A stretch of 64,000 bases of DNA, taken from positions 1,674,001-1,738,000 of the forward strand of contig NZ_CP089588.1 in assembly GCF_021249345.1 (NCBI RefSeq), given 5' to 3'. Shown here one piece after another: positions 1-64,000 of this stretch. This DNA comes from Halobacterium wangiae (GTDB lineage Archaea > Halobacteriota > Halobacteria > Halobacteriales > Halobacteriaceae). Under the pieces are notes generated by a model, which saw only the letters and a program-made list of their open reading frames with translations, did no database searches and had not been told where the DNA came from. A program made the translations under genes and the position numbers. The first letter of the stretch is position 1. Each line of letters starts with the position of its first letter.

Positions 1-934
1 CAGGTGCTCCCTGCTCGGACACGATTACGGCGAGTCGTTCGTCGAGCGGGACCGCGAGGAGCGGGGCAACGAGGTGGTCGTCACGGAGCGCGAACTGCGT
101 GAGTGCGCGCGCTGCGGCGCGGAGAACGTCACGACCGAGAACACCGAGGTACGGACCCTCCAACCCGAACGCTCCACCGACGCGGACACCAGCCAGTCGA
201 GCGACCCCGACCCGACACCGTCCGAACAGACGCCGCCGGAACCGACCGAACCGACGACGGACGCGCCGGGCGAGGAGTTCACGTCGCCGACCGACGCCAT
301 CGAGCAGGCCGAGACGGGCCCCGTGACCACCCCCGACGAAGTCGAGGGCGACGACGCAGTCATCCTGGAAGCGGATGCCGACGACACCGACCCGCGCAGC
401 GAGCAGTGGGACGAACCGGCCGACCCCGCTGACGCCGACGCGGTCCCGGAGCCGAGCCCCGACCCCGCCGACGAGGACGTGGAGTTCGTCGAGTCCAGCC
501 CCAGCGAGGTCGACGACGACCCGGCCACCCAGCCCGACCCCGAACCGGACCACCAGCCCGCGACGGACGCGGGTGCGGGAACGGCTGCCGCCGACGCGGG
601 CACGACGAGCCAGTCCGCGGGACCGGCCGAGCGTGCCCGCGGCGAGTGGCCCGAACCGGAGGGCGAGGACGTGGGGTTCGACGCCGGGACGGCCGCCGAG
701 ACGGAGCAGACGGCGGAGTTCCAGTTCGGCGACGAGGACGACGAGGAGGAGTTCGTGGCGACCGACACCGGGTTCACGAGCGCGGGCCCCATCGACCAGT
801 CGGACGCCGACGACCTGGACTTCGCGCTGTTCTGCCCGGAGTGTGGTTTCGAGCGGTACGCGGCGGGGTCGAGCCTGCGCGCCGGGGACATTTGCCCGGA
901 GTGCAAGCGCGGCTATCTCGCCGAGGAGCGCTGA
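1..934 (+). CDS. Haloarchaeal zinc-ribbon protein with long acidic linker (DUF7093-like), 5' end missing
   Basis: The frame is open from base 2, so the start lies before the window. The visible N-terminus holds a Cys in RCSLLGHDYG and a CARCG pair. About 190 residues rich in Asp, Glu, Pro and Thr follow, very probably disordered. The C-terminus has a classic ribbon with two CPEC motifs (CPECGFE and CPECKRG) near the stop. Such paired metal-binding ends around an acidic spacer are typical of a conserved haloarchaeal family of unknown role. No enzyme motif is seen. A role in nucleic acid or protein binding is only inferred from the ribbons. Confidence 0.75.
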   Translation, partial: RCSLLGHDYGESFVERDREERGNEVVVTERELRECARCGAENVTTENTEVRTLQPERSTDADTSQSSDPDPTPSEQTPPEPTEPTTDAPGEEFTSPTDAIEQAETGPVTTPDEVEGDDAVILEADADDTDPRSEQWDEPADPADADAVPEPSPDPADEDVEFVESSPSEVDDDPATQPDPEPDHQPATDAGAGTAAADAGTTSQSAGPAERARGEWPEPEGEDVGFDAGTAAETEQTAEFQFGDEDDEEEFVATDTGFTSAGPIDQSDADDLDFALFCPECGFERYAAGSSLRAGDICPECKRGYLAEER

Positions 935-971
935 CGAAGGGATTAAACCCCTCGCTGTCTTTTTCGCGTCC

Positions 972-1367
972 ATGAAGGAGTACAAGATGCGGAGAGGGGA
1001 GTACCTCGAAGAGCGAATGCCCGACCTCGAAGCCGAAATCGAGGAGTTCTTCGGTCCGATCACGACCACCGAGGAGTACAAGGGCAGCGACCTCTACGTC
1101 GTCGAGGACCCCAAGAACCCCGTCTTCGAGCGCGTCGTCGCCGGCGCGGTCGAGTACTCCGGGAAGAAGGACAAACTCGGCGTGGACTTCGAGGAGCGTC
1201 CCGCCGAGGACGTCATCGCCGAGGGGAACGCCGACGCCGCCGCGGACGCCGTCGACGCGAAGAACGACTTCCTCTACGACGCGACCGGCCGCGACGCGAA
1301 GTCCCGCCGCGACTCAATGAAGCGCTCCGTCGAGGACGAGGCGGAGAAGCCCGACAACGTCTCGTAG
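972..1367 (+). CDS. DUF5611-type conserved haloarchaeal protein
   Basis: A 131-residue acidic protein starting MKEYKMRRGEYLEERMPD. The start is supported by a TATA-like GATTAAACC at 939-947, about 27 bases before the ATG, which predicts a leaderless transcript. The N-terminal 75 residues look like one compact alpha/beta domain (ITTTEEYKGSDLYVVEDP). The C-terminus is charged and helical. I recognise the family as DUF5611, found in nearly all haloarchaea, but its function is unknown. It lies 37 bases after the zinc-ribbon gene in the same direction. Confidence 0.8.
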   Translation: MKEYKMRRGEYLEERMPDLEAEIEEFFGPITTTEEYKGSDLYVVEDPKNPVFERVVAGAVEYSGKKDKLGVDFEERPAEDVIAEGNADAAADAVDAKNDFLYDATGRDAKSRRDSMKRSVEDEAEKPDNVS

Positions 1368-1440
1368 CCGGTCGACACGAGAGCGTACTGCTTCTGTGAA
1401 CGTCCGCGGAGAACTGTGCAGCGACGGCCGGGTGGAGCGG

Positions 1441-1797
1441 TCAGTGGCGGTTGAGCTTCGACCGGCTGATGGCGATGCCGTTCGGCGTGACGATGAGCTG
1501 GTCGTCGCCCTTCTGGACGATGTCGCCGCCGACCTCCTGGGCGACCTGCCGGAGTTCGTCGACGACGTGTTCGACGGTGCGGTCCTCCGTGCGCAGTCGC
1601 GTGATGTCCGCGATGACCATGTCGCCGTCGTAGACGGCGTCCTTGATGGCGATGACGTCCTCCTGGCCGTCGATCTCCGCGACGTGTACTTTCACACCGA
1701 CTTCGCTCGCGTCCGTGTCGAAGTCGTCGATGTCCAGTTCGACGTAATCCTCGGTGGAACTCCCGCTCCCGCCGAGAATCTTCTCCATGAAGCCCAT
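1441..1797 (-). CDS. sepF: Cell division protein SepF
   Basis: Archaeal SepF anchors the FtsZ ring to the membrane. The protein has 118 residues, a normal length for haloarchaea. It begins with a short amphipathic N-terminus (MGFMEKILGG) that would bind the membrane. An acidic linker (YVELDIDDFD) follows, and then the SepF fold (DVIAIKDAVYDGDMVIADIT, ending in VTPNGIAISRSKL). It is the last gene of the minus-strand group with the rhodanese, TusA and YeeE genes, but the 68-base gap and a TATA-like stretch near 1828 suggest its own promoter. Confidence 0.9.
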   Translation of the reverse strand: MGFMEKILGGSGSSTEDYVELDIDDFDTDASEVGVKVHVAEIDGQEDVIAIKDAVYDGDMVIADITRLRTEDRTVEHVVDELRQVAQEVGGDIVQKGDDQLIVTPNGIAISRSKLNRH

Positions 1798-1865
1798 AGA
1801 CGTATGACCCGCCCGCCGCCCGCATAGTTCTTGCGTCAGACGCGCCCGAGTCGTGGCGGGTCGGG

Positions 1866-2195
1866 CTAGTCCGCTCCGCCGAGCGAGTCGTCGTCCACCC
1901 AGGCTTCGTAGCCGCCCTCCATGCTGGCGACCGTCTCCGCGTCCCCGTACTCGGCGACGAACCGGGCGGCCTGCACGGACGTCTCGCCGACGTAACAGTA
2001 GACGACGACCTTGTCGTTCCAGTCCCGCTCGACGACCACGTCCTCCAGCTCCTCGATGGTGAGGTGGTCGGCGCCGGGGAGGTGGTCGTCGACGTACGCG
2101 TCCGTGTCCCGGATGTCGACGAGGTCGAAGTCGTCCCCGGCAGCGATGCGCTCGCGTACCGTCTCTGGGGGGACGGTGTCGACGTCCTCGGTCAT
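1866..2195 (-). CDS. Rhodanese-like sulfurtransferase
   Basis: A single-domain rhodanese of 109 residues. It has the substrate-channel motif LVDIRDTDAYVDDHLPGA and an active-site loop VVYCYVGETS whose Cys would carry the persulfide. The start overlaps the end of the TusA-like gene by four bases (2192-2195), so the two are translated together. With the YeeE transporter upstream, the likely role is to pass sulfane sulfur to or from the TusA-type carrier in the cytoplasm. That pathway is inferred from gene order. The family assignment is clear. Confidence 0.88.
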   Translation of the reverse strand: MTEDVDTVPPETVRERIAAGDDFDLVDIRDTDAYVDDHLPGADHLTIEELEDVVVERDWNDKVVVYCYVGETSVQAARFVAEYGDAETVASMEGGYEAWVDDDSLGGAD

Positions 2196-2485
2196 TGTTT
2201 CCGGAGGTAGATGCGGTACGTCCCGTCATCGCTCCGCCAGACGCGGGCGGTGGCGTCGTCGCCGACGGCTCTCGGCACGTTCTCCGTGCAGGGGACGTGG
2301 TCGGTCTCCTGGACGAGCAGTTCGCCCGCGTCCAGCGACTGGAGCCCCTTCTGGGCCTCGACCTGCGGGTACGGACAGACCTCGCCCATCATGTCCTGCA
2401 CTTCGTCGGCTTCCGACAGCAGGCTGTCGGCTTCTTCGTCGGACAGTTCCTCGGGTGCGTCGGTGACGTCGTCGATTGATGGCAT
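2192..2485 (-). CDS. TusA-like sulfur carrier protein
   Basis: A 97-residue protein with the TusA hallmark CPYP in the first half (EVCPYPQVEAQKGLQSL), whose Cys would hold a persulfide. A second Cys lies in DHVPCTENVPRAV, where TusA folds have a strand-loop. An acidic helical N-terminal extension of about 30 residues (DAPEELSDEEADSLLSEADE) goes beyond bacterial TusA. The gene sits between the YeeE/YedE transporter and the rhodanese, which supports a relay of imported sulfur. It may serve tRNA thiolation or other thiolation, but the acceptor cannot be read from the sequence. Confidence 0.85.
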   Translation of the reverse strand: MPSIDDVTDAPEELSDEEADSLLSEADEVQDMMGEVCPYPQVEAQKGLQSLDAGELLVQETDHVPCTENVPRAVGDDATARVWRSDDGTYRIYLRKQ

Positions 2486-2516
2486 GGTGAGTGTGTGGAG
2501 TCGGTTCGTTCGCGAT

Positions 2517-3686
2517 TCAGATGGCGCAGCCGACGTCGCGGTATATCCAGTGGGTCATCACGTAGACGCCGGCGACGATGCCGACGGCCGCGACGAACGA
2601 GTGGACCGAGAGCTCGGCGATGCCCGAGTAGATGTTCCCGATGTTGCAGCCGGGGGCGAGCCGCGAGCCCGCCCCCATCATGAGCCCGCCGACGACGGCG
2701 TTCGGGAGTCGCCGGCGCTTAGGCACGCGCAACGAGAAGTCCCCGCTCCAGAGCGCGGCGAGTCCGGCGCCGACGATGACGAATCCGATCATCAGCATGT
2801 CGACGGTGACGCCGACGCCCTCGCCGCGGAACAGGATGGCTCCCCAGTACTCGTATCCTCCGGCGTCGACGCCGACCTGTTCGAGCAGGTAGCCCGTCCA
2901 GCGCGCCTCCGGACCGGTGACGCCGACGATGGACACCTGCGTGAACCAGAGGACGGCGACTGCGGTGATGCCGAGTGCGGCGGTCCGCGGGTCCCACGGC
3001 CGCTTGCTGGACGCGACGGGCGTCCGCCACGCACGCACCAGTCCGCGGGCGTACGAACGGGTGCCGCGGCCGAACTGTCGGAGACCGACGACCGGTGCGA
3101 GCAGGCCCGATAGCTCGACCGACGCGACAGTCGCCCGCTCGCCCGGGTCGCTGCTCGTCTTCGCCCGGCCGATGACCGTAGCGTAGACGAGCGTGACGCC
3201 GGCAGCGACCAGCAGCGCCAGCAGTCCGGCCGGCACCGGCGAGACGCTGAAGAGACTCACGCCCTCGCCGAACGTCAGCGGCTGGAAGTACGTCGACTGG
3301 AGCGTCGGGAACGCGACCGTGAACACGGCGTAGCCGACGCCCATGAACAACAGCGTGAGCCAGAACTGGAGGTATCCCTCTCCGGCCCGGTAGAGCGTAC
3401 CGCTCGCACAGCCGCCGGCGTACGTCATCCCGATACCGAAGACGAATCCACCGAGGAGCCCGGTCAGTCCCCAGCCGGGAGTCCAGAACCCCTGGTAGTA
3501 GCCCAGTTGGTAGGCAGTGCCCCAGAACACCATTGTGAGCAGCGTCGCCGCGATGACCCCCTTCGTCACCCGGGAGTCCTTGTACGCGAAGAGGTCCCGG
3601 AAGGCGTTCACGAAGCAGAACCGCCCCTTCTGCAGGAACACCCCGAGTCCGAGTCCGACGGCCGCTGCGATCAGTAGACTGTTCAC
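2517..3686 (-). CDS. YeeE/YedE family sulfur (thiosulfate) transporter
   Basis: Integral membrane protein of about 389 residues with two YeeE repeats. The conserved Cys motifs are in YAGGCASGTLYRAGEG and LAPGCNIGNIYSG, and KGRFCFVNAFRD lies near the N-terminus. Family members such as TsuA import thiosulfate through a line of cysteines. I chose the GTG at 3686 (NSLLIAAAVGLGLG follows). A TATA-like GGTTAACC at 3713-3720 sits about 30 bases before it, and an ATG at 3761 would lie upstream of that promoter. The gene begins an operon with the TusA-like and rhodanese genes. Confidence 0.87.
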   Translation of the reverse strand: MNSLLIAAAVGLGLGVFLQKGRFCFVNAFRDLFAYKDSRVTKGVIAATLLTMVFWGTAYQLGYYQGFWTPGWGLTGLLGGFVFGIGMTYAGGCASGTLYRAGEGYLQFWLTLLFMGVGYAVFTVAFPTLQSTYFQPLTFGEGVSLFSVSPVPAGLLALLVAAGVTLVYATVIGRAKTSSDPGERATVASVELSGLLAPVVGLRQFGRGTRSYARGLVRAWRTPVASSKRPWDPRTAALGITAVAVLWFTQVSIVGVTGPEARWTGYLLEQVGVDAGGYEYWGAILFRGEGVGVTVDMLMIGFVIVGAGLAALWSGDFSLRVPKRRRLPNAVVGGLMMGAGSRLAPGCNIGNIYSGIAELSVHSFVAAVGIVAGVYVMTHWIYRDVGCAI

Positions 3687-3976
3687 TGTAGTACCGTCAA
3701 CACTCTCGTGACGGTTAACCGGTCTCGAAGGGGGAAGCACTGCCCACGTGTGTGACGCCACGAATCCCCTCGTTACCCGCTAGACGGGCGACGCTCCCGT
3801 TCTCCGGGCGAGTACCAGCTCCGCAACGGTATCTCGAACACCGGCAAGAATGGCGGCGTTCCGGTGTTCCACTCCTCGTAGCGGGGTGCCCCAGCGCGCC
3901 TCTGCGGCACCGCGACCCTCGATATCCATGCTCCGGAGCAGTGGTCCTTATCTCCCCGGAGCGGCTCGGTTTGGCC

Positions 3977-4705
3977 GTGACCTTCAGCATCTGCGTCCGC
4001 GAACCGTACGAGGACGAGGCGGGCGACCAGCAGTACCGCTTCGGTGTCGCGGTGACCACCCGCCTCCCTGGCGTCGGCGTCCCGTGCCCGCACGTCAACG
4101 AGTACGGCGCCGTGTCGACACAGAGCCTCACGAACGTCGACCTCGGTCGCAGAGGCGTCGCGTACCTCGCCGACGGTCTCGCTATCGAGGACGCGCTCCA
4201 GGCGCTGTTGAACGCCGACGACGGGAGCGCGGACCGACAGCTCCACGGCGTCTCCCGCGAGGGGTCGTTCACGTTCTCCGGCGAGGGGTGCAACGACTGG
4301 TACGGCGAGACGAGCGGCGAGAACTACACCGTCGCGGGCAACCTCCTCACGGGCGAGGCCGTCGTCGAGCGCACCGCCGAGCAGTACGAGGACGCCGCGT
4401 TCGGGGACGCGCCGCTCGCGAAGCGACTCATCGACGCGCTCGGCGCGGGGCAGGCCGCCGGCGGCGACAAGCGCGAGGACCTCACCGTCCAGAGCGCCGC
4501 CGTGAAGGTCGTCGACACCGCTGACGACGACCGCCCGTACTACGACGACCTGCGCGTCGACGCGACCGAGGACCCCATCGTCGACCTGCGCGAGACGTTC
4601 CGGCTGGCCAAGCAGGGCTACGAGGACGCGCTCGAACGCTACGAGGACGAGATGGACGACGAGAACGAGGCGGGCGAGGAGGCGGTGAGCGAGGACGGCG
4701 AGTAA
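3977..4705 (+). CDS. DUF1028 family protein (Ntn-hydrolase-like fold)
   Basis: The GTG at 3977 gives the family start MTFSICVREP. CTTATC at 3947-3952 is placed 27 bases upstream, which supports this leaderless start over longer in-frame options. About 242 residues long. The DUF1028 core is seen as RFGVAVTTRLPGVGVPCPHVN, then QSLTNVDLGRRG and FTFSGEGCNDW. Members resemble Ntn hydrolases, but their substrate is not settled. An acidic tail ends the protein. The stop codon directly abuts the stop of the converging PUA-domain gene, with no base between them. Confidence 0.82.
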   Translation: MTFSICVREPYEDEAGDQQYRFGVAVTTRLPGVGVPCPHVNEYGAVSTQSLTNVDLGRRGVAYLADGLAIEDALQALLNADDGSADRQLHGVSREGSFTFSGEGCNDWYGETSGENYTVAGNLLTGEAVVERTAEQYEDAAFGDAPLAKRLIDALGAGQAAGGDKREDLTVQSAAVKVVDTADDDRPYYDDLRVDATEDPIVDLRETFRLAKQGYEDALERYEDEMDDENEAGEEAVSEDGE

Positions 4706-5185
4706 CTAGACGGAGAACTCGTACAGTTCGTCGCCGACGTGGTGGAGACTCTCGACGACCTTCCCCGACGAGCCGACCATGTCGTCGCCGCTCGTGAGTG
4801 CGCGCCCGATGGCGAGCGCCTTCCCGTGGGACTCCTCCTGGATCACGACGAGGTCGCCGGACTCGATGTCGTCGTCGGCCTCGGTGATGCCGGGTCGCAT
4901 CACGTCCGCGCCGTCGCTCACGAACGAGATGGCGCCCGCGTCGACGGTGACCACGCCCGTCGTCGGCGCCGTCGCGTTCGCGCCGCGGACGGTGACGAAC
5001 GGTTCGCCCTCCGGGTACCAGACGAGCGGGTCGCCGTCGACGAGCACGACGTCGAACGGTTCGTCGGTGAGTTCGACGAGTTCGAAGGAGTCTGCGTCGA
5101 GTTCGACGTCTAGTCCCTCCCGGAGCGCGTCGGCGATGGCGCCGATTTCGTCGCTCCGCAGGTGGTGTCGAGAGGACACGTTCAT
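4706..5185 (-). CDS. PUA-domain RNA-binding protein (MCT-1/Tma20-like)
   Basis: A 159-residue protein. The N-terminal half (SSRHHLRSDEIGAIADAL) resembles the pre-PUA part of MCT-1-like proteins. The C-terminal half is a PUA domain (VTVDAGAISFVSDGADVMRPGI, then GDLVVIQEESHGKALAIGRA). PUA domains bind structured RNA. The relatives act in translation or tRNA modification, so either role is possible here. The promoter TTTTAAGCG at about 5207-5216 lies 26 bases before the ATG, so the message is probably leaderless. Confidence 0.85.
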   Translation of the reverse strand: MNVSSRHHLRSDEIGAIADALREGLDVELDADSFELVELTDEPFDVVLVDGDPLVWYPEGEPFVTVRGANATAPTTGVVTVDAGAISFVSDGADVMRPGITEADDDIESGDLVVIQEESHGKALAIGRALTSGDDMVGSSGKVVESLHHVGDELYEFSV

Positions 5186-5265
5186 ACCGTCAGTGCGTCG
5201 CCTCGACGCTTAAAACACCCGCTCCGACCCAACCGCTAAGTGAACCGACGGCGAAGCTCTAGGCG

Positions 5266-5541
5266 ATGTGGGGGTCCGAGAACGACCCGGTGACCTGTAT
5301 CTCGTGTGGCGTCTCCGTCGAGCGCAGCAACGCCCGAGAGTACGACAAGCACGGGGACCGCTGGGACCGCGAGGGCAAGGAGTTCGAGTACCTCTGCAAG
5401 CCGTGCTTCCGCGGCCTCACGAAACACGCGCGGATCGGACTCGAGGACGCTCTCGAGGACGCGGGGGCGGGCCGGGTCACCGACGAGGAGTTCGTCGCGC
5501 GGTTCCTCGCCGACTGCGAGGAACACCCCGGCAGAGAGTGA
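5266..5541 (+). CDS. Small zinc-finger protein, conserved in haloarchaea
   Basis: A 91-residue protein with two CxxC-type pairs, CISCGVSVERS near residue 11 and YLCKPCFRGL near residue 46, which would form one zinc site. The C-terminal half is helical and acidic (LEDALEDAGAGRVTDEEFVARFL). The spacing fits a haloarchaeal DUF7562-like family, though I hold that name loosely. A TATA-like CGCTAAGTG lies about 30 bases before the ATG. No enzyme function is visible. It is 40 bases upstream of the RNase R-type gene in the same direction. Confidence 0.75.
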   Translation: MWGSENDPVTCISCGVSVERSNAREYDKHGDRWDREGKEFEYLCKPCFRGLTKHARIGLEDALEDAGAGRVTDEEFVARFLADCEEHPGRE

Positions 5542-5581
5542 CGGCGATACGACTAACTAGGGGAGTCGGTTACTGGGAGGT

Positions 5582-6880
5582 ATGTCGAACGACGCAGAGG
5601 CGGCGCCGGGAACCGCCGAAGCCCAGGGTCCCGTCGAAATCTCGCCCGAACTCGACCGCCAGATAGCGAACAAACGCGAGGACCTCTTCGAGAAGTTCGA
5701 GCTCCACGACGAGTTCCCGCCCGAGGTCCTCGAGGAGGCCGAGGCCCGCACCGAGGGCGTCCAGGAGGAGATCCAGGACGAGATCGAGGACCGTGCGGAC
5801 ATGCGTCGTCTCCCCACGTGGACGACCGACCCCGTGGACGCCCAGGACTTCGACGACGCGGTCAGCGTAATGGAACGCGACCACGAGTACGTCGTCTGGG
5901 TCCACATCGCGGACGTCACCCACTACGTCCACCCCGAGTCGGCGATGTGGGACGCGGCCGTCGACCGCGGGAACACCATCTACCTCCCCGCCTACACCGT
6001 CCACATGCTCCCGCCGGTGCTCGCGGAGACGGTCTGCTCGCTGGTCCCCCAGGAGGACCGCCTCGCCCACACCGTCGAGATGCACCTCGACAAGGACGAC
6101 CTCTCCTACCGGAACATCGAGATCTACAAGTCCGTCATCCACTCGAACGAACGGCTCACGTACACGCAGACCGAGGACCGCCTCGACGAACCGGACGCGC
6201 CGCTGCACGAGGAGATATCGCTGCTGTACGAACTCGCCGACCAGATGCACGAACAGCGCAAGGAGGAGGGGAGCCTCGTCCTCAATCCCCGCCGTGACCG
6301 CGCGCACACCATCATCGAGGAGTGCATGCTGAAGGCGAACAAGGCAGTCACGCACGAACTCATGTGGGACCGGGGCGTCGAGGCCGTCTACCGCGTCCAC
6401 CCCCAGCCGTCGCCCAACGAGTGGGACGACGCGCTCCGCGAGATCCAGGAGCTCGACGGCGTCTCCATCCCCGGGGACTCCTGGGACGACCCCCGGAAGG
6501 CGGTCAACGCCACCCTCGAGCAGGCGCCCGAACGCCAGCTCGGGAAGATCCAGTGGGCGGTGATGAAGGTGATGCCCCGCGCGAAGTACATGAACGACCC
6601 GTTCGGCGGCCACCACGCGCTCAACTTCGAGATCTACGGCCACTTCACCAGCCCCATCCGCCGGATGAGCGACCTCGTCAACCACTGGATCGTCTACCAG
6701 AACGACGTCCCCGAGAACCTCGTCGAACTGTGCGACCACGCCAGCGACAAGCAGAAGGCCGCCGAGTCCGCCGAACGCGAGTACCGGAACTTCCTCCAGG
6801 AGGTCGGTCTCGACCCCGACGCGGTCAACAACCGCGGCCTCAGCGTGGTCGAGGACGAAGAGGCAGCGGACGCGGCGTAA
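5582..6880 (+). CDS. rnr: RNB-domain 3'-5' exoribonuclease (RNase R type)
   Basis: A compact RNase II/R family nuclease of 432 residues that degrades RNA from the 3' end. The catalytic metal-binding Asp cluster is visible in TTDPVDAQDFDDAVSV near residue 80-95. VVWVHIADVTHYV and the C-terminal FTSPIRRMSDLVNHW are RNB signatures. Bacterial RNase R carries cold-shock and S1 domains, and both are missing here, as is usual for haloarchaeal forms. A GGGAGGT sits just before the ATG at 5582. It is one of the few candidate processive exonucleases for haloarchaea, which lack the exosome. Confidence 0.92.
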   Translation: MSNDAEAAPGTAEAQGPVEISPELDRQIANKREDLFEKFELHDEFPPEVLEEAEARTEGVQEEIQDEIEDRADMRRLPTWTTDPVDAQDFDDAVSVMERDHEYVVWVHIADVTHYVHPESAMWDAAVDRGNTIYLPAYTVHMLPPVLAETVCSLVPQEDRLAHTVEMHLDKDDLSYRNIEIYKSVIHSNERLTYTQTEDRLDEPDAPLHEEISLLYELADQMHEQRKEEGSLVLNPRRDRAHTIIEECMLKANKAVTHELMWDRGVEAVYRVHPQPSPNEWDDALREIQELDGVSIPGDSWDDPRKAVNATLEQAPERQLGKIQWAVMKVMPRAKYMNDPFGGHHALNFEIYGHFTSPIRRMSDLVNHWIVYQNDVPENLVELCDHASDKQKAAESAEREYRNFLQEVGLDPDAVNNRGLSVVEDEEAADAA

Positions 6881-6889
6881 CCGTCTCGG

Positions 6890-7966
6890 TCACCACGTGG
6901 TCGCGGGCGGTCGTTCGTCCGTCTGGAACGGCTTCGGGACGCCGTTCGTCCACAGCGAGTCACCGAGCCAGTAGCCGACGTGCCAGCCCGGTCGCTGGCG
7001 TGCCTCGCCACTCACCACGATGTGCACCTGCGTGTAGTACTCGGGGTCGGGGTCCTCGTCGACGTCCGGGCCGTCCCAGTACGCACACGACTCCTCGGGC
7101 CCGGTAGTCGGACAGTCCTCGACCGACTCGCGCAGCGAGACGACGACGTGGGCCTCCGCCGGGTCCTCGACCAGCTCGAACGACGGCGGCGGCGCCACTG
7201 TCCCCTTCGCGCCGCGCTCGTAGTACTCGAAGGCGTTCTGGAGGCGCGCCCCCTGGCTCGCGGAGAGGTCGCGGTCGGACTCGACGGCGACCCGGAGCGT
7301 CTCCGACGACCACGGGTACGTGCGGTCCTCGGCGTCGGTGACGTTCGCGGGCGCTCTCGCCGTCAGGTTCTTGGCCATCGCATCGCTCGGTCCCTCGCCG
7401 TGCCGGTAGCCCAGCGTGTGACCGAACTCGTGTTTCAGGATGGCGAGTGTCGTCTCCGGGGTGTGGCCCGCCCGCACCCGCACCGTCACCGTCTCGTTCG
7501 CCGTCTCGTTCCTGGAGAGGACCGGTGCACAGCCGAGCGCGACGCTGTCCTCGTGGACGCCACAGCCGTCGACGGTCCGGACGACTTGCACCCGAATCTC
7601 GGGGGAGTCGGTCTGGCTGACGAGCCGGAACTCGGGGTTGTACGGACTCCCCTGTCCGGTCTTGTCCTCCCAGTAGGAGAGTGTCTTCATCACCTCCGGG
7701 TGGATGTTCCGCTCCATCCCCGCCGGGTTCTCGACGACCACCTCCACCCGCTCGGTTCCCCACGGGTTGTCGTACTGGTTCCACGTCGGCTTGGCGGGGC
7801 TCTGGTTGTCGTACTGGTTCCACGTCGGCTTGGCGGGGCTCTGGTCGTCGTAGGGGACCTTCGGGGTCGGCGTGTCGACCGGTTCTGGCGACGCTGGCTC
7901 CGCCGTCAGACAGCCCGACGCGACGACGATCGCGACGAGGCTCAGAGCCAGCACGGGCCGTGACAT
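6890..7966 (-). CDS. Matrixin-like metalloprotease lipoprotein
   Basis: A 358-residue secreted protein. The signal sequence MSRPVLALSLVAIVVASGC ends in a lipobox with Cys19, so it is likely a lipid-anchored protein outside the cell. HEFGHTLGYRH at residues 179-189 is the full HExxHxxGxxH zinc motif of metzincins, backed by a downstream GEGPSDAM. Four Cys in two pairs flank the catalytic part. Residues about 43-68 are two perfect copies of a 13-residue unit (SPAKPTWNQYDNQ) just after the lipid anchor. Substrate unknown. It converges on the RNase R-type gene. Confidence 0.82.
   Translation of the reverse strand: MSRPVLALSLVAIVVASGCLTAEPASPEPVDTPTPKVPYDDQSPAKPTWNQYDNQSPAKPTWNQYDNPWGTERVEVVVENPAGMERNIHPEVMKTLSYWEDKTGQGSPYNPEFRLVSQTDSPEIRVQVVRTVDGCGVHEDSVALGCAPVLSRNETANETVTVRVRAGHTPETTLAILKHEFGHTLGYRHGEGPSDAMAKNLTARAPANVTDAEDRTYPWSSETLRVAVESDRDLSASQGARLQNAFEYYERGAKGTVAPPPSFELVEDPAEAHVVVSLRESVEDCPTTGPEESCAYWDGPDVDEDPDPEYYTQVHIVVSGEARQRPGWHVGYWLGDSLWTNGVPKPFQTDERPPATTW
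7765..7842 (-). repeat. Perfect 39-bp tandem repeat inside the lipoprotein gene
   Basis: Bases 7765-7803 and 7804-7842 are identical 39-base copies. Because 39 is a multiple of three, each adds 13 residues to the stalk next to the lipid anchor without shifting the frame. A partial third copy begins at 7843 and diverges after a few bases. The lack of any difference suggests a recent duplication. Confidence 0.95.
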
Positions 7967-8128
7967 CGTTCCACAAATCGACCGTGTCTCGTATTAACGT
8001 GTTGCTTGATAGACGTACTGCGGTCTCACAGGAACTGTACCCCGAGTCAGACGGACCGCTCGCTACGCTCGCGGTTGCGACTTCCAGGGCTTCAAATCCA
8101 CGCGCTCGCTGCGCGAGCGCTCAGCTCG

Positions 8129-8155
8129 CCATTTCTTCACTGCGTTCAGAAATGG
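8129..8155 (-). other. Hairpin overlapping the 3' end of tRNA-Ala
   Basis: CCATTTCT (8129-8136) and AGAAATGG (8148-8155) are perfect 8-base inverted arms with an 11-base loop. The right arm includes the last bases of the tRNA. It could shape 3' trimming or termination of the precursor. This is inference. The region from 8027 to 8128 further downstream holds GC-rich small palindromes and no gene that I can support. Confidence 0.5.
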
Positions 8156-8224
8156 ACTCGCTGGGATTTGAACCCAGGGCCTCTTCCTTGCGAAGGAAGC
8201 GATCTACCGCTGATCTACGAGCCC
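8153..8224 (-). tRNA. tRNA-Ala (anticodon CGC)
   Basis: On the minus strand the 72 bases form a full cloverleaf. The acceptor GGGCTCG pairs with CGAGTCC, with A as discriminator. The anticodon stem CTTCC/GGAAG encloses the loop TTCGCAA, giving anticodon CGC, and the T arm is CTGGG TTCAAAT CCCAG. No intron is present and CCA is not encoded. It lies 48 bases after rpsJ in the same direction, so it may be cut from the tuf-rpsJ transcript. Confidence 0.95.
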
Positions 8225-8272
8225 GATAAGTGGGGGAACGCGTGTGACGCGCCGTCGGTTCGAGGAACGGCG

Positions 8273-8581
8273 TCAGTCTTCGAGGACGATCTCGATGCTA
8301 ACGTCGTTGGGAACCTGAATCCGCATCAGCTGGCGGAGCGCGCGTTCGTCGGCGTCGATGTCGATGAGACGCTTGTGGACGCGCATTTCCCAGTGCTCCC
8401 ACGTGGCAGTCCCTTCGCCGTCGGGGGACTTCCGCGAGGGGACTTCCAGCGTCTTCGTCGGGAGCGGGACCGGACCGCTGAGCTTCACACCGGTCTTGTC
8501 CGCAATCTCCCGCACGTCGTCGCAGATGTTGTCGAGGTCGTCGGGATCGACGCCGGCGAGACGAACGCGTGCCTGCTGCAT
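8273..8581 (-). CDS. rpsJ: Small-subunit ribosomal protein uS10
   Basis: A 102-residue ribosomal protein of the small subunit. The family signature is seen in [20 protein letters not shown], followed by [15 protein letters not shown]. It lies three bases after tuf in the classic archaeal tuf-rpsJ order, so the two are certainly cotranscribed. Archaeal uS10 sits in the head of the 30S subunit. Length and motifs are normal. Confidence 0.97.
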
Positions 8582-8584
8582 GGA

Positions 8585-9850
8585 TTAGGCTTGCTCGACC
8601 TCGAGGACCTTGCCGGCCGCGATGGTCTGACCCATGTCGCGCACGGCGAAGGAGCCGAGCTCCGGGATCTCGGAGGACGGCTCGATGCTGAGGGGCTTCT
8701 GCGGTCGCACGGTGACGACCGCGGCGTCGCCGGACTGGATGAAGTCCGGGTTCTCCTCCTCGGTCTCGCCCGACGAGGGGTCCATCTTCCGGTCGATGGA
8801 CTCGATGGTACACGCGACCTGCGCCGTGTGGGCGTGGAAGACCGGCGTGTAGCCAGCCGTGATGACCGACGGGTGCTGCATCACGACGATCTGCGCGGTG
8901 AAGGTCTCGGCGACCTTCGGCGGGTCGTCGGCCGGACCACAGACGTCGCCGCGACGGATGTCGTCCTTGCCGATGCCGCGGACGTTGAAGCCGACGTTGT
9001 CACCGGGCTCGGCCTTCGGCACCTCTTCGTGGTGCATCTCGATGGTCTTGACCTCGCCACCGACGTCCGAGGGCTGGAAGCTGACGTTGTCGCCCGTGTT
9101 CATGATGCCGGTCTCGATACGTCCGACGGGGACGGTACCGATGCCGGAGATGGTGTAGACGTCCTGGATCGGGAGGCGCAGCGGCGCGTCCGTCGGCGGC
9201 TGCGGCTCCGGCAGGCTGTTGAGGGCCTCGAGGAGCGTCTCGCCATCGTACCACGGGGTGTTCTCCGAGGTCTCGGAGACGTTGTCGCCCTCGAAGGCGG
9301 ACGTCGGGATGAACGACGCGTTGTCCGTGTTGAAGCCGACCTGACCGAACAGGTTCTTCACGTCCTCGACGACGCCGTCGTACTTGTCCTGGTCGTAGTC
9401 GACCAGGTCCATCTTGTTGACGGCGACGATGAGTTCGTCGATACCGAGGGTGCGCGAGAGGAACACGTGCTCGCGGGTCTGGGGCGCCACACCGTCGTCT
9501 GCGGCGACGACGAGGACGGCGTTGTCCGCCTGGGACGCGCCCGTGATCATGTTCTTCACGAAGTCACGGTGACCCGGACAGTCGACGATCGTGAAGTAGT
9601 AGGCGTCCGTGTCGAACTCCTGGTGGGCGATGTCGATGGTGACACCACGCTCTCGCTCCTCGGCGAGGTTGTCCATGACGTAGGCGAACTCGAAGCCACC
9701 CTTGCCCTTCTCCTCGGCTTCTTCCTTGTGCTGTTCGATGACGTGCTCGGGTACGCTCCCCGTCTCGTAGAGGAGGCGCCCGACCATCGTGCTCTTCCCG
9801 TGGTCGACGTGGCCGATGACGGCCAGGTTCTGGTGCGGTTTGTCGCTCAT
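8585..9850 (-). CDS. tuf: Translation elongation factor EF-1 alpha
   Basis: The GTPase that brings aminoacyl-tRNA to the ribosome. At 421 residues it is full length for haloarchaea. G1 is GHVDHGKST near residue 13, the switch II motif is DCPGHRDF, and the base-recognition motif is NKMD. Domains II and III follow ([20 protein letters not shown], then the C-terminal barrel). Possible TATA elements are the TTTTAAT at 9903-9909 and the AT-rich stretch at 9891-9896, read on the minus strand, giving a 5' leader of about 25 bases. Confidence 0.98.
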
Positions 9851-9982
9851 GGTCTAATATCGCGCGAACGGCGCGCTCTGTGGGATTTATTCGCCACTTC
9901 GCATTAAAACCATTTCGGTACGGCCTCAGCTCCATCGGCCCGCCTTCGGGTGGTTTGTGGGAACCAACCACACGGTCCGGCC

Positions 9983-10924
9983 TCAGTCGAGGCGACCGAC
10001 GTCCGCGAGCACGGCGGTCGCCGTCTCGGGCCCGCCGGCCCCCCGCCCGGAGATGTTCAACCGACCCGCGTGTTCGGTCTCCAGCTGGACGATGTTCATC
10101 GTCCCCGACACCGCCAGCGCGTCGTTCTCCGGGACGAGTCGCGGCCCGACGCGGGCGCCGTCGGCGGTCACCTCGCCGATGAGCCGCACCGTCCGGCCGT
10201 CCTCGGCGGCGAGTTCCAGCGCCGACGGCGGCACGTTGGTGATGCCCTCGACGTCGACGTCCGCCAGGGTGTAGCCGCCGCCGTGGATGACGTTCGCGAG
10301 GATGGCGCACTTCAGCGCGGCGTCGGTGCCCTCGACGTCGAACGTGGGGTCGGCCTCCGCGACGCCGAGGTCCTGTGCCTCCGCGAGCACGTGCTCGTAG
10401 GAGGGGCCCTCGGCGGCCATCCGCGTGAGGATGAAGTTCGCCGTCCCGTTGAGCACGCCGCGGGCCGCGCTCACGCGCTCCGCGCCGACGCCCTCGATGG
10501 TGGAGAGCGCCGGGATGGCGCCGGCCACCGTCGCCTCGAAGCGCACTTCGCCGTCGCTGGCGCGTTCGAGTTCGCGCACGTCGTCGTAACGCTCGGCGAC
10601 TGGCCCCTTGTTCGCGAGCACGACGTGGCGGTCGGCTTCGAGCGCCGCCCGGACGTGACCGAACCCGGGCTCCGCGTCCCCGAGCGTCGTCGGCGTCGCC
10701 TCCACGAGCACGTCGTAGTCGGCGACCAGCGCGTCCTCGGGGGCGGCGTCACCGACGGTCCCCGTCTCGTCCTTCCGTTCGAGTGCGGCCGCGACGTCGA
10801 TTCCCGCCGCGTCGACCACGGCGCTCGTCGAGTCCGCCAGCGCCACGACCGAGTGACCGTACTCTCCCGCCAGTTCCGCCACGGAGCGACCGACGTCGCC
10901 CACACCGACGATGGCGAGTCTCAC
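9983..10924 (-). CDS. hom: Homoserine dehydrogenase
   Basis: Reduces aspartate semialdehyde to homoserine on the way to threonine and methionine. A 313-residue protein with an N-terminal NAD(P) fold (MRLAIVGVGDVGRSVAELAG) and the catalytic region RGVLNGTANFILTRM...AEADPTFDVEGTDAALK, matching the family signature. It has no C-terminal ACT domain. That domain is carried by the separate gene just upstream, whose stop overlaps this start by four bases. This suggests the ACT protein is the regulatory partner. Confidence 0.93.
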   Translation of the reverse strand: MRLAIVGVGDVGRSVAELAGEYGHSVVALADSTSAVVDAAGIDVAAALERKDETGTVGDAAPEDALVADYDVLVEATPTTLGDAEPGFGHVRAALEADRHVVLANKGPVAERYDDVRELERASDGEVRFEATVAGAIPALSTIEGVGAERVSAARGVLNGTANFILTRMAAEGPSYEHVLAEAQDLGVAEADPTFDVEGTDAALKCAILANVIHGGGYTLADVDVEGITNVPPSALELAAEDGRTVRLIGEVTADGARVGPRLVPENDALAVSGTMNIVQLETEHAGRLNISGRGAGGPETATAVLADVGRLD

Positions 10925-11442
10925 AGTTCACCCACGAGCGGTTCGACGACCGAGAGGTCCTTCTCCGCGGCGATGCCCCGAACCGTCTCCAGGGTCTGTT
11001 CGGCGCTCCCGGACTGGACGGCCAGACGGAGTCGCGCGCTCGAGACCCCGTCTGTCCCCTCCTCGTCGGTGAGCGAGAAGTCCGCGACCGACGCGCTCGA
11101 ACAGGACTCCAGTCGCGAGAGCGTGTCCGAGAGGTCGGTGTCCACGAGGTCGCCGACCAGGATGACGGTGATGGCCTCGCCGTACCGCTCGGAGTCGGCG
11201 GCGATGACCGCCACGCCGGCGTCCCGTAGTGCTTCTACGATCTGCTCGAAGCGGTGGGGCGCACACTCCAGGTCGACCTCTACGGGGATGTGCCCGCGGG
11301 GCGTAAGCGACCCGCGCTCGTGGAATATCGACAGCAGGTTGCCGCCGTTGTTCGCGATGGGTTCGAGCGCCCGTAACAGCTCGCCGGGCTCGTCGACGAG
11401 TTCGAGGCGGAGCGTGTGGGCGCGGTTGGCCGTCTCGCTCAC
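10921..11442 (-). CDS. ACT-domain protein, probable regulator of homoserine dehydrogenase
   Basis: Begins SETANRAHTLRLELVDEPGELLRAL after a GTG at 11442; an earlier GTG at 11451 is also possible. The first ACT domain is clear (ELLRALEPIANNGGNLLSIF). The second half (FSLTDEEGTDGVSSARLRLAV) looks like another small-molecule domain. The 4-base overlap with hom and the absence of an ACT domain in Hom point to feedback control by an amino acid. The GTG is overlapped by the stop codon of a 35-codon upstream frame in a GTGA arrangement. Confidence 0.83.
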   Translation of the reverse strand: MSETANRAHTLRLELVDEPGELLRALEPIANNGGNLLSIFHERGSLTPRGHIPVEVDLECAPHRFEQIVEALRDAGVAVIAADSERYGEAITVILVGDLVDTDLSDTLSRLESCSSASVADFSLTDEEGTDGVSSARLRLAVQSGSAEQTLETVRGIAAEKDLSVVEPLVGEL

Positions 11443-11546
11443 GGCGACCACCCGGGTGCAGGCGACGCGCGGATTGTTGTCGGCTGCGAGCGGAAACGCC
11501 GTCGCTCCGTGCCGATTCCACGCGTGACGCGTCTGCCTGCGTGCAT
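11439..11546 (-). CDS. Possible 35-residue leader ORF before the ACT/hom operon
   Basis: A frame with ATG at 11544-11546 that ends with TGA at 11439-11441, overlapping the GTG of the ACT gene. The TATA element GGCTTATACC (11570-11579, minus strand) is about 28 bases before this ATG, so translation would begin at the 5' end of the message. The peptide is Arg-rich with four Thr and two Ile (GRRVTRGIGTERRRF). Its third codon positions are less GC-rich than those of the neighbours, so it may act only by being read, or be chance. Confidence 0.4.
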   Translation of the reverse strand: MHAGRRVTRGIGTERRRFRSQPTTIRASPAPGWSP

Positions 11547-11569
11547 GCTACTTCGTGGGGCGTCTCGCC

Positions 11570-11579
11570 GGTATAAGCC
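11570..11579 (-). promoter_or_regulatory. TATA element for the ACT-hom operon
   Basis: GGCTTATACC on the minus strand. The expected start of transcription near 11548 coincides with the leader ORF start and leaves about 105 bases before the ACT gene. Confidence 0.6.
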
Positions 11580-11650
11580 TTCGGCCCGGACAATTCCTAC
11601 CGCTGTTCGACCGACAGACGCGCCTGTACGACCGAAACACAAACGAGCAT

Positions 11651-11763
11651 CCTCGCGCGGAGCGCGAGGTTCGCCGCGAACGTTCCGCGTTCGCGGGAGC
11701 GTTTTTAGCGTAGCTTTTTGCGAGGCGGGTTCCCGCAGCGAACGTAGTGAGCGAGGAAACCCG
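11651..11763 (-). terminator. Triple hairpin array downstream of aEF-2
   Basis: Three inverted repeats lie in the 333-base gap between aEF-2 and the ACT gene: 11651-11658 with 11662-11669 (8-base arms), 11674-11682 with 11688-11696 (9-base arms), and 11726-11731 with 11758-11763 (6-base core). On the minus strand a T5 tract (11771-11775) comes right after the aEF-2 stop and before the hairpins, fitting archaeal U-tract termination. The rest of the gap is the ACT promoter and leader. No other gene is seen. Confidence 0.5.
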
Positions 11764-11784
11764 TCGAAGTAAAAAGGTCCGACT

Positions 11785-13971
11785 TTAGAAGTAGTCGATG
11801 CTCGGGGGCAGCTCCGTCTTCATCCCCTTGCGGACGCGGATCTCGTCGATGATCTCCGGCTGGAGGTTGTCGGCCATGACGCGGAAGCCGGCGTTCTCCG
11901 TGTTCCAGGAGGCACGGCCCTCGGTGGCCGAGCGGATGTCACTGGAGAAGCCGATCATCTCTTCGACGGGCGCGATGCCCTCGACGACCATGAGGTCACC
12001 CTCCTGGTACATGTCGTCGACGCGGCCGCGGCGTCCCTGGATCTCGCCGGACGCGGCGCCCATGTGCTCGGAGGGGACGTCGATGCGGACGTCCTGGATC
12101 GGTTCGAGCAGACGGATCTCGGCGTCGATGAGCGCGCGGTGGGCGGCGTCGCGGACCGCCGGGATGATCTGGGCGGGACCGCGGTGGATGGCGTCCTCGT
12201 GGAGGCGCGCGTCGTGGAGACGGACGAGCGCACCCTCGACGGGTTCGGCGGCGAGCGGGCCGTCCTCGAGGGAGTCCTCGAGACCCTCGACGACGAGTTC
12301 CATCGTCTCGTTGAGGTGCTGGATACCCTTCGTGTCGTCGATGAAGATGTTGCGGCCGATGATGTTCTCGACGTTCTGGGAGGTGTCCTTGTCCATGCCG
12401 GCGTCCTGCAGGACCTCGCGGCGCTCCTGCTCGGGCATGTCCATCGACACTTCGCCGAGGCGGAGCTGCTCGAGCACCTCGTCGCTGAGCGGCGTGACCG
12501 TGATGTAGAACTTGTTGTGGCGGTTCGGGGAGACGCCCTCGACCTCGCGGGACTCCTGGGTGGGCATCTCGCGGTAGACGACGATGGGCTCACCCGTGGT
12601 GACGGGGATGCCCTGGTTGCGCTCGATGCGCTGGGTCTGGACTTCGAGGTGGAGTTCGCCCTGCCCGGAGATGAGGTGCTCGCCCGTGTCCTCGTTGATC
12701 TCGATGGAGATGGTGGGGTCCTCCTTGGAGACTTGTCGGAGCGTCTCGATGAGCTTCGGCAGGTCGTCCATGTTCTGTGCCTCGATGGACTTCGTGATGA
12801 CCGGCTCCGAAATGTGCTCGATGGACTCGAACGGCGTCATCTCGATGCTGGAGACGGTGGAGCCGGCGATGGCGTCCTTCAGGCCGGTGACGGCGGCGAT
12901 GTTCCCTGCGGGGACGTGTTCGACCTCCTCGCGCTCGCCACCCATGTAGATGCCGACGCTCTGTACGCGGTTCTTCCCCGCGGTGCCGGAGACGTACAGC
13001 TCCTGGCCCTTCTCGATGGTGCCGGAGAACACGCGGCCCGCGGCGATCTCGCCGGCGTGCGGGTCGATGCCGATGTCGGTGACCATCAGGACAACCTCGC
13101 CGTCCTCGTCGACGAGACGCATCGTGTCGGCGAGTTCGGAGTCCGCGTCGCCGCGCCAGATGCGCGGGATACGGCGGGGCTGGGCGTCGATGGGGTTCGG
13201 GAAGTGCTCACAGACCATGTCGAGGACGACGTCCGACAGTGGCGTGCGCTCGTGGAGTTCCTGGCGCTTGTCGTTGCGCTCGAGGTCCATGATGTCGCCG
13301 AAGTCCATGCCCGTGCGCTGCATCGACGGCATCGAGACGCCCCACTTGTAGAGCGCGGAGCCGAACCCGACGGTGCCGTCCTCGACGGAGACCGTCCAGT
13401 CGTCGATGTCGTCCATCTCCTCGGTCATGCCGCGGATGAGCTCGTTGACCTCGTTGATGACCGACAGGAGTCGCTCCTGCATCTCCTCGGGCCCCTCCTG
13501 GAGCTCGGAGATGAGGCGGTCGACCTTGTTGATGAACAGCGCGGGCTTGACGCCCTCGCGGAGCGCCTGCCGCACGACCGTCTCCGTCTGGGGCATCGCG
13601 CCCTCGACGGCGTCCACGACGACGAGCGCGCCGTCGACGGCGCGCATCGCACGGGTCACGTCGCCGCCGAAGTCGACGTGGCCCGGCGTGTCGATGAGGT
13701 TGATGAGGTGGTCGTCGTCCTGGTACTCGTGGGTCATCGAGACGTTCGCGGCGTCGATGGTGATGCCGCGTTCCTGCTCGTCCTCCTCGGTGTCCATGGC
13801 GAGCTGCTCGCCGGCGGTGTCCTCGGAGATCATGCCGGCACCGGCCAGCAGGTTGTCCGTGAGCGTCGTCTTGCCGTGGTCGACGTGCGCGGCGATGGCG
13901 ATGTTCCGAATCTGCTCGGGTTCGTCCATCAGCCGTTCGCACTGTTCGACAATCTTCTTGCGTCGGCCCAT
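11785..13971 (-). CDS. fusA: Translation elongation factor aEF-2
   Basis: The translocase GTPase, 728 residues, full length. G1 is [16 protein letters not shown] near residue 30, switch II is DTPGHVDF and NKVD is present. Domains III-V follow, with the diphthamide region near residue 600 ([16 protein letters not shown]...[13 protein letters not shown]), whose His is the usual modification site. TTTTGAA at 13995-14001 (minus strand) is 27 bases before the ATG, so the message is leaderless. In many archaea this gene follows rpsG directly. Here two genes separate them. Confidence 0.98.
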
Positions 13972-13994
13972 TGGGAATTCTTACTGCCAGCGGG

Positions 13995-14001
13995 TTCAAA
14001 A
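13995..14001 (-). promoter_or_regulatory. TATA element of aEF-2
   Basis: TTTTGAA read on the minus strand, centred 27 bases upstream of the aEF-2 start codon, with an A-rich stretch just before it. This spacing is typical of leaderless haloarchaeal transcripts. Confidence 0.65.
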
Positions 14002-14167
14002 GGGTAGTGTTTTGCTCGGACCACGGTACGGCGGGACACGGCCCGTAGCCGGTGATTCGTCGGGTTCGAACTGTCCGCTCTGGTCGTCGGTTCGGCGTCG
14101 TCTCGCTCCGCTCGGCGCGCAGACGGGCGTAAGAGTCTTTGCCGCGAGCGACCTGCCAGATAGTATC

Positions 14168-14932
14168 ATGGAGTTGCGAGTCACCGGTAGCGGCCCGGCC
14201 GCGCCCTTTCTCGGCGCCCGGGACGTCTTCGAGACCGCCCACGACCTCGAGAAGCCGGTCACCGTTCGCGTGCGCGAGAACCCCGACGAGCGGACGTGGG
14301 CGGGCCACTACGACGACCACCACGTCCTGAACATCTCCCGGCAGGCGGCGACCAGCGCGATGGCTCGCGAACTCGCCCTCCACGAGTTCGCCCACATGCA
14401 CTGTTACGAGCACGAACACCCGAGCCACGTGCTCTCGATGGACGAGGTGCTGTTCCTCGCGCTCACGGGTCGGGAGGTCGAACGGCGGGTGCTCACCCAC
14501 TGCTACCAGATCGCCAACCACGTGAAGGACATCTACGCCGACGACATCACCCTCTCGGTCGGGCCGACGGACAAACTCGTCTCGTTCCTCGAGTCCGAAC
14601 TCGCGGCCGCCGTCGCGGACCGCCCCGTCGCCGGCCCCCAGATGGGACAGCGGCTCACCGCGGGCGCAGACCCCTCGATGACGGCGGTGAACGCGGCGTT
14701 CGCGCTCGCGCTCCTCGAACGCAACGGCGCCGTCGACGACGGCCACCGCATCTACGACCTCGCGCACGCGGCCGCCGAGGACGCGCCCGAGATCGAGTTC
14801 GACGCGTTCCGCGAGCGCTTCGCGGCGCTCGGTGACGACCCCGACGAGAGCGAGTGCCGTCGCGGCCTCGTGGACACGATCCGAACCTACGTCGACGCAC
14901 AGGAGACGACCGCCGGCCCCGCGGCCGACTAG
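14168..14932 (+). CDS. DUF5781 family protein with HExxH zinc motif
   Basis: A 254-residue soluble protein starting MELRVTGSGPAAPFLGARDV. Residues 72-76 read HEFAH inside ALHEFAHMHCYEHEHPSH, a zincin-type motif with further His residues close by that could complete a metal site. The remainder is helical (SVGPTDKLVSFLESELAAAV, MTAVNAAFALALLERNG). It is conserved in haloarchaea, but no substrate is known, and whether it is an active protease is inference. Its end overlaps the end of the converging sugar dehydrogenase gene by four bases. Confidence 0.75.
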   Translation: MELRVTGSGPAAPFLGARDVFETAHDLEKPVTVRVRENPDERTWAGHYDDHHVLNISRQAATSAMARELALHEFAHMHCYEHEHPSHVLSMDEVLFLALTGREVERRVLTHCYQIANHVKDIYADDITLSVGPTDKLVSFLESELAAAVADRPVAGPQMGQRLTAGADPSMTAVNAAFALALLERNGAVDDGHRIYDLAHAAAEDAPEIEFDAFRERFAALGDDPDESECRRGLVDTIRTYVDAQETTAGPAAD

Positions 14933-16242
14933 GCGACGATGCGGACGAGCCTGTCGTCGCCCTCCTTCGGGTACCCCTCCTTCGCGCGGCCGTCCCGGTT
15001 CGACGTCGTCGCGTAGAGCGCGCCGTCCGGCCCTTCGACGACGCAGCGCACCCGACCGAGCGAGCCGAGCGTCTGCCACGCCGTCGCGCCGTAGTCGTCG
15101 TCCAGCCAGTCGCCCTCGAAGCGCTGTCCGTCCCCGGTCGGCGGTCGCGGCGCCCCTTCCGGCGTGAGCGAGACGACGCCGACTCGCTGGGCGATGAGCT
15201 GGCCGAAGACGAGGCAGTGCTGCCAGGCGGGGATCGCGTCGCCGGTGTAGAGGGTGCCGCCGGTCGGCGCCCAGGAGTTGTCGACCCCGGTGTTCAGCGC
15301 TGGCCTGCTCACCTCGGGGTTCGCGCGGTACTCCTCGGGGTGGCGTACGTCCGGCCAGCCGTAGTTCTCGCCCGCGTCGAGGACGGTCACCTCGTCGAGG
15401 CCGCTCGGCCCGTGTTCGGTGACGACCGGCGTGGCGTCGGGGAGCCACGTGATACACTGCGGGTTGCGGTGGCCGAGCGTGTAGACGCGGTCGTCCCAGC
15501 CGTCGTGGCGCGGATTGTCGGCGGCCGGGGCGCCCGTCGCCTGCACGCGGAGGACCTTCCCTGCGAGCGACTTCGGGTCCTGTGCGTCCGCCTTCGTCCC
15601 CGCGTCCCCGGTCGTGACCCAGAGGTGGTTGTCCGGCCCGAACGCGATGCGGCCGCCGTTGTGGACCTCGTCCGCGGGGATGCCGCCGACGACGACCTCC
15701 CGCGTGCTTGCCGGGTCCTCGGCGGTGGCGTCGAAGCGTACCACCTGGTTCTCCCAGTCACCCTCCTCGCCGGCGGTGTAGTAGACGTACAGCCACCCCG
15801 GGTCGGGGTAGTTCGGGTGGACGGCGACGCCGAGCGTGCCGCCCTCGCCGCCCGCGACCCACCACGTCTCCCAGTACGGTTTGTCGTCGGGTTCGTCGTC
15901 GACGGCCGTGACGTCGATGGCGTCCTCGGGCGCCGCGACCGTCGAGAGTGTGTCGCCGTCGAAACGCCGGACGCGCCCGACGCGCTCCGTGACGAACAGC
16001 GTGCCGTCGGGTGCGAACGAGACGTCCCAGGGCACTTCCAGGCCCGTGAGCACGTCCTCGGTGCGGACGTTCGTCTCGGGGGTATTGGTCGGCGTCGCCC
16101 AGTCGAGGTCGTAGTTCGCCCACGCGGTGGCGTCGTGAGTCAGGTCGTCGTCGGGGCGGCTCCCGCCGGCGATACAGCCGGCGAGTCCGGTCGCGGCGAT
16201 GGCGGCGGTGGTGGCGAGGAACCGCCGGCGCGAATCGTCCAT
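14929..16242 (-). CDS. PQQ-dependent sugar dehydrogenase-type lipoprotein (glucose/sorbosone dehydrogenase family)
   Basis: A 437-residue beta-propeller protein. The N-terminus has a Tat motif (DSRRRFLAT) and a lipobox LAGC, so it should be exported folded and anchored by lipid. The family core is seen in LTGLEVPWDVSFAPDGTLFV, GEGGTLGVAVHPNYPDPGWL and VYTLGHRNPQCITW, with HNGGRIAFGPDNHLWVTTGD in the middle. These enzymes oxidise sugars using PQQ, but many archaeal members have untested cofactors. A perfect 22-bp palindrome covers its promoter. The gene splits the usual rpsG-fusA neighbourhood. Confidence 0.88.
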   Translation of the reverse strand: MDDSRRRFLATTAAIAATGLAGCIAGGSRPDDDLTHDATAWANYDLDWATPTNTPETNVRTEDVLTGLEVPWDVSFAPDGTLFVTERVGRVRRFDGDTLSTVAAPEDAIDVTAVDDEPDDKPYWETWWVAGGEGGTLGVAVHPNYPDPGWLYVYYTAGEEGDWENQVVRFDATAEDPASTREVVVGGIPADEVHNGGRIAFGPDNHLWVTTGDAGTKADAQDPKSLAGKVLRVQATGAPAADNPRHDGWDDRVYTLGHRNPQCITWLPDATPVVTEHGPSGLDEVTVLDAGENYGWPDVRHPEEYRANPEVSRPALNTGVDNSWAPTGGTLYTGDAIPAWQHCLVFGQLIAQRVGVVSLTPEGAPRPPTGDGQRFEGDWLDDDYGATAWQTLGSLGRVRCVVEGPDGALYATTSNRDGRAKEGYPKEGDDRLVRIVA

Positions 16243-16250
16243 GCGGCCAA

Positions 16251-16272
16251 GATTTTAGGCAGGCCTAAAATC
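16251..16272 (-). promoter_or_regulatory. Perfect 22-bp palindromic operator over the sugar dehydrogenase promoter
   Basis: GATTTTAGGC, two bases (AG), then GCCTAAAATC. It ends eight bases before the ATG at 16242, and its AT-rich arm lies where the TATA box of a leaderless gene should be. The inner TTAGGC-N2-GCCTAA resembles sites of DtxR-family metal regulators, so repression when iron (or manganese) is bound is a fair guess. No regulator gene is adjacent. Confidence 0.8.
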
Positions 16273-16336
16273 TCTATCGGAACGGTGCCAGCGCTCCCGC
16301 TGGTCACCCGGAGAACGACAGAGAGTAGAAACCGGA

Positions 16337-16951
16337 TTAGCGCGCTGCCGCGGCGACGCGTTCCTTCTCCTCTTTCTGACCCACTGCGTACGTCTGCACG
16401 TCGTAGTCGGCCGCGCCGATGAGCTGCTGGGCGAGCGCCTCGGCGGCGTCCGTCGGCGTCTTGAACGCCGAGGAGTGCGCGCCGTCGGTGATGAACTTCA
16501 GCGCCTGGTCGACGCGGCGCTGGGGCGCGACGTCGACGGCCTGGGGGACCGAGATGCCGCCGTACTTCAGGCGGACGGTCTCCTCGCGGGGCGCCGCGTT
16601 CTCCACCGCGCGCACGAGCACCTGCACCGGGTTCTCGTCGGTACGCTCGTGGACGATGTCGAAAGCGTCGCGGACGATCTGCAGGGCCTGCTGCTTCTTG
16701 CCCGCGTTCTGTCCGGTCTTCATCAGGCGGTTCGCGAGCCGCTCGACGACGCTGATCTCGCTCTTCTTGAACTGCTTTGAGGAGTGTCGGCCCATCGTGT
16801 GGGCGACCGGCGTCGCGGCGAGGTACCGTCGCGTGCTCGGGTCCTCGTAGGTGATGCCCGTCACGTCCCACTTGCCGAAGAGCTTCGCGTCGACGTCTTC
16901 GTCGTCGGTGCCGGCGGGTGCGTCGGGTTCTGGGGCTGCGTCCTCGCTCAT
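16337..16951 (-). CDS. rpsG: Small-subunit ribosomal protein uS7
   Basis: A 204-residue protein that nucleates the head of the 30S subunit. Signature regions are SVVERLANRLMKTGQNAGKKQQAL and PVQVLVRAVENAAPREETVR, with the archaeal C-terminus ending EKERVAAAAR. The acidic N-terminal extension of about 30 residues is usual in haloarchaea. It begins one base after the rpsL stop, so the two genes form one transcript. Confidence 0.97.
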   Translation of the reverse strand: MSEDAAPEPDAPAGTDDEDVDAKLFGKWDVTGITYEDPSTRRYLAATPVAHTMGRHSSKQFKKSEISVVERLANRLMKTGQNAGKKQQALQIVRDAFDIVHERTDENPVQVLVRAVENAAPREETVRLKYGGISVPQAVDVAPQRRVDQALKFITDGAHSSAFKTPTDAAEALAQQLIGAADYDVQTYAVGQKEEKERVAAAAR

Positions 16952-16952
16952 G

Positions 16953-17381
16953 TTATCGGACCGGTTTCTCCGCGTTCCCGCGGACGAGTTCGATCATGCT
17001 CACGCCGTTGACCTTCTCGACTTTGTAGTTCACGCCCGAGATGTCGCCCATCGCACGACCCTTCGCACCGCCGATGCCGGCGATGGTGACTTCGTCGTGC
17101 TCGTCGATGAACGAGATGGCGCCGTCACCGGGACAGAACGCCGTGACCTGCTTCCCGTTCTTGATGAGCTGGACCCGGACGCACTTCCGGATCGCGGAGT
17201 TGGGCTGTTTCGCTTCGATGCCAATCTTCTCGAGGACGATGCCGCGACCCTGCGGCGCACCCTCGAGGGGGTCGGACTTCTTGCCGAGACCCCGCTCTCG
17301 CCGCGCGTACTCGGAGTCGGACCACCGGTGCTTCTGGCGGTCCTTCTTGAGTTTCCGAGCGGCGTACTTGCCGTTCGACAT
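16953..17381 (-). CDS. rpsL: Small-subunit ribosomal protein uS12
   Basis: A 142-residue decoding-centre protein. It has the archaeal uS12 regions [21 protein letters not shown] and [20 protein letters not shown]. The motif [15 protein letters not shown] contains the conserved loop that contacts the mRNA decoding site. Its TATA element lies 27 bases upstream (17405-17411), so rpsL-rpsG has its own leaderless promoter even though nusA and the polymerase genes lie upstream in the same direction. Confidence 0.97.
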
Positions 17382-17404
17382 ACAGCCGATTACCCAGTGG
17401 AGGT

Positions 17405-17411
17405 ACTTAAG
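17405..17411 (-). promoter_or_regulatory. TATA element of rpsL-rpsG
   Basis: ACTTAAG (minus strand CTTAAGT), centred 27 bases upstream of the rpsL ATG. It is placed just outside the left end of the large palindrome. Confidence 0.7.
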
Positions 17412-17417
17412 CCCGAC

Positions 17418-17792
17418 CTTTTGCGCTGCGGCGCGGCTGCGCCGCGCCTCGGCAAAAGCTCGACCAAAAGCACTCCTCCCTCACTCCGCGCCTCCGGCGC
17501 TCCGTTCGGTCGTCGGCCCGCGCTCCCGTTAGTCGCGCGGTGAACGGCTTCGCTCGGGTTCTTCGAACCGCTCGCTCGCCGATGCTCGACAGTCGGTTTC
17601 ACAACCTATCGGCTACGTTCGCGACCCGAGCGGCTCGAAGAGCCCGGAAGGGTCGCGATTCACCGAGCGCGAACGAAGTGAGCGCTCGGACCGACGACTG
17701 AGGGACGCGAAGCGGACCGAAGGAGGAGTGCTTTTTCCGCAAGTTTTTGCCGAGCGGGGGTCGCCGCAGGCGACCCCCCGCAGCGCAAAAAG
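17418..17792. repeat. 375-bp imperfect palindrome filling the nusA-rpsL spacer
   Basis: Matching inverted blocks share one axis near 17601: 17418-17431 with 17778-17792 (CTTTTGCGCTGCGG against CCGCAGCGCAAAAAG), 17448-17457 with 17745-17754, 17466-17479 with 17722-17735 (14 perfect bases, AAAAGCACTCCTCC), 17506-17516 with 17691-17701, 17538-17544 with 17659-17665, and 17556-17574 with 17627-17645 (17 of 19). Each arm contains its own hairpin (17431-17447 and 17756-17778). No coding frame is credible inside. This is essentially the whole 416-base intergenic gap apart from the rpsL promoter. Confidence 0.88.
17756..17778 (-). terminator. GC-rich hairpin after nusA
   Basis: GGGGGTCGCC and GGCGACCCCC form a perfect 10-base stem around GCA, 20 bases beyond the nusA stop. 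A T5 tract comes just after the stop on the minus strand, before the hairpin. It may end or process the rpoH-nusA transcript. It is also one nested hairpin of the large palindrome. Confidence 0.5.
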
Positions 17793-17797
17793 TGCGC

Positions 17798-18223
17798 TTA
17801 CGTGAGCTGGATATCGTCGACGTCGTAGTGGCGGGCGGCGAGTTCCTTGGCGGCCTCGATGTTCTGGCCGTCTGCGCCGATTGCGACGCCCTTGTCGTCG
17901 TGGGCGACCTCGGCGTACGCCACCGTCGTGTCGTTCTCGCTGATGGTGACGTTGTACACCGCCGCGGGGGAGAGCGCGTTGGCGACGAACCCCTCCGGCG
18001 TCGGCGCGTCCTCGACCAGCATCACGTCCCGGCCGAGTTTCTCTTCGAGGGCTTCGACGCGGCTCCCGCCGGGGCCGATGGCCGACCCCATCTCGCCCGC
18101 GGTCACCACGAAGATGACGCGGTCGCGGTCGTCGTCGACGACGCAGTCGACGGCTGTCGCCTCCGTCTCGTCCTCGAAGGCCGCCAGCAGGCGGCGCGCC
18201 TCGTCCGAGAGCCGGACTGTCAT
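17798..18223 (-). CDS. nusA: NusA-like transcription factor (KH-domain protein)
   Basis: Archaeal NusA of 141 residues, which contains only the two KH domains and not the N-terminal polymerase-binding and S1 parts of bacterial NusA. The first KH loop is seen in VTAGEMGSAIGPGGSRVEAL and the second in KGVAIGADGQNIEAAKELA. Both hold the GxxG RNA-binding turn. The start overlaps the rpoA'' stop by one base (TGATG), as is standard in archaea. It closes the polymerase operon. Confidence 0.93.
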   Translation of the reverse strand: MTVRLSDEARRLLAAFEDETEATAVDCVVDDDRDRVIFVVTAGEMGSAIGPGGSRVEALEEKLGRDVMLVEDAPTPEGFVANALSPAAVYNVTISENDTTVAYAEVAHDDKGVAIGADGQNIEAAKELAARHYDVDDIQLT

Positions 18224-19410
18224 CAGTCCGACTTGCCGGCGCCCATGCGCAGGTTGACGTCGCCCGTGCCGAGGCGGACCGGCTTCCCGACGATGACGTT
18301 CTCGATGACGCCGTCGAGGTCGTCCGCCTCGCCGTAGATGGCGGCGTCGAGGAGGTGGTTGACCGTCACCTCGAACGCCGCCCGCGCGAGCACCGAGTCC
18401 TTGTTGCCGGAGATGCCGTGCCGGCCGATGGACTGGATGGTGCCGTCGTTGGTCATGATGTCCGCGACCAGCATCAGGTGGCGGATGTTCACGTCGCCCA
18501 GCCCCTGCTCTTCGAGGGTGGACATCGTCTCGTCGATTATGGCCTCGCGGGCCGCCTCGATGCCGAGGGTCTTGTGGACCTCGTGGATGTTGTTACACTT
18601 CGTCCGGGAGGCGTCGACGCCCTCGATTTTGAGCGCCTTCTTGAACGCCGAGCCCTCCGTGTAGAGGACGAACTCCTCGCCGCGGTCGGTCTCCTCGCGG
18701 CGGATGACGACGCGGCTGACGTCCTCGATGCCCTTGAACACGATGTCCCGGAGCTGTTCGACGAGCTGGAGCAGCTCGCGGTACGAGGGTTCGCTCGGAC
18801 CGAACTCGAGGACGGTACCCTGCTGGGTCACGTCCACGCCGAGGCTCCCCTCGATGGTCTCGGCGATCTCGGCGGCGACCTCGGTCGTGTCGTCCTCGAG
18901 CGGCCAGCGCTCCAGGAGCGTGTCCTCGTTGAGGTCGATGCGGACGACCATGTCGGCGACGTTCGTCGAGATGTCGCCGAGCGCGAGGATCTTCGTCGCC
19001 TCGATCTTCCAGACGACCTCGTGGGCGCGTTCGCGCTCCGCGGCGTACTCGTCCTCGAGGAACACGTTCATCACCGGCGTGTCCGGTGTCTTCCGGGCGT
19101 CCACCAGCTCGATGAGCCGGGGGAGGCCCTGCGTGACGTCCATCTCCGCGACGCCCGCGTAGTGGAACGTGTTCATCGTCATCTGCGTCCCCGGCTCCCC
19201 GATTGACTGCGCGGAGACGGTCCCCACCGGGTCGAGGGGGTCGATGCGGGTCTCGAGGTAGCTGGACTCGACGGCGGTCGCGATCTCCTCGACCTGCTCG
19301 TCGGTGACGCCGTCGCGGTCCTCGATGGTGTCGTAGACGCGCTCCTTCAGCCGTCGGGGAAGCTCCGTGGCCTCGACAGTGTCGCGCACGCTCTCGGTGA
19401 CTTCAGTCAT
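18223..19410 (-). CDS. rpoA2: DNA-directed RNA polymerase subunit A''
   Basis: The C-terminal part of the largest subunit, 395 residues. The A'' start follows a TTSS-like region with [37 protein letters not shown], which contains the bridge-helix-proximal trigger loop sequence of archaeal A''. The C-terminus has [23 protein letters not shown], also typical. It overlaps the rpoA' end by eight bases. No intein or frameshift is present. Confidence 0.97.
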
Positions 19411-22318
19411 CGGATTCCACCTCCCAGGACGCACCGTGTTCGGAGAGATTCGTCGGTGGCTCCTGGACGCCCAGGAACTCCGCCTTCTCCTCGTCGCTGG
19501 CGAACTCGGAGTCGATGACACGGTCCGCGATGTTCTCGACCTCGATGTCGACCTCCTGGTTGGAGGCGACCTCGACCGGCGAGGTGCCGTCCTCGCCGAA
19601 CTCGAACTGGACGATGGTGTCGCTGGTGTCCCGGACGGTGCCGTCGTACTGCGTCTCCAGTTCGGAGAGCGCGTTGATGAGCCGACGCTGGAGGTAGCCG
19701 GACTTCGAGGTGCGGACTGCCGTGTCCACCAGCCCCTCGCGGCCACCCATCGCGTGGAAGAAGAACTCCTTGGGCGTCAGCCCGCTCGTGTAGGAGTTCT
19801 CCACGAAGCCGTGGGCCTCACTGGAGAGGTCGTTCGGCGCGAAGTGGCTCAGCGTGCGGTCCTCGTAGCCGCGGTTGATGCGCTCGCCCCGGACTGCCTG
19901 CTGGCCGACGCAGCCGGCCATCTGCGTGAGGTTCAGCATCGACCCACGCGCGCCGGAGTTGGCCATCACGACTGCCGGGTTGTCCGCCGCGAAGTTCTCC
20001 TCGGCGACGTCGCCCGCGGAGTCGCGGGCCTTCCCGAGGGTCTGCATGATCTTCATCTCGAGGGTCTCGTCGACAGTGCGGCCGGGGAGGCTCTCGAGGT
20101 CGCCGTTCTCGTACGTCTCGATGAGTTCCTGGACGCGCTCGTAGGCGGAGCCGATGGCCTCGTCGATGCGTTCGCGGGCCTCCTCGGAGACGGTCTCGTC
20201 GTCGATGCCGATGGAGAACCCGAAGTGCATGATCGACCGCATCGCCAGCGAGGCGACCTCGTTGATGAAGATGCGGGCGCGGGTCTTCCCGTGGACCTTC
20301 GCGATGGTGTCGACGATCTCGCCGCCGAACCCACCGACCTCGTCCTCGGCGATGGTGCCCTCCTCGAGGTAGCCGTCCTCGATGACGACGGGTTCGCCGA
20401 CGGTGCCGAGGAACTCGAGGTCGAGGTCCTCGGGCAGCAGTTCGGAGAAGATCTGGCGACCCTCCCAGTACGGTTCGCCGGCCTCGGTGCCCGCGGGCTC
20501 CGGCAGTTCGTCGATGCGGGTCTGCCGGAGCAGGTCGGAGGCCTGCGTCTCGTTGAACCGCGGGTTGGTGTGGGTCAGCAGGTACGTCCCGCTGATGTGG
20601 TCCTGGATGGCGCCGATGATGTTCTCACCGAACCGCGGGGAGAGGATCTGCTCCTGGACCCGCATCAGCACGCGGGCCTCCGCACGGGCCTCCTCGTTCT
20701 GGAGGGCGTGCATGTTCATCTCGTCGCCGTCGAAGTCGGCGTTGTACGGCGGACAGACGACCGTGTTCAGGCGGAACGTCTTGTACGGCATCACCACGAC
20801 CTCGTGGGCCATGATGGACATGCGGTGGAGCGACGGCTGGCGGTTGAAGATGATGATGTCGCCGTCGATGAGGTGTCGCTGGACCTCCCAGCCGGGCTCG
20901 ACGCGCTCGGCGAGTTCCTCGCAGACCTTCTCCGTGACGCGCACGCGTCGCCCGTCGGGTCGGGTGACGTAGTTCGCGCCCGGGTGGCCCTCGGGGCCGT
21001 TGCGCACGTAGCGCTTCGCCCGCTCGAGGTTCTGGTCGTTGACGACCATCGTCTGGGTCATCTCGGTCGCCACGCGGTCGGGGACGCCGACCTCGTTCAG
21101 CGACAGCGTCGGGTCCGGCGAGATGACGGTCCGCGCCGAGAAGTTCACGCGCTTCCCGGACAGCGAGCCGCGGAACCGGCCCTCCTTGCCCTTGAGGCGC
21201 TGGGAGAGCGTCTTCAGCGGTCGGCCGGAGCGGTGGCGCGCCGGTGGCGTCCCGCTGATCTCGTTGTCCATGAACGTCGTGACGTGGTACTGCAGCAGCT
21301 CCCAGAGGTCCTCGATGATGAGCTGGGGTGCACCGGCCTCGCGGTTCTCCATGAACCGCTGGTTGATGCGGATGATGTCGACGAGCTTGTGGGTGAGGTC
21401 GTCCTCGCTGCGCTGGCCGTTGTCCAGCGTGATGGAGGGACGGGCCGTCACCGGCGGCACCGGCAGCACGGTCAGGATCATCCACTCGGGTCGCGAGCGT
21501 TCGGCGTCGATGCCGAGCGCCTCGAGGTCCTCGCCGGGGATGTCCTCGAACCAGTCGCGGATGTCCGAGGGCATCAGCTTGTTCATGTCCTCGGTGGTGA
21601 GGTCGGCGCCGAGCGCGGCCTCGATGGCCTCGCGGTCGTCGCGTCGGGGGCGGAACTCGCCCGAGAGGATCTCGTTGATGCGGCTGATCTCGATGTCCGT
21701 CTGCTCGGCGAGTTCCTGGGGGCTGATCCCCTGGTCCTCGTCGTCGTCGCGGTCGGGCTGCATCGACGCCGCGATGCGCTCGCTGTAGTCCGACGCGAGC
21801 ACCTGCTGGACCTCGTAGTACGTCGTCGGCTTCTCGTGTTTGACGTCGTACTGGCCCTCGCCGCAGTGCGGGCAGTGGTCCTTCTTCCGGGCCTCCCGGA
21901 TGGCCGCCGTCATCACGTCGGAGACGTCCTGGCGGAGGCTCCGCGTGCGGTCGAGGTCGGCACGGTACTCGTCTTTCTCCTCCTCGGTGAGCAGGAGTCG
22001 CGAGCACTCCCGGCACGTGCCGCGGAGCAGCCGACGGATGAGCTTCGAGAAGCCGACGTGGATGACCGGCGCCGCGAGCTCGATGTGGCCGAAGTGGCCG
22101 TTACAGCTCCCGGAGCGCTGGCCGCACGTCTTGCACTCCAGTCCGGGGTCGATGACGCCCAGCCGCGGGTCCATCAGCCCCATGTCGATGGGGAAGCCGT
22201 CGTCGTCGTACGTGTCCGCGGTGATGACCTTCGTCGCGGACATGTCCCGGTACTCCTCCGGGTCCATCAGCCCGAAGCTGATCTCCCCGATTTCCATTGG
22301 TGATTGTCCTGCACTCAT
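19403..22318 (-). CDS. rpoA1: DNA-directed RNA polymerase subunit A'
   Basis: The N-terminal part of the largest subunit, 971 residues. It contains the absolutely conserved active-site motif [13 protein letters not shown] that binds the catalytic magnesium. The zinc ribbon [17 protein letters not shown] lies near the N-terminus, with a second CPHCGEGQY further on. Length is normal, with no intein at the usual active-site insertion point. The start overlaps the rpoB' stop by four bases. Confidence 0.98.
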
Positions 22319-24141
22319 ACTGCGTCCTCCAGTTCCAGTCGCGGCGCGATACCGAGCGCCTTCATCTCGTCGAGCAGTAGCTTGAACGCGTAACTCATCT
22401 CGATGCTGTGGACGTCCGTCTCCTCCCCGCAGTTCGGACAGTAGACGCGTCGTTGCTCGTAGTTCTCGACGGCGGTCATGCCGCAGTTGCCACAGACGTG
22501 GACCTCCTCGCGGTCTGAGGAGTCCAGTAGTCGCTCTTTGAGCACCATCGCGGCCCCGTGGCCGATGACGGTGTCACGCTCCATCTCCCCGACACGGAGG
22601 CCACCCTCGCGGGCGCGCCCCTCGGTCGGCTGCCGCGTCAGGACCTGGACCGGTCCCTTCGAGCGGGCGTGGAGCTTGTTCGACACCATGTGGTAGAGCT
22701 TGTGGTAGAAGATGGTGCCGACGAAGATCTCGGCCTCGATCTTCTCGCCGGAGACGCCGGAGTACAGCACCTCCTTCCCGGAGGACTTGAACCCGCGGTC
22801 CTGTAGCGTGCCGCGGATCTCCTCTTCGTCCTCGCCGGTGAACGCCGTCCCGTCGACGGAGCGCCCGTCCATCGAGCCGGCTTTCCCACCGAGCATCTCC
22901 AGCACGTGGCCGACCGTCATCCGCGACGGCAGCGCGTGGGGGTTCAGCACGAGGTCAGGCACGACGCCCTCGCCCGTGAACGGCATGTCCTCGTGGGGCG
23001 CCAGGTGACCGACGACGCCCTTCTGGCCGTGACGGGACGCGAACTTGTCGCCGAGTTCGGGGATGCGCTCGTCGCGCACGCTCACCTTCGCGAGCTTCGA
23101 GCCGTCCTCGCCCTCCATCAGCGTCACCGTGTCGACGACGCCGTCCTCGCCGGAGCGCATCGTGACGGACGTCTCGCGGCGCTTCTGCGGGCTGAGCCCG
23201 CCCATGTCCTCGGGTTCCTCTAGGAACCGCGGCGGACTCGTCTTCCCGAGCAGGACCGAGGACTCGTCGACCTGGGTCTCGGGGTTGACGAGGCCGTCCT
23301 CGTCGAGGTGGCGGTAGGCGTCCTCGCCGCGAGCCCCGCGCACGTCGTCGCCGGGGATCTCGAAGCGGTCCTCCTGGCCGCCGGGGTAGCGTCGCTCTTC
23401 GCCCTCGTAGGTGCGGAAGAAGTGCGAGCGGGCGAGCGCGCGCTCGACCGACCCCTTGTTCATGACGAGCGCGTCCTCGATGTTGAACCCCTCGTAGGAC
23501 ATCACGGCGACGACGAAGTTCTGGCCCGCGGGCCGGTCGTCGTAGCCGATCTGCTCGGTGGTCTGGGTGTTCACCATCGCCTTCTGCGGGTAGTGCAGGA
23601 GGTGCTGGCGGGTGTCTGGCCGGATGCGGTAGTTCGCCGCCGGCAGGCCCAGACTCTGTTTCATCATCCCTGCCCCCATCGTGATACGGGGGCTGGCGTT
23701 GTGCTCGGGGTACGGGATCATCCCGGAGCCGATGCCGAAGATGAGCTGCGGGTCGATCTCGAGGTGGGTGTGGTCCTCGGTGAGGTCGTCCTCCTCGACC
23801 CCGACGAGGATGTCCTCTTCCTCCTCGGCGTCGATGAACTCCACCTTCCCCGCGCGCACGAGGTCCTCGAAGTCGATGTCGCCCGTCTGGATGGCCTCCA
23901 TCTCCTCGTCGGAGACGAGGGTCTCCCCGCCCTCGACGACGAGCAGCGGACGGCGGGCGCGTCCCGCGTCCGCGTTGACGATGACCTCGTTGGTGCGGTC
24001 TTTCACGGAGACGTTCACCATCTCGGAGACCTCTCCCCGGCGACGCGCCTCCCGAATCTGTGCTGCCAGCTCCTCGGGACTCTCGTGGGTCCCGACGAGG
24101 CTGCCGTTGACGTAGACTTTGGCTTCTCGTTCCGTGCTCAT
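22315..24141 (-). CDS. rpoB1: DNA-directed RNA polymerase subunit B'
   Basis: The C-terminal part of the second largest subunit, 608 residues. [15 protein letters not shown] is the conserved region near the catalytic centre, and [24 protein letters not shown] follows as in all archaeal B'. The C-terminal zinc site is CGNCGMTAV with YCPNCG. Split B is standard in haloarchaea and methanogens. It starts one base after the rpoB'' stop. Confidence 0.98.
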
Positions 24142-24142
24142 G

Positions 24143-25705
24143 TTAGTCGTCCGCTGATGTCGCTTCCGTGTTGATTCCGGGGATGCCCTCGACGCCCATC
24201 GACGAGAGCTCTCGTTTGAGCTCCCGTTCGTCGTCGACGTTCTGGGAGAGCTCCATCGACTGCGCGAAGTTCTTCACCAGGCCACAGTTCGGTCCTTCGG
24301 GGGTCTCGGAGGGACAGATCCGCCCCCACTGGGTCGCGTGCAGGTCGCGCGCCTCGAAGTGGGGCTGCGAGCGGGACAGCGGACTCCGCAGGCGGCGTAG
24401 GTGCGAGAGCACGCCCATGAAGTCCGTGCGGTCGACGAGCTGACTGACGCCGGAGCGTCCGCCCACCCAGTTCCCCGTCGCGATAGGGTGTTCGAGGCGC
24501 TCGGTCAGCACGTCGGAGCGAACCACCGTGTTCACGGTGAGCTGTCGGTTCCGCATGTTCGCGCGCTCGAGCTGGTACTTCACGTCGCGTGCCAGCTTGT
24601 TCAGCGCGGTCCGGAACAGGTCCTTCATCAGGTCACCGGAGACCTTCAGGCGCTTGTTCGCGTAGTGGTCCTTGTCGTCGGCCTCGCGGCGCCCGAGCGC
24701 GAGTTCGAAACACGCCTCGGCCATCCGGCAGAGGTAGTAGGACTTGTTGATGCGCGTCTCCTCGTCCTCGATGCCCTCCTCGTGGAGGTGCGGGAGGAGG
24801 TAGCGGTCGATGACGTAGTTCGCGCGCTTCAGCTGGTAGTTCTTCCCCTGCCCGGAGGCGACTCGCTGGCCGAGCTTCTCGATGGCCTCCTCCTGGGTCT
24901 GGACGTCGGCCTCCTCCAGGTTCTCCAGCATGAACTTCACGATCTCGGGGTCCTCGCTGACGCGGTGGACGATCTCCTCGTCGGACTCGAGGCCGAGCGC
25001 CCGAACCAGCGTCACGAAGTCGATGGAGCCCGAGACCGAGGGGAACGACACCTCGAGCAGTCCCTCGCGGTTCCGCTCGACGAGCACCAGCGCGCGGTAA
25101 CCCCGGCGCTGGCTGAACGTCTTCGCGACCTGGATCTCGTCGCCGTACTTCGAGTCGTACTCGGCGAGGATCTTGTTCGGTGCGAGGTCCTCGCTGGTCA
25201 TCAGCACGCGCTCGCTGCCGTTGATGATGAAGTAGCCGCCGGGGTCGGCGGGGTCCTCGCCGATCTCGATGAGTTCCTCCTCGGAGAAGCCCGCGATGTT
25301 GCACTTCTCGGAGCCGACCATGATTGGCATCCGGCCGACCTTCGTCTCGGTGGTGTCGAGGACGCGCTCCTCCTCCTCTTCGCCGCCGCGCACGATGCTC
25401 ATCTCCATGAACACCGGGGCGGAGTACGTGATGTTGCGGAGGCGCGCCTCCTGGGGGTACAGCAGTTCCTCGGAGCCGTCCGCTTCGCGCACGCGTGGCG
25501 TGACGATGCGGACGTCACCGAGTTCGACCCACACCGGTTCTTCCTCCTCCTTGTCGCCGATGTCGGTCTCGATGCGTTCCTTCTCGGTCACGACGTCCTG
25601 CATGCCGCGCTCGAGGAAGGCGTTGAACGAGCGGTAGTGGTGTTCGGCGAGTCGTTCCTTCGAGAAGTACGACCTCGACAGTTCGCGTCGGTCTTCCTGT
25701 TGCAT
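24143..25705 (-). CDS. rpoB2: DNA-directed RNA polymerase subunit B''
   Basis: The N-terminal part of the second largest subunit, 520 residues. Typical regions are [20 protein letters not shown] and the C-terminal [20 protein letters not shown], which ends the protrusion and fork region at the natural split point with B'. It directly follows rpoH, the stop of which is immediately upstream of this ATG. Confidence 0.98.
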
Positions 25706-25933
25706 TTATTCTATCACCAGTCGGTATACGACGGCTTTGTCTGTGGTTCGGGAGTCGCGGACGATCTGGACGACGTCGCCGAGCTCGGCGTCGTCGGGCA
25801 GCGCCGGGTCCTTGCGTCTGATCTTGGGCAACTCCGTGCGCTCGATGTCGTAGTCCTCGAGCACCTCCTCGACGTCCGCTTCGTCGAGGACGGTGTGCTC
25901 CGGGACGAGTTCGTGTTGGCTTACGTCTACCAT
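25706..25933 (-). CDS. rpoH: DNA-directed RNA polymerase subunit H
   Basis: A 75-residue subunit related to the C-terminal part of eukaryotic Rpb5. It has [20 protein letters not shown] and the family signature [21 protein letters not shown]. First gene of the polymerase operon. A TATA-like element at 25999-26008 implies a leader of about 44 bases. Confidence 0.97.
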
Positions 25934-25998
25934 GGGTGCACCTGCATGGGGGGAGAATCAACTCTCACGAGATACTACAGGCCAATTACCGGCCGTGG

Positions 25999-26008
25999 AA
26001 TTTAAGTC
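25999..26008 (-). promoter_or_regulatory. TATA element of the RNA polymerase operon
   Basis: GACTTAAATT read on the minus strand, about 70 bases before the rpoH ATG. It is the only strong AT-rich site on this strand in the 177-base gap shared with the tRNA-Asp promoter. Confidence 0.5.
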
Positions 26009-26072
26009 TTGCTAACTACAATTCATCGGGTTGCGCACGCCAGCACGGCCCACACGCCACCCGATTGGAAAG

Positions 26073-26080
26073 CCTTAAGA
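26073..26080 (+). promoter_or_regulatory. TATA element of tRNA-Asp
   Basis: CCTTAAGA, centred about 34 bases before the first base of tRNA-Asp, leaving a very short 5' trailer to be removed by RNase P. Confidence 0.6.
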
Positions 26081-26110
26081 ATGAATGCCGGCTACGAACG
26101 AGTGCAGCGT

Positions 26111-26183
26111 GCCCGGGTGGTGTAGTGGCCCATCATACGACCCTGTCACGGTCGTGACGCGGGTTCAAATCCCGCCTCGGGCG
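26111..26183 (+). tRNA. tRNA-Asp (anticodon GTC)
   Basis: A 73-base cloverleaf. The acceptor GCCCGGG pairs with CTCGGGC (one G-T pair), with G as the discriminator. The anticodon stem CGACC/GGTCG holds the loop CTGTCAC with anticodon GTC. The T arm is GCGGG TTCAAAT CCCGC. No intron is present and CCA is not encoded. It is divergent from rpoH. Confidence 0.95.
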
Positions 26184-26276
26184 CTTTCTCTCTGACGCAA
26201 CGTTTCGAGAGCACTCGCTGTGCTCCGTCCTCGCCAACAGCAGCGGTTTTTAGACCTTCGCCGCCAACCACGAGGT

Positions 26277-27128
26277 ATGCTCGGACTGGCCGTCGCCAAC
26301 GACACGGAGACGTTCGAGCGGATGCGCGGCCCGCTCGCCGACCGCGGCATCCGCGCGGAACACGTCTCCGTCCGGGAGTCGGTGACGCCGCTGTCGGACC
26401 CGCCGTTCGACCCAGAGGCGTTCGACGTGGGGTTCGTCTTCCCGGGGCGACTGATGGAGGGCGGCGTGGTGGACGCGCTGCTCGACGTGCCGTGGGTGAA
26501 CGACCGCGCGGCAATCCTGCGCTCGCGGAACAAGGCGGGGGCGCTCGCGACGCTCGCGGACGCCGGCGTCCCCGTCCCAGACACCGTCTACGTCTCGAAC
26601 CCCGCCGACGAGGACGCGGTCCGTGGGGCGTTCGAACGCTTCGACGCGCCCGTGGTGGTGAAACCGAACTCCACGACGCGCGGCGTCGGCGTCGCGAAGG
26701 TCCACGACGCGGACTCGCTGGCCGGCGTGACCGACTACCTCGAACTCGTCCACGACTACCGCGCGACCGGTGACAAGTCCTACCTCGTCCAGGAGTTCCT
26801 CCCGGACGCCGCGGACTACCGCGCGATGGTGCTCGACGGCGAGGTGGTGGGCGCGGTCCAGCGGGAGGCTCCCGACGGCTGGAAGCACAACGTCCACCGC
26901 GGCGCGTCCGCGGAGGGCGTCGAACTCCCCCCCGAACTCCGGGAACTCGCGCTCGACGCGGCCGCGGCGCTGGACGTCGCGTTCCTCGGCGTCGACCTGC
27001 TCGTCACCGACGAGCGCGCAGTCGTCAACGAGACGAACGCGCGCCCGACCATCGACGACGAGTCGAAGTACGAGTCGGGGTTCTACGACCGGCTCGCGGC
27101 GCTCGTCGAGCGGACGGCCGACTCGTAA
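26277..27128 (+). CDS. RimK-like ATP-grasp ligase
   Basis: A 283-residue ATP-grasp enzyme that probably joins an amino acid to a carboxylate. The central ATP-grasp part shows VVVKPNSTTRGVGVAKVHDAD, then SYLVQEFLPDAADYRAMVLDG, and ends with the metal-binding AVVNETNARPTIDDES. The start is supported by GTTTTTAGACC about 28 bases upstream and by GAGGT just before the ATG. Substrate is unknown: RimK, LysX and coenzyme-F420 ligases all share this fold. Confidence 0.83.
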   Translation: MLGLAVANDTETFERMRGPLADRGIRAEHVSVRESVTPLSDPPFDPEAFDVGFVFPGRLMEGGVVDALLDVPWVNDRAAILRSRNKAGALATLADAGVPVPDTVYVSNPADEDAVRGAFERFDAPVVVKPNSTTRGVGVAKVHDADSLAGVTDYLELVHDYRATGDKSYLVQEFLPDAADYRAMVLDGEVVGAVQREAPDGWKHNVHRGASAEGVELPPELRELALDAAAALDVAFLGVDLLVTDERAVVNETNARPTIDDESKYESGFYDRLAALVERTADS

Positions 27129-27208
27129 CTGGCGGGGCTGGGACTACTCATTCGGGGCTGGCGCGTACGAAGCAGACCGCAGAACGGGGTGACGACTGGG
27201 GTCGGGGG

Positions 27209-27592
27209 TTACTGGACGTCGATGTTCGTCGAGTCGCTGGTGCGCTCGAAGGCGATCTCGAGGACGCCGTTGTTGTAAGTGGCGTCACCCGAGCGCGCGT
27301 CGACGCGGCCGGGGAGGCTGACGCGTTCGTCGTACTCCCGGGAGTCCGTGTGGGCGCTGATGGTGACCTGTTTGCCGTCGCACTGGATGGAGATGTCGTC
27401 CTTCTCGACGCCCGGGAGGTCGGCGATGACCCGGATGGTGTCGTCGCTCTCGTGGACGTCGACGTGCGTGCCAGTGGAGAAGCCGGACTGGTCGCCACGG
27501 AGTCCCTGTGCACCGCCGATCATCTCGTCCATCATCCGCTCTATCTCCCGAAAAATGTCGTCGAAGGGGTCGTCCCGGTCGTCCCGTCTCAT
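27209..27592 (-). CDS. Hsp20/alpha-crystallin small heat-shock protein
   Basis: A 127-residue chaperone. After a short N-terminus (DDIFREIERMMDEMIGGAQG) comes the alpha-crystallin domain HVDVHESDDTIRVIADLPGV...VSLPGRVDARSGDATYNNGVLEI. The C-terminus (ERTSDSTNIDVQ) has a weak version of the IxI tail. It would bind unfolding proteins in the cytoplasm. It is 47 bases after the GAPDH gene in the same direction and may share its transcript or use the CTTTTCC about 30 bases upstream. Confidence 0.92.
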   Translation of the reverse strand: MRRDDRDDPFDDIFREIERMMDEMIGGAQGLRGDQSGFSTGTHVDVHESDDTIRVIADLPGVEKDDISIQCDGKQVTISAHTDSREYDERVSLPGRVDARSGDATYNNGVLEIAFERTSDSTNIDVQ

Positions 27593-27639
27593 GTGCCGGC
27601 GTAGGCAGGCACCGTGGAAAAGCGTTCGGGCTGCGACAG

Positions 27640-28647
27640 TCAGATGCCGAGCGCGTCGTTCGTCGTCGCGACGGACTCCTCGGCGGTCGCGGCGTCCGTG
27701 ATGGCGCGGACGGCGTCGACGTTCTCGGGCACCACGTCGGACTCCTGGTGGATGGCCTGGAAGCAGTAGAAGTCGCTTCCCTCGGTGGTGACGGACTCGC
27801 CCCAGAGGCAGTTCTCCCAGAGGTCACCGCGCGGGCGACCCATGTCGAGGGCGTACTCCTTGAGGTCGCCGGAGCCGCCGATGTCGAGGGCGGGGTCGAC
27901 GACGAAGATGCGGGACTGCTCAGCGAGCAGGTCACGAACCTCGTCGGCGTCGGGTTCGGCCTCGAGGGTGACGTTGACGCTGTGCATGTGCATCAGCGTC
28001 GCGGGCACCTTCATGCCGAGCGTGTCGATGTCGAGGTCCGGGAAGATGGTCTCGACGTCCGGCCCGTGGTGGCTCGGAATCGAGATTGGGTCGGGGAGGA
28101 TGTCGTTGATGGGGCCCCGGTCGGACTGGGAGGGGTCGCCGCCGCGCCGGACGAGCGTGGCGCGCACCTTCTCGACGCCGTAGGCCTCCCGGAGCGGCGC
28201 GACGAGCCGGGAGAGCCCGGTCGTGTTGCAGGAGACGACGCGCACGTGGTCGGCGCCGACGGACTCCTCGAAGTTCGAGCGCGCGTTGAACGAGACGTCC
28301 GCCACGTCGGCGTCCTCGCCGCCCTGGTAGATGGCGGGCGTGTTCTCTGCCTCGTAGAGCTCGCGGTTCTGCGCGCCGATCCCGGAGGGCGTCGCGTCGA
28401 CGACGACGTCGCTCTCCGCGACGAGTTCGTCGACCATTCCCGCCGTCTCGATGCCGGCCTCGTCGAACTGGCCGGCACGGTCCTCGACGGCGGCGTAGAG
28501 GTCGTAGCCGAGCCGTCGGGCCTGTTCGGCCTCGAAGTTCGGGCGGGTCTTGGCGACGCCGACGACCTCCATGTCGGGCTGGGCCCGGACCGCGTCCGCG
28601 ACGCGTTTCCCGATGGTGCCGTAGCCGTTGATACCGACGCGAATCAT
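27640..28647 (-). CDS. gap: Type II glyceraldehyde-3-phosphate dehydrogenase
   Basis: Archaeal phosphorylating GAPDH of 335 residues. The N-terminal NAD(P) fold is [20 protein letters not shown]. The catalytic Cys lies in [16 protein letters not shown], which is the archaeal type II signature. In haloarchaea this enzyme is thought to serve mainly gluconeogenesis, since sugars are degraded by the semiphosphorylative Entner-Doudoroff path. A TATA-like CTGTTTTCC lies about 30 bases before the ATG. Confidence 0.94.
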
Positions 28648-28698
28648 GAGAGAACGTCGGCCGAGAAGGGGGAAAACAGTTTCGGGGTTACCCGGGCG

Positions 28699-29253
28699 CT
28701 ACAGGACCAGAGCCAGGATGTCGACCAGGACCCCCGGGACGATGTCGGCCAGGTCGAGGCGGACGCCGCGGGCGAGTCGGTCGATGCGGTCGGCGGTGAC
28801 CACGGGGAGGAACCGCGGGAAGTGGACGACGAGCGCGGCTACGGCCAGGTCGAACGCCGTGACGACGAGCGTGACCGGCGTCGCCCACCTGCTGCTCACG
28901 GTGACGCCGAACGGGACGTCGTACTCCTTCGGGTGCGGGTAGAGGAACGCCAGGCCGCGGACGTTCCCGAGCAGGTCCAGGGTGTAGTGCGTGTAGACGC
29001 CGAGCCACACCCAGTGGAGGTTGTCGAGGAACAGCGGGAACGCCGCGACGACGCCCAGCGTCAGGAAGTTGTGCAGCGTCTTGCGGTGCGTGCCGAAGGA
29101 GGTGTCCAGGTCGGGCAGGAGCGCGCCGAGTACGACCGGGCCCGTGACGACGACGACCGATACGAGGGTCCCGAAGGTCATGCTCGGGTCGAGGATGACG
29201 CCGACGCCGACGCCGAGCAGCACCGCGTTGATGACGTGGTCTCGCTCGTTCAT
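28699..29253 (-). CDS. Membrane-bound metal-dependent hydrolase family protein (DUF457/YdjM-like)
   Basis: A 184-residue membrane protein with about four hydrophobic segments (INAVLLGVGVGVILDP, LVSVVVVTGPVVLGALLPDLDT, FLTLGVVAAFPLFL, WVWLGVYTHYTLDLLG). The motifs LLPDLDT and THYTLDLL, with His and Asp near membrane edges, are typical of this family. Its biochemical role remains unproven. It is transcribed away from the DUF2243 gene and upstream of gap. Confidence 0.78.
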   Translation of the reverse strand: MNERDHVINAVLLGVGVGVILDPSMTFGTLVSVVVVTGPVVLGALLPDLDTSFGTHRKTLHNFLTLGVVAAFPLFLDNLHWVWLGVYTHYTLDLLGNVRGLAFLYPHPKEYDVPFGVTVSSRWATPVTLVVTAFDLAVAALVVHFPRFLPVVTADRIDRLARGVRLDLADIVPGVLVDILALVL

Positions 29254-29380
29254 CTACCTCGAACTCCCACCCCGGGCGGTTAACTCCACGTCAGACGCGA
29301 ACCGGCGGAATACCCGACCGAAGCGCGGCGATCGGTCGGGCAGCACACGTTTTTCCGGCTCCCAGCCCTCAATGTCCCGT

Positions 29381-29890
29381 ATGAGCGACCAGCCAGGGAC
29401 GTGGTTCGGCCTCCAGCGACGGGCGAAGCCACTCGTCCAGGCCGGGGTGGTCCTCGGCGTGGGCCTGGGCGGCTTCTTCGACGGCATCGTCCTCCACCAG
29501 TTGCTCCAGTGGCACCACATGCTCTCCGCGTCCGTCGCCCCGACCACCGTAGCCAACCTGCGCACGAACGTGGTGGCCGACGGCCTGTTCCACGCCGCGA
29601 CGTACGTCTTCACGGTCGCTGGAACCGTACTACTCCTCCGAGCATGGCGCGACCCCGCGGTCCCGCCGTCGGGTCAGACGCTGCTCGGGTCGACGGTGCT
29701 CGGCTGGGGGCTGTTCAACGTCGTCGAGGGCACCGTGAACCACCAGTTGCTCGGCATCCACCACGTCTGGCCGGACGGTCCCGGGTCCGTCCTCCTCTGG
29801 GACGTCGCCTTCCTCGTCTGGGGTGTGCTGTTCGTCCTCGGCGGCTACGCCGTCGTCCGCGGCGACGGTGCCGCTGCACCCCCAGAGTGA
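29381..29890 (+). CDS. DUF2243 family membrane protein
   Basis: A 169-residue protein with four hydrophobic segments. The family hallmark is GGFFDGIVLHQLLQWHHM near residue 30 and a second, related block LFNVVEGTVNHQLLGIHHVW. The His pairs in both blocks look like metal or heme ligands, which is inference. GTTTTTCCGG at 29349-29358 is 27 bases before the ATG at 29381, favouring it over an ATG nine bases earlier. Confidence 0.85.
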   Translation: MSDQPGTWFGLQRRAKPLVQAGVVLGVGLGGFFDGIVLHQLLQWHHMLSASVAPTTVANLRTNVVADGLFHAATYVFTVAGTVLLLRAWRDPAVPPSGQTLLGSTVLGWGLFNVVEGTVNHQLLGIHHVWPDGPGSVLLWDVAFLVWGVLFVLGGYAVVRGDGAAAPPE

Positions 29891-29960
29891 CGAATCGGCT
29901 CGACGCCCCCGTCGTCTCCGTATCGGTAACACCTTTCTCCCGGCGACTGAACACGGAGGT

Positions 29961-30905
29961 ATGACAGACCTGCGAACGGCGGCGGAGACCGCGGTCGAAC
30001 AGTGTCTCGCCCTCGGCGCCGACGAGTCCTGTGTGGTAGTCACAGACGACAAGCGCCAGCCCATCGGCGAAGCACTCTACGAGGTGGCCAGCGAGGTCAG
30101 CGAGGACACCACGATTCTCCGCTACCCGCCCCTCGACCAGCACGGCGAGGAGCCGCCGGCACCGGTCGCAGCGGCGATGGAGGCCGCGGACGTCTTCCTC
30201 GCGCCGACCACGAAGAGTCTGAGTCACACGCGCGCTCGCGGCGCGGCCTGCGACGCGGGCGCCCGCGGCGCGACGCTCCCGGGCATCACCGAGGACGTGT
30301 TCACGACGGGCCTGGACGCCGACTACGAGACCATCCGCCAGCACTGCGAGGACGTGCTCGCGCAGGTCGCGGGCGCCGACGAGGTCCGCGTCACCACGGA
30401 CGCCGGCACGGACATCACGTTCGAACCGGGCGCCCGCGAGTGGCACGACGACACGGGCATCGTCCACGACGCCGGCGACTTCTCGAACCTCCCCGCGGGC
30501 GAGGTGTTCGTCTCCCCCGAGGACGCCAACGGGACCTACGTCGTCGATGGCACGATGCGCCCCCACGGCCGCCTCGACGGAGAGGAGCTCCGTTTCGAGG
30601 TCGAGGACGGCTTCGTCACCCACATCTCCGACGACGAGATCCGCGGGCAGGTCGAGACCGCGAGCGAAGAGGTCGGCCGGGACGCCTACAACCTCGCGGA
30701 GCTCGGCATCGGGACGAACGTCGCGGTCACGGAACTCGTCGGCAGCGTCCTCCTCGACGAGAAGGCCGCGGGCACCGTCCACATCGCCATCGGCGACGAC
30801 GCCGGCATCGGCGGCGACACCGACGCCCCGCTCCACCTCGACGGCATCCTCAAGGACCCGACTGTGTTCGCCGACGGCGAGGAAATCGACCTCCCGACTG
30901 CGTAA
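29961..30905 (+). CDS. M29-like aminopeptidase
   Basis: A 314-residue protein similar to leucyl aminopeptidase/aminopeptidase T relatives. Seen in the sequence: ADVFLAPTTKSLSHTRAR, the region FSNLPAGEVFVSPEDANGTY, and a C-terminal block with NLAELGIGTNV and AAGTVHIAIGDDAGIGG. These are the metal-ligand segments (Glu, His, Asp) of the family. GGAGGT directly before the ATG is a good ribosome site. Substrates cannot be read off. Confidence 0.83.
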   Translation: MTDLRTAAETAVEQCLALGADESCVVVTDDKRQPIGEALYEVASEVSEDTTILRYPPLDQHGEEPPAPVAAAMEAADVFLAPTTKSLSHTRARGAACDAGARGATLPGITEDVFTTGLDADYETIRQHCEDVLAQVAGADEVRVTTDAGTDITFEPGAREWHDDTGIVHDAGDFSNLPAGEVFVSPEDANGTYVVDGTMRPHGRLDGEELRFEVEDGFVTHISDDEIRGQVETASEEVGRDAYNLAELGIGTNVAVTELVGSVLLDEKAAGTVHIAIGDDAGIGGDTDAPLHLDGILKDPTVFADGEEIDLPTA

Positions 30906-31008
30906 CGCCCTACTGGTCAACCACCGACGAGAACCCCTGCGGAACAGTTCGAGGACGAGCAAATCGGGACTCCGCGCGCTTTTACGTTCGGGGCGGCTAC
31001 ACGCCAGT

Positions 31009-31665
31009 ATGAGCGAGAACGCCGGGGAGCACGTCCCCTTCGAGTGTCCGTCCTGTTCGCCGGACCTCGAGACCGTCCACGAAGTCCTGACGACCGGTGG
31101 GGGCAACGCCACCGTGCAGTGTACCGAGTGCGGGCACGTCCACAAGGAACCGACCACCGAAGACCGGACCGTCGAGCGCGAGGTCGTCGTCTCCCAGGAC
31201 GGCGAGTCCTTCACGGGGAGCGCGGAGTTCGACCCCGGGGAGACCGTCTACGAGGGCGACGAGTTCATCGTGGAGACCGAGGAGACCATCGCGCAGGTGC
31301 GCGTGACGAGCATCGAGGTCGGGCCGGAGGACCGCACCACCCGGGCGGACGCCGCGGACATCGATACGGTGTGGACGCGCGCGGTGGACAACGTCTCCGT
31401 CGACGTGACCGTCCACCCGAAGGACGGCGACGAGGGGAGTCGGAGCCTGACGGTCCACGTGCCCGGCGACTACGAGTTCGTCGTCGGGGAGACCCAGGAG
31501 TTCGGCGACGAGACGGTGTCGGTGACGGGTATCCACGTCCGGGAGAGCGCCATCGAGTCGTACAAGTTCCCGAAACTCGGCGAGGACGGCGACACGGTGT
31601 TCGCCAAGGACGTCAAGCGAGTGTACGGGGACGACGAGTCGAGCACCGCGTGGTCGGCCTGGTAG
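31009..31665 (+). CDS. HVO_0476-family zinc-finger protein
   Basis: A 218-residue protein. The N-terminus has a zinc site from FECPSCSPDLETVHEV and QCTECGHVHKE. A longer beta-rich acidic domain follows (TVEREVVVSQDGESFTGSAEF, DKGDEGSRSLTVHVPGDYEFVVGE region). The combination is well conserved in haloarchaea, but the role is unknown. CTTTTACG lies 27 bases upstream of the ATG. The PIMT gene follows after a single base, so the two are cotranscribed. Confidence 0.83.
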   Translation: MSENAGEHVPFECPSCSPDLETVHEVLTTGGGNATVQCTECGHVHKEPTTEDRTVEREVVVSQDGESFTGSAEFDPGETVYEGDEFIVETEETIAQVRVTSIEVGPEDRTTRADAADIDTVWTRAVDNVSVDVTVHPKDGDEGSRSLTVHVPGDYEFVVGETQEFGDETVSVTGIHVRESAIESYKFPKLGEDGDTVFAKDVKRVYGDDESSTAWSAW

Positions 31666-31666
31666 G

Positions 31667-32296
31667 ATGACGAGGGAGCGCGAGCGGGAGCGACTCGCGG
31701 ACGCGCTCGCCTCGCGGCCGAACGTCAGCGACAGCGCCGCCGCCGCGATCCGCGCGGTGCCTCGCCACGAGTTCATCCCGGAGGGGCGACGCGAGCACGC
31801 CTACGACGACCGCCCGCTCCCCATCGGCGAGGGCCAGACCATCAGCGCGCCACACATGGTCGCGATCATGGCGACGGAACTCGACCTCCAGTCCGGCGAG
31901 CGCGTCCTGGAGGTCGGGACGGGGTGTGGCTACCACGCCGCGGTGACCGCGGAACTCGTCGGTCCTGCGAACGTCTACTCCGTCGAGTTCGTCGCGGACC
32001 TCGCCGACCGAGCGACAGAGACGCTCGCGGACGCGGGCTACAGCGACGTCTCCGTGCGCGTGGGCGACGGCCGCGAGGGCTGGCCCGAGCACGCACCCTA
32101 CGACGCCGCGTACCTGACGTGTGCGGCCCCGGAGTTCCCGCCGGCGGTCGTCGAGCAAGTCCGGGCGGGAGGTCGGCTGGTCGCGCCCATCGGGGACGCC
32201 CGCCAGCGCCTCGTCCACGCGGTGAAACGCGAGGACGGCAGCCTCGACCGCACCGACAGGGGTGGGGTGCGGTTCGTGCGGATGCAGGGCGACTGA
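31667..32296 (+). CDS. pcm: Protein-L-isoaspartate O-methyltransferase
   Basis: A repair enzyme of 209 residues that methylates isoaspartate in aged proteins. The family motif IGEGQTISAPHMVAIM (the substrate loop) and the SAM-binding VLEVGTGCGYHAAV are both intact, as is RLVAPIGDARQRLV in the C-terminal half. It starts one base after the zinc-finger gene. Two further methyltransferase genes follow, the last of which is a diverged relative of this one. Confidence 0.94.
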   Translation: MTRERERERLADALASRPNVSDSAAAAIRAVPRHEFIPEGRREHAYDDRPLPIGEGQTISAPHMVAIMATELDLQSGERVLEVGTGCGYHAAVTAELVGPANVYSVEFVADLADRATETLADAGYSDVSVRVGDGREGWPEHAPYDAAYLTCAAPEFPPAVVEQVRAGGRLVAPIGDARQRLVHAVKREDGSLDRTDRGGVRFVRMQGD

Positions 32297-32353
32297 CGGA
32301 CTCGCGTCCAGTCGGCGACTGATTTTATCCGCCCGGCGACACACCGGTGGGGT

Positions 32354-33265
32354 ATGGACTATCGGGAACTGCTGTTGCTGCGCGCCGCCCGTGAGACCGG
32401 CGTGCTCGACGCGCTCGTCTCCACAGCGGACACGCCCGCGGAGGTCGCGGAGACGGCCGGGGTCACGGAGCGGGCCGCGGAACTGACCGTCGACGCGCTG
32501 CTGGAGATGGGGCTGCTGGAGCAGGTCGGAGACGCGGTGGAGCCGACCAACCGGATGCTTGGGTTCATCACCAAGACGGACGTGCGCTCGGTCGGGACGC
32601 TCCCCCACGAACTCGACCGCGTGGAGGCCCTGGTGGCGCTCCCGGAGACGATGCGCACGGGCGACCCGCCGGTTCCCCGGGGAAACGCCCTCCGGAACCG
32701 GCTGGGGGCGCGCGCCGCGGAGGACGACGCGAGCGTCCGCGCCGCGGTCACCGCCGCCGTCCGCGAGCAGCCTGACGCCGAGTCCGTGCTCGTGGTCGAC
32801 GACGGGCCCGGGCGGCACGCCGTGGAGTTCGCGCGCCGGGGGTTCGACGTGACGATGCTCGCCGAGCAGCGCGTCGTCGACGCCGTTCGCCCGTTGCTGG
32901 GCACCGAGCGCGTCGACCTTCTGGCTGGCGACCCGCTGGCGGGCGCGGACGGGAGCTTCGACGTCGTCTTCCACGCGCGAGTCGCCCACGGCTACGGGCC
33001 CGAGGAGAACCGCCAGTTGCTCGCGGCTGCACGGGAGGCGCTCGTCGACGGTGGTCTCGCCGTCCACGTCGACGTGCTCCGTGACGGCACGCCGGACGCC
33101 GGGCTGACGGCGGAGCTGCTGGCGGGTACCGGGGCGGGGGAGTGTCACGCCGCCGAGACGGTCGGGGAGTGGTTCACCGACGCGGGCTTCGAGGCGGTTC
33201 GAGAGGGGGACGTTCCGGGGACGGAGTACGGATTCGTGGCGGGTCGCAGGCGCGCAGTTGAATAG
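32354..33265 (+). CDS. SAM-dependent methyltransferase with N-terminal winged helix
   Basis: A 303-residue protein laid out like small-molecule O-methyltransferases. The N-terminal 75 residues form a dimerisation and winged-helix part (LLLLRAARETGVLDALVS, EVAETAGVTERAAELTVDAL). The C-terminal part is a class I fold with VLVVDDGPGRHAVEFARRG as the SAM-binding loop and a later DVVFHARVAHGYGPEEN. The SAM loop is weaker than usual (DDGPG). ATTTTATCC lies about 29 bases before the ATG. Substrate is unknown. Confidence 0.75.
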   Translation: MDYRELLLLRAARETGVLDALVSTADTPAEVAETAGVTERAAELTVDALLEMGLLEQVGDAVEPTNRMLGFITKTDVRSVGTLPHELDRVEALVALPETMRTGDPPVPRGNALRNRLGARAAEDDASVRAAVTAAVREQPDAESVLVVDDGPGRHAVEFARRGFDVTMLAEQRVVDAVRPLLGTERVDLLAGDPLAGADGSFDVVFHARVAHGYGPEENRQLLAAAREALVDGGLAVHVDVLRDGTPDAGLTAELLAGTGAGECHAAETVGEWFTDAGFEAVREGDVPGTEYGFVAGRRRAVE

Positions 33266-33286
33266 GGTCCACGCGAAAACCGTCAC

Positions 33287-34024
33287 ATGGAGTTCGCGGC
33301 GCTGCGGGACGAGATGGTCGACAGCCTCGAACACGACACGAAGGCTGTCGTCGAGGCCCACCCGACGGGCCGCGCGATGCGGGCGGTGCCCCGCCACGAG
33401 TTCGTCGACGAGGAGCACCGCGCGTACACCGACCAGTCGTTCCGGCACCGGGACACGGCGATTCTCTCGCCGTCGATGGCCGGTCGGCTGCTGAGCGCGC
33501 TCGCCCCGGAGGCGGGCGACGACGTGCTCGTCGTGGGCGTCGGCGTCGGCTACACGGCGGCGGTGCTCGCGGAGATCGTCGGCGGCGAGCACGTCCACGC
33601 GGTGGACATCGACCGGCGACTCGTGTACGACGCGCGGGCGAACCTCGCGAGCGCCGGCTACGGCGACGTGCTGGTCGACTGCCGGGACGGCGCGGAAGGG
33701 TTGCCGGAGTACGCGCCGTTCGACCGCATCGTCGTCGAGGCCGCGGCCGTAGACGCGCCCGCCGCGCTGCTCGAGCAGCTCGCACCCGGCGGCCGACTTG
33801 TGTTCCCCCGGGGGAGTGGCGACCAGACGCTGGTCGCGGTGGAGGACGGGGAGACCGTGGGCGTCCACGGCCCCGTCGCGTTCGCGCCGCTGCTGGTCGA
33901 CGGCGAGCAGGGGAGCGCCGTCGAACGCAACCGGACCGTGCGGGAGGACCACGAGCGCGCGGTGCGCGCGGCGGAGTCCCGCGGCGGCTGGGAGCACGAG
34001 TGGATCGACTGGGAGAACCGCTAG
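33287..34024 (+). CDS. Diverged PIMT-like methyltransferase
   Basis: A 245-residue relative of the protein isoaspartate methyltransferase. MRAVPRHEFVDEEHRAYTDQSF matches the PIMT N-terminus. The substrate loop GxGQTIS is replaced by RDTAILSPSMAGRLL, and the SAM loop reads VLVVGVGVGYTAAV in place of VLEVGTGCGYHA. A 30-residue acidic tail is added. Substrate has probably changed. It lies 21 bases after the middle methyltransferase. Its end overlaps that of a minus-strand remnant by four bases. Confidence 0.82.
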   Translation: MEFAALRDEMVDSLEHDTKAVVEAHPTGRAMRAVPRHEFVDEEHRAYTDQSFRHRDTAILSPSMAGRLLSALAPEAGDDVLVVGVGVGYTAAVLAEIVGGEHVHAVDIDRRLVYDARANLASAGYGDVLVDCRDGAEGLPEYAPFDRIVVEAAAVDAPAALLEQLAPGGRLVFPRGSGDQTLVAVEDGETVGVHGPVAFAPLLVDGEQGSAVERNRTVREDHERAVRAAESRGGWEHEWIDWENR

Positions 34025-34391
34025 TCGCGGACGACGAGGACGGCGGTGTTCTCGCGGCGGTCGACGTAGTCGGAGCCGGCGGGCGGCTTCAGCGAGATCT
34101 CCAGGGATCCCTCCGCCTGGTTCGGGCCGAGCCGGGGGTCGACGCGAAGCGTAGCCGTCCCGGCGTCGGCGGTGGTCGCCGTCGCGACGCTGTCGAGGTC
34201 CGCGGTGCCAGCCTTCACGACGACCGTCGCGCCGGAAACGGGGTTGCCTTCGGCGTCGACGGCGGTGACCGACAGTGTCTGTTCGCCGGGCGTCACGACG
34301 TCCGGGCTGGGTTTCGCGTCGAGTTCACTGACGGCGAGCGTGTTCACCCCCGAGACCATGCTGAGCAGCACGCTGAGCGTGGCGACGCCGA
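34021..34391 (-). pseudogene. Beheaded membrane protein with Ig-like (carboxypeptidase-regulatory-like) domain
   Basis: From VNTLAVSELDAKPSPDVV to AVLVVRD the frame reads as one clean beta-rich domain (VTAVDAEGNPVSGATVVVK) of a kind found behind a single membrane anchor in haloarchaea. The membrane segment is only partly there (GVATLSVLLSMVSG). Upstream of about 34391 the frame becomes the antisense of a Gly-Asp repeat, with no plausible native N-terminus or start codon in a good place. It therefore looks truncated at its 5' end. Confidence 0.6.
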
Positions 34392-34533
34392 CGACGGTGG
34401 CGACACGGGCGGTGACACCGGCGGTGACGACGGTGGCGACGACGGCGGCTCGGACGGCGGGATCCCCGGCTTCGGCATGGGTATCGCGCTGGTCGCCATC
34501 CTCGGCGCTGCGCTCCTCGCACTGCGCGAGTAA
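34381..34533 (+). pseudogene. Orphan PGF-CTERM tail of a lost surface protein
   Basis: Read on the plus strand, 34381-34533 encodes GDADDGGDTGG and more Gly-Asp spacer, then GGIPGFGMGIALVAILG and AALLALRE followed by a stop. This is the full tripartite PGF-CTERM signal (PGFG motif, membrane helix, basic end) that archaeosortase A removes. Upstream of 34381 the same frame is only the antisense of the neighbouring gene, so no protein body remains. It is a C-terminal remnant. artA starts 165 bases downstream. Confidence 0.72.
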
Positions 34534-34697
34534 CGCACGCTGAGACAACTGAATAACACCATTTTCTTTCGCGCGCTACAATCCGACAGCGACAGCGTTC
34601 TCTCGTGCGCCACGCCCGACAGCGGCGTCGTCGTCTCCCGGCGAGCGCGTGGTCGACCGACACGCATATTGTCGCGTCGTTCGTCTACCCGGCAACG

Positions 34698-35600
34698 ATG
34701 ACCGCCCTGACCGATACGCTCGCGTGGTTCGTCGTCGCGACCTTCGGTGCGAGCGCGATCCTCCAGGGGGAGTCACGACGGACGAGTCGCTACGCGGCCG
34801 TTCTCGCGTGGGTACTGTTCGCCGCGTTCTGGGGACTGCTCACGCCGCACTTCGCGTTCGTCCAGCGCAGCATCGTCGAGGGCGTGCTGAGCGCGGCCGC
34901 GGTCCCGGCGTGTCTGTACACCGCCTACCTCGTCGGTAGCGGTCGGAAGGACCTCGAGACGCTGACGCGCGCGGTCGCCATCATGGGGCTGCTCTACCTC
35001 CCGTTCCAGACGATCGAGCCGCTGCGGCAGTTCGCCATCGAGTCCGTCGCCCAGCAGGCCAAGTGGGTGATGGCCCAGCTCGGCTACCACCCGCCCATCG
35101 TGGACGGCGACCACGGCTACCACTCGCGGTTCGTATTCACCGGGGAGAACCGCATGACGGGTGAGGCCGGCCACCGGTTCACGACGACGGTGCTGCTGGC
35201 GTGTACGGGCGTCGGGAGCATGTCCATCGTCGGCGGCCTCGCGCTCGCGGTGAAGGCGCCGCTGCGCCGCCGCCTGCTCGCGCTCGCCATCACGCTCCCC
35301 GTCATCTACGGGCTGAACATCGTGCGCGTCGTCTTCATCGCCATCGCGCACGGCGAACAGTGGTTCGCCGGCCAGACCGTCCAGAACCTCGTGTTCACGA
35401 TGTTCGCCACCGGCGACGCAAACATGGTGTCGTACCTCTTCGCCGACCGCGTGCTCGCCCAGTCGCTGTCCGTCGTCGTGCTCGTGGCGCTGACGCTCGC
35501 CCTCCTCCGCGTCGTCCCGGAACTCGGCGGCGTCGTCGAGGACGTCGCGTACATCGCCACCGGTAACGAGTACGACGTCACCGAGCGGTTCGCGCAGTAG
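34698..35600 (+). CDS. artA: Archaeosortase A
   Basis: A membrane transpeptidase-like enzyme that cuts PGF-CTERM signals and helps attach surface proteins to lipid. About 300 residues with eight hydrophobic segments. The catalytic Cys169 lies in TTTVLLACTGVGSM, Arg210 in GLNIVRVVFIAIAHGE and another Arg in FADRVLAQ. These fit the catalytic Cys and Arg known in the Haloferax enzyme. I chose the ATG at 34698 (MTALTDTLAWFVVA); earlier frame is not membrane-like. A PGF-CTERM fragment precedes it. Confidence 0.95.
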   Translation: MTALTDTLAWFVVATFGASAILQGESRRTSRYAAVLAWVLFAAFWGLLTPHFAFVQRSIVEGVLSAAAVPACLYTAYLVGSGRKDLETLTRAVAIMGLLYLPFQTIEPLRQFAIESVAQQAKWVMAQLGYHPPIVDGDHGYHSRFVFTGENRMTGEAGHRFTTTVLLACTGVGSMSIVGGLALAVKAPLRRRLLALAITLPVIYGLNIVRVVFIAIAHGEQWFAGQTVQNLVFTMFATGDANMVSYLFADRVLAQSLSVVVLVALTLALLRVVPELGGVVEDVAYIATGNEYDVTERFAQ

Positions 35601-35729
35601 GCTCCGCAGTTCTCACGGCCACTCGTCGAACGTCACACAGCGACGACTACGCATCCAGTAGTACGGAACGAGAGTCACGGCGCCGCGGCTACGCGCGAGA
35701 AATCCGGAGAAGTGGTGTGGGAAGCCGGC

Positions 35730-36260
35730 CTACCGGACGAGCAGTTCCTCGCCGCGCTCGACGACGATTTTGCACGGCGGCGTAATCTTGTTGTACGCGC
35801 GGCGGAACGCCTCCTTGACGGTCTCGGCCTGGTCGACCTCGCACCACGCAGTGAACAGGCGCTCGCCGGGGTAGATGCGGGCGGCGGTGCCGACCGGGAC
35901 GCCGAACGCCTGGCGCATCCCGTCGGAGACACGGTCCGCACCCGCGCCGGTCGCCTGCTTGTTCTCGCGGATGATCTGGTGGGGGAACTTGCGGAGGCTC
36001 ATCTTGTAGTTGCCCTCGCCGAGTTCCTTGATGAGGTGGCGGTTCGCAGAGAGGCGGGAGGCCTCGAGGCTCCCGTGGCGGAGCTGGCACTCCTCCTCGG
36101 GGACGAGGCTGATCTGGACGGGGTAGTCGTCCTTGTCTGCCTGCAGGTCGCCCATCTGGTGCTGTGCGATCTTCGAGCCCGGAATCCCCGTGACGTAGTC
36201 GCGACGGGTGTACGACGGCTTGTCGATCTTCCGGTACATGGAGGCCGGCTTCTCGGACAT
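35730..36260 (-). CDS. rpl10e: Large-subunit ribosomal protein uL16 (L10e)
   Basis: A 176-residue ribosomal protein, archaeal L10e form. It begins [20 protein letters not shown] and has [20 protein letters not shown] and the conserved [18 protein letters not shown]. It sits near the peptidyl-transferase centre. A TATA-like CCTTTATTCG at 36291-36300 lies upstream on the minus strand. It is placed alone, away from other ribosomal genes, as usual for this gene. Confidence 0.96.
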
Positions 36261-36479
36261 AGTTACTACTGTTGGCTCAGGGTCAGCGCGCGAATAAAGG
36301 CTTCGAACCCGTTTCGTCGGCTCGGCGCCCGCTACCCCCGCGAGCGCGGCGTGTCATCCTCCTCCCTCCGGCCACCCCGTCACGCGCTCCACGTTCCCGT
36401 CACTCCGGTCCGTCACGGGTAGCGGCGGAACACGTCCAGAACCCGGTCGCTTTACCCCCGCGGACGGCAACACGCTCGC

Positions 36480-37703
36480 ATGACCTTCCGGGACTTCGAC
36501 GCGCTCCGCGACGCGCTCGCGGGCGCCGACTTCGACCGCCCGCCCGCGTTCGTCGCCAACGCCCACGTTACGGGACTCTCGGTGGCTCGCGCGCTCGCCG
36601 CCCACGACGTCCCCGTGGTCGCGCTCGACCGCTCCGGGGACGGCGCCGCACCGCCCTCGAACGCCGTCGACTACGCGGGCCAGGTGACCTACCCGCTCGA
36701 CGACCAGGCCGGCTTCCGCGAGGACGTCGAGGCGCTCGCCGCCGAACTCGCCCACGACCCCGTCGCCTTCGGCTGCATGGACGAGTGGGCGCTCGCGTTC
36801 GCGGAGGCCGACCCCGACGGCGTCCGCCTGCCGTTCGCGGACATCGACACGCTCGACTCCGTGCTCGACAAGACCGCGCTGTACGACCGCTGCGAGGAAC
36901 TCGGCGTCCCCTACCCCGAGACCTACCAGCTCTCCGAGACCGACCCCGAGGAGGCCGCCGACGAACTCGGCTTCCCGCTCGTCGTCAAACCCGCTCGCAA
37001 GCGCGAGTTCGAGGAGGCCGTCGGCACGAACGTCATCGAGGTGGCCGACCGCGAGGAGTACCGCGACGTCGTGGAGATGGCACGGGAGACCGGTATCGAG
37101 GTCATGGCCCAGGAGAAGGTCCCGGTCGCGCGCGGCGAGGACCACTCGCTGGCCTCCTACGTCCCCGAAGACGGCGACCCGCTCGCCGTCGTGGGCAACG
37201 CCCGCGTCCGCGCACCGCTCGGCTACGGCACGTCTTGCGTCGTCGAGCGCGTGGAACGGCCCGAGATCGAGGAACGCGCGCTCGCCGTCGTCGAGGACGC
37301 TGGCTACCACGGCATCAGCGAGGCGGAGTTCGTCTACGACAGCGCGCGCGAGGACTTCGTGCTCCTCGACGTGAACACGCGCCCGTGGAAGTGGATCAGC
37401 ATGCCCGTCGCCGCCGGCGCGAACCTCCCGGTGGCGGCCTACGCCGACGCCACCGGCACCGACTACGACCCCGGCCCACTCACCGACGCTCGCTGGGTCT
37501 CCCTCGAGGACTACCTCCCGCTGGTCGCCGGCGGCGAATTCGCGGACGTCCTCTCGCCTGCAGACTGGCAGGCCCTCGTCTCGGGCGAGTTCGAGACCAC
37601 TGGCGACCTGACGACGGCAGTGTACCGGCCCAGCGACCCCGCGCCCGTCGCCCACCGCCTCGAAGTAGAGTTCGGCGGCCGCGACTACTACTGCTCCTGC
37701 TAA
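36480..37703 (+). CDS. ATP-grasp carboxylate-amine ligase-like protein
   Basis: A 407-residue protein. The N-terminal domain (PPAFVANAHVTGLSVARALAA) precedes an ATP-grasp core with PLVVKPARKREFEEAVGTNV and ISEAEFVYDSAREDFVLLDV, the latter leading to the NTRPWKW metal site. TTTACCC at 36451-36457 lies about 26 bases before the ATG. The C-terminus ends in RDYYCSC, with two Cys only one residue apart. Similar proteins are in many haloarchaea. The substrate is not known. Confidence 0.8.
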   Translation: MTFRDFDALRDALAGADFDRPPAFVANAHVTGLSVARALAAHDVPVVALDRSGDGAAPPSNAVDYAGQVTYPLDDQAGFREDVEALAAELAHDPVAFGCMDEWALAFAEADPDGVRLPFADIDTLDSVLDKTALYDRCEELGVPYPETYQLSETDPEEAADELGFPLVVKPARKREFEEAVGTNVIEVADREEYRDVVEMARETGIEVMAQEKVPVARGEDHSLASYVPEDGDPLAVVGNARVRAPLGYGTSCVVERVERPEIEERALAVVEDAGYHGISEAEFVYDSAREDFVLLDVNTRPWKWISMPVAAGANLPVAAYADATGTDYDPGPLTDARWVSLEDYLPLVAGGEFADVLSPADWQALVSGEFETTGDLTTAVYRPSDPAPVAHRLEVEFGGRDYYCSC

Positions 37704-37902
37704 CGTTCAAGTGCGAAGCCGGGACCAGCCCGGCCCGTGACCTGACCGTCGACCGGCGCGGCTCCGCGGGAGTGCGACACACCGCGCCGGACCAGCTGTC
37801 GCCTGCAAGCCCCTTCCAGGCGAGCGTTGCCGTCGTCGGTGACAACGCCACGCCCCCGCCGGTGTCGCCCCGGCTAAACCCCGGCCGCGCGAACGCCGGG
37901 TA

Positions 37903-39249
37903 ATGAGCGACCGGCTCCACCTCAACCTCTTCACGATGAACGCCGTGGAGCACGTCTCCGTCGGGTCCTGGCGACTCCCTGGCGACCAGTCTCACCGCTA
38001 CAGCGACCTGGAGTACTGGACCGACGTGGCACGGACCGCCGAACGCGGCGGCTTCGACGCCGTGTTCTTCGCGGACGTCCGCGGCATCTACGACGTCTAC
38101 GGCGACGACAGGGACACCGCCGTCGAGAAGGCCGTGCAGACGCCCTCGAACGACCCCGCGTACCTCGTGCCCGCGATGGCCGAGGTCACCGACGACCTCG
38201 GGTTCGCCATCACGAAGTCCACCTCCTACAACCACCCCTACCAGCTCGCCCGCGAGTTCTCCACGCTCGACCACCTCACGGACGGCCGCGTCGCGTTCAA
38301 CGTCGTCACCTCCTACCTGGAGTCCGCGGCGGCGAACCTCGGCTTCGAGGAGCGCATGGACCACGACGAGCGCTACGACCGCGCCGACGAGTTCATGGAC
38401 GTCGCGTACGCGCTCTGGGAGCACTCCTGGGACGACGACGCCGTCCGCAGAGACCGGGAGAACGCAACCTACGCGGACCCCGAGAGGGTCCACGCTGTCG
38501 ACCACGAGGGCGAGCACTTCGACGTGCCCGGCCCCCACGGGGCCGAGCCGTCGCCCCAGCGCACGCCCGTCCTCTACCAGGCTGGCTCCTCCGACCGCGG
38601 CCGCGAGTTCGCCGCGAAGCACGCCGAGGCGGTGTTCGTCAGCCAGCCCTCCGCGGACGCCGTCCGCGACTACGTCGACGACCTCCGCGAACGCGCGACT
38701 GCCCACGGTCGCGACCCCGAGGACCTCGCGTTCTTCCCCGGCATCGTCCCCATCGTCGGCGAGACGGCGGCGATCGCCGAGGCGAAACACGACGCCTACC
38801 GCGACGCAATCGACACGGAGGGCGTGCTCGCGCTCCTGTCCGGGTTCGTCGACGTGGACCTCTCGGCACTCGACGCTGACCAGAAGCTTGAGCACATCGA
38901 GACGGAGGCCATCCAGGGCGTCGTCAACGCGTTCACCGCGAACGACGACCGCGACTGGACCGTCCGCGAGGTCGCGGAGTTCGCCGGCCTCGGTACGACG
39001 TCGCCGGTCGTCGTCGGGACGCCCGAGCAGGTCGCCGACGAGTTCGAGCAGTGGTTCGACGAGGTGGGAGTCGACGGCTTCAACGTCAAGGAGGTCGCCC
39101 GCCCGGGCAGCCTCCGGGACTTCGTCGACCTCGTCGTCCCCGAGTTGCGCGAACGCGACCTGCTGGCCGACTCGCCCGCGGGGGAGACGCTGCGGGAGCG
39201 GACGTTCGGTCGGCGCGGCCTCCCCGGGGGCCACCCCGGGCGCGAGTAG
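37903..39249 (+). CDS. Flavin-dependent monooxygenase of the NtaA/SnaA/DszA type (LLM class)
   Basis: A 448-residue luciferase-like enzyme that uses reduced FMN from a partner reductase to oxidise a substrate. It shows LHLNLFTMNAVEHVSVGSWR at the N-terminus, FDAVFFADVRGIYDVYG, then DGRVAFNVVTSYLESAAANLG and a C-terminal TPEQVADEFEQWFDEVGVDG. These features place it with nitrilotriacetate monooxygenase-like enzymes. GCTAAACC at 37873-37880 lies 27 bases before the ATG. No reductase gene is next to it. The substrate may be a sulfur compound or chelator. Confidence 0.9.
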   Translation: MSDRLHLNLFTMNAVEHVSVGSWRLPGDQSHRYSDLEYWTDVARTAERGGFDAVFFADVRGIYDVYGDDRDTAVEKAVQTPSNDPAYLVPAMAEVTDDLGFAITKSTSYNHPYQLAREFSTLDHLTDGRVAFNVVTSYLESAAANLGFEERMDHDERYDRADEFMDVAYALWEHSWDDDAVRRDRENATYADPERVHAVDHEGEHFDVPGPHGAEPSPQRTPVLYQAGSSDRGREFAAKHAEAVFVSQPSADAVRDYVDDLRERATAHGRDPEDLAFFPGIVPIVGETAAIAEAKHDAYRDAIDTEGVLALLSGFVDVDLSALDADQKLEHIETEAIQGVVNAFTANDDRDWTVREVAEFAGLGTTSPVVVGTPEQVADEFEQWFDEVGVDGFNVKEVARPGSLRDFVDLVVPELRERDLLADSPAGETLRERTFGRRGLPGGHPGRE

Positions 39250-39312
39250 TTCCACCGGCGGTCAGTCCGGCGAGGGCAACGGTTTTCCCCCCTGATTGCG
39301 TGGCCGCAAGCG

Positions 39313-41040
39313 ATGGCAGACACCGCAGCGGACGGCGACCAGCGGATTCACGTGGGTGAAACGGCCGACGGCGAGCGCCTGGCGTTCCCCATCGTGGAGA
39401 TGCTCACCGGCCGCGGGTTCGTCACGGGCAAGTCCGGGTCCGGGAAGTCGAACACCACCAGCGTCGTGGTCGAGGAACTGCTGGAGGCCGGCTACCCGGT
39501 GCTCATCGTGGACACGGACGGCGAGTACTACGGCCTGAAAGAGGAGTACGAACTCCTGCACGCGGGCGCCGACGAGGAGTGCGACATCCAGGTGAACGTC
39601 GAGCACGCCCAGAAGCTCGCGAACCTCGCCCTGGAGGAGAACGTCCCCATCATCCTCGACGTCTCCGGCTACCTCGACGACGACGAGGCCGACGAACTCC
39701 TTCGGGAGACGGTCAGACACCTCTTCGCGAAGGAGAAGAAACTGAAGAAGCCGTTCCTGCTCGTCGTCGAGGAGTGCCACGAGTACATCCCCGAGGGCGG
39801 CGGCGTCGGCGAGACGGGCAACCTCCTCATCAAGGTGGGCAAGCGCGGCCGCAAGCACGGCCTCGGCGTCGTCGGCATCAGCCAGCGCCCCGCGGACGTG
39901 AAGAAGGACTTCATCACGCAGGCGAACTGGCTGGTCTGGCACCGTCTCACCTGGGAGAACGACACGAAGGTCGTCGGCCGCATCGTCGGCACCGAGTACG
40001 CCGATGACGTCGTCGACCTGGGCGACGGCGAGGCGTTCATCCAGACGGACTGGAGCGACGAGATGGTGCGTCGCGTCCAGTTCAAACGCAAGCGCACGTT
40101 CGACGCGGGTGCGACCCCCGGTCTCGACGACTTCGAGCGCCCGGACCTGAAGTCCGTCAGCGGGTCGCTGATGGACGAACTCGGCGACATCACCGACCGG
40201 CGGGAGCAGGAGCGCGACCGGGTCGCCGAACTGGAGTCGAAAGTGGAGAACCGCGAGGAGCGCATCGCGGAACTCGAATCCGAACTGGAGACCGCACGCG
40301 ACGTCTCGGCGGCCGCCCGGAAGATGGCGAACGCGCTCGCTCACGGCGACGGCGCGCCACCCGACAGCTACCAGTCGACGCTCCAGACGAAGAACGAGCA
40401 GATCGACCGCCTGGAGTCACGCCTCGCGGAACTCGAGGCGAAAGTCGGGGACGCCGAGGCGACGGCTGGGGAGAGCGACGCCGAGGTCACGGACGGTTCG
40501 ACGGACGCCGACGGGTCCGCCGTCGACGCTACTGAGTCGGTGACCGACTCCCCGGCGGAGTCCACGGCGGACGAGGACGGCGCGTTCGTCTTCGAGGAGA
40601 CGGACTCGGAGGGGGGCCGGGACGCGCTCGTCGAGGCTGTCCAGGACCGTCTCCGTCGTCGCGGCGAGCGCCTGCAGTTACAGGAGGGGATCGGTGACGA
40701 CCAGCCGGCACCCGAGGCCGTCGTCGACCTCCTCCAGGCGCCGCCGGTCGTCACCCGCGTGAACGCCTCCCGCCGGGAGTCGAAGTGCAACGACGACGCC
40801 GCGTGGGACGTCGTCTCCGACCTCGCGACGAACCCGGGCGCGACCGCCCACGACCTCGCCGACGCCGCAGACGTCGACATCGAGGCGGTGCACACGCTGC
40901 TCACCGAACTCCGCGCCCGCGACCTCGTCGTCCGCGACGACCGCGAGTACGCGTTCAACGCTGAGCGCATGCGGACGCTCGTGGAGCGCGACGACCCGAC
41001 GAAACCCCGCACGGAACTGCGCGACCAGTGGAAGCCGTAG
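39313..41040 (+). CDS. HerA-like ATPase with coiled coil and winged helix
   Basis: A 575-residue ATPase. The Walker A is TGKSGSGKSNTTSVV near residue 40. The Walker B region is PFLLVVEECHEYIP, followed by KRGRKHGLGVVGISQRPADV as in HerA/DUF87 pumps. A long coiled coil (residues about 290-390, RVAELESKVENREERIAELE) is followed by an acidic linker. The C-terminal winged helix is AAWDVVSDLATNPGATAHDL. It probably acts on DNA, perhaps in resection or segregation. No NurA gene is adjacent. GTTTTCCC lies 28 bases upstream. Confidence 0.85.
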   Translation: MADTAADGDQRIHVGETADGERLAFPIVEMLTGRGFVTGKSGSGKSNTTSVVVEELLEAGYPVLIVDTDGEYYGLKEEYELLHAGADEECDIQVNVEHAQKLANLALEENVPIILDVSGYLDDDEADELLRETVRHLFAKEKKLKKPFLLVVEECHEYIPEGGGVGETGNLLIKVGKRGRKHGLGVVGISQRPADVKKDFITQANWLVWHRLTWENDTKVVGRIVGTEYADDVVDLGDGEAFIQTDWSDEMVRRVQFKRKRTFDAGATPGLDDFERPDLKSVSGSLMDELGDITDRREQERDRVAELESKVENREERIAELESELETARDVSAAARKMANALAHGDGAPPDSYQSTLQTKNEQIDRLESRLAELEAKVGDAEATAGESDAEVTDGSTDADGSAVDATESVTDSPAESTADEDGAFVFEETDSEGGRDALVEAVQDRLRRRGERLQLQEGIGDDQPAPEAVVDLLQAPPVVTRVNASRRESKCNDDAAWDVVSDLATNPGATAHDLADAADVDIEAVHTLLTELRARDLVVRDDREYAFNAERMRTLVERDDPTKPRTELRDQWKP

Positions 41041-41087
41041 GGTTCCGCTGCACCAACACCTATCCTGATCGCGGCCGGACGTCCCGT

Positions 41088-41927
41088 ATGGCGATGGACA
41101 ACGACAGCGACACGTTCGATGTCGGCGGCGACCTGACGGTCCACCGACTCGGGTTCGGCGCGATGCGCGTCACCGGCGAGAACATCATCGGGCGGCCCGA
41201 CGACGAGGACGCGGCGCACGACGTCCTCCGGCGTGCGGTCGAACTGGGCGTCGACTTCGTGGACACTGCGGACTCCTACGGACCGGGCGTCAGCGAGCGC
41301 CTCATCCGGGAGGCAGGCATCACCGACGACGCCGTCGTCGCGACGAAGGCCGGCCTCCTGCGGAACCACTCGGGGGACTGGCTCCCCCACGGGGACCCGG
41401 ACTACATCCGGAACCAGGCGCTGGCCTCCATCGACCGCCTTGGAGTGGACTCTATCGACCTCTACCAGTTCCACCGCCCGGACCCGGAGACGCCGTTCGA
41501 GGACTCCGTCCACGCGTTCGCCGAACTGAGAGACGAGGGGCTGGTCGACCACGTCGGCCTCAGCAACGTCTCCGTCGACCAGCTGGAGACCGCCCGCGAC
41601 GTCGTCGACGTGGCGACCGTCCAGAACTCCTACAACGTCGCGGACCGCGAACACGAGGACGTGCTCTCGGCCTGCGAGGAGTACGGCATCGGGTTCGTCC
41701 CGTACTTCCCGATGGGTGGCGGCGACCTCGGTGGGAAGCGCGAGGCCCTCGAGGCCGTCGCCGACGACCACGACGCGACGGTCCGGAAGGTCGCGCTCGC
41801 GTGGCTACTCGACCACTCGGACGTGACGCTCCCGATTCCCGGCACCTCCAGCGTCGACCACCTCGAGGCGAACGTCGCCGCGAGCCACCTCGAACTCACC
41901 GACGAGGACCGCGCGCGCCTGGAGTAA
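41088..41927 (+). CDS. Aldo/keto reductase
   Basis: A 279-residue TIM-barrel oxidoreductase of the NADP-dependent aldo/keto reductase family. GFGAMRVTGENIIG starts the barrel. Catalytic residues are in GVDFVDTADSYGPG (Asp, Tyr) and VVATKAGL (Lys). IDLYQFHRPDPETP supplies the His. The NADP-binding end reads LPIPGTSSVDHLEANVAA. CCTATCC at 41059-41065 is 27 bases before the ATG at 41088, deciding the start over an earlier in-frame ATG at 41028 that overlaps the HerA-like gene. Confidence 0.9.
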   Translation: MAMDNDSDTFDVGGDLTVHRLGFGAMRVTGENIIGRPDDEDAAHDVLRRAVELGVDFVDTADSYGPGVSERLIREAGITDDAVVATKAGLLRNHSGDWLPHGDPDYIRNQALASIDRLGVDSIDLYQFHRPDPETPFEDSVHAFAELRDEGLVDHVGLSNVSVDQLETARDVVDVATVQNSYNVADREHEDVLSACEEYGIGFVPYFPMGGGDLGGKREALEAVADDHDATVRKVALAWLLDHSDVTLPIPGTSSVDHLEANVAASHLELTDEDRARLE

Positions 41928-42049
41928 CGAAGCGACCGTTACTGGAACTGGCACTCTCGCAGAACTGTCGGACCCGTCGCTGGTGGGTCGTGAACGTTCG
42001 AAAATCGATGCCTCCTGGCCAGCGTCAGAGACGCCGGCGGGTTCCCGAG

Positions 42050-42244
42050 TTACAGGCGGGTGACGTTCGTTGCGCGCGGGCCCTTGTCGGCCTGCTCGAT
42101 GTCGAACTCCACTTCCTGTCCCTCCTCGAGGTCCGGACCGCCGACGTCTTCCATGTGGAAGAAAACGTCCTCGTCCGCGTCGTCAGTCTCGATGAAACCG
42201 TAGCCGCCCGTGTCGTTGAAGAAGTCAACCGTGCCTTCTGCCAT
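42050..42244 (-). CDS. cspA: Cold-shock domain protein
   Basis: A single cold-shock domain of 64 residues that binds single-stranded RNA or DNA. RNP1 is GGYGFIET and RNP2 is DVFFHM. It is strongly acidic, as in other haloarchaeal copies. On the minus strand AGTATTATGAG (about 42273-42283) is the probable TATA element. An inverted repeat GTGAG-N6-CTCAC lies between it and the ATG. Confidence 0.94.
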   Translation of the reverse strand: MAEGTVDFFNDTGGYGFIETDDADEDVFFHMEDVGGPDLEEGQEVEFDIEQADKGPRATNVTRL

Positions 42245-42255
42245 TGCAAACTATG

Positions 42256-42271
42256 GTGAGGCGTTTCTCAC
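42256..42271 (-). promoter_or_regulatory. Inverted repeat in the cspA 5' region
   Basis: GTGAG, GCGTTT, CTCAC: perfect 5-base arms just upstream of the start codon. It may be a short RNA hairpin at the 5' end or an operator over the transcription start. Confidence 0.4.
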
Positions 42272-42380
42272 TCATAATACTTGTGGGGGCCGGCGCAGGT
42301 ACAGAGAACGGACTACAGGCGGTATAACTGCCGCTCGCCCGTCAGAATGCGGAAACCGACCGGTCCGGGACCGTGTCGAC

Positions 42381-43040
42381 TCAGCCCTCGCAGATGTCGT
42401 GGAGGTCGTCGAGACAGTCGATGTCCCAGGTCGGCCAGACGTTCAGGTCCCAGCTCCGCCGGTGGGGGCGCCGGATGAACGCCGAGTCGATGCCGGCGTT
42501 CTCCGCGGCGCGCACGTCGGACTCGTTGTCGCCGACGAACAGCGCCGAGTCGGCGTCGAGGTCGGCGAGTGCGAGGTCGATGTAGTGGGAGTTCGGCTTC
42601 CGGTGGCGCAGGCTCTCGACGGTCGGCGCGCGCCCGTACGCGGTGCCGAACATGTCCCGGACGTCGAAGTGGTCGAGGACGAAGTCGACGGTCGCCTGCT
42701 GGTTCGAACTGACGATTCCCATCGAGACGTCGAGGTCGTCGAGGGTGTCGAGGTCGTCGTAGAGCGTCTTCCGGCCCGCGCGGACCTCCTCGTACTGCGC
42801 CTCGGCGGTCGTTCGGTCTCGCGTGCGCCAGAACTCGTCTGGGTCGATGTCGTACTCCTCGCAGACGTCGCTGACAGTCTCTGGCGTCGCTCCGATCGTC
42901 ATCTGCTCCACGTCCTCGGGGTCGGGGTCGGTAACGTCGAACTGCTCGAAGGTCGCTTCCGCAGCCTCCTGCAAGACGTCGTACCGGGTACGGCCGACGA
43001 GGACGCCGTCGTTGTCGAACACGACGGTGTCGTATGTCAT
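42381..43040 (-). CDS. HAD-superfamily hydrolase
   Basis: A 219-residue phosphatase-like enzyme. The nucleophile motif is VVFDNDGVLVGRT at the N-terminus, motif II is MGIVSSNQQATVDFVLDHF, and motif III/IV are HRKPNSHYIDLALADLD with ALFVGDNESDVRAAENAG. The cap domain lies between residues 18 and 90. This resembles phosphoglycolate-type phosphatases. A CTTATC about 26 bases upstream of 43040 supports the start MTYDTVVFDN. Substrate not known. Confidence 0.88.
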   Translation of the reverse strand: MTYDTVVFDNDGVLVGRTRYDVLQEAAEATFEQFDVTDPDPEDVEQMTIGATPETVSDVCEEYDIDPDEFWRTRDRTTAEAQYEEVRAGRKTLYDDLDTLDDLDVSMGIVSSNQQATVDFVLDHFDVRDMFGTAYGRAPTVESLRHRKPNSHYIDLALADLDADSALFVGDNESDVRAAENAGIDSAFIRRPHRRSWDLNVWPTWDIDCLDDLHDICEG

Positions 43041-43380
43041 GGAGCCCCCTACGTCGGTCGCACTGATAAGCGTTTCATCGGTTCCGCGCACGCGAGCGCC
43101 CGCGGTACGCACAGGCTAGCACCGCCGCCACCCCACGAGAACTGCTAGCACCGCCACAATTGGGTGCGAATGGTTCGCCTACCTCACCCACGGGCCTCGA
43201 AAGACCCCGTTACCGCCTCACATGCAACTACCGTGTCCGAATTGGGTCGCCACGCTCGCGGAACCAAACGTGGAGATCGCCGGAGCGCTTCGTTCGACCG
43301 TTCTCCTCGAAAACCGGCGTTAATGGGTCTCAGACTACAATAACCGAGCCATACTTACCCGTCAGGACCAACCTAGAGCT
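43041..43380. other. Intergenic region with a 12-bp direct repeat and two promoters
   Basis: 340 bases with no credible gene. GCTAGCACCGCC occurs at 43115-43126 and again at 43144-43155, and AATTGGGT occurs at 43158-43165 and 43230-43237. CTTATC at about 43062-43068 serves the HAD gene on the minus strand. ATACTTA at 43351-43357 serves the leader ORF on the plus strand. Confidence 0.5.
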
Positions 43381-43431
43381 ATGAACCAGACAACCTACCG
43401 AACCTCGACCGAGCGCGGTGAGCAGCGATGA
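43381..43431 (+). CDS. Possible 16-residue leader ORF
   Basis: ATG at 43381, stop TGA at 43429-43431, encoding MNQTTYRTSTERGEQR. ATACTTA at 43351-43357 lies 27 bases before this ATG, so it would be translated from the very 5' end of a leaderless message. The stop overlaps the start of the next gene (ATGATG from 43428), an arrangement that favours coupled translation. There is no other ribosome site for the downstream gene. Confidence 0.5.
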   Translation: MNQTTYRTSTERGEQR

Positions 43432-43808
43432 TGTGGCAGGACCTCGTCTTCCTCGTCGGCAGTCTGACGTCGGTAATGTTCCTCTACCCGACGCTCCGGG
43501 ACACCGCCTCGCGGGTGCCCCGCGCCACGAGTGTCCCGTCGATGCTCATCGGCGCCGTCTACTCGATGACGTTCTTCACGCTCGGCATGACGTTCTCCGC
43601 CGTCGGCTCGTTCGCCGCCTGCACCATGTGGTCGCTCATCGCCGCCTTCCGCGCCCCCGACGACGGAGCGATCACTGACGGCACGCCGGTCCCGCGCGTC
43701 TCCGAGTGGCGCCCGCGACTCACCGCACAGGTCCAGCGAGTCGTCGAAGCCGCCCTCCCGCACACGACCGGCGACGAGGAGTTCGACGTCGCCCCCAACT
43801 CCGACTAG
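43428..43808 (+). CDS. Small membrane protein of unknown function
   Basis: A 126-residue protein starting MMWQDLVFLVGSLTSVMFLY. There are two or three hydrophobic segments (residues 4-21, 41-56 and 57-75, the last reading AVGSFAACTMWSLIAAFRA). The hydrophilic C-terminus faces one side of the membrane. The start at 43428 overlaps the stop of the short leader ORF; an alternative ATG is at 43431. No known domain is recognised. Confidence 0.65.
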   Translation: MMWQDLVFLVGSLTSVMFLYPTLRDTASRVPRATSVPSMLIGAVYSMTFFTLGMTFSAVGSFAACTMWSLIAAFRAPDDGAITDGTPVPRVSEWRPRLTAQVQRVVEAALPHTTGDEEFDVAPNSD

Positions 43809-43907
43809 AAGCGCCGACGAGGCGCGCTGTTCTGCGAGCGAATTTCGTCGCCACGCCACCCAGCTCTCGCTCCCGTAGACAGCGGAGCAACGGCCGGTAG
43901 GACGCCC

Positions 43908-45365
43908 TTACTGGAGGTAGCCGAGCTGTTCCAGGCGGTCCTTCCGGTCCTCGGAGATGGTGACCGACTCGTCGACGTCCGCGTGCTCGAAGGACGCGAG
44001 CCACTCGTCGAGTGTCGCCTCCAGGTCCTCGGCCACTGCCGATTCGGCGTCCGCCACGTCCGTCGTCTCCCCGGCGTCGGCGTCGAGGTCGTACAGTTCC
44101 CGCAGGCCGTCGGAGCCGCGGACGAACTTGTACTCCCGCGTCCGGATCGCCTGCAGCGACCGGTCGTACTGGTAGAGGTGCTCGGGCAGGTCCTCGACGT
44201 TGCGTTCGAGCGCGTCCATCGAGGGCTGGGGTTCCACGTACTCGCTGACGACGAACTCGCGGGGCTCGGCGTCGGCGTCCGGGTGGAAGGAGACGCCCTG
44301 GAACGACTCGCGTGCGTCGGGCGCGTCGATGCCCGCCTCATCGAGCAGCGTCGGCGCGAGGTCCACGTGACTGACCAGGTCCGTCAGCTCACCCTCTCCG
44401 CTGAAGGCGCCGCCGTCGAGCACGAGCGGCACGTTGACCAGCGTGTCGTAGAGACAGTACTGGTGGTCCATCATGCCGTGGTCGCCGATGTTCTCCCCGT
44501 GGTCTGACGTCACGACGAAGATGGTGTCCTCCAGCTCCCCGGCCTCCTCGAGTGCGGTTCTGAGCGCCGCGAGCTGTTCGTCGACGTACGCGACCTCCGC
44601 GCGGTAGAGCCCGCGGAGCAACTGGAGCTCGGAGTCCGAGAGCGTCAGGTTGCCCGCGAGGTACTCCCAGGGCTCCTGGGGGACGTCCATCGCCTCCTCG
44701 TAGGTCGCGTTCGCGGGGAGGTACTGCTCGGCGAGCCGTCGCGGCGGCCGGTACTCGAGGTGGGGTTCGAGGTAGTTCACGAACAGGAAGAACGGGTCGG
44801 TCGCGTCGCGGTCGCCGAGCCAGTTCTCGATCCACTCCGTGCTGCGGGCCGCACCGTCGTCCGCCCGGTCGCGGACGAGGTAGCGGTAGAGGACGTTCGC
44901 GACGTTCGCGAACGGGTTCCCGTCGAACAGCTCCCGGGCGACCGCGCGGAGTCGACTCTCCTCGGTCTCCTCGACGAGTCCGCCCAGCGCGTTCCCGGAC
45001 TGGACGACCTGCCACGTCTGCTGGAAGGAGTCGAACCCGCGGTCGAAGCCGGATTCGGCGCTCAACCACGTGTTGCTCGAGACGCAGACCGTCTCGTAGC
45101 CGGCGTCCCGGAAACACTCCGACAGCATCGGGAGTCGGTCGTCGAGCTGTTCGTGCCCGGCGTGCGCACCGTGTTTCGACGTGTGCGTTCCGGTGAGCAT
45201 CGACGCGTGGGACGGGAGCGTCCACGGCGCCGTGGAGAACGCCCGCGTCGCCCGCGTCCCGGCGTCGGCGAGGTCGGCGAGCGTCGGCGCGACCTGTGCG
45301 TCGTAGGCGTCGTCGACACGCGTCGTGTCCGCCACTACGACCACGACGTTTGGCTGTGCGGCCAT
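43908..45365 (-). CDS. Sulfatase-like protein of the alkaline phosphatase superfamily
   Basis: A 485-residue soluble enzyme. The N-terminus is NVVVVVADTTRVDDAYD and the metal-binding centre IFVVTSDHGENIGDHGMMDH is typical. In the nucleophile position it has APWTLPSHASMLTG: the usual C/S-x-P-x-R that becomes formylglycine is T-L-P-S-H here. So it may use Thr and act as a phosphodiesterase or transferase rather than a sulfatase. No formylglycine-generating enzyme is nearby. A TATA-like ACTTACTATC lies about 30 bases upstream. Confidence 0.85.
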   Translation of the reverse strand: MAAQPNVVVVVADTTRVDDAYDAQVAPTLADLADAGTRATRAFSTAPWTLPSHASMLTGTHTSKHGAHAGHEQLDDRLPMLSECFRDAGYETVCVSSNTWLSAESGFDRGFDSFQQTWQVVQSGNALGGLVEETEESRLRAVARELFDGNPFANVANVLYRYLVRDRADDGAARSTEWIENWLGDRDATDPFFLFVNYLEPHLEYRPPRRLAEQYLPANATYEEAMDVPQEPWEYLAGNLTLSDSELQLLRGLYRAEVAYVDEQLAALRTALEEAGELEDTIFVVTSDHGENIGDHGMMDHQYCLYDTLVNVPLVLDGGAFSGEGELTDLVSHVDLAPTLLDEAGIDAPDARESFQGVSFHPDADAEPREFVVSEYVEPQPSMDALERNVEDLPEHLYQYDRSLQAIRTREYKFVRGSDGLRELYDLDADAGETTDVADAESAVAEDLEATLDEWLASFEHADVDESVTISEDRKDRLEQLGYLQ

Positions 45366-45542
45366 CGTCTCTGCTCCTTGGGGTTCGATACCGATAGTAA
45401 GTCCCCGCTTGTCGGCGTCGACCGGCGGCGAAACGTCGCGCTGTGGCTACACAGTCGGTGTTTTCCGTAGAACGCCCGGCCAAATCGGGGCCGGGCGAGC
45501 CGTTCGCGGTCGAGGGCGCCGTCGAAGAGCGAGCGCGCCCGG

Positions 45543-45815
45543 TTACTGCTCTTTGACCATCCGCTGGACGCGACTCACGATGTCGCTGGAGTCCCGTTCC
45601 ATCAGCTCGTTCATCCGGATCTGTCGGAAGTGGCTCCCGAGGGCGAGGAACGTCGGTGCCCAGAGACCCACGAAGATCCCGCGTTCCTGGTCCTGCTTCA
45701 TGAAGAAGTAGTACCACGACATCGGGATCGACAGTATCGCGGCGAGGAAGAATGGGTCTCTCCCCGTTCGTTCGGCCGCCTGTTTCGATCGTTGCTGCTG
45801 CATTCTGTCGGCCAT
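45543..45815 (-). CDS. Small membrane protein, unknown
   Basis: About 90 residues starting MADRMQQQRSKQAAERTGRD. One hydrophobic segment (FFLAAILSIPMSWYYFF) and a second (GIFVGLWAPTFLALGSHF) suggest a hairpin in the membrane, followed by a basic tail (IRMNELMERDSSDIVSRVQRM). The upstream AATTAACAAACACC at about 45846-45859 could be its promoter. The family is not recognised. Coding is supported by length, clear start and haloarchaeal composition, but it is only moderately certain. Confidence 0.6.
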   Translation of the reverse strand: MADRMQQQRSKQAAERTGRDPFFLAAILSIPMSWYYFFMKQDQERGIFVGLWAPTFLALGSHFRQIRMNELMERDSSDIVSRVQRMVKEQ

Positions 45816-46080
45816 GCAGGAGAGTGTACCTGCCCAGCGGTGTTTGTTAATTGGACCCGTGTCCGGCGAAACGAGAGCCATCTCTGGGTAAGACGACCGT
45901 ACTACGTCGGAGAGCCCTCCTGCTTCCCGCGTCGTCTGGCGTCGGCACCGTCGAGACCCGGGAGACGGGGCTGCATTGGACGGAGGCGTCCATCGACGAC
46001 GCTGCTCGCACATTGGTGGGCCACCGGCGGCGGCCGTTGGGGCCCCGAACGAGACGCGAGTAGTATTGTTGTGATGATTC
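45816..46080. other. Non-coding gap upstream of a HalOD1 gene
   Basis: 265 bases in which I see no credible gene. They hold the promoter of the small membrane protein at the left. The right edge adjoins the inverted repeat before the HalOD1 gene. Confidence 0.4.
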
Positions 46081-46107
46081 GGGTGAAAAACGCCACGGGT
46101 TTCACCC
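46081..46107 (+). promoter_or_regulatory. Perfect 8-bp inverted repeat before a HalOD1 gene
   Basis: GGGTGAAA at 46081-46088 and TTTCACCC at 46100-46107, spaced by 11 bases, end 20 bases upstream of the GTG at 46127. The right arm overlaps where a TATA element would be for a leaderless gene. A dimeric regulator could block transcription by binding here. Confidence 0.55.
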
Positions 46108-46126
46108 GCCCGCTCCTACCAGTGGC

Positions 46127-46414
46127 GTGGAATACAACATCGGGGTGGACGAGTCGGTGAGTACGGCCGTAGTGCGTGCAGTGAGCGCCGTCAACGGCCG
46201 TCGACCCGGTTCGCTTCGATCCCTGGACCACGTCCTCGACCCGGAGGCCCTCGACGCGCTGTTCGTCCCGGCAGCGGACGGCAAGACGCGAATCGGCGGC
46301 CGGCTCTCCTTCGTCTTCGGTAACTGTCGGGTCACCGTCGACAACGGCGAGTACCTGACGGTCAGGCCGCTCACGATTCCGTCGCGGGTGCCCGACTTCC
46401 AGGAGAACCGCTAG
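46127..46414 (+). CDS. Free-standing HalOD1 output-domain protein
   Basis: A 95-residue protein that is a HalOD1 domain alone. The recognised core is VSTAVVRAVSAVNGRRP, then LDPEALDALFVPAADGK and RIGGRLSFVFGNCRVTVDNG. HalOD1 usually ends haloarchaeal sensor proteins, and single-domain copies are common. The start codon is GTG at 46127. Two similar single-domain genes lie at 50266 and 51302. Function is not known, but regulation by protein contact is presumed. Confidence 0.8.
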   Translation: MEYNIGVDESVSTAVVRAVSAVNGRRPGSLRSLDHVLDPEALDALFVPAADGKTRIGGRLSFVFGNCRVTVDNGEYLTVRPLTIPSRVPDFQENR

Positions 46415-46457
46415 CGCGAATCGCCTTCGTAGCGGTCGACGAACGACACGCGCTCGC

Positions 46458-47261
46458 TCACTGCCCGGGGTCGCGAGCAGTTATCAGTCCCTGGGCCATG
46501 AGACGGCGCGCTACCACGACCAGGCCGTTCCCGAACCCCTCGCCGAATATCGCCTGCTCCTCCTTTGTGTCGGGCATGATCGAACTCACGAGGATTGTCG
46601 ACCGGTCGACCAGCAGCAGTCGACCGATCGCGGTGTCGTCCTCCGTGTCCATCGAACCGTGCAACCACTCCAGGCCGGAGATGAACGTCGTGGCACCGGG
46701 GACTGCCTCCTGGATCTGGTCTTCGAGTGAGGCAGTCAACGCGCCGACGACCAGCTCGACGCCGTTCTCGACGTCGTTGAGTGTGTCGACGAGGTCGTCG
46801 GTGAGCAGCGTCTCGTCGCCGAGCACTAACACGATCTCTTCGGACGCGTTCCGAACGAGCTCGTTCGTCCGGTTCTCGATGCCGTCCCGCCCCTGCATCG
46901 CCCACACCTCCTGGACGGTCGACTCGTCGTCGTCCGCGACGACGTCGATGGTCGCGAGGGCGTCGTGGAGTCGGTCGACGCGGGACTCGTACTGGTCCCT
47001 GAGCGTCTCCTCGGCCTCGTCGAGCGGGACAGCCCGGAACTGCTGGGGGCTCGAGTGTTGCACCTCGACGAGACCCTGTGCCTCGAGCACTCGGACTGCG
47101 TCGTACACCCGCGTTCGCGGCACCTCTGTCATCTCGCTGAGTTGCTTCGCTGTTCCCGCGTGGATGCGGGACAGTCCGACGAAACATCGCGCCTCGTACT
47201 CCTTCAGGCCGAGTTGCTGGAGAACCTCGACGGCCTCTCCAACGCTTTCAGATTTGTCCAT
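46458..47261 (-). CDS. TrmB-family transcriptional regulator
   Basis: A 267-residue regulator. The N-terminal winged helix is LGLKEYEARCFVGLSRIHAG then QLSEMTEVPRTRVYDAVRVL, typical of TrmB. A coiled linker (EAEETLRDQYESRVDRLHDA) is followed by a TrmB C-terminal domain (ENRTNELVRNASEEIVLVLG, then LLLVDRSTILVSSIM). Such proteins usually sense sugars or control genes of metabolism. I chose MDKSESVGEAVEVL at 47261, which is the usual place for the winged helix. No sugar gene is adjacent. Confidence 0.88.
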   Translation of the reverse strand: MDKSESVGEAVEVLQQLGLKEYEARCFVGLSRIHAGTAKQLSEMTEVPRTRVYDAVRVLEAQGLVEVQHSSPQQFRAVPLDEAEETLRDQYESRVDRLHDALATIDVVADDDESTVQEVWAMQGRDGIENRTNELVRNASEEIVLVLGDETLLTDDLVDTLNDVENGVELVVGALTASLEDQIQEAVPGATTFISGLEWLHGSMDTEDDTAIGRLLLVDRSTILVSSIMPDTKEEQAIFGEGFGNGLVVVARRLMAQGLITARDPGQ

Positions 47262-47695
47262 GTGTCCCAACCTCCCGGTTACGCCGGGATTCCCCGGTTT
47301 TTGGCACCCACCACGGATAGGCATTGCCACTCTACTGACGACGCCGAGCGAGCCGAACAGCCAGGAAATGGCGGCTACGTCCGCCCGAGGCCGCTTGCAC
47401 GGACTGGCGGCTGTTGTGACTACGTCTGTCACAACCGAATTGAATCGAGGTACACGGTGTACAGCACTCGCTCGTAACTGGTAGCAACTGTCACCCGGTT
47501 GCTCACAAAAGGGATATACACGCGGGGGCGCAAGCGGTTACCGGCACGCAGCTCAGTACTGTGTCCCAACCACCTTACTACTGCGTGCCATCCCGTTCAC
47601 TGGAGGCGCCCTGGAAAACCCACGACTGCCCAGTGGTAGCTCCGAACGGACCAGGAGAAATGACGGCTACGGACCGACTCGGGAGTCCCGCTCGT
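47262..47695. other. 434-base gap without a gene
   Basis: No frame here has haloarchaeal coding character. The right-hand part carries ATATAC at 47514-47519 and low-GC stretches that could be an unrecognised promoter. Nothing on the plus strand follows it before 48032. The left end contains the CCGG-rich inverted bases (47276-47299) upstream of the TrmB start. Confidence 0.4.
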
Positions 47696-48031
47696 TCAGA
47701 GTTCCGCGTGCGCGAGTTGCGTCGGGAGCGCGTCCAGCACCGCCTCGACCTGTTCGTGGGACAGGTAGCTGAGCGTCCCGCTCTCCTGGTCGTAGTCGAC
47801 CACGCCGTGGCTGGCGAGCTTCGGCAGGTGCGTGTGGCGTAACTGGATGGAAAGTTCGCTCCGTTCCATGGCGCCGCCGTCGGCCTGAATCGGCTCGGTG
47901 CTGTGCAGTTCGTCGACGAGGCTGTCGACCGTCGTCTCGTCGTCCGCCGTCTCACGCAATCGTCGGATGACTCTACGTCGCTGTCTGTCGGAGACGAGCC
48001 TGATGTGCGCGTCGAGGCGGTTGTCGGTCAC
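47696..48031 (-). CDS. DUF7344-like small winged-helix protein
   Basis: A 111-residue protein. The helix-turn-helix region is SDRQRRRVIRRLRETADDET and the second half ELSIQLRHTHLPKLASHGVV with DYDQESGTLSYLSHEQVEAV. This is a common haloarchaeal winged-helix family of unknown target. An AT-rich box ATTATTAATTAAG at about 48089-48101 upstream would be the promoter, giving a leader of some 35 bases. A second member is at 50817. Confidence 0.8.
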   Translation of the reverse strand: MTDNRLDAHIRLVSDRQRRRVIRRLRETADDETTVDSLVDELHSTEPIQADGGAMERSELSIQLRHTHLPKLASHGVVDYDQESGTLSYLSHEQVEAVLDALPTQLAHAEL

Positions 48032-48271
48032 GATACGTGTCTAGAACGGCCCAGGCTGTTTCAATGAGTGGCATTTTCACACTCGCGGGATTATTAATTA
48101 AGTGAGTCACAGGGCCGTCGATGCGGTAACGCCCCGCTCCCCACCGCTCGACTCCGGCCCCAGTAGGGCTCCCCTCCGCGGGACGACGTTCGGGAACGGC
48201 ACTCCGGGAGGCACCGCGTTCGACTCCAGTGACGGCTCCCGGGACGAACGCCCGGTCAAGCGTCGAGTGGC

Positions 48272-48973
48272 TCACTCGTTTCTCTCGAGGTCACCGCGGT
48301 CGATCTTGTCGTCCGTCTCCGAGACGGCCTGCATCCCCGGCCAGAACGCCAGGACGAACAGGAAGAGGTAGACTGCGCCGACGAGACCGAGAACGAACCA
48401 GCCGGGCGCCGTGGACATTCCCGCAGCCGCCACCAGTGGTTCGTCCGCGCCGGTCAGGCGGAACAGCCACACGAACAGGAGTCCGACCAGCAGTGGCAGA
48501 TACACCCGCCGGAGCCGGTGGGCGAGTGCCTGTCGGAGCGGCATCTTCGTCTTCGGTCGCCTGTAGTCCTCGCTCAACTGACGACGCCAGTCCCGTTGCT
48601 CGACGCCCTGGGAGGGATCGAGCGCGTTCGCGAAGAGGTTCTCCTGCATCGAACGCACCCGCGATCGCCAGACGTCGTACTGCTGGAACCGGCGGGCCTC
48701 GATCAGCAGAAACACGACGCCGACGCCCATCCCGACGAGCAGGATCGAGTGGGAGACGTCGTCACTGGAGAACGCGTACGCGAGGATGCCCGCGATGACT
48801 GTCACCGCCCAGTTGGTCGTCGCGTCTAGCCGCTCCCGCCACGAGACCTCGCGCGCGACCTCACCGCGGTAGAAGTGCGCGACGACCGACCCGAGGCCGG
48901 TGCTCTGGTCGACCATCTCTCGACCGATCTCTGCCTCTTCTGGTTCTTCCGGGTCGAACTCGTCTTCGGTCAT
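48272..48973 (-). CDS. DUF2270 family membrane protein
   Basis: A 233-residue protein. After an acidic N-terminus (TEDEFDPEEPEEAEIGREMV) come VAHFYRGEVAREVSWRERLD and two membrane pairs (WAVTVIAGILAYAF, SILLVGMGVGVVFLLIEARR, YLPLLVGLLFVWLFRL, WFVLGLVGAVYLFLFVLAFW). The block ARRFQQYDVWRSRVRSMQEN between the pairs is the DUF2270 signature. Function is unknown. A CTAG-containing palindrome lies just upstream of the start. Confidence 0.85.
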   Translation of the reverse strand: MTEDEFDPEEPEEAEIGREMVDQSTGLGSVVAHFYRGEVAREVSWRERLDATTNWAVTVIAGILAYAFSSDDVSHSILLVGMGVGVVFLLIEARRFQQYDVWRSRVRSMQENLFANALDPSQGVEQRDWRRQLSEDYRRPKTKMPLRQALAHRLRRVYLPLLVGLLFVWLFRLTGADEPLVAAAGMSTAPGWFVLGLVGAVYLFLFVLAFWPGMQAVSETDDKIDRGDLERNE

Positions 48974-48976
48974 CGT

Positions 48977-48989
48977 CTCTAGTCTAGAG
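48977..48989 (-). promoter_or_regulatory. CTCTAG-T-CTAGAG palindrome before the DUF2270 gene
   Basis: Perfect 6-base arms around one T, four bases before the start codon. It contains CTAG twice, a sequence that is generally rare in haloarchaeal DNA. It may be an operator or a short 5' hairpin. Confidence 0.4.
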
Positions 48990-49084
48990 AACGGAAACGC
49001 GAGGGTTAGGTCTGACGTGGCCGAGGAAGGTGACGGCCGGCGCGGCGTCGGTTCTCCGAGCGCTCGCTTTGCTCGCGGGGAGGT

Positions 49085-49105
49085 GGACAGCTTGATCTTC
49101 AGTCG
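49085..49105 (-). repeat. Fragment of the tRNA-Phe anticodon arm
   Basis: The 21 bases at 49085-49105 match 49163-49183 inside tRNA-Phe at 20 of 21 positions (one T for C). Both have the same orientation, and the copies are 78 bases apart. The copy covers the anticodon stem and loop, and lies beyond the 3' end of the intact tRNA. It is not part of a second cloverleaf. Confidence 0.8.
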
Positions 49106-49138
49106 TCGCTGTCGAATGTGATTCGCGTGGAAAAGGTA

Positions 49139-49212
49139 TGCCGCCTCCCCGATTTGAACGGGGGACAGCTCGATCTTCAGTCGAGTGCTCTCCCAGTCTG
49201 AGCTAAGGCGGC
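49139..49212 (-). tRNA. tRNA-Phe (anticodon GAA)
   Basis: A 74-base cloverleaf on the minus strand. Acceptor GCCGCCT pairs with AGGCGGC, with A as discriminator. The anticodon stem CTCGA/TCGAG holds CTGAAGA, anticodon GAA. The T arm is CCCCG TTCAAAT CGGGG. A TATA-like ACCCTTTTTCC lies about 30 bases upstream (49236-49246). No intron is present. Confidence 0.96.
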
Positions 49213-49480
49213 TCGCAGTCGATGGGACGGCAGTCGGGGGAAAAAGGGTTTCGAATCCCCACGGCAGCCCGGCGCCGTCGTGGAACTCGCCCTCGACGCC
49301 TCCTCGGGACGTCTCGGCCGTCCGACCGGTCGAGTGCTGGGACGACGACGAGACGACCGGCGCGCAGTGGAGACCGAGCGCTCACGCCTCGCTCGACTCC
49401 CGTGAGTAGGGCCACGAATCTACCCGCCGTCTGACGGAACGATGACGCTGGGGCTGGTAGGTCCGCGCTACCTCGAGGGG
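49213..49480. other. Gap between tRNA-Phe and the pilin promoter
   Basis: Apart from the tRNA-Phe promoter (49236-49246) I see no gene or repeat. The frames on both strands have biased Arg/Pro/Ser composition as in shadows. Confidence 0.4.
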
Positions 49481-49490
49481 AAACTTAAGT
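49481..49490 (+). promoter_or_regulatory. TATA element of the pilin gene
   Basis: AAACTTAAGT, the strongest TATA-like site upstream of the pilin. It predicts a leader of about 95 bases, which is long for haloarchaea and leaves room for control at the RNA level. Confidence 0.6.
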
Positions 49491-49606
49491 GCACGCGGTC
49501 GGAACGCGGCTGTGAGCACGACGCGGAATCGTAACCGGAGGGGTGAGCTCCGCCGCGAGTCGAGGGGGCAGCGCCGACAGTTCCGCAGCAGTGCACGACC
49601 ACTACC

Positions 49607-50026
49607 ATGAAGGAAATCAGCTTGTTCGACGTTCCGGACGCGGACGAACGCGGCGTATCGCCGGTCATCGGGGTCATCCTGATGGTCGCCATCACGGTCA
49701 TCCTGGCCGCCGTCATCGCGACGTTCGTCCTCGGGTTCCCCGACCAGGTGAGCGAGAGCGTCAACGCCGGCGCCGACATCAGCAAGAGCAGCGACGGAAA
49801 CGCGACTGTGACGTGGATCAGTCAGGGGAACGCGGAGTACCTGAACGTCACTGCGAAAAACACCGACGCCTCGAATCCAGTCCAACTAAAGCAAGTTGGT
49901 GAATCAGTGAAGGTTACTGGGAATACGGCTGGCGTGTCGACGAACATCGTCGTCACGGCGTACGGCGAGAGTGGGACCGGGACCGTCGTCGCACAGAAGG
50001 AACTGGTCCTCAACGAATCGTCGTAG
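49607..50026 (+). CDS. Type IV pilin-like protein
   Basis: A 139-residue secreted protein with an archaeal prepilin signal. The processing site is DERGVSPVIGVILMVAITVI, where the hydrophobic helix begins right after RG. The rest is a beta-rich, Asn/Thr/Ser-rich domain with possible N-glycosylation sites (NVT, NAT, NES). It would be cleaved by PibD and form a pilus. Part of the gene around 49877-49935 has lower GC than its surroundings. No pilus assembly ATPase is near. Confidence 0.88.
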   Translation: MKEISLFDVPDADERGVSPVIGVILMVAITVILAAVIATFVLGFPDQVSESVNAGADISKSSDGNATVTWISQGNAEYLNVTAKNTDASNPVQLKQVGESVKVTGNTAGVSTNIVVTAYGESGTGTVVAQKELVLNESS

Positions 50027-50265
50027 ACCCGCCGCTCCGATCCCGTTTCTCGTATTTCGTACCGCTGTCAGGGCGGATGTTGTTCTCGCCTGTAGTCCCC
50101 GATCGGCCAACTCTGGAGTGGCGAGACGTAGACTCTGAGGCGGTCCGCGAGCCCCCATCTCCGCCTCGACCACGGACCGGCCCTATACTGATAGCCTCTC
50201 TGTCTGACGCCAGCCTATCTAGGTAGCCGCCGAAGAGATGCCCTATGCACTGTTAGGAACTGGTG

Positions 50266-50535
50266 ATGCAAACCGCAACGAGTGAAATAGGTATTATCGA
50301 CGACGAAATCACGAGCCAGGCCGTCGTCACTGCAGTCGCCGAAGAGACTGGCGCCGACCCGATGGAACTCGACCCGCTGTACAACGTCGTCGACTCCGAC
50401 GCCCTGAACACGCTGCTCCGATCCCACGACCCGGGAGCCGACGGTACACTCCTCGAAGTCGAATTCGTCTACGCGGGGTGTGAAGTCCGCGTGGCCAGCG
50501 ACGGGACGGCACAGGCGACCGCCCTCTCGGAGTAA
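50266..50535 (+). CDS. Free-standing HalOD1 output-domain protein
   Basis: An 89-residue single-domain HalOD1 protein. It shows TSQAVVTAVAEETGADPMEL, YNVVDSDALNTLLRSHDPG and LEVEFVYAGCEVRVASDGT, the same three blocks as in the copies at 46127 and 51302. Start at ATG 50266, though the GTG at 50263 also fits. The small zinc-type protein follows 26 bases later in the same direction. Confidence 0.82.
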   Translation: MQTATSEIGIIDDEITSQAVVTAVAEETGADPMELDPLYNVVDSDALNTLLRSHDPGADGTLLEVEFVYAGCEVRVASDGTAQATALSE

Positions 50536-50561
50536 CCCTTGTGCCAGCCAGCACTCACGGA

Positions 50562-50765
50562 ATGAACAACACCCAGGGCACGGAGAACACATCGAACGGG
50601 ACCGAGAGAACGTACAAGCTCGACTGCACGGCCTGCTCGTTCGAGACAGTCGTCGAGGGCGACCTGGACGACGCGTACGACCTCATCGAGGAACACGAAG
50701 AGAAGTACGAGACGACCAAGCGGAATCACTTCGTGGACCTGGTGACGAAGGAGTACGACGCGTAA
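50562..50765 (+). CDS. Small Cys-pair protein of unknown function
   Basis: A 67-residue acidic protein. One Cys pair is in KLDCTACSFETVVEG, and the rest is helical (LDDAYDLIEEHEEKYETTKR). The pair resembles half of a zinc finger, so it may dimerise around a metal. The ATG at 50562 is taken; a GTG at 50541 is also in frame. Similar short proteins occur next to haloarchaeal HalOD1 genes, but I cannot name the family with confidence. Confidence 0.68.
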   Translation: MNNTQGTENTSNGTERTYKLDCTACSFETVVEGDLDDAYDLIEEHEEKYETTKRNHFVDLVTKEYDA

Positions 50766-50816
50766 CACCGCACGAGGTTCTGTTCTACTACTCGGCGTCG
50801 CGACGACCGAACTGGG

Positions 50817-51146
50817 TCACCGAGTCAATGCTTCGAGTCTCGACGCTCGCGGCTCGACGCGGTTGGTCTCCGGGTCGTAGTCGAGGACGCCGGCGTCCGC
50901 CAGCATCGGCAGGTGGACGTGGTGAAGTCGGACTTCGAGCACTCGCTGCCGCTCGCTCCCGAGGTCGTTCTCCCGGGCGTCGACCGCTGTCGCCAGCTCT
51001 CCGAGTGTCAACGGGGACGACTGGTCGGCGAGGACGTCGACGGTGACGCGACGCCGCTCGTTAGCGAGCAGTCGGTACTGGTCGTGTTCGGAGAGCTCTG
51101 CGGCTGCCGGTGGTTTCTCAGGGTCGCCCGCTGTTGTGTTGGTCAT
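50817..51146 (-). CDS. DUF7344-like small winged-helix protein
   Basis: A 109-residue relative of the protein at 47696. The winged helix is HDQYRLLANERRRVTVDVLA with LTLGELATAVDARE, and the second half is RLHHVHLPMLADAGVLDYDP, identical in pattern to the other copy. Upstream, CTAATTACTTA at about 51214-51224 could be the TATA box, leaving a leader of about 45 bases. Confidence 0.8.
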   Translation of the reverse strand: MTNTTAGDPEKPPAAAELSEHDQYRLLANERRRVTVDVLADQSSPLTLGELATAVDARENDLGSERQRVLEVRLHHVHLPMLADAGVLDYDPETNRVEPRASRLEALTR

Positions 51147-51301
51147 GGTGGGTGTAGCAGCCCTCGCGCCCTGCTATCTACCCGGACGTCATTGTTCCCC
51201 ATAAGACCAAGCTGTAAGTAATTAGGTCCGGCCTGGTTCGCGGCCCCGCCGGACGTCCCCGGCTGGTTCTTCTGGGCCCGGAACGAACCGCGCTCGCGTC
51301 C

Positions 51302-51574
51302 TCAGCTACTCAGGCACACCTCGACAGTCCGGTCCTCGTGCACGACGACAGTCTGGCCGGCGTACTCGAACTGGACGTTCGCCGTGTTCTGTGTGTGCCG
51401 ACAGATGGCGTTCAGACTGTCCGGGTCGATGGCCTCCGAGAGCGGCGGGAGCTCCAGAACTGGCACCCCGGAGTTGAGGCTGACTGCTTCGAGTACGGCA
51501 GTGGTCGCTGCCTCGTCGTCTGCGGGCGTGTACGACCGAACTATCGTATCGCGGGGTGGCTCGCTACGGGACAT
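51302..51574 (-). CDS. Free-standing HalOD1 output-domain protein
   Basis: A 90-residue single-domain HalOD1 protein with AATTAVLEAVSLNSGVPVLEL, AIDPDSLNAICRHTQ and NVQFEYAGQTVVVHEDRTVE. The TATA element CCTTTATC (51599-51607, minus strand) is about 28 bases before the ATG, so the message is leaderless. It is the third copy in 5.5 kb. It is divergent from the DsrE-like gene. Confidence 0.82.
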   Translation of the reverse strand: MSRSEPPRDTIVRSYTPADDEAATTAVLEAVSLNSGVPVLELPPLSEAIDPDSLNAICRHTQNTANVQFEYAGQTVVVHEDRTVEVCLSS

Positions 51575-51759
51575 CGTACAATACACACACGGGGCGATGG
51601 ATGATAAAGGGGTGTCAGACGGCGGTATGACGGGTTCTCGCGGGAATCGCGACACGTGGGTCCCCACGGGTGTCTGACGCGAGTATGACGAACTCCGGCG
51701 GGCACTCCCGAAAGGTCTACTACCTCCTCGTCGACCGCCTCGGCGCCGCTCGCGCCCGA

Positions 51760-51803
51760 TGCTTGCCGTCGCAAGCAGATAGCGTTAGGCGTCGGAGTCC
51801 GAC
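51760..51803 (+). promoter_or_regulatory. Two palindromes flanking the TATA of the DsrE-like gene
   Basis: TGCTTGC-CGTC-GCAAGCA (51760-51777) has perfect 7-base arms. GTCGGA-G-TCCGAC (51791-51803) has perfect 6-base arms. The TATA-like AGCGTTAGG (51781-51789) lies between them, and the ATG follows at 51814. This fits a promoter held between two regulator sites. Confidence 0.6.
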
Positions 51804-51813
51804 AACACAGTTG

Positions 51814-52152
51814 ATGCAGTCCGTCATCCACCTCGTCTCCGGCGACGAAACCGAACAGCGAACCGCACTCAACATCGCCCGGAACCTCCTGGACGACGAG
51901 AGCGGGAGCATCGACGACATCGCGATCGTCGCACAGGCCGGCGGCATCCACGCGGTGACGACCGACGGGGAGCACGCGGAGGACGTCCAGTCGCTGCTCG
52001 ACGACGGCGTCCCGTTCAAGGGGTGTTCCAACACGCTCGCGGCGTTCGACCTCGAGGAGTCGGACCTCCTCGACGGCGTCGAGACGGTCCCCGAGGGCGC
52101 CGTCGAGGTGACCCGCCTGCAGGACGAGGGGTACGCCTACCTGCGGCCGTAA
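51814..52152 (+). CDS. DsrE-family protein
   Basis: A 112-residue protein. MQSVIHLVSGDETEQRTALNIARNLL is the usual start of this family, with IDDIAIVAQAGGIHAVTTDG and the C-terminal GCSNTLAAFDLEESDLLDGV, where a Cys is in the position of DsrE-type sulfur carriers. It may bind or carry sulfur, but the family is wide. The ATG at 51814 is favoured by the TATA near 51785 and by homology. An earlier in-frame start would add about 50 low-complexity residues. Confidence 0.82.
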   Translation: MQSVIHLVSGDETEQRTALNIARNLLDDESGSIDDIAIVAQAGGIHAVTTDGEHAEDVQSLLDDGVPFKGCSNTLAAFDLEESDLLDGVETVPEGAVEVTRLQDEGYAYLRP

Positions 52153-52204
52153 CCCGACATCGACGGGGGCGACGACTATCACTGTGGCCGTCCTCGTGCT
52201 AGCC

Positions 52205-52888
52205 ATGACGTTCGACGCAGCGCGCGTGAGCACGGTCACGTTCGACTCCTACAGCACGCTCGTCGACGTGGACGCGGCCGAGGCCGCGCTCGCGGACAGC
52301 GTTCCCGACCCCGAACCAGTCTCCGAACGCTGGCGAGCGCGGTCGCTGGAGTACACGTTCGTCGCGAACCAGATCGACGCCTACCAGTCGTTCTACGAGA
52401 TGAACCGGGACGCACTCCAGTCCGCCCTCGACGCCTACGACGTGGCGCTCTCGACGGACGAACGCGACGAGATACTCGCCGTCTACCACGAACTCGACGT
52501 CTTCGACGACGTCCGCGGCGCCGTCGAACGACTCCGTGACGGCGGCTACGACTGCTACGTCGTCTCCAACGGGAACCCCGAGATGCTGGCGTCGATGGTC
52601 GAGCACGCCGACATCGCCGACCTCGTCGAGGACACTGTCAGCGCCGACGAGGTTCGCACGTTCAAACCCGCTCGGGAGCTGTACCGCCACGCCGCCGCCC
52701 GGACGGGGACGCCCATCGACGAGATAGCGCACGCGACCGCCGGCTGGTTCGACGTCGTGGGCGCCAGCCACGCCGGCATGCAGAGCGTCTGGGTGAACCG
52801 GAGCGGGGCGCCGTGGGAGCCCTTCGACGGCGAACCGGACCTGACCGTCGAGGGCCTCGAGGAACTGGCCGACGCGCTGGGTGTCTGA
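52205..52888 (+). CDS. Haloacid dehalogenase type II-like hydrolase
   Basis: A 227-residue HAD enzyme. Motif I is TVTFDSYSTLVDVDAAEAAL with the Asp nucleophile, motif II is CYVVSNGNPEML, and motif III lies in RTFKPARELYRHAAARTG. The C-terminal block IAHATAGWFDVVGASHAGMQSVWVNR follows type II 2-haloacid dehalogenases, which use an Asp-ester intermediate. Similar sequences also act as phosphatases. ACTATCAC at about 52173-52180 is about 27 bases upstream. Confidence 0.86.
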   Translation: MTFDAARVSTVTFDSYSTLVDVDAAEAALADSVPDPEPVSERWRARSLEYTFVANQIDAYQSFYEMNRDALQSALDAYDVALSTDERDEILAVYHELDVFDDVRGAVERLRDGGYDCYVVSNGNPEMLASMVEHADIADLVEDTVSADEVRTFKPARELYRHAAARTGTPIDEIAHATAGWFDVVGASHAGMQSVWVNRSGAPWEPFDGEPDLTVEGLEELADALGV

Positions 52889-52922
52889 CAGCCCACTCTG
52901 CTCGCGAGCGTCGCTCCCAGCG

Positions 52923-53387
52923 CTACATCATCTCCTTTCGCTGGGTCATGATGACGCCGCTGGCGAGCATCAGCACCGCGATCGCCACCATCCCGGCGTC
53001 GGCGCCCATCGCGGCGTCCATGCCGCTGCGCATCGAGCCGTCGTTCATCGTCCCGCCGCCCGTCATGCCGCCACCCCAGGCGGTCGCCAGCCACGCCTGG
53101 TTGACCAGCATAAGTACTGCGTAGACGACCATCAGCGGGCCACTGGCTCGCCCGAGGGACGATGCGGCCGGCGTGAGTAACACGGCGCCGTGAACGAGCA
53201 CGACGACGCCGAGCGCGGCCATGAACCACGCACTCCCCGTCATCCCCGTGCCCATCATCCCTGTGCCCGACGTCGCCATCCCCGTCGTCGCCTGGTACAG
53301 GGAGTACCCGCCCGAGACGAGGGCGACGCTCGCGCCGTACAGCCGCATCGTCGAGACGCGTCTCGCGTTCCCCATCTGGTCGTTCAT
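52923..53387 (-). CDS. Small Met/Gly-rich membrane protein
   Basis: A 154-residue protein with four hydrophobic segments (LYGASVALVSGGYSLYQ, AWFMAALGVVVLVHGAVLL, LMVVYAVLMLVNQAWLATAW, AGMVAIAVLMLASGVIM). Between them are many Met and Gly (TGMMGTGMTG, GGGMTGGGTMNDGSMRSGMD), a pattern that could bind copper but is not proof. The ATG at 53387 is 29 bases after a TATA-like TTTCAAG; a GTG at 53393 is the alternative. No known family. Confidence 0.62.
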   Translation of the reverse strand: MNDQMGNARRVSTMRLYGASVALVSGGYSLYQATTGMATSGTGMMGTGMTGSAWFMAALGVVVLVHGAVLLTPAASSLGRASGPLMVVYAVLMLVNQAWLATAWGGGMTGGGTMNDGSMRSGMDAAMGADAGMVAIAVLMLASGVIMTQRKEMM

Positions 53388-53415
53388 CGACACGACGTAC
53401 GCGGCGCACCGACTT

Positions 53416-53428
53416 GAAACCGGGTTTC
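53416..53428 (-). promoter_or_regulatory. GAAACC-G-GGTTTC palindrome over a promoter
   Basis: Perfect 6-base arms. They overlap the TATA-like element of the Met-rich membrane protein gene, so a bound regulator would block it. The first base is 29 upstream of the ATG. Confidence 0.45.
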
Positions 53429-53541
53429 GGCCTCGCTTGCGCCGCTACTGCAGCAGTATCTGGGCGTCACCGATACCCCGCCGCCCTGCCGACCGTCGCT
53501 CACGCTCGGTGAGGGAGGAGCAGCCACCCGGACGAGTAGTT

Positions 53542-53558
53542 ATTTCGGGTGTCGAAAT
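53542..53558 (+). promoter_or_regulatory. ATTTCG-N5-CGAAAT palindrome before the Lrp gene
   Basis: Perfect 6-base arms (53542-53547 and 53553-53558), 83 bases before the Lrp ATG. It fits a site for autoregulation by a dimeric Lrp protein. This is inference from symmetry only. Confidence 0.5.
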
Positions 53559-53640
53559 CGAGAGCAGAGGGCGATTCGGGGGTCGCGTGTGACGATTCGA
53601 CCGATAACTACACCTCCCCGGGGAGCGAACCCGTTGCCAT

Positions 53641-54174
53641 ATGGCTCCCCAGGCGACCACCAGCGACGAGTGGGTCGACAACGAGAAGGTCAAGCGAATT
53701 CTCAAAGAGCACCTCGACGAGACCGACTACCGCATCTACAAGGCGCTCAACGAGGACGGCCGGATGTCCGACACCGAAATCGGTGAACGCGTCGGGTTGT
53801 CGCGGACGGCCGCGCGACGGCGCCGGAAGAAACTGCAGGACGAGGGACTCGTCGACATCATCGGCGTCCTCGTCATGCAGGAGGCCGAACTCGCGTACGC
53901 CGACGTCTTCGTCACACTCGACTCGAGCGTCGTCGTCGAGGAACTGGACGCGTTCGTCGAGGAGGTCAAAGACGAGGAACTCATCTACGAGATCGAGGAG
54001 TACATGGGGAAGTACGACCTGCTCCTGCGGGTGTGGCACGCGTCGCTCTCGGACGTGAAGACGTACCTCCGGTCGAAGCTCCAGGACCACGAGGCGGTCG
54101 ACAGCTACGAGACGATTCCGGTGACGAAGACCCACAAGGCCTGGCACAAGACGTTCTCGAACGGCACTGACTGA
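53641..54174 (+). CDS. lrp: Lrp/AsnC family transcriptional regulator
   Basis: A 177-residue regulator. The N-terminal helix-turn-helix is YRIYKALNEDGRMSDTEIGE with RVGLSRTAARRRRKKLQDEG. The RAM ligand domain follows (IIGVLVMQEAELAYADVFVT, YDLLLRVWHASLSDVKTYL). These proteins sense amino acids. It is transcribed towards the cupin gene that ends the hydantoinase group and may control that group, but no direct evidence shows this. Confidence 0.9.
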   Translation: MAPQATTSDEWVDNEKVKRILKEHLDETDYRIYKALNEDGRMSDTEIGERVGLSRTAARRRRKKLQDEGLVDIIGVLVMQEAELAYADVFVTLDSSVVVEELDAFVEEVKDEELIYEIEEYMGKYDLLLRVWHASLSDVKTYLRSKLQDHEAVDSYETIPVTKTHKAWHKTFSNGTD

Positions 54175-54207
54175 CTGCCCCGTAGACGGCCGAGGCCCCG
54201 CGTGGGC

Positions 54208-54546
54208 CTACAACCCGCCGATGGCGGTGTAGACGAGCCTCGTAGGCGTCTCCGTCTCGTTGACGCTGTAGTGCTCGACGCCCGCCGGTATGACCGACAG
54301 CGTGCCGGCGGAGACGGTGTACTCGTTGTCCGGCGTGACGAGCGTCACCTCGCCGTCGAGGATCACCGAGAGTTCGTCGCCCTCGTGGCTCGTCCACCCC
54401 TCCTCCGGCACGCGTTCTCCCGGCTGGATGACGTACGAACCGGCTTCGGACTCGGGGTCTTCGGACTCGAACAGCGTGAGTGGACTCCCAGTGCTCTCCG
54501 CCCAGACGTCGTCCAGAACGGTGAGCTCGACACCCTCGTCGCTCAC
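54208..54546 (-). CDS. Cupin-domain protein
   Basis: A 112-residue single cupin. The motif blocks are GWTSHEGDELSVILDGEVTL (with the metal-type His/Glu) and VSAGTLSVIPAGVEHYSVNE (with the second His). Its ATG lies inside the last bases of hyuB (54543-54546 overlap), so it is in the same operon. It could be an isomerase or binding protein for the product of the hydantoinase pair. Confidence 0.85.
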   Translation of the reverse strand: MSDEGVELTVLDDVWAESTGSPLTLFESEDPESEAGSYVIQPGERVPEEGWTSHEGDELSVILDGEVTLVTPDNEYTVSAGTLSVIPAGVEHYSVNETETPTRLVYTAIGGL

Positions 54547-56354
54547 TGGCCTCCACCTCCGCTCTGGCTACCGTCGTCAGCGTGAGCGTCGTCGCCCCCG
54601 GTCGCCCGATGTTCCGCGGTCGCGGCTTCGTCCACTTCGCCGTCCTCGGTGAGCACCACACCGTAGACCGCTCGTGCAGTCTCCCGCGTGACGTAGTCGT
54701 CGTGGTAGTCCTCGCGGACGCGCTCCGGGTCGCGGTCGTGGGGGTCTCCCCAGCCGCCGCCCGAACTGGTCACGAGCCGTGCCACGTCGCCGGGGTCCAG
54801 TTCGTGGTTCGTGAGGTTGCTGTGCCGTTCGACGCTGCCGTCCCCGTCTCGGACGATCTCGATGTGGTTCCCGTCGCCGTCCTGGCCGCCCTCGACGCCC
54901 CACGGTGGGAACTTCGACCGACCGAACCCGGCAGTGATGAAGCCGCCCGAGTCGTTGTACATCCGGTAGTCCTGGACGAGTCCGGTGCCGCCGCGGTACT
55001 CACCGTGGCCGGCCTCCTGTGGCGTGTCGAGTTCGAAGGCGTCGAACAGCAGGGGGAACCGCGTCTCCATCACCTCCACGGGCATCTCGAGGGTGTCGCC
55101 GTCGCCCGAGCAGACGAGGACGTCCGCGCCGTCCTTCCCGGGACTCCCACCCCACCCGCCGGGCTGCGGTTCGACGACGAGGAAGTCCTCGTCGTTGCGG
55201 TCGTCGTAGCCGCCGACGATTGTCGCACAGACGCTGAGGAAGTGGCCCGCCGACAGTCGCTCCGGGAGGTGTGGCGCCAGCGCCTTCCACGGGAGGTCGG
55301 CGGCCATCGCCGACCCCTCCCAGTCGGTGCCGATGGGTGCGGGTTTCGTCGCGTTCAGCACCGTCCCTTCTGGGATGGTGACCTCGAGCGGCCGGAAGAA
55401 CCCCTCGTTGGTGTCCGCGTGGGGGAGTGTGATGGCCTGGAAGAACGCCCGGATGTCGGAGACGGAGGCAGCGTACGGCGCGTTGATGGGGCCCTCGGTC
55501 TCTGGGTCGGTCCCCGTGTAGTCGAGTTCGACGGACTCCTCGCGGATGGTGACCTCCACCTCCACGTGGACCGGGTCGTCCGTGATGCCGTCGTCGTCGA
55601 GGTAGTCCTCGGCGGTGTACGTCCCGTTCGGCAGGTCCCGTATCTCCTCCCGGACGAGGCGCTCGCCGGCGTCGAAGTCGTCGGCGACGGCCTGCTCGAC
55701 GGTGTCGACGCCGTAGCGCTCGAACACTTCGACGACGCGCTCGGCACCGACCTCCATGGAGGACTTCTGTGCCTGCATGTCGCCGCGAGTGACCGCCGGC
55801 ATGCGCGTGTTCGCGATGACGATGTCGAAGACGGCGTCGTTGCGCTCGCCGCCCTCGTACAGTTTCACCATCGGGTACTGGATGCCCTCCTGGAACACGC
55901 TGGTCGCGTCGGTCGTCCACGACCCCGGGTCCTTCCCGCCGACGTCGGTCCAGTGGGCCTTCGACGCGGTGAACCCGACGAGTTCGTCGTCGACGAAGAT
56001 GGGTGCGACCATCGCGACGTCGTTGAGGTGGGTGCCGCCGTGGTAGTCGTTGAGCACGACGACGTCGCCGGGTTCGAACGTCTCTCTCCCGAACTTCTCG
56101 ACCACGTCGGCGACGCAGAACTTCAGCGTGCCGAGGAAGCCGGGGACGCCGTTGGCCTGCGCGATGACGTTCGCCTCGGCGTCCGTGACGCCGCAGGCGT
56201 AGTCGAGTGTCTCGTAGATGACGCTCGACTTGGCGGTGCGGCCGAGGTTGAGGAACATCTCCTCGGCGGCGCTCTGCAGTGCGTTCGTGACGACTTCCCG
56301 CGTGAACGGGTCGACGCCGTCGGTCTCGTCGTCGGTGTGTGCGTTCGCTCTCAT
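54543..56354 (-). CDS. hyuB: Hydantoinase B / oxoprolinase family protein
   Basis: A 603-residue subunit partnering HyuA. It shows VTNALQSAAEEMFLNLGRTA near the start, ADVVEKFGRETFEPGDVVVL then NDYHGGTHLNDVAMVAP, and the C-terminal GGWGDPHDRDPERVREDYHD. Together with HyuA these enzymes open hydantoins or 5-oxoproline with ATP. The acidic C-terminal tail (DDAHADDGSQSGGGGQ) is a haloarchaeal addition. It starts three bases after hyuA. Confidence 0.92.
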   Translation of the reverse strand: MRANAHTDDETDGVDPFTREVVTNALQSAAEEMFLNLGRTAKSSVIYETLDYACGVTDAEANVIAQANGVPGFLGTLKFCVADVVEKFGRETFEPGDVVVLNDYHGGTHLNDVAMVAPIFVDDELVGFTASKAHWTDVGGKDPGSWTTDATSVFQEGIQYPMVKLYEGGERNDAVFDIVIANTRMPAVTRGDMQAQKSSMEVGAERVVEVFERYGVDTVEQAVADDFDAGERLVREEIRDLPNGTYTAEDYLDDDGITDDPVHVEVEVTIREESVELDYTGTDPETEGPINAPYAASVSDIRAFFQAITLPHADTNEGFFRPLEVTIPEGTVLNATKPAPIGTDWEGSAMAADLPWKALAPHLPERLSAGHFLSVCATIVGGYDDRNDEDFLVVEPQPGGWGGSPGKDGADVLVCSGDGDTLEMPVEVMETRFPLLFDAFELDTPQEAGHGEYRGGTGLVQDYRMYNDSGGFITAGFGRSKFPPWGVEGGQDGDGNHIEIVRDGDGSVERHSNLTNHELDPGDVARLVTSSGGGWGDPHDRDPERVREDYHDDYVTRETARAVYGVVLTEDGEVDEAATAEHRATGGDDAHADDGSQSGGGGQ

Positions 56355-56357
56355 TGG

Positions 56358-58403
56358 TCAGGAGATGTGGAGGTTGCCGAGCACGTCGACGTCCACCGTC
56401 TGTCCGGGGTGGACGAGCGTCGTGCAGGCCGGTTCCTCGACGACCGCGGGCCCCTCGATGGGTTCGGTCGTCGGGAGTGCGCCGCGTTCGTAGACGCGGG
56501 TGTCGTGGACGCCCTCGGCGCCGAAGTCGACCTCGCGGGTCTCCTTCACGGCGGCCGCGACGTCGCCGTCCCGCTCGACGACGTCCAAGTCGGGTTCCGG
56601 CATCGGCGCCGACGCCGTCAGGCGGAGGTTCACGACCTCCACGGGGTCGTCCATGCGGAAGTTGTACGCCCGCTCGTGGCGCTCGTGGAAGCGCTCGATG
56701 GTCGCCGCGACGGCGGCGCCGTCGACGTCGCCGTGCGGGCCGGGCGTGTTCACGGTGTGCTCCTGGCCCGCGTACCGGAGGTCGACGCTGCGTTCGAGGA
56801 CGATGTCCTCGTCGGCGACGTCCTCGCCAGCGTAGGCGTCGTACGCCTCTCGCTCCATCTCCGCGAAGATGGCCGCGACGTCGGGGGCGGCCGTCCCGTC
56901 GAAGTCGGTGACGTGCGTCCGCGCGAAGTCCTTCCGGAGGTCGGTGAGCAACATTCCCCACGCGGAGAACTGGCCCGGCGCCCGCGGGACCACCGTCTCC
57001 TTCACGCCGAGTTCCCGCCCTAGCGTCGCCGCGTGCAGCGGTCCCGCGCCGCCACTGGCCACCATCACGAAGTCCCGGGGGTCGTGGCCGCGCCGGATGC
57101 TCACCTGCTTGAGCGCGTTCGCCATGTTCGAGTTCACAACCTGGAGGACGCCGTGGGCGGCCTCGCGTACGCTCGTGCCGAACTCGTCGGCCAGTGGTTC
57201 GAGCGCGCTGCGGGCCGCCTCGGTGTCGAGCCTCATCTCACCGCCGAGGAAGTAGTCGGGGTTGAGTCGGCCGGTGAGCAGGTCGGCGTCAGTGACCGTC
57301 GGTTCGGTGCCGCCCCGCCCGTAGCACGCCGGTCCCGGTGCGGCACCGGCGCTCTTCGGGCCGACGTTAATGGAGCCACCCTTGTCGACCCACGCGATGG
57401 AGCCCCCGCCGGCGCCGATTTCGACGATGTCGACGACGGGGATCTTCAGGGGGTACCCCTCCTCGTTGGCCGAGGACTCGAGCCAGTAGTCCGTGTCGAT
57501 GGTGACCTCCCCGTCCTGGACGAGGGAGGTCTTCGCAGTGGTGCCGCCCATGTCGAAACTGACGACGTCCGGTTCGTCGATCCGTTCGCCGACGCGGGCC
57601 GCGCCGTAGACGCCGCCGACCGGCCCGCTCTCCACCATCTCGACGGGTCTGCGCCGCGCCTGTGCGAAACTCGCAGTTCCGGCGTTGGACTTCATCGCGT
57701 ACGTGTTCCCCACGAAGGACTGGTCGGTGAGGCGTCCCTCCAGGGTGTCGAGGTACTCGTCGGCGATGGGGCGGACGTAGGAGTTCAGGACCGCGGTGTT
57801 GGTGCGTTCGTACTCGCGGTACTCCTTGGTGAGTTCGTGGGAGAGCGTGACGTACGCGTCCGGGTGGACGTCCGCGATGAGCTCACGGGTCCGGCGCTCG
57901 TGCTCGGGGTTCTGGTAGCTGTGGAGGTAGCTCACCGCGATGGTGTCGAGGCCCTCCTCCCGCAGTTCCCTGGCGGCTGCTCGCACAGCTTCCTCGTCGA
58001 GCGGGTCGAGGACCGCGCCGGTCTGGTCTACTCGTTCGGGTATCTCCCGGCGGTGTCGCCGGGGGACGAACGGTTCGGGTTTCTGGTACTGGTAGTTGTA
58101 CATGTCCGGGCGGTTCGCACGCGTGATGTCCAGGACGTCACGGAACCCCTCCGTGGTGAGCAGTGCGGTGTCCTCGCCCTCTCGCTCCGTGATGGCGTTG
58201 ATGACGACGGTGGTTCCGTGGACGAACTGGTCCAGTGTCCCGGGGGCAAGTTCGCTCTTCGCGAGCGCGTCGACGACGCCGTCCGCGAAGTTCGAGGGCG
58301 TCGTCGACGCCTTCTCGAGAGAGAGCGCCCCGTCCTCGACGGCGACGAGGTCTGTGAACGTCCCCCCGATGTCGACCGCGACCCGGGTGGTATTCTCTGC
58401 CAT
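56358..58403 (-). CDS. hyuA: Hydantoinase A / oxoprolinase family protein
   Basis: A 681-residue ATP-dependent subunit. The actin-like ATP fold begins VAVDIGGTFTDLVAVEDGAL. Further blocks are QFVHGTTVVINAITEREGED, VVSFDMGGTTAKTSLVQDGE and GAGGGSIAWVDKGGSINVGP. VASGGAGPLHAATLGRELG lies near the C-terminus. The start MAENTTRVAVDIG is favoured because a TATA-like AATAAACTTATT lies about 29 bases upstream. First gene of hyuA-hyuB-cupin. The ABC transporter upstream is read the same way. Confidence 0.93.
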   Translation of the reverse strand: MAENTTRVAVDIGGTFTDLVAVEDGALSLEKASTTPSNFADGVVDALAKSELAPGTLDQFVHGTTVVINAITEREGEDTALLTTEGFRDVLDITRANRPDMYNYQYQKPEPFVPRRHRREIPERVDQTGAVLDPLDEEAVRAAARELREEGLDTIAVSYLHSYQNPEHERRTRELIADVHPDAYVTLSHELTKEYREYERTNTAVLNSYVRPIADEYLDTLEGRLTDQSFVGNTYAMKSNAGTASFAQARRRPVEMVESGPVGGVYGAARVGERIDEPDVVSFDMGGTTAKTSLVQDGEVTIDTDYWLESSANEEGYPLKIPVVDIVEIGAGGGSIAWVDKGGSINVGPKSAGAAPGPACYGRGGTEPTVTDADLLTGRLNPDYFLGGEMRLDTEAARSALEPLADEFGTSVREAAHGVLQVVNSNMANALKQVSIRRGHDPRDFVMVASGGAGPLHAATLGRELGVKETVVPRAPGQFSAWGMLLTDLRKDFARTHVTDFDGTAAPDVAAIFAEMEREAYDAYAGEDVADEDIVLERSVDLRYAGQEHTVNTPGPHGDVDGAAVAATIERFHERHERAYNFRMDDPVEVVNLRLTASAPMPEPDLDVVERDGDVAAAVKETREVDFGAEGVHDTRVYERGALPTTEPIEGPAVVEEPACTTLVHPGQTVDVDVLGNLHIS

Positions 58404-58427
58404 AGATGGTACCAAAACGCCACTCCT

Positions 58428-58439
58428 AATAAACTTATT
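58428..58439 (-). promoter_or_regulatory. TATA element of the hyuA operon
   Basis: AATAA-AC-TTATT, a near-symmetric AT-rich box centred about 30 bases before the hyuA ATG, predicting a leaderless or nearly leaderless message separate from the ABC transporter genes upstream. Confidence 0.65.
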
Positions 58440-58480
58440 GTGGTGGAATTCTCACTATAGTCGAACGAAACGCACGGCTA

Positions 58481-58498
58481 TTGAAACATTTTGTTCAA
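58481..58498 (-). promoter_or_regulatory. TTGAA-N8-TTCAA operator candidate
   Basis: The 18-base stretch from 58481 to 58498 lies about 45 bases upstream of the hyuA TATA, where an activator of archaeal promoters would bind. The arms are perfect over five bases. Confidence 0.4.
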
Positions 58499-58604
58499 AC
58501 AGTCCGAGTTCGGTGCGAATGGAGGTCGGTGGGCGGGGCGCGGACGACTGGCGTGGCGGCGGGGATGACAGACACTGGTGCCACCACGCGATCCCTCGAG
58601 TGAC

Positions 58605-59744
58605 TTACTTCCCGCTCCCGCGCCGTTCGGCGAAGGAGACGCCGTCGGGCAACGCTGCGATCACCTCCTCGCGCTTCTCCCCCGGGTCGTGGAGACACCG
58701 CGTCAGGTGGCCGGGCTCCACCTCGACCAGCTCGGGCTCCACGACGTCACAGGCCTCGAACCGCCGATGACACCGCGGATTGAACGGACAGCCACTCGGC
58801 GGATTCTGCGGGTCCGGCGTCTCCCCCTGGACCTCCACGGCCGTCGGCTTCAGCTCCCGTTCGTGGCTCTCGACGACCGGAATCGCGGAGAGCAACTGCT
58901 CCGTGTACGGGTTCAATGGGTTCTCGAACAGCACCTCGCTGTCGGCCACCTCCATGAAGTTCCCGAGGTACATCACGCCGATGCGGTCCGCGACGTTCTT
59001 TACGAGGCTGAGGTCGTGGCTGATGAGCAGGTACGTCAGCCCCAGTTCGTCCTGCAGGTCGTCGAGCAGCGAGATGACCTTCGCCTGCACGCTCACGTCG
59101 AGCGCGCTCGTCGGCTCGTCGAGCACGACGAACTTCGGTTCGACAGCGAGCGCGCGAGCGATGGCGACCCGCTGCTTCTGGCCGCCCGAGAGCGCGCTCG
59201 GGTAGCGGTGCCGGAACTCCACCGGGAGGTCGACCTTCCGGAGGAGTTCCGCGACCCGGTCGCGGCGCTCGGCCTTCGTGCCGACCCCGTGGACGTCCAG
59301 CGGCTCTTTCACGATGTTCCCGATGCGCCGTCGGGGGTTCAGCGACGACGACGGGTCCTGGTAGACCACCTGGACGTCCCGCCGGAGGCGCCGTAGCGCC
59401 TTGCCCTCCAGGTCGGTCACGTCCCGGCCGTCGAAGGTCACCGTCCCGCTCGTCGCGCCGTACAGGCGCGCGACGGTCTTCCCGAGCGTCGTCTTCCCGC
59501 AGCCGGACTCCCCGACGACGGCGAACGTCTCGCCCGGGAAGACGTCGAAGCTCACGCCGTCGACGGCCTTCACGTGCGACGTCGACCGCCTGAGAACCCC
59601 CTCGCTGACGGGGTAGTACTTCCGCAGGTCCCGGACCGAGACGAGCGGGTCGGCCGCCGATTCGTCGGCACGGTGGACCGCGCCACGGGCGGCCGTCGTC
59701 GCGTCGCTGTCCCCCTCGGTCTTGTCTGGCGTTTCGGCGCTCAT
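58605..59744 (-). CDS. Peptide-type ABC transporter, ATP-binding protein (DppF/OppF-like)
   Basis: A 379-residue ATPase. Walker A is GESGCGKTTLGK, the signature is LSGGQKQRVAIARAL and Walker B is FVVLDEPTSALDVS. The C-terminal oligopeptide extension carries CPFNPRC and a further Cys in ACDVVEPE, the Cys cluster of the DppD/DppF family. Last gene of the transporter group; it overlaps the DppD-like gene by four bases. Substrate is probably a peptide or the hydantoin-type compound used by hyuAB. Confidence 0.92.
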   Translation of the reverse strand: MSAETPDKTEGDSDATTAARGAVHRADESAADPLVSVRDLRKYYPVSEGVLRRSTSHVKAVDGVSFDVFPGETFAVVGESGCGKTTLGKTVARLYGATSGTVTFDGRDVTDLEGKALRRLRRDVQVVYQDPSSSLNPRRRIGNIVKEPLDVHGVGTKAERRDRVAELLRKVDLPVEFRHRYPSALSGGQKQRVAIARALAVEPKFVVLDEPTSALDVSVQAKVISLLDDLQDELGLTYLLISHDLSLVKNVADRIGVMYLGNFMEVADSEVLFENPLNPYTEQLLSAIPVVESHERELKPTAVEVQGETPDPQNPPSGCPFNPRCHRRFEACDVVEPELVEVEPGHLTRCLHDPGEKREEVIAALPDGVSFAERRGSGK

Positions 59745-60865
59745 TGGTTCCCTCCCGGGCCGGCCTCCGCCGGCACCGTATCGTCGTCACCGCCGTCGTC
59801 GTGGTACGTCGCCTCGTCGGACGCGATCGCCGCGGCCGTCTCGAAGTCCATCCCGTCCTCGTAGAGGTGGCAGGCGACCGTCCGGCCGTCGCCGATCTCG
59901 TAGTCCTCGACCGGCTCGACGTCACAGGTCCCTGCCATCGCCGCCGGACACCGGGGGTGGAACCGACAGCCCGAGGGCGGGTCCGTGTAGTCCGGAATCT
60001 GGCCGTCGATGCCGGTGCCGTCGAAGCCAGTGAGCTTCGGGATGCTGTCGAGCAGTCCGCGCGTGTACGGGTGGAGCGGCGCGTCGAAGATCTCCTCCGT
60101 GCGGCCGACCTCCACGATCTCGCCGGCGTACATGATGCAGATGCGGTCGGCAATCTCCCGGGCGACCCCGAGGTTGTGCGTGATGTACAGCATCGAGAGG
60201 TTCCGCTCCTCGACGCGCTCGCGGAGCAGGTCCAGGATCTGGTTCTGGACGGTGACGTCGAGGGCCGTCGTCGGTTCGTCCGCGATGAGGAACTTGGGGT
60301 CGTTGATGAGCGCCATCGCGACGATGACGCGCTGGCGCATCCCGCCCGACAGCTCCACGGGATAGCGGTCGAGGGTCCCCTCGGGGTCGGGGATCCGCAT
60401 GCGCTCGAGCAGCTCGGCGCTCCGCTCGCGGATCTCCCCGCGGTTGTCGCGGCGGCCCAGCAGGTTCTTCAGAACGTCCCACCAGGACGCCTCCTTCCCG
60501 CCGCTGTACGTGGCCACGTCGGCCATCATCGAGCCGACGGGGTACACCGGGGAGAGGTACGTCATCGGGTCCTGGAAGATCATGCTCATCTCCTCGCCCT
60601 TCACGCGCTCGTGAGCCTCGGCGTCCGCGAGCAGGTCGGTCCCCCTGTAGCGTATCTCCCCGGCCGTGATGTCGCCGGGTGGCCGGGGGAGCGTCCCCAT
60701 GATGGAGCGGGCGGTCACCGACTTCCCACACCCCGTCTCGCCGACGAGTGCGACCGTCTCGCCCTCGCCGACCGTGAGGTCGACGCCGTTCAGGACGTGG
60801 TGGCGTCCCTCGTACGTGTCGAAGGACACCGTGAGGTCGTCGACGTCGAGGATGGGCCCCGACAT
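59741..60865 (-). CDS. Peptide-type ABC transporter, ATP-binding protein (DppD/OppD-like)
   Basis: A 374-residue ATPase. Walker A is GETGCGKSVTARSI, the signature is LSGGMRQRVIVAMAL and Walker B is FLIADEPTTALDVT. The C-terminal extension has CRFHPRCPAAMAGTCDVEP, again the Cys cluster of this family. The ATG at 60865 overlaps the stop of the permease gene (TGATG). A GTG three bases earlier is the other possible start. Confidence 0.92.
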   Translation of the reverse strand: MSGPILDVDDLTVSFDTYEGRHHVLNGVDLTVGEGETVALVGETGCGKSVTARSIMGTLPRPPGDITAGEIRYRGTDLLADAEAHERVKGEEMSMIFQDPMTYLSPVYPVGSMMADVATYSGGKEASWWDVLKNLLGRRDNRGEIRERSAELLERMRIPDPEGTLDRYPVELSGGMRQRVIVAMALINDPKFLIADEPTTALDVTVQNQILDLLRERVEERNLSMLYITHNLGVAREIADRICIMYAGEIVEVGRTEEIFDAPLHPYTRGLLDSIPKLTGFDGTGIDGQIPDYTDPPSGCRFHPRCPAAMAGTCDVEPVEDYEIGDGRTVACHLYEDGMDFETAAAIASDEATYHDDGGDDDTVPAEAGPGGNQ

Positions 60866-61779
60866 CACTGCACCTCCACGTCGAACATGTCCCGGAGGCC
60901 GTCACCGAGGAAGTTGAACCCGAGCACGATGAGGAAGATGGCGAGCCCCGGGAACGTCGAGTACCACCACTGGCCGGGCATGTAGTCCCGTCCCTGGCTG
61001 ACCATCGTCCCCCACTCTGGCGTCGGTGGCTGTGCCCCCAGACCGAGGAACCCGAGCGCGGACGCCACGAGGATGGCGTACCCCATGTCGAGGCTCATCT
61101 TCACCGTGATGGGGGCGAGCACGTTCGGGAGGATGTCCCGGAAGATGGTGCGCGCCGACGTCGCCCCGATGCCGCGGCTGGCCTCCACGTACGTCTCCTT
61201 CTTCACCGACAGCACCTCGCCGTACGTGAGGCGGGCGTACCACGGCCACCAGACGGCGGCGATGGCGAGCATCGAGTTCGTCAGACTGGCCTCCAGGGCG
61301 ACGCTTACCGAGAGGGCGAGCACGAGTGGTGGCACCGACAGGAACACGTCGGTCACCCGCATCAGCGTCATACCGATGCCCCCGCCGAGGTAGCCGGCGA
61401 CGAGTCCCACTGGGACGCCGATGGAGACGGCTGCTGCGAGCACGACCACCCCGATCTTCAGCGACAGTCGGGCGCCGAAGAGGACGCGGCTGAAGATGTC
61501 CCGGCCGGCCTGGTCAGTGCCGAAGAGGTGTTCGGCACTCGGGGACTCGAACTTCTGGTCGAAGTGGACCGCAGGCTCGCCGCCGTAGCCGGCGTCGTAC
61601 GGGAACGGCGCTATCCAGGGCGCGAACACGGCGATGAAGACGAACGCCAGGATGAGGCCGAGTCCGAGGACGGACATCGGGTTCTGGCGGAAGCGGTACA
61701 CGATCCGGTCGAGGTCGCCCAACCGGCGCTCGAACGTACTCTGGGTCGCCTCGCTGGACGTGGTTTCTGTATCACTCAT
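60865..61779 (-). CDS. Peptide-type ABC transporter permease (DppC-like)
   Basis: A 304-residue inner-membrane permease. Six hydrophobic segments include VLGLGLILAFVFIAVFAPWI at the N-terminus. HLFGTDQAGRDIFSRVLFGA and the EAA-like loop YVEASRGIGATSARTIFRDI (with the G that contacts the ATPase) are typical DppC features. GDGLRDMFDVEVQ ends the protein. The start overlaps the DppB-like stop by four bases. Confidence 0.92.
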   Translation of the reverse strand: MSDTETTSSEATQSTFERRLGDLDRIVYRFRQNPMSVLGLGLILAFVFIAVFAPWIAPFPYDAGYGGEPAVHFDQKFESPSAEHLFGTDQAGRDIFSRVLFGARLSLKIGVVVLAAAVSIGVPVGLVAGYLGGGIGMTLMRVTDVFLSVPPLVLALSVSVALEASLTNSMLAIAAVWWPWYARLTYGEVLSVKKETYVEASRGIGATSARTIFRDILPNVLAPITVKMSLDMGYAILVASALGFLGLGAQPPTPEWGTMVSQGRDYMPGQWWYSTFPGLAIFLIVLGFNFLGDGLRDMFDVEVQ

Positions 61780-62801
61780 TCTGCATCACCTTCGTGCCAC
61801 ACCCGCGGGTCGAAGAACCCGTAGAGGATGTCCACCGCGAAGTTCACGATCAGGAACGCCGCCCCGACGACGAGCGTCACACCGACCATGGCGTTGATGT
61901 CCTTCTGGAGGATGGCCTCGACGCCGTACGACGCCATCCCCGGCCACGAGAACACGATCTCGACGACGAACGCGGAGCCCAGCAGGAAGCCGTAGTCCAG
62001 TCCGATGATGGTGAGCGTCGACGCGAACGACTTCCGGAGCACGTACTTGTACGCGATGAGCCGGTTCGGGATGCCGTGCGTGCGGAGTCCCTCGACGTAG
62101 TCCTTGTCGTACTCCTCGATGAAGCTCGAGCGGGTCATCCGTGCGATGTCCGCTATCGGTGCGAGCGACAGGGTGATCGCGGGCAGCAGCAGGTGCTGGG
62201 CGGCACTCACGAACGCCGCACCGTTCGCCGCGAGCAGGCTGTCGACGAGCAGCAGTCCCGTCGTCTCGACGGGCATCGGACTGACGTCGCCGATGCGACC
62301 CGTCGCCGGCAGCAGCCCGAGCTGGAACGCGATGAGCAGCTGCAGCAGGATGCCTGCCCAGAACGGTGGCAGGGAGACGTTGAAGAACGAGAACAGCCGG
62401 CTGGCGTTGTCCGGCCACTTGTCCTTGTGCTGGCCCGCGACGACGCCCAGCGGCACGCCGACGCCGATCGCGATGAGCATGGCTAGCGTCGTCAGCTCGA
62501 AGGTCGCCGGGAAGTAGTCGAGCAGGTCGGTGGCGACGTTCCGCTCGGAGATGAGGGACTGACCGAGGTCGCCCTGCACGAGCCCGGCCATGTAGTCGAA
62601 GTACTGGACCCACAGCGGGTCGTTCAGCCCCATCTGCTCGCGGAGCCGCTGGACGGCCTCGTCGGTCGCACGCGGGCCGAGTGCGAGCCTGGCTGGCCGC
62701 CCCGGAATCACGCGGGCGAGTGTGAAGATGAGCACCGACAGCCCGACGAACATCGGGATGGTCGACAGCCCGCGTTTGATCAGGTAGTCTCTGTAGCCCA
62801 T
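61776..62801 (-). CDS. Peptide-type ABC transporter permease (DppB-like)
   Basis: A 341-residue permease with six membrane segments. FVGLSVLIFTLARVIPGRPA and the N-terminal MGYRDYLIKRGLSTIPMFVG are typical of DppB. RMTRSSFIEEYDKDYVEGLR and the loop GIPNRLIAYKYVLRKSF (EAA-like) face the ATPases. It begins eight bases after the substrate-binding protein gene. Confidence 0.92.
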   Translation of the reverse strand: MGYRDYLIKRGLSTIPMFVGLSVLIFTLARVIPGRPARLALGPRATDEAVQRLREQMGLNDPLWVQYFDYMAGLVQGDLGQSLISERNVATDLLDYFPATFELTTLAMLIAIGVGVPLGVVAGQHKDKWPDNASRLFSFFNVSLPPFWAGILLQLLIAFQLGLLPATGRIGDVSPMPVETTGLLLVDSLLAANGAAFVSAAQHLLLPAITLSLAPIADIARMTRSSFIEEYDKDYVEGLRTHGIPNRLIAYKYVLRKSFASTLTIIGLDYGFLLGSAFVVEIVFSWPGMASYGVEAILQKDINAMVGVTLVVGAAFLIVNFAVDILYGFFDPRVWHEGDAE

Positions 62802-62809
62802 ACGGCGGT

Positions 62810-64000
62810 TCAGCCCTGGTGGTAGCGGTGGAAGGTCTGGCGGTAGCCCGTGATGCCGTTGTCCTTGAACCCCTGGACGTCGGTGCCGATCGCGTTACGG
62901 GTCGCCTGGTTCATCACGAACAGCGCGGGGGCGTCCTCGGCGATGAGTCGCTGGGCCTCCTCGTAGATGGGGATGCGTTCCTCCTGGGTGACCGTCTGGC
63001 GACCCTGGGTGAGGAGTTGGTCGACCTCGTCGTTCTGGTACCACGCGGCGCTGGTCCAGGAGCCGTGGGAGTCACTGTGCCACGCGGGGTAGAGGAACGT
63101 GTCCGGGTCAGCGTAGCTGAAGGACAGGTAGATCGCGAGCATGTCCGGCGTGGACTCCTGGCTCGAGGCCATCTCGGTGATCTTCGACCACGGAGCCTTC
63201 TCGACGGTCAGCGACCCGCCGAGTTCCTGGAGGTTCGACTGGAGCAACAGTCCCATGTTCTGCTCGACGGTGAGCCCGGAGACGTACGTGTAGTTCAGGT
63301 CCAGGTCGCTCGCCGAGTAGTCGGACTGGTCGAGTTCGGCCTGGGCCGCCTCGAGGTCCTTGCCGTACGTCGGGAGGTCCTCGGTGTGGCTCCACATCGC
63401 GTCCGGGAGCGGTCCCCTGAGGTGGTCGGAGTCGCCCGCCATGACGTCGTTGAGCGCGGCCTCGTAGTCGAAGGCGTACGAGATGGCGCGCCGGACGTGG
63501 ACGTCGTCGAGTGGCTCCCGCTGGGTGTGCATGTAGACGTAGAACGGGTTGAACGTCGCCTTCGCGTGCACCCGGACGCCGTCGGAGCCCGCGAGGTCGT
63601 TGTACGTCTGGAGCGGGAGCCACTGGTCGGACATCTGGGCGCCCTCGCGCATGCGGCCCGCCGCGGTCGCGGCCTCCTGGACCATCTCCGTCGTGACGAC
63701 CTCGTAGCCGTCGCCGTCGTGGGGGAACGTTCCCCACCAGTCGTCGTTGCTCTCGATGACGATCTCCCGCTTGCGGTCGCGCTTCGTCAGCTCGTAGGGG
63801 CCACTCCCGGCGTCGTTGTCCTCGAGCCACGCGGTGCCGTAGTCGCCGTTGTCGCCGTACTGGCCGTCGCTGTTGGTGTTGGCCTCGATCTGGTCCTGGT
63901 TGACGATGTAGAGGAACGGCAGCGTGTAGAGGAACGGTGCGAACACGTCGTTCGTGGTCATCTTCACCGTGGTTTCGTCGACGACTTCGACGTTCTCCGG
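62810..64000 (-). CDS. Peptide-type ABC transporter substrate-binding protein, cut by the window end
   Basis: The N-terminus lies past base 64000. The visible 397 residues have the DppA-type fold: GSGPYELTKRDRKREIVIES and VRRAISYAFDYEAALNDVMA are signature blocks. The C-terminus is DVQGFKDNGITGYRQTFHR. In haloarchaea it would be a lipoprotein with a Tat signal, which cannot be seen here. First gene of the visible transporter set, so it probably decides which substrate enters. Confidence 0.9.
   Translation of the reverse strand, partial: PENVEVVDETTVKMTTNDVFAPFLYTLPFLYIVNQDQIEANTNSDGQYGDNGDYGTAWLEDNDAGSGPYELTKRDRKREIVIESNDDWWGTFPHDGDGYEVVTTEMVQEAATAAGRMREGAQMSDQWLPLQTYNDLAGSDGVRVHAKATFNPFYVYMHTQREPLDDVHVRRAISYAFDYEAALNDVMAGDSDHLRGPLPDAMWSHTEDLPTYGKDLEAAQAELDQSDYSASDLDLNYTYVSGLTVEQNMGLLLQSNLQELGGSLTVEKAPWSKITEMASSQESTPDMLAIYLSFSYADPDTFLYPAWHSDSHGSWTSAAWYQNDEVDQLLTQGRQTVTQEERIPIYEEAQRLIAEDAPALFVMNQATRNAIGTDVQGFKDNGITGYRQTFHRYHQG

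Follow-up and report, generated by a model that had tools for sequence, protein, structure and literature searches.

The usual view of mobile or recombining repeats is that they land in spare intergenic DNA. Among the highly structured ones, ERIC and BOX are mosaic intergenic repeats of a size comparable to the element described here; to our knowledge neither is reported to keep a fixed distance to stop codons or to carry a U-tract terminator. MITEs and PATEs are short and non-autonomous and differ in presence between species. The REP and BIME elements of enterobacteria are dispersed palindromic intergenic repeats with units of 20-40 bp, often near 3' ends, in inverse pairs and with mosaic modules; of the REPs predicted in E. 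coli, roughly 11% are no more than 15 nt from a stop codon (PMC12306157). The SMRs of Haloquadratum walsbyi are short, non-coding, dispersed through a haloarchaeal genome and bounded by terminal inverted repeats, and they have a strong target preference, namely for other mobile elements, by a mobilisation that is obscure (PMC3119063). Archaeal U-tract terminators consist of T4-5 behind genes and require no hairpin; in a Haloferax reporter a T5C stretch ends 95% of transcripts, and the median Haloferax 3' UTR is 97 nt (PMC7237163).

The element that fills the nusA-rpsL spacer of our window (the whole 64-kb stretch of DNA that was analysed) can be compared with each of these. It has the T4-5 of the U-tract terminators behind genes, where a transcript end is expected, but here the tract keeps to 3-10 nt behind the 3' end, supplies the 5' arm for a hairpin that is conserved, and is part of a repeat of about 175 nt, dispersed and with T-tracts on both strands. 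It shares dispersal, palindromic structure, inverse pairs and mosaic modules with REPs, whereas its unit is four hairpins with a T-tract, a Y1 transposase partner is not supported, and its position is far tighter than that of the E. coli REPs. Like SMRs it is short, non-coding and dispersed in haloarchaea, with a strong target preference; unlike in SMRs, terminal inverted repeats are not seen in single units, and the preference is for gene 3' ends. With MITEs and PATEs it shares the short, non-autonomous form and the presence in some species and absence from others, but position and covariation are unlike those of a neutral MITE, and no matching transposon ends have been established. We file the element as a dispersed palindromic repeat of a known sort that is new in its predicted terminator and in its fixed distance to gene ends. 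A literature search that covered few subscription journals returned descriptions of REPs, SMRs and T-stretch terminators, and none of this element.

The two arms of the nusA-rpsL palindrome

The earlier note had described the spacer as a single imperfect palindrome of six inverted blocks on one axis, with a nested hairpin in each arm, lying between the RNA polymerase operon and rpsL on one strand, and this description is borne out. An inverted-repeat search recovers six blocks with a common axis near 17600 (Table 1), and 141 of 210 columns are identical between the left arm and the reverse-complemented right arm. The local arm score is 92, as against a mean of 20.2 (sd 2.9, maximum 34) in 1000 dinucleotide shuffles; the arms thus pair far better than shuffled sequence, a comparison named beforehand as one that could undo the claim. 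The palindrome is the top arm-pairing window of the 64 kb, the next unrelated one scoring 38, and the spacer folds with an MFE of -239.5 compared with -179.6 ± 6.1 for shuffles (z = -9.85). The GC cores of the two nested hairpins differ with their pairing preserved, and both flanking genes are on the minus strand. The palindrome fills the spacer as had been proposed, with bounds slightly wider (about 17411-17797) than the 17418-17792 first given. The putative rpsL promoter has a counterpart in relatives, where a CTTAAGTA or TTTAAGTA motif stands at the same place.

Table 1. Features of the nusA-rpsL spacer and its flanks, with the second copy found in the window; scores are those of the first-hairpin covariance model.
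Feature	Position	Strand	Remarks
rpsL (uS12) CDS	16953..17381	-	
Putative rpsL promoter, TATA/BRE-like GGGCTTAAGTACC	17402..17414	-	Read from sequence; adjoins left half-element
Left half-element, same family, opposite orientation	17411..17586	+	T-end toward rpsL promoter; 60.7 bits, E 1.5e-11
Domain I, left half	17413..17480	+	CGACC-TTTTGC...GGCAAAA-GCTCG-ACCAAAAGC; different GC core GGCGCGGC/GCCGCGCC
Central 25 bp between half-elements	17587..17611	.	Without match to other copies
Right half-element, four hairpin domains, T-end first	17612..17797	-	Starts directly behind nusA stop (TAA); 85.7 bits, E 4.9e-17
Domain I, right half	17721..17796	-	CGCAC-TTTTTGC...GGCAAAAA-CTTGCG-GAAAAAGC; GC hairpin core GGGGGGTCGCC/GGCGACCCCC
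T5 tract, predicted termination site of polymerase operon	17789..17793	-	Starts 6 nt behind nusA stop
nusA (archaeal NusA-like) CDS	17798..18223	-	Conserved in 49/59 relatives
Inverted block	17416-17431/17778-17793		16 nt, 94%
Inverted block	17448-17469/17733-17754		77%
Inverted block	17466-17489/17712-17735		24 nt, 88%
Inverted block	17506-17523/17684-17701		83%
Inverted block	17520-17538/17667-17685		74%
Inverted block	17555-17574/17627-17646		20 nt, 90%
Second, divergent copy, Domain I (GGACCTTTTTACTTCG...CTCGCAAAAAGCTACGCTAAAAACG)	11692..11781	-	24.8 bits, E 0.001

The feature is not the only one of its kind. When the spacer is compared by blastn with its own genome (3.11 Mb, one contig), the 66 matches are dispersed over about 28 loci, and every match covers either the left or the right half of the palindrome. 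Over 75-142 nt, copies at other loci share 80-95% identity with the right arm (L001, 81.6% over 141 nt; L006, 94.7% over 75 nt), whereas the left half shares 70.5%. The nusA-rpsL palindrome thus probably consists of a gene-end repeat, dispersed in haloarchaea, in two copies that lie head to head. The T-end of the left arm does not face any gene end.

Two of the origins suggested in the earlier note caught part of this. A decayed MITE was right as to a dispersed repeat, with neither transposon ends nor a target duplication established. An in-place inverted duplication of a single terminator would place two arms of one family in inverse order, as they are found, and fast core turnover could mask an old event of this kind; the arm-to-copy identities disfavour it, each arm being nearer to dispersed copies than to its partner, and among the spacers read no relative has two nearly identical arms, so that we consider such a duplication quite improbable.

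Relatives do have the inverted structure at this site, with both half-elements found in 9 of 13 Halobacterium genomes and in a second genus (L047). Across ten species, arm-to-arm similarity is 58.1 within and 56.5 between species, and 8160 of 20000 arm-swap permutations are as good as the observed pairing (p about 0.41), indicating that the arms pair because both belong to one repeat family and not through joint evolution. The giant fold is a by-product of two family members in inverse order. Selection for one giant hairpin, whether as a cruciform or because RNase processes the RNA read through from nusA into rpsL, would fit the strong fold in the own genome and the shared two-armed layout, but the permutation speaks against this hairpin as the conserved object, and with the predicted fold of one relative (L027) falling into local hairpins we hold it to be very improbable.

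Inverse pairs are also seen in another family, at C1:435533-435901 and C2:49114-49681 of genome G041, where, as at nusA-rpsL, one T-end is at a stop codon and the other is away from gene ends.

Architecture, copy number and position of the repeat

The unit is a mosaic, modular series of successive hairpins of about 170-190 nt; between the T-end and GATGCT most units measure 160-195 nt, and all fall within 120-241 nt. In the aligned half-elements Domain I reads, T-end first, CGCAC-TTTTTGC-(GC hairpin)-GGCAAAAA-CTTGCG, so that the 5' arm of its outer stem carries a T4-5 tract and the 3' arm an A4-5 tract; the GC hairpin enclosed by this stem is exchanged freely in sequence between copies. Next come AAAAGCACTCCTC, which has a variable hairpin, TCGTCGGCC, which has a third hairpin, and TGAACCG...GGATGCT, which has a fourth. 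The repeat is regarded as a mosaic because an extra module of about 60 bp (GTCTGCTCACGGGCG...GGCCAGCGGGACC...) is inserted in the Domain I loop in several species (L017, L161, L172, L194). A hairpin can also be lost by deletion between short direct repeats, as in L150 (G006, L009-type gene) and L168 (G001, L004-type gene); in these copies stop-CGCAC is joined to TCCTCC, and TGCG to CTCGCGGATGCT. Downstream of the hairpin element there is often another dispersed repeat, TAGGTTCAAGTAGGAGAGCGGGACCAACCCGG-CCGTGA (window 37703-37830; L004 2165-2260; L006, L009, L015, L016); it has a promoter-like start, and in five loci it is without an Rfam match at threshold.

Copies in the genomes were counted by searches with blastn, a sequence pattern and a covariance model of the first hairpin (R1), the last built from 50 copies that are all near a stop and in all of which the T-tract is identical. 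R1 returns 30-33 hits in the own genome, which as dispersed, short, palindromic and intergenic repeats resemble REPs and BIMEs, and 15-53 in other Halobacterium. Other Halobacteriaceae have 9-33, with two exceptions at 0 (G007 and the incomplete G023), and the remaining Halobacteriales 0-22. The second copy in the window stands behind the stop of a 728-aa ORF (11785-13971) that looks EF-2-like, and has orthologous copies in congeners.

The pattern TTTTGCN{15,45}GCAAAA gave 67 Domain I copies in three Halobacterium genomes (G000, the own genome, with G002 and G011), and in 58 of these a long coding ORF has its stop 3-10 nt ahead of the start of the T run, which has the length (T4 or more) and the place (immediately behind a gene) of U-tract terminators; gene ends here are codon-scored ORFs rather than curated annotation. 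With the R1 model, 25 of the 30 hits examined in the own genome have the T-tract 4-9 nt behind a coding stop, a check that is partly independent, since several of the hits (L237, L240-L242, L244-L247 and L249 among them) lie outside the model-building set, whereas the model copies are all stop-proximal. In three other families (G030, G041, G048), 20 of 30 copies lie within 10 nt of a coding stop.

A T-tract at this place is not a general property of gene ends in the window. Its ordinary gene ends with spacers no shorter than 60 nt number 28, and only two of these, nusA and the EF-2-like gene, are followed by T4 within 25 nt; both carry the element, and the other 26 are without T4, indicating that the stop-proximal T-tract comes with the element.

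The family is not confined to protein genes. In the own genome one copy follows tRNA-Ser (L243) and another a copy of the tRNA-Leu 3' end (L227), and in another family L257 and L265 stand directly behind tRNA-Leu and tRNA-Met, respectively. At L227 (1306-1500) a second copy of the tRNA-Leu(TAA) 3' end lies some 110 bp downstream of the first, with the element behind it; the arrangement looks like an attachment-site duplication.

Fold conservation and turnover across species

Covariation was scored on an alignment of Domain I (A2); in an earlier full-unit alignment RNAalifold found only 8 pairs because MAFFT had misaligned the arms. In A2 the outer stem is paired in 92.7% of cells. Double-changed stem cells number 39, compared with 10.7 ± 2.6 in shuffles that leave sequence relatedness in place, and the covariation score is 0.206 versus 0.061; none of 500 such shuffles reaches either value, and slid controls collapse. 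The first hairpin of each unit is what is maintained, by compensatory changes. Beside the T-tract, 40 of the 67 pattern copies have a T-A pair, 18 have C-G and 3 have G-C, and the neighbouring position is a C-C mismatch in 59; in the copies on Haloterrigena and Natrinema plasmids the same arrangement is built from other bases.

As to the strand on which the fold acts, two lines of evidence disagree. Among unique hairpins read on the gene-sense strand, C(TNC)G loops outnumber C(GNA)G loops by 69 to 25 (p = 6e-6), a bias that would suit stable RNA loops on the gene-sense strand or DNA triloops on its complement, whereas in 55 of 60 cases it is the antisense strand that has the lower computed RNA energy.

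Gain and loss were followed at the 3' ends of nine genes in up to 13 Halobacterium genomes. By a strict presence rule 64 of 114 orthologous sites are occupied, a rate biased upward since the genes were chosen as occupied in the own genome, and in 62 of the 64 the T-tract lies 3-10 nt behind the stop. Filled and empty sites agree in the aligned codon at which the upstream reading frame stops. Empty sites have no T-tract, and some are only 0-1 nt wide between convergent stops; behind the L003 gene in G010 and G012, for example, the next three bases are the stop of the convergent gene. One Halobacterium, G007, has no copy by pattern or by R1 model and appears to have lost the whole repeat family, its nusA-rpsL spacer holding what look like decayed remains of the element.

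The cores of orthologous copies have a similarity of 0.614, hardly higher than the 0.574 of unrelated copies in different genomes, which speaks against inheritance of the hairpin core with the ortholog and indicates that the position persists and the sequence does not. Unrelated copies in the same genome reach 0.600, and the difference within versus between genomes is equalled in 1 of 300 permutations. All these core similarities were computed under a presence rule looser than the strict one above and include a few false calls.

The nusA-rpsL spacer itself varies in content. The palindrome gives way to a gene for an MscS-type mechanosensitive channel in G008, a Halobacterium, and in other genera (L023 2012-2839 and L034 531-1415, with Pfam PF00924 and PF21082; L036, L038 and L040 similar by eye), and in genus g3 (L041, L043) the same place is taken by tandem hairpins CAGCTTTTTGGCGGGCC-GTCA-GGCCCGCGAAAAAGG, a different T/A-armed hairpin.

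Candidate function and origin of the family

Because T5C terminates 95% of transcripts in Haloferax (PMC7237163), the T4-5 tract a few nt behind stops and tRNA ends is best read as the terminator of the preceding gene, and we infer that the element is best read as a REP/SMR-like family, mobile or recombining, whose members are U-tract terminators acting in both directions. The T-tract would end transcription of the gene in front by archaeal U-tract termination, and the two A-tracts of the unit would be opposite-strand T-tracts for transcripts from the other side, so that one unit would cap a gene end in both directions. At nusA-rpsL two facing units would fill the distance from the nusA stop codon to the rpsL promoter: a polymerase leaving nusA would meet T5 at once and then two T4 tracts ahead of the promoter, antisense RNA would meet the same tracts in reverse, and the pair may thereby insulate the RNA polymerase operon from the ribosomal-protein operon. 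Copies would be spread and exchanged by recombination or by some mobilising enzyme.

Several observations stand against termination as the whole account. The left arm at nusA-rpsL faces no gene end, and the evidence on the acting strand is divided. The 3' UTRs predicted here would be about 12 nt, compared with the Haloferax median of 97 nt (PMC7237163), and an RNA ending in the first T-tract never completes the hairpin, so that U-tract termination alone leaves the conservation of the stem unexplained. The stem may be conserved for a part in read-through transcripts, in the stability of RNA or in the way copies spread. We advance tentatively, as possible rather than probable, the wider proposal that these are mobile haloarchaeal 'terminator cassettes' that target sites 3-10 nt behind stops and tRNA 3' ends and act as a two-way stop, with the fold selected and the sequence turning over as gene ends are re-equipped from a circulating pool. 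If true, this would show how terminators can spread as units, in a family at fixed distance from the ends of protein and tRNA genes that is gained and lost between species. Archaeal U-tract termination, antisense protection and operon insulation could all be tested on the element, in a setting where sister species naturally differ in the presence of a cassette behind the same gene and the congener apparently without the family is a natural control.

A selfish repeat (MITE, SMR or REP-like) that inserts behind stops and tRNA ends without benefit to the host, termination being incidental, would also be expected to be patchy, as this family is at the orthologous sites, where empty ones are as narrow as 0-1 nt between convergent stops and a congener has decayed remains in place of copies, and Haloquadratum SMRs have a likewise strong target preference (PMC3119063). 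Such a repeat is at odds with the compensatory changes that keep the fold while the sequence turns over. A single unit begins with CGCACTTTTTGC... and finishes with ...GGATGCT, neither of which is the inverse of the other, and in the flanks of filled and empty sites that were read no constant target duplication was noticed. A RAYT/Y1 partner is not supported, PF01797 (Y1_Tnp) being absent from six copy-bearing Halobacterium genomes (G003, G005, G006, G008, G009 and G012, with 15-43 copies) and present in G007, which has none, and no GTAG or CGTC tag of the REP/BIME type, by a 20-40 bp palindrome, was noticed in alignments A1 and A2. We judge a purely selfish origin unlikely.

A role in translation would account for an outer stem that starts within a few nt of the stop codon: E. 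coli REPs no more than 15 nt from a stop are reported to stall the final ribosome (PMC12306157), and the hairpin here could do likewise. Copies likewise stand behind the untranslated 3' ends of tRNAs, which argues against a purely translational role, and the invariant T-tract would be unnecessary for stalling; we regard this alternative as improbable.

No known Rfam RNA family is matched at its threshold: window 17000-18300 gave only sub-threshold matches up to E 1, and five other loci gave nothing at gathering score. Carriage by phages or viruses was rejected, with no blastn match to the element in phage records and no exact pattern match in IMG/VR. Plasmids gave three partial matches only (Haloterrigena, Natrinema, Haloarcula), one more with another copy as query and none with a third. 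At one locus (L248, about 1422-1605, minus strand) the copy is flanked by a direct repeat of about 30 bp, CAGACGCTCGGYGGTTCGCCGCCGAACTCC, one side of which lies at the 3' end of a convergent reading frame; this repeat could be a target duplication.
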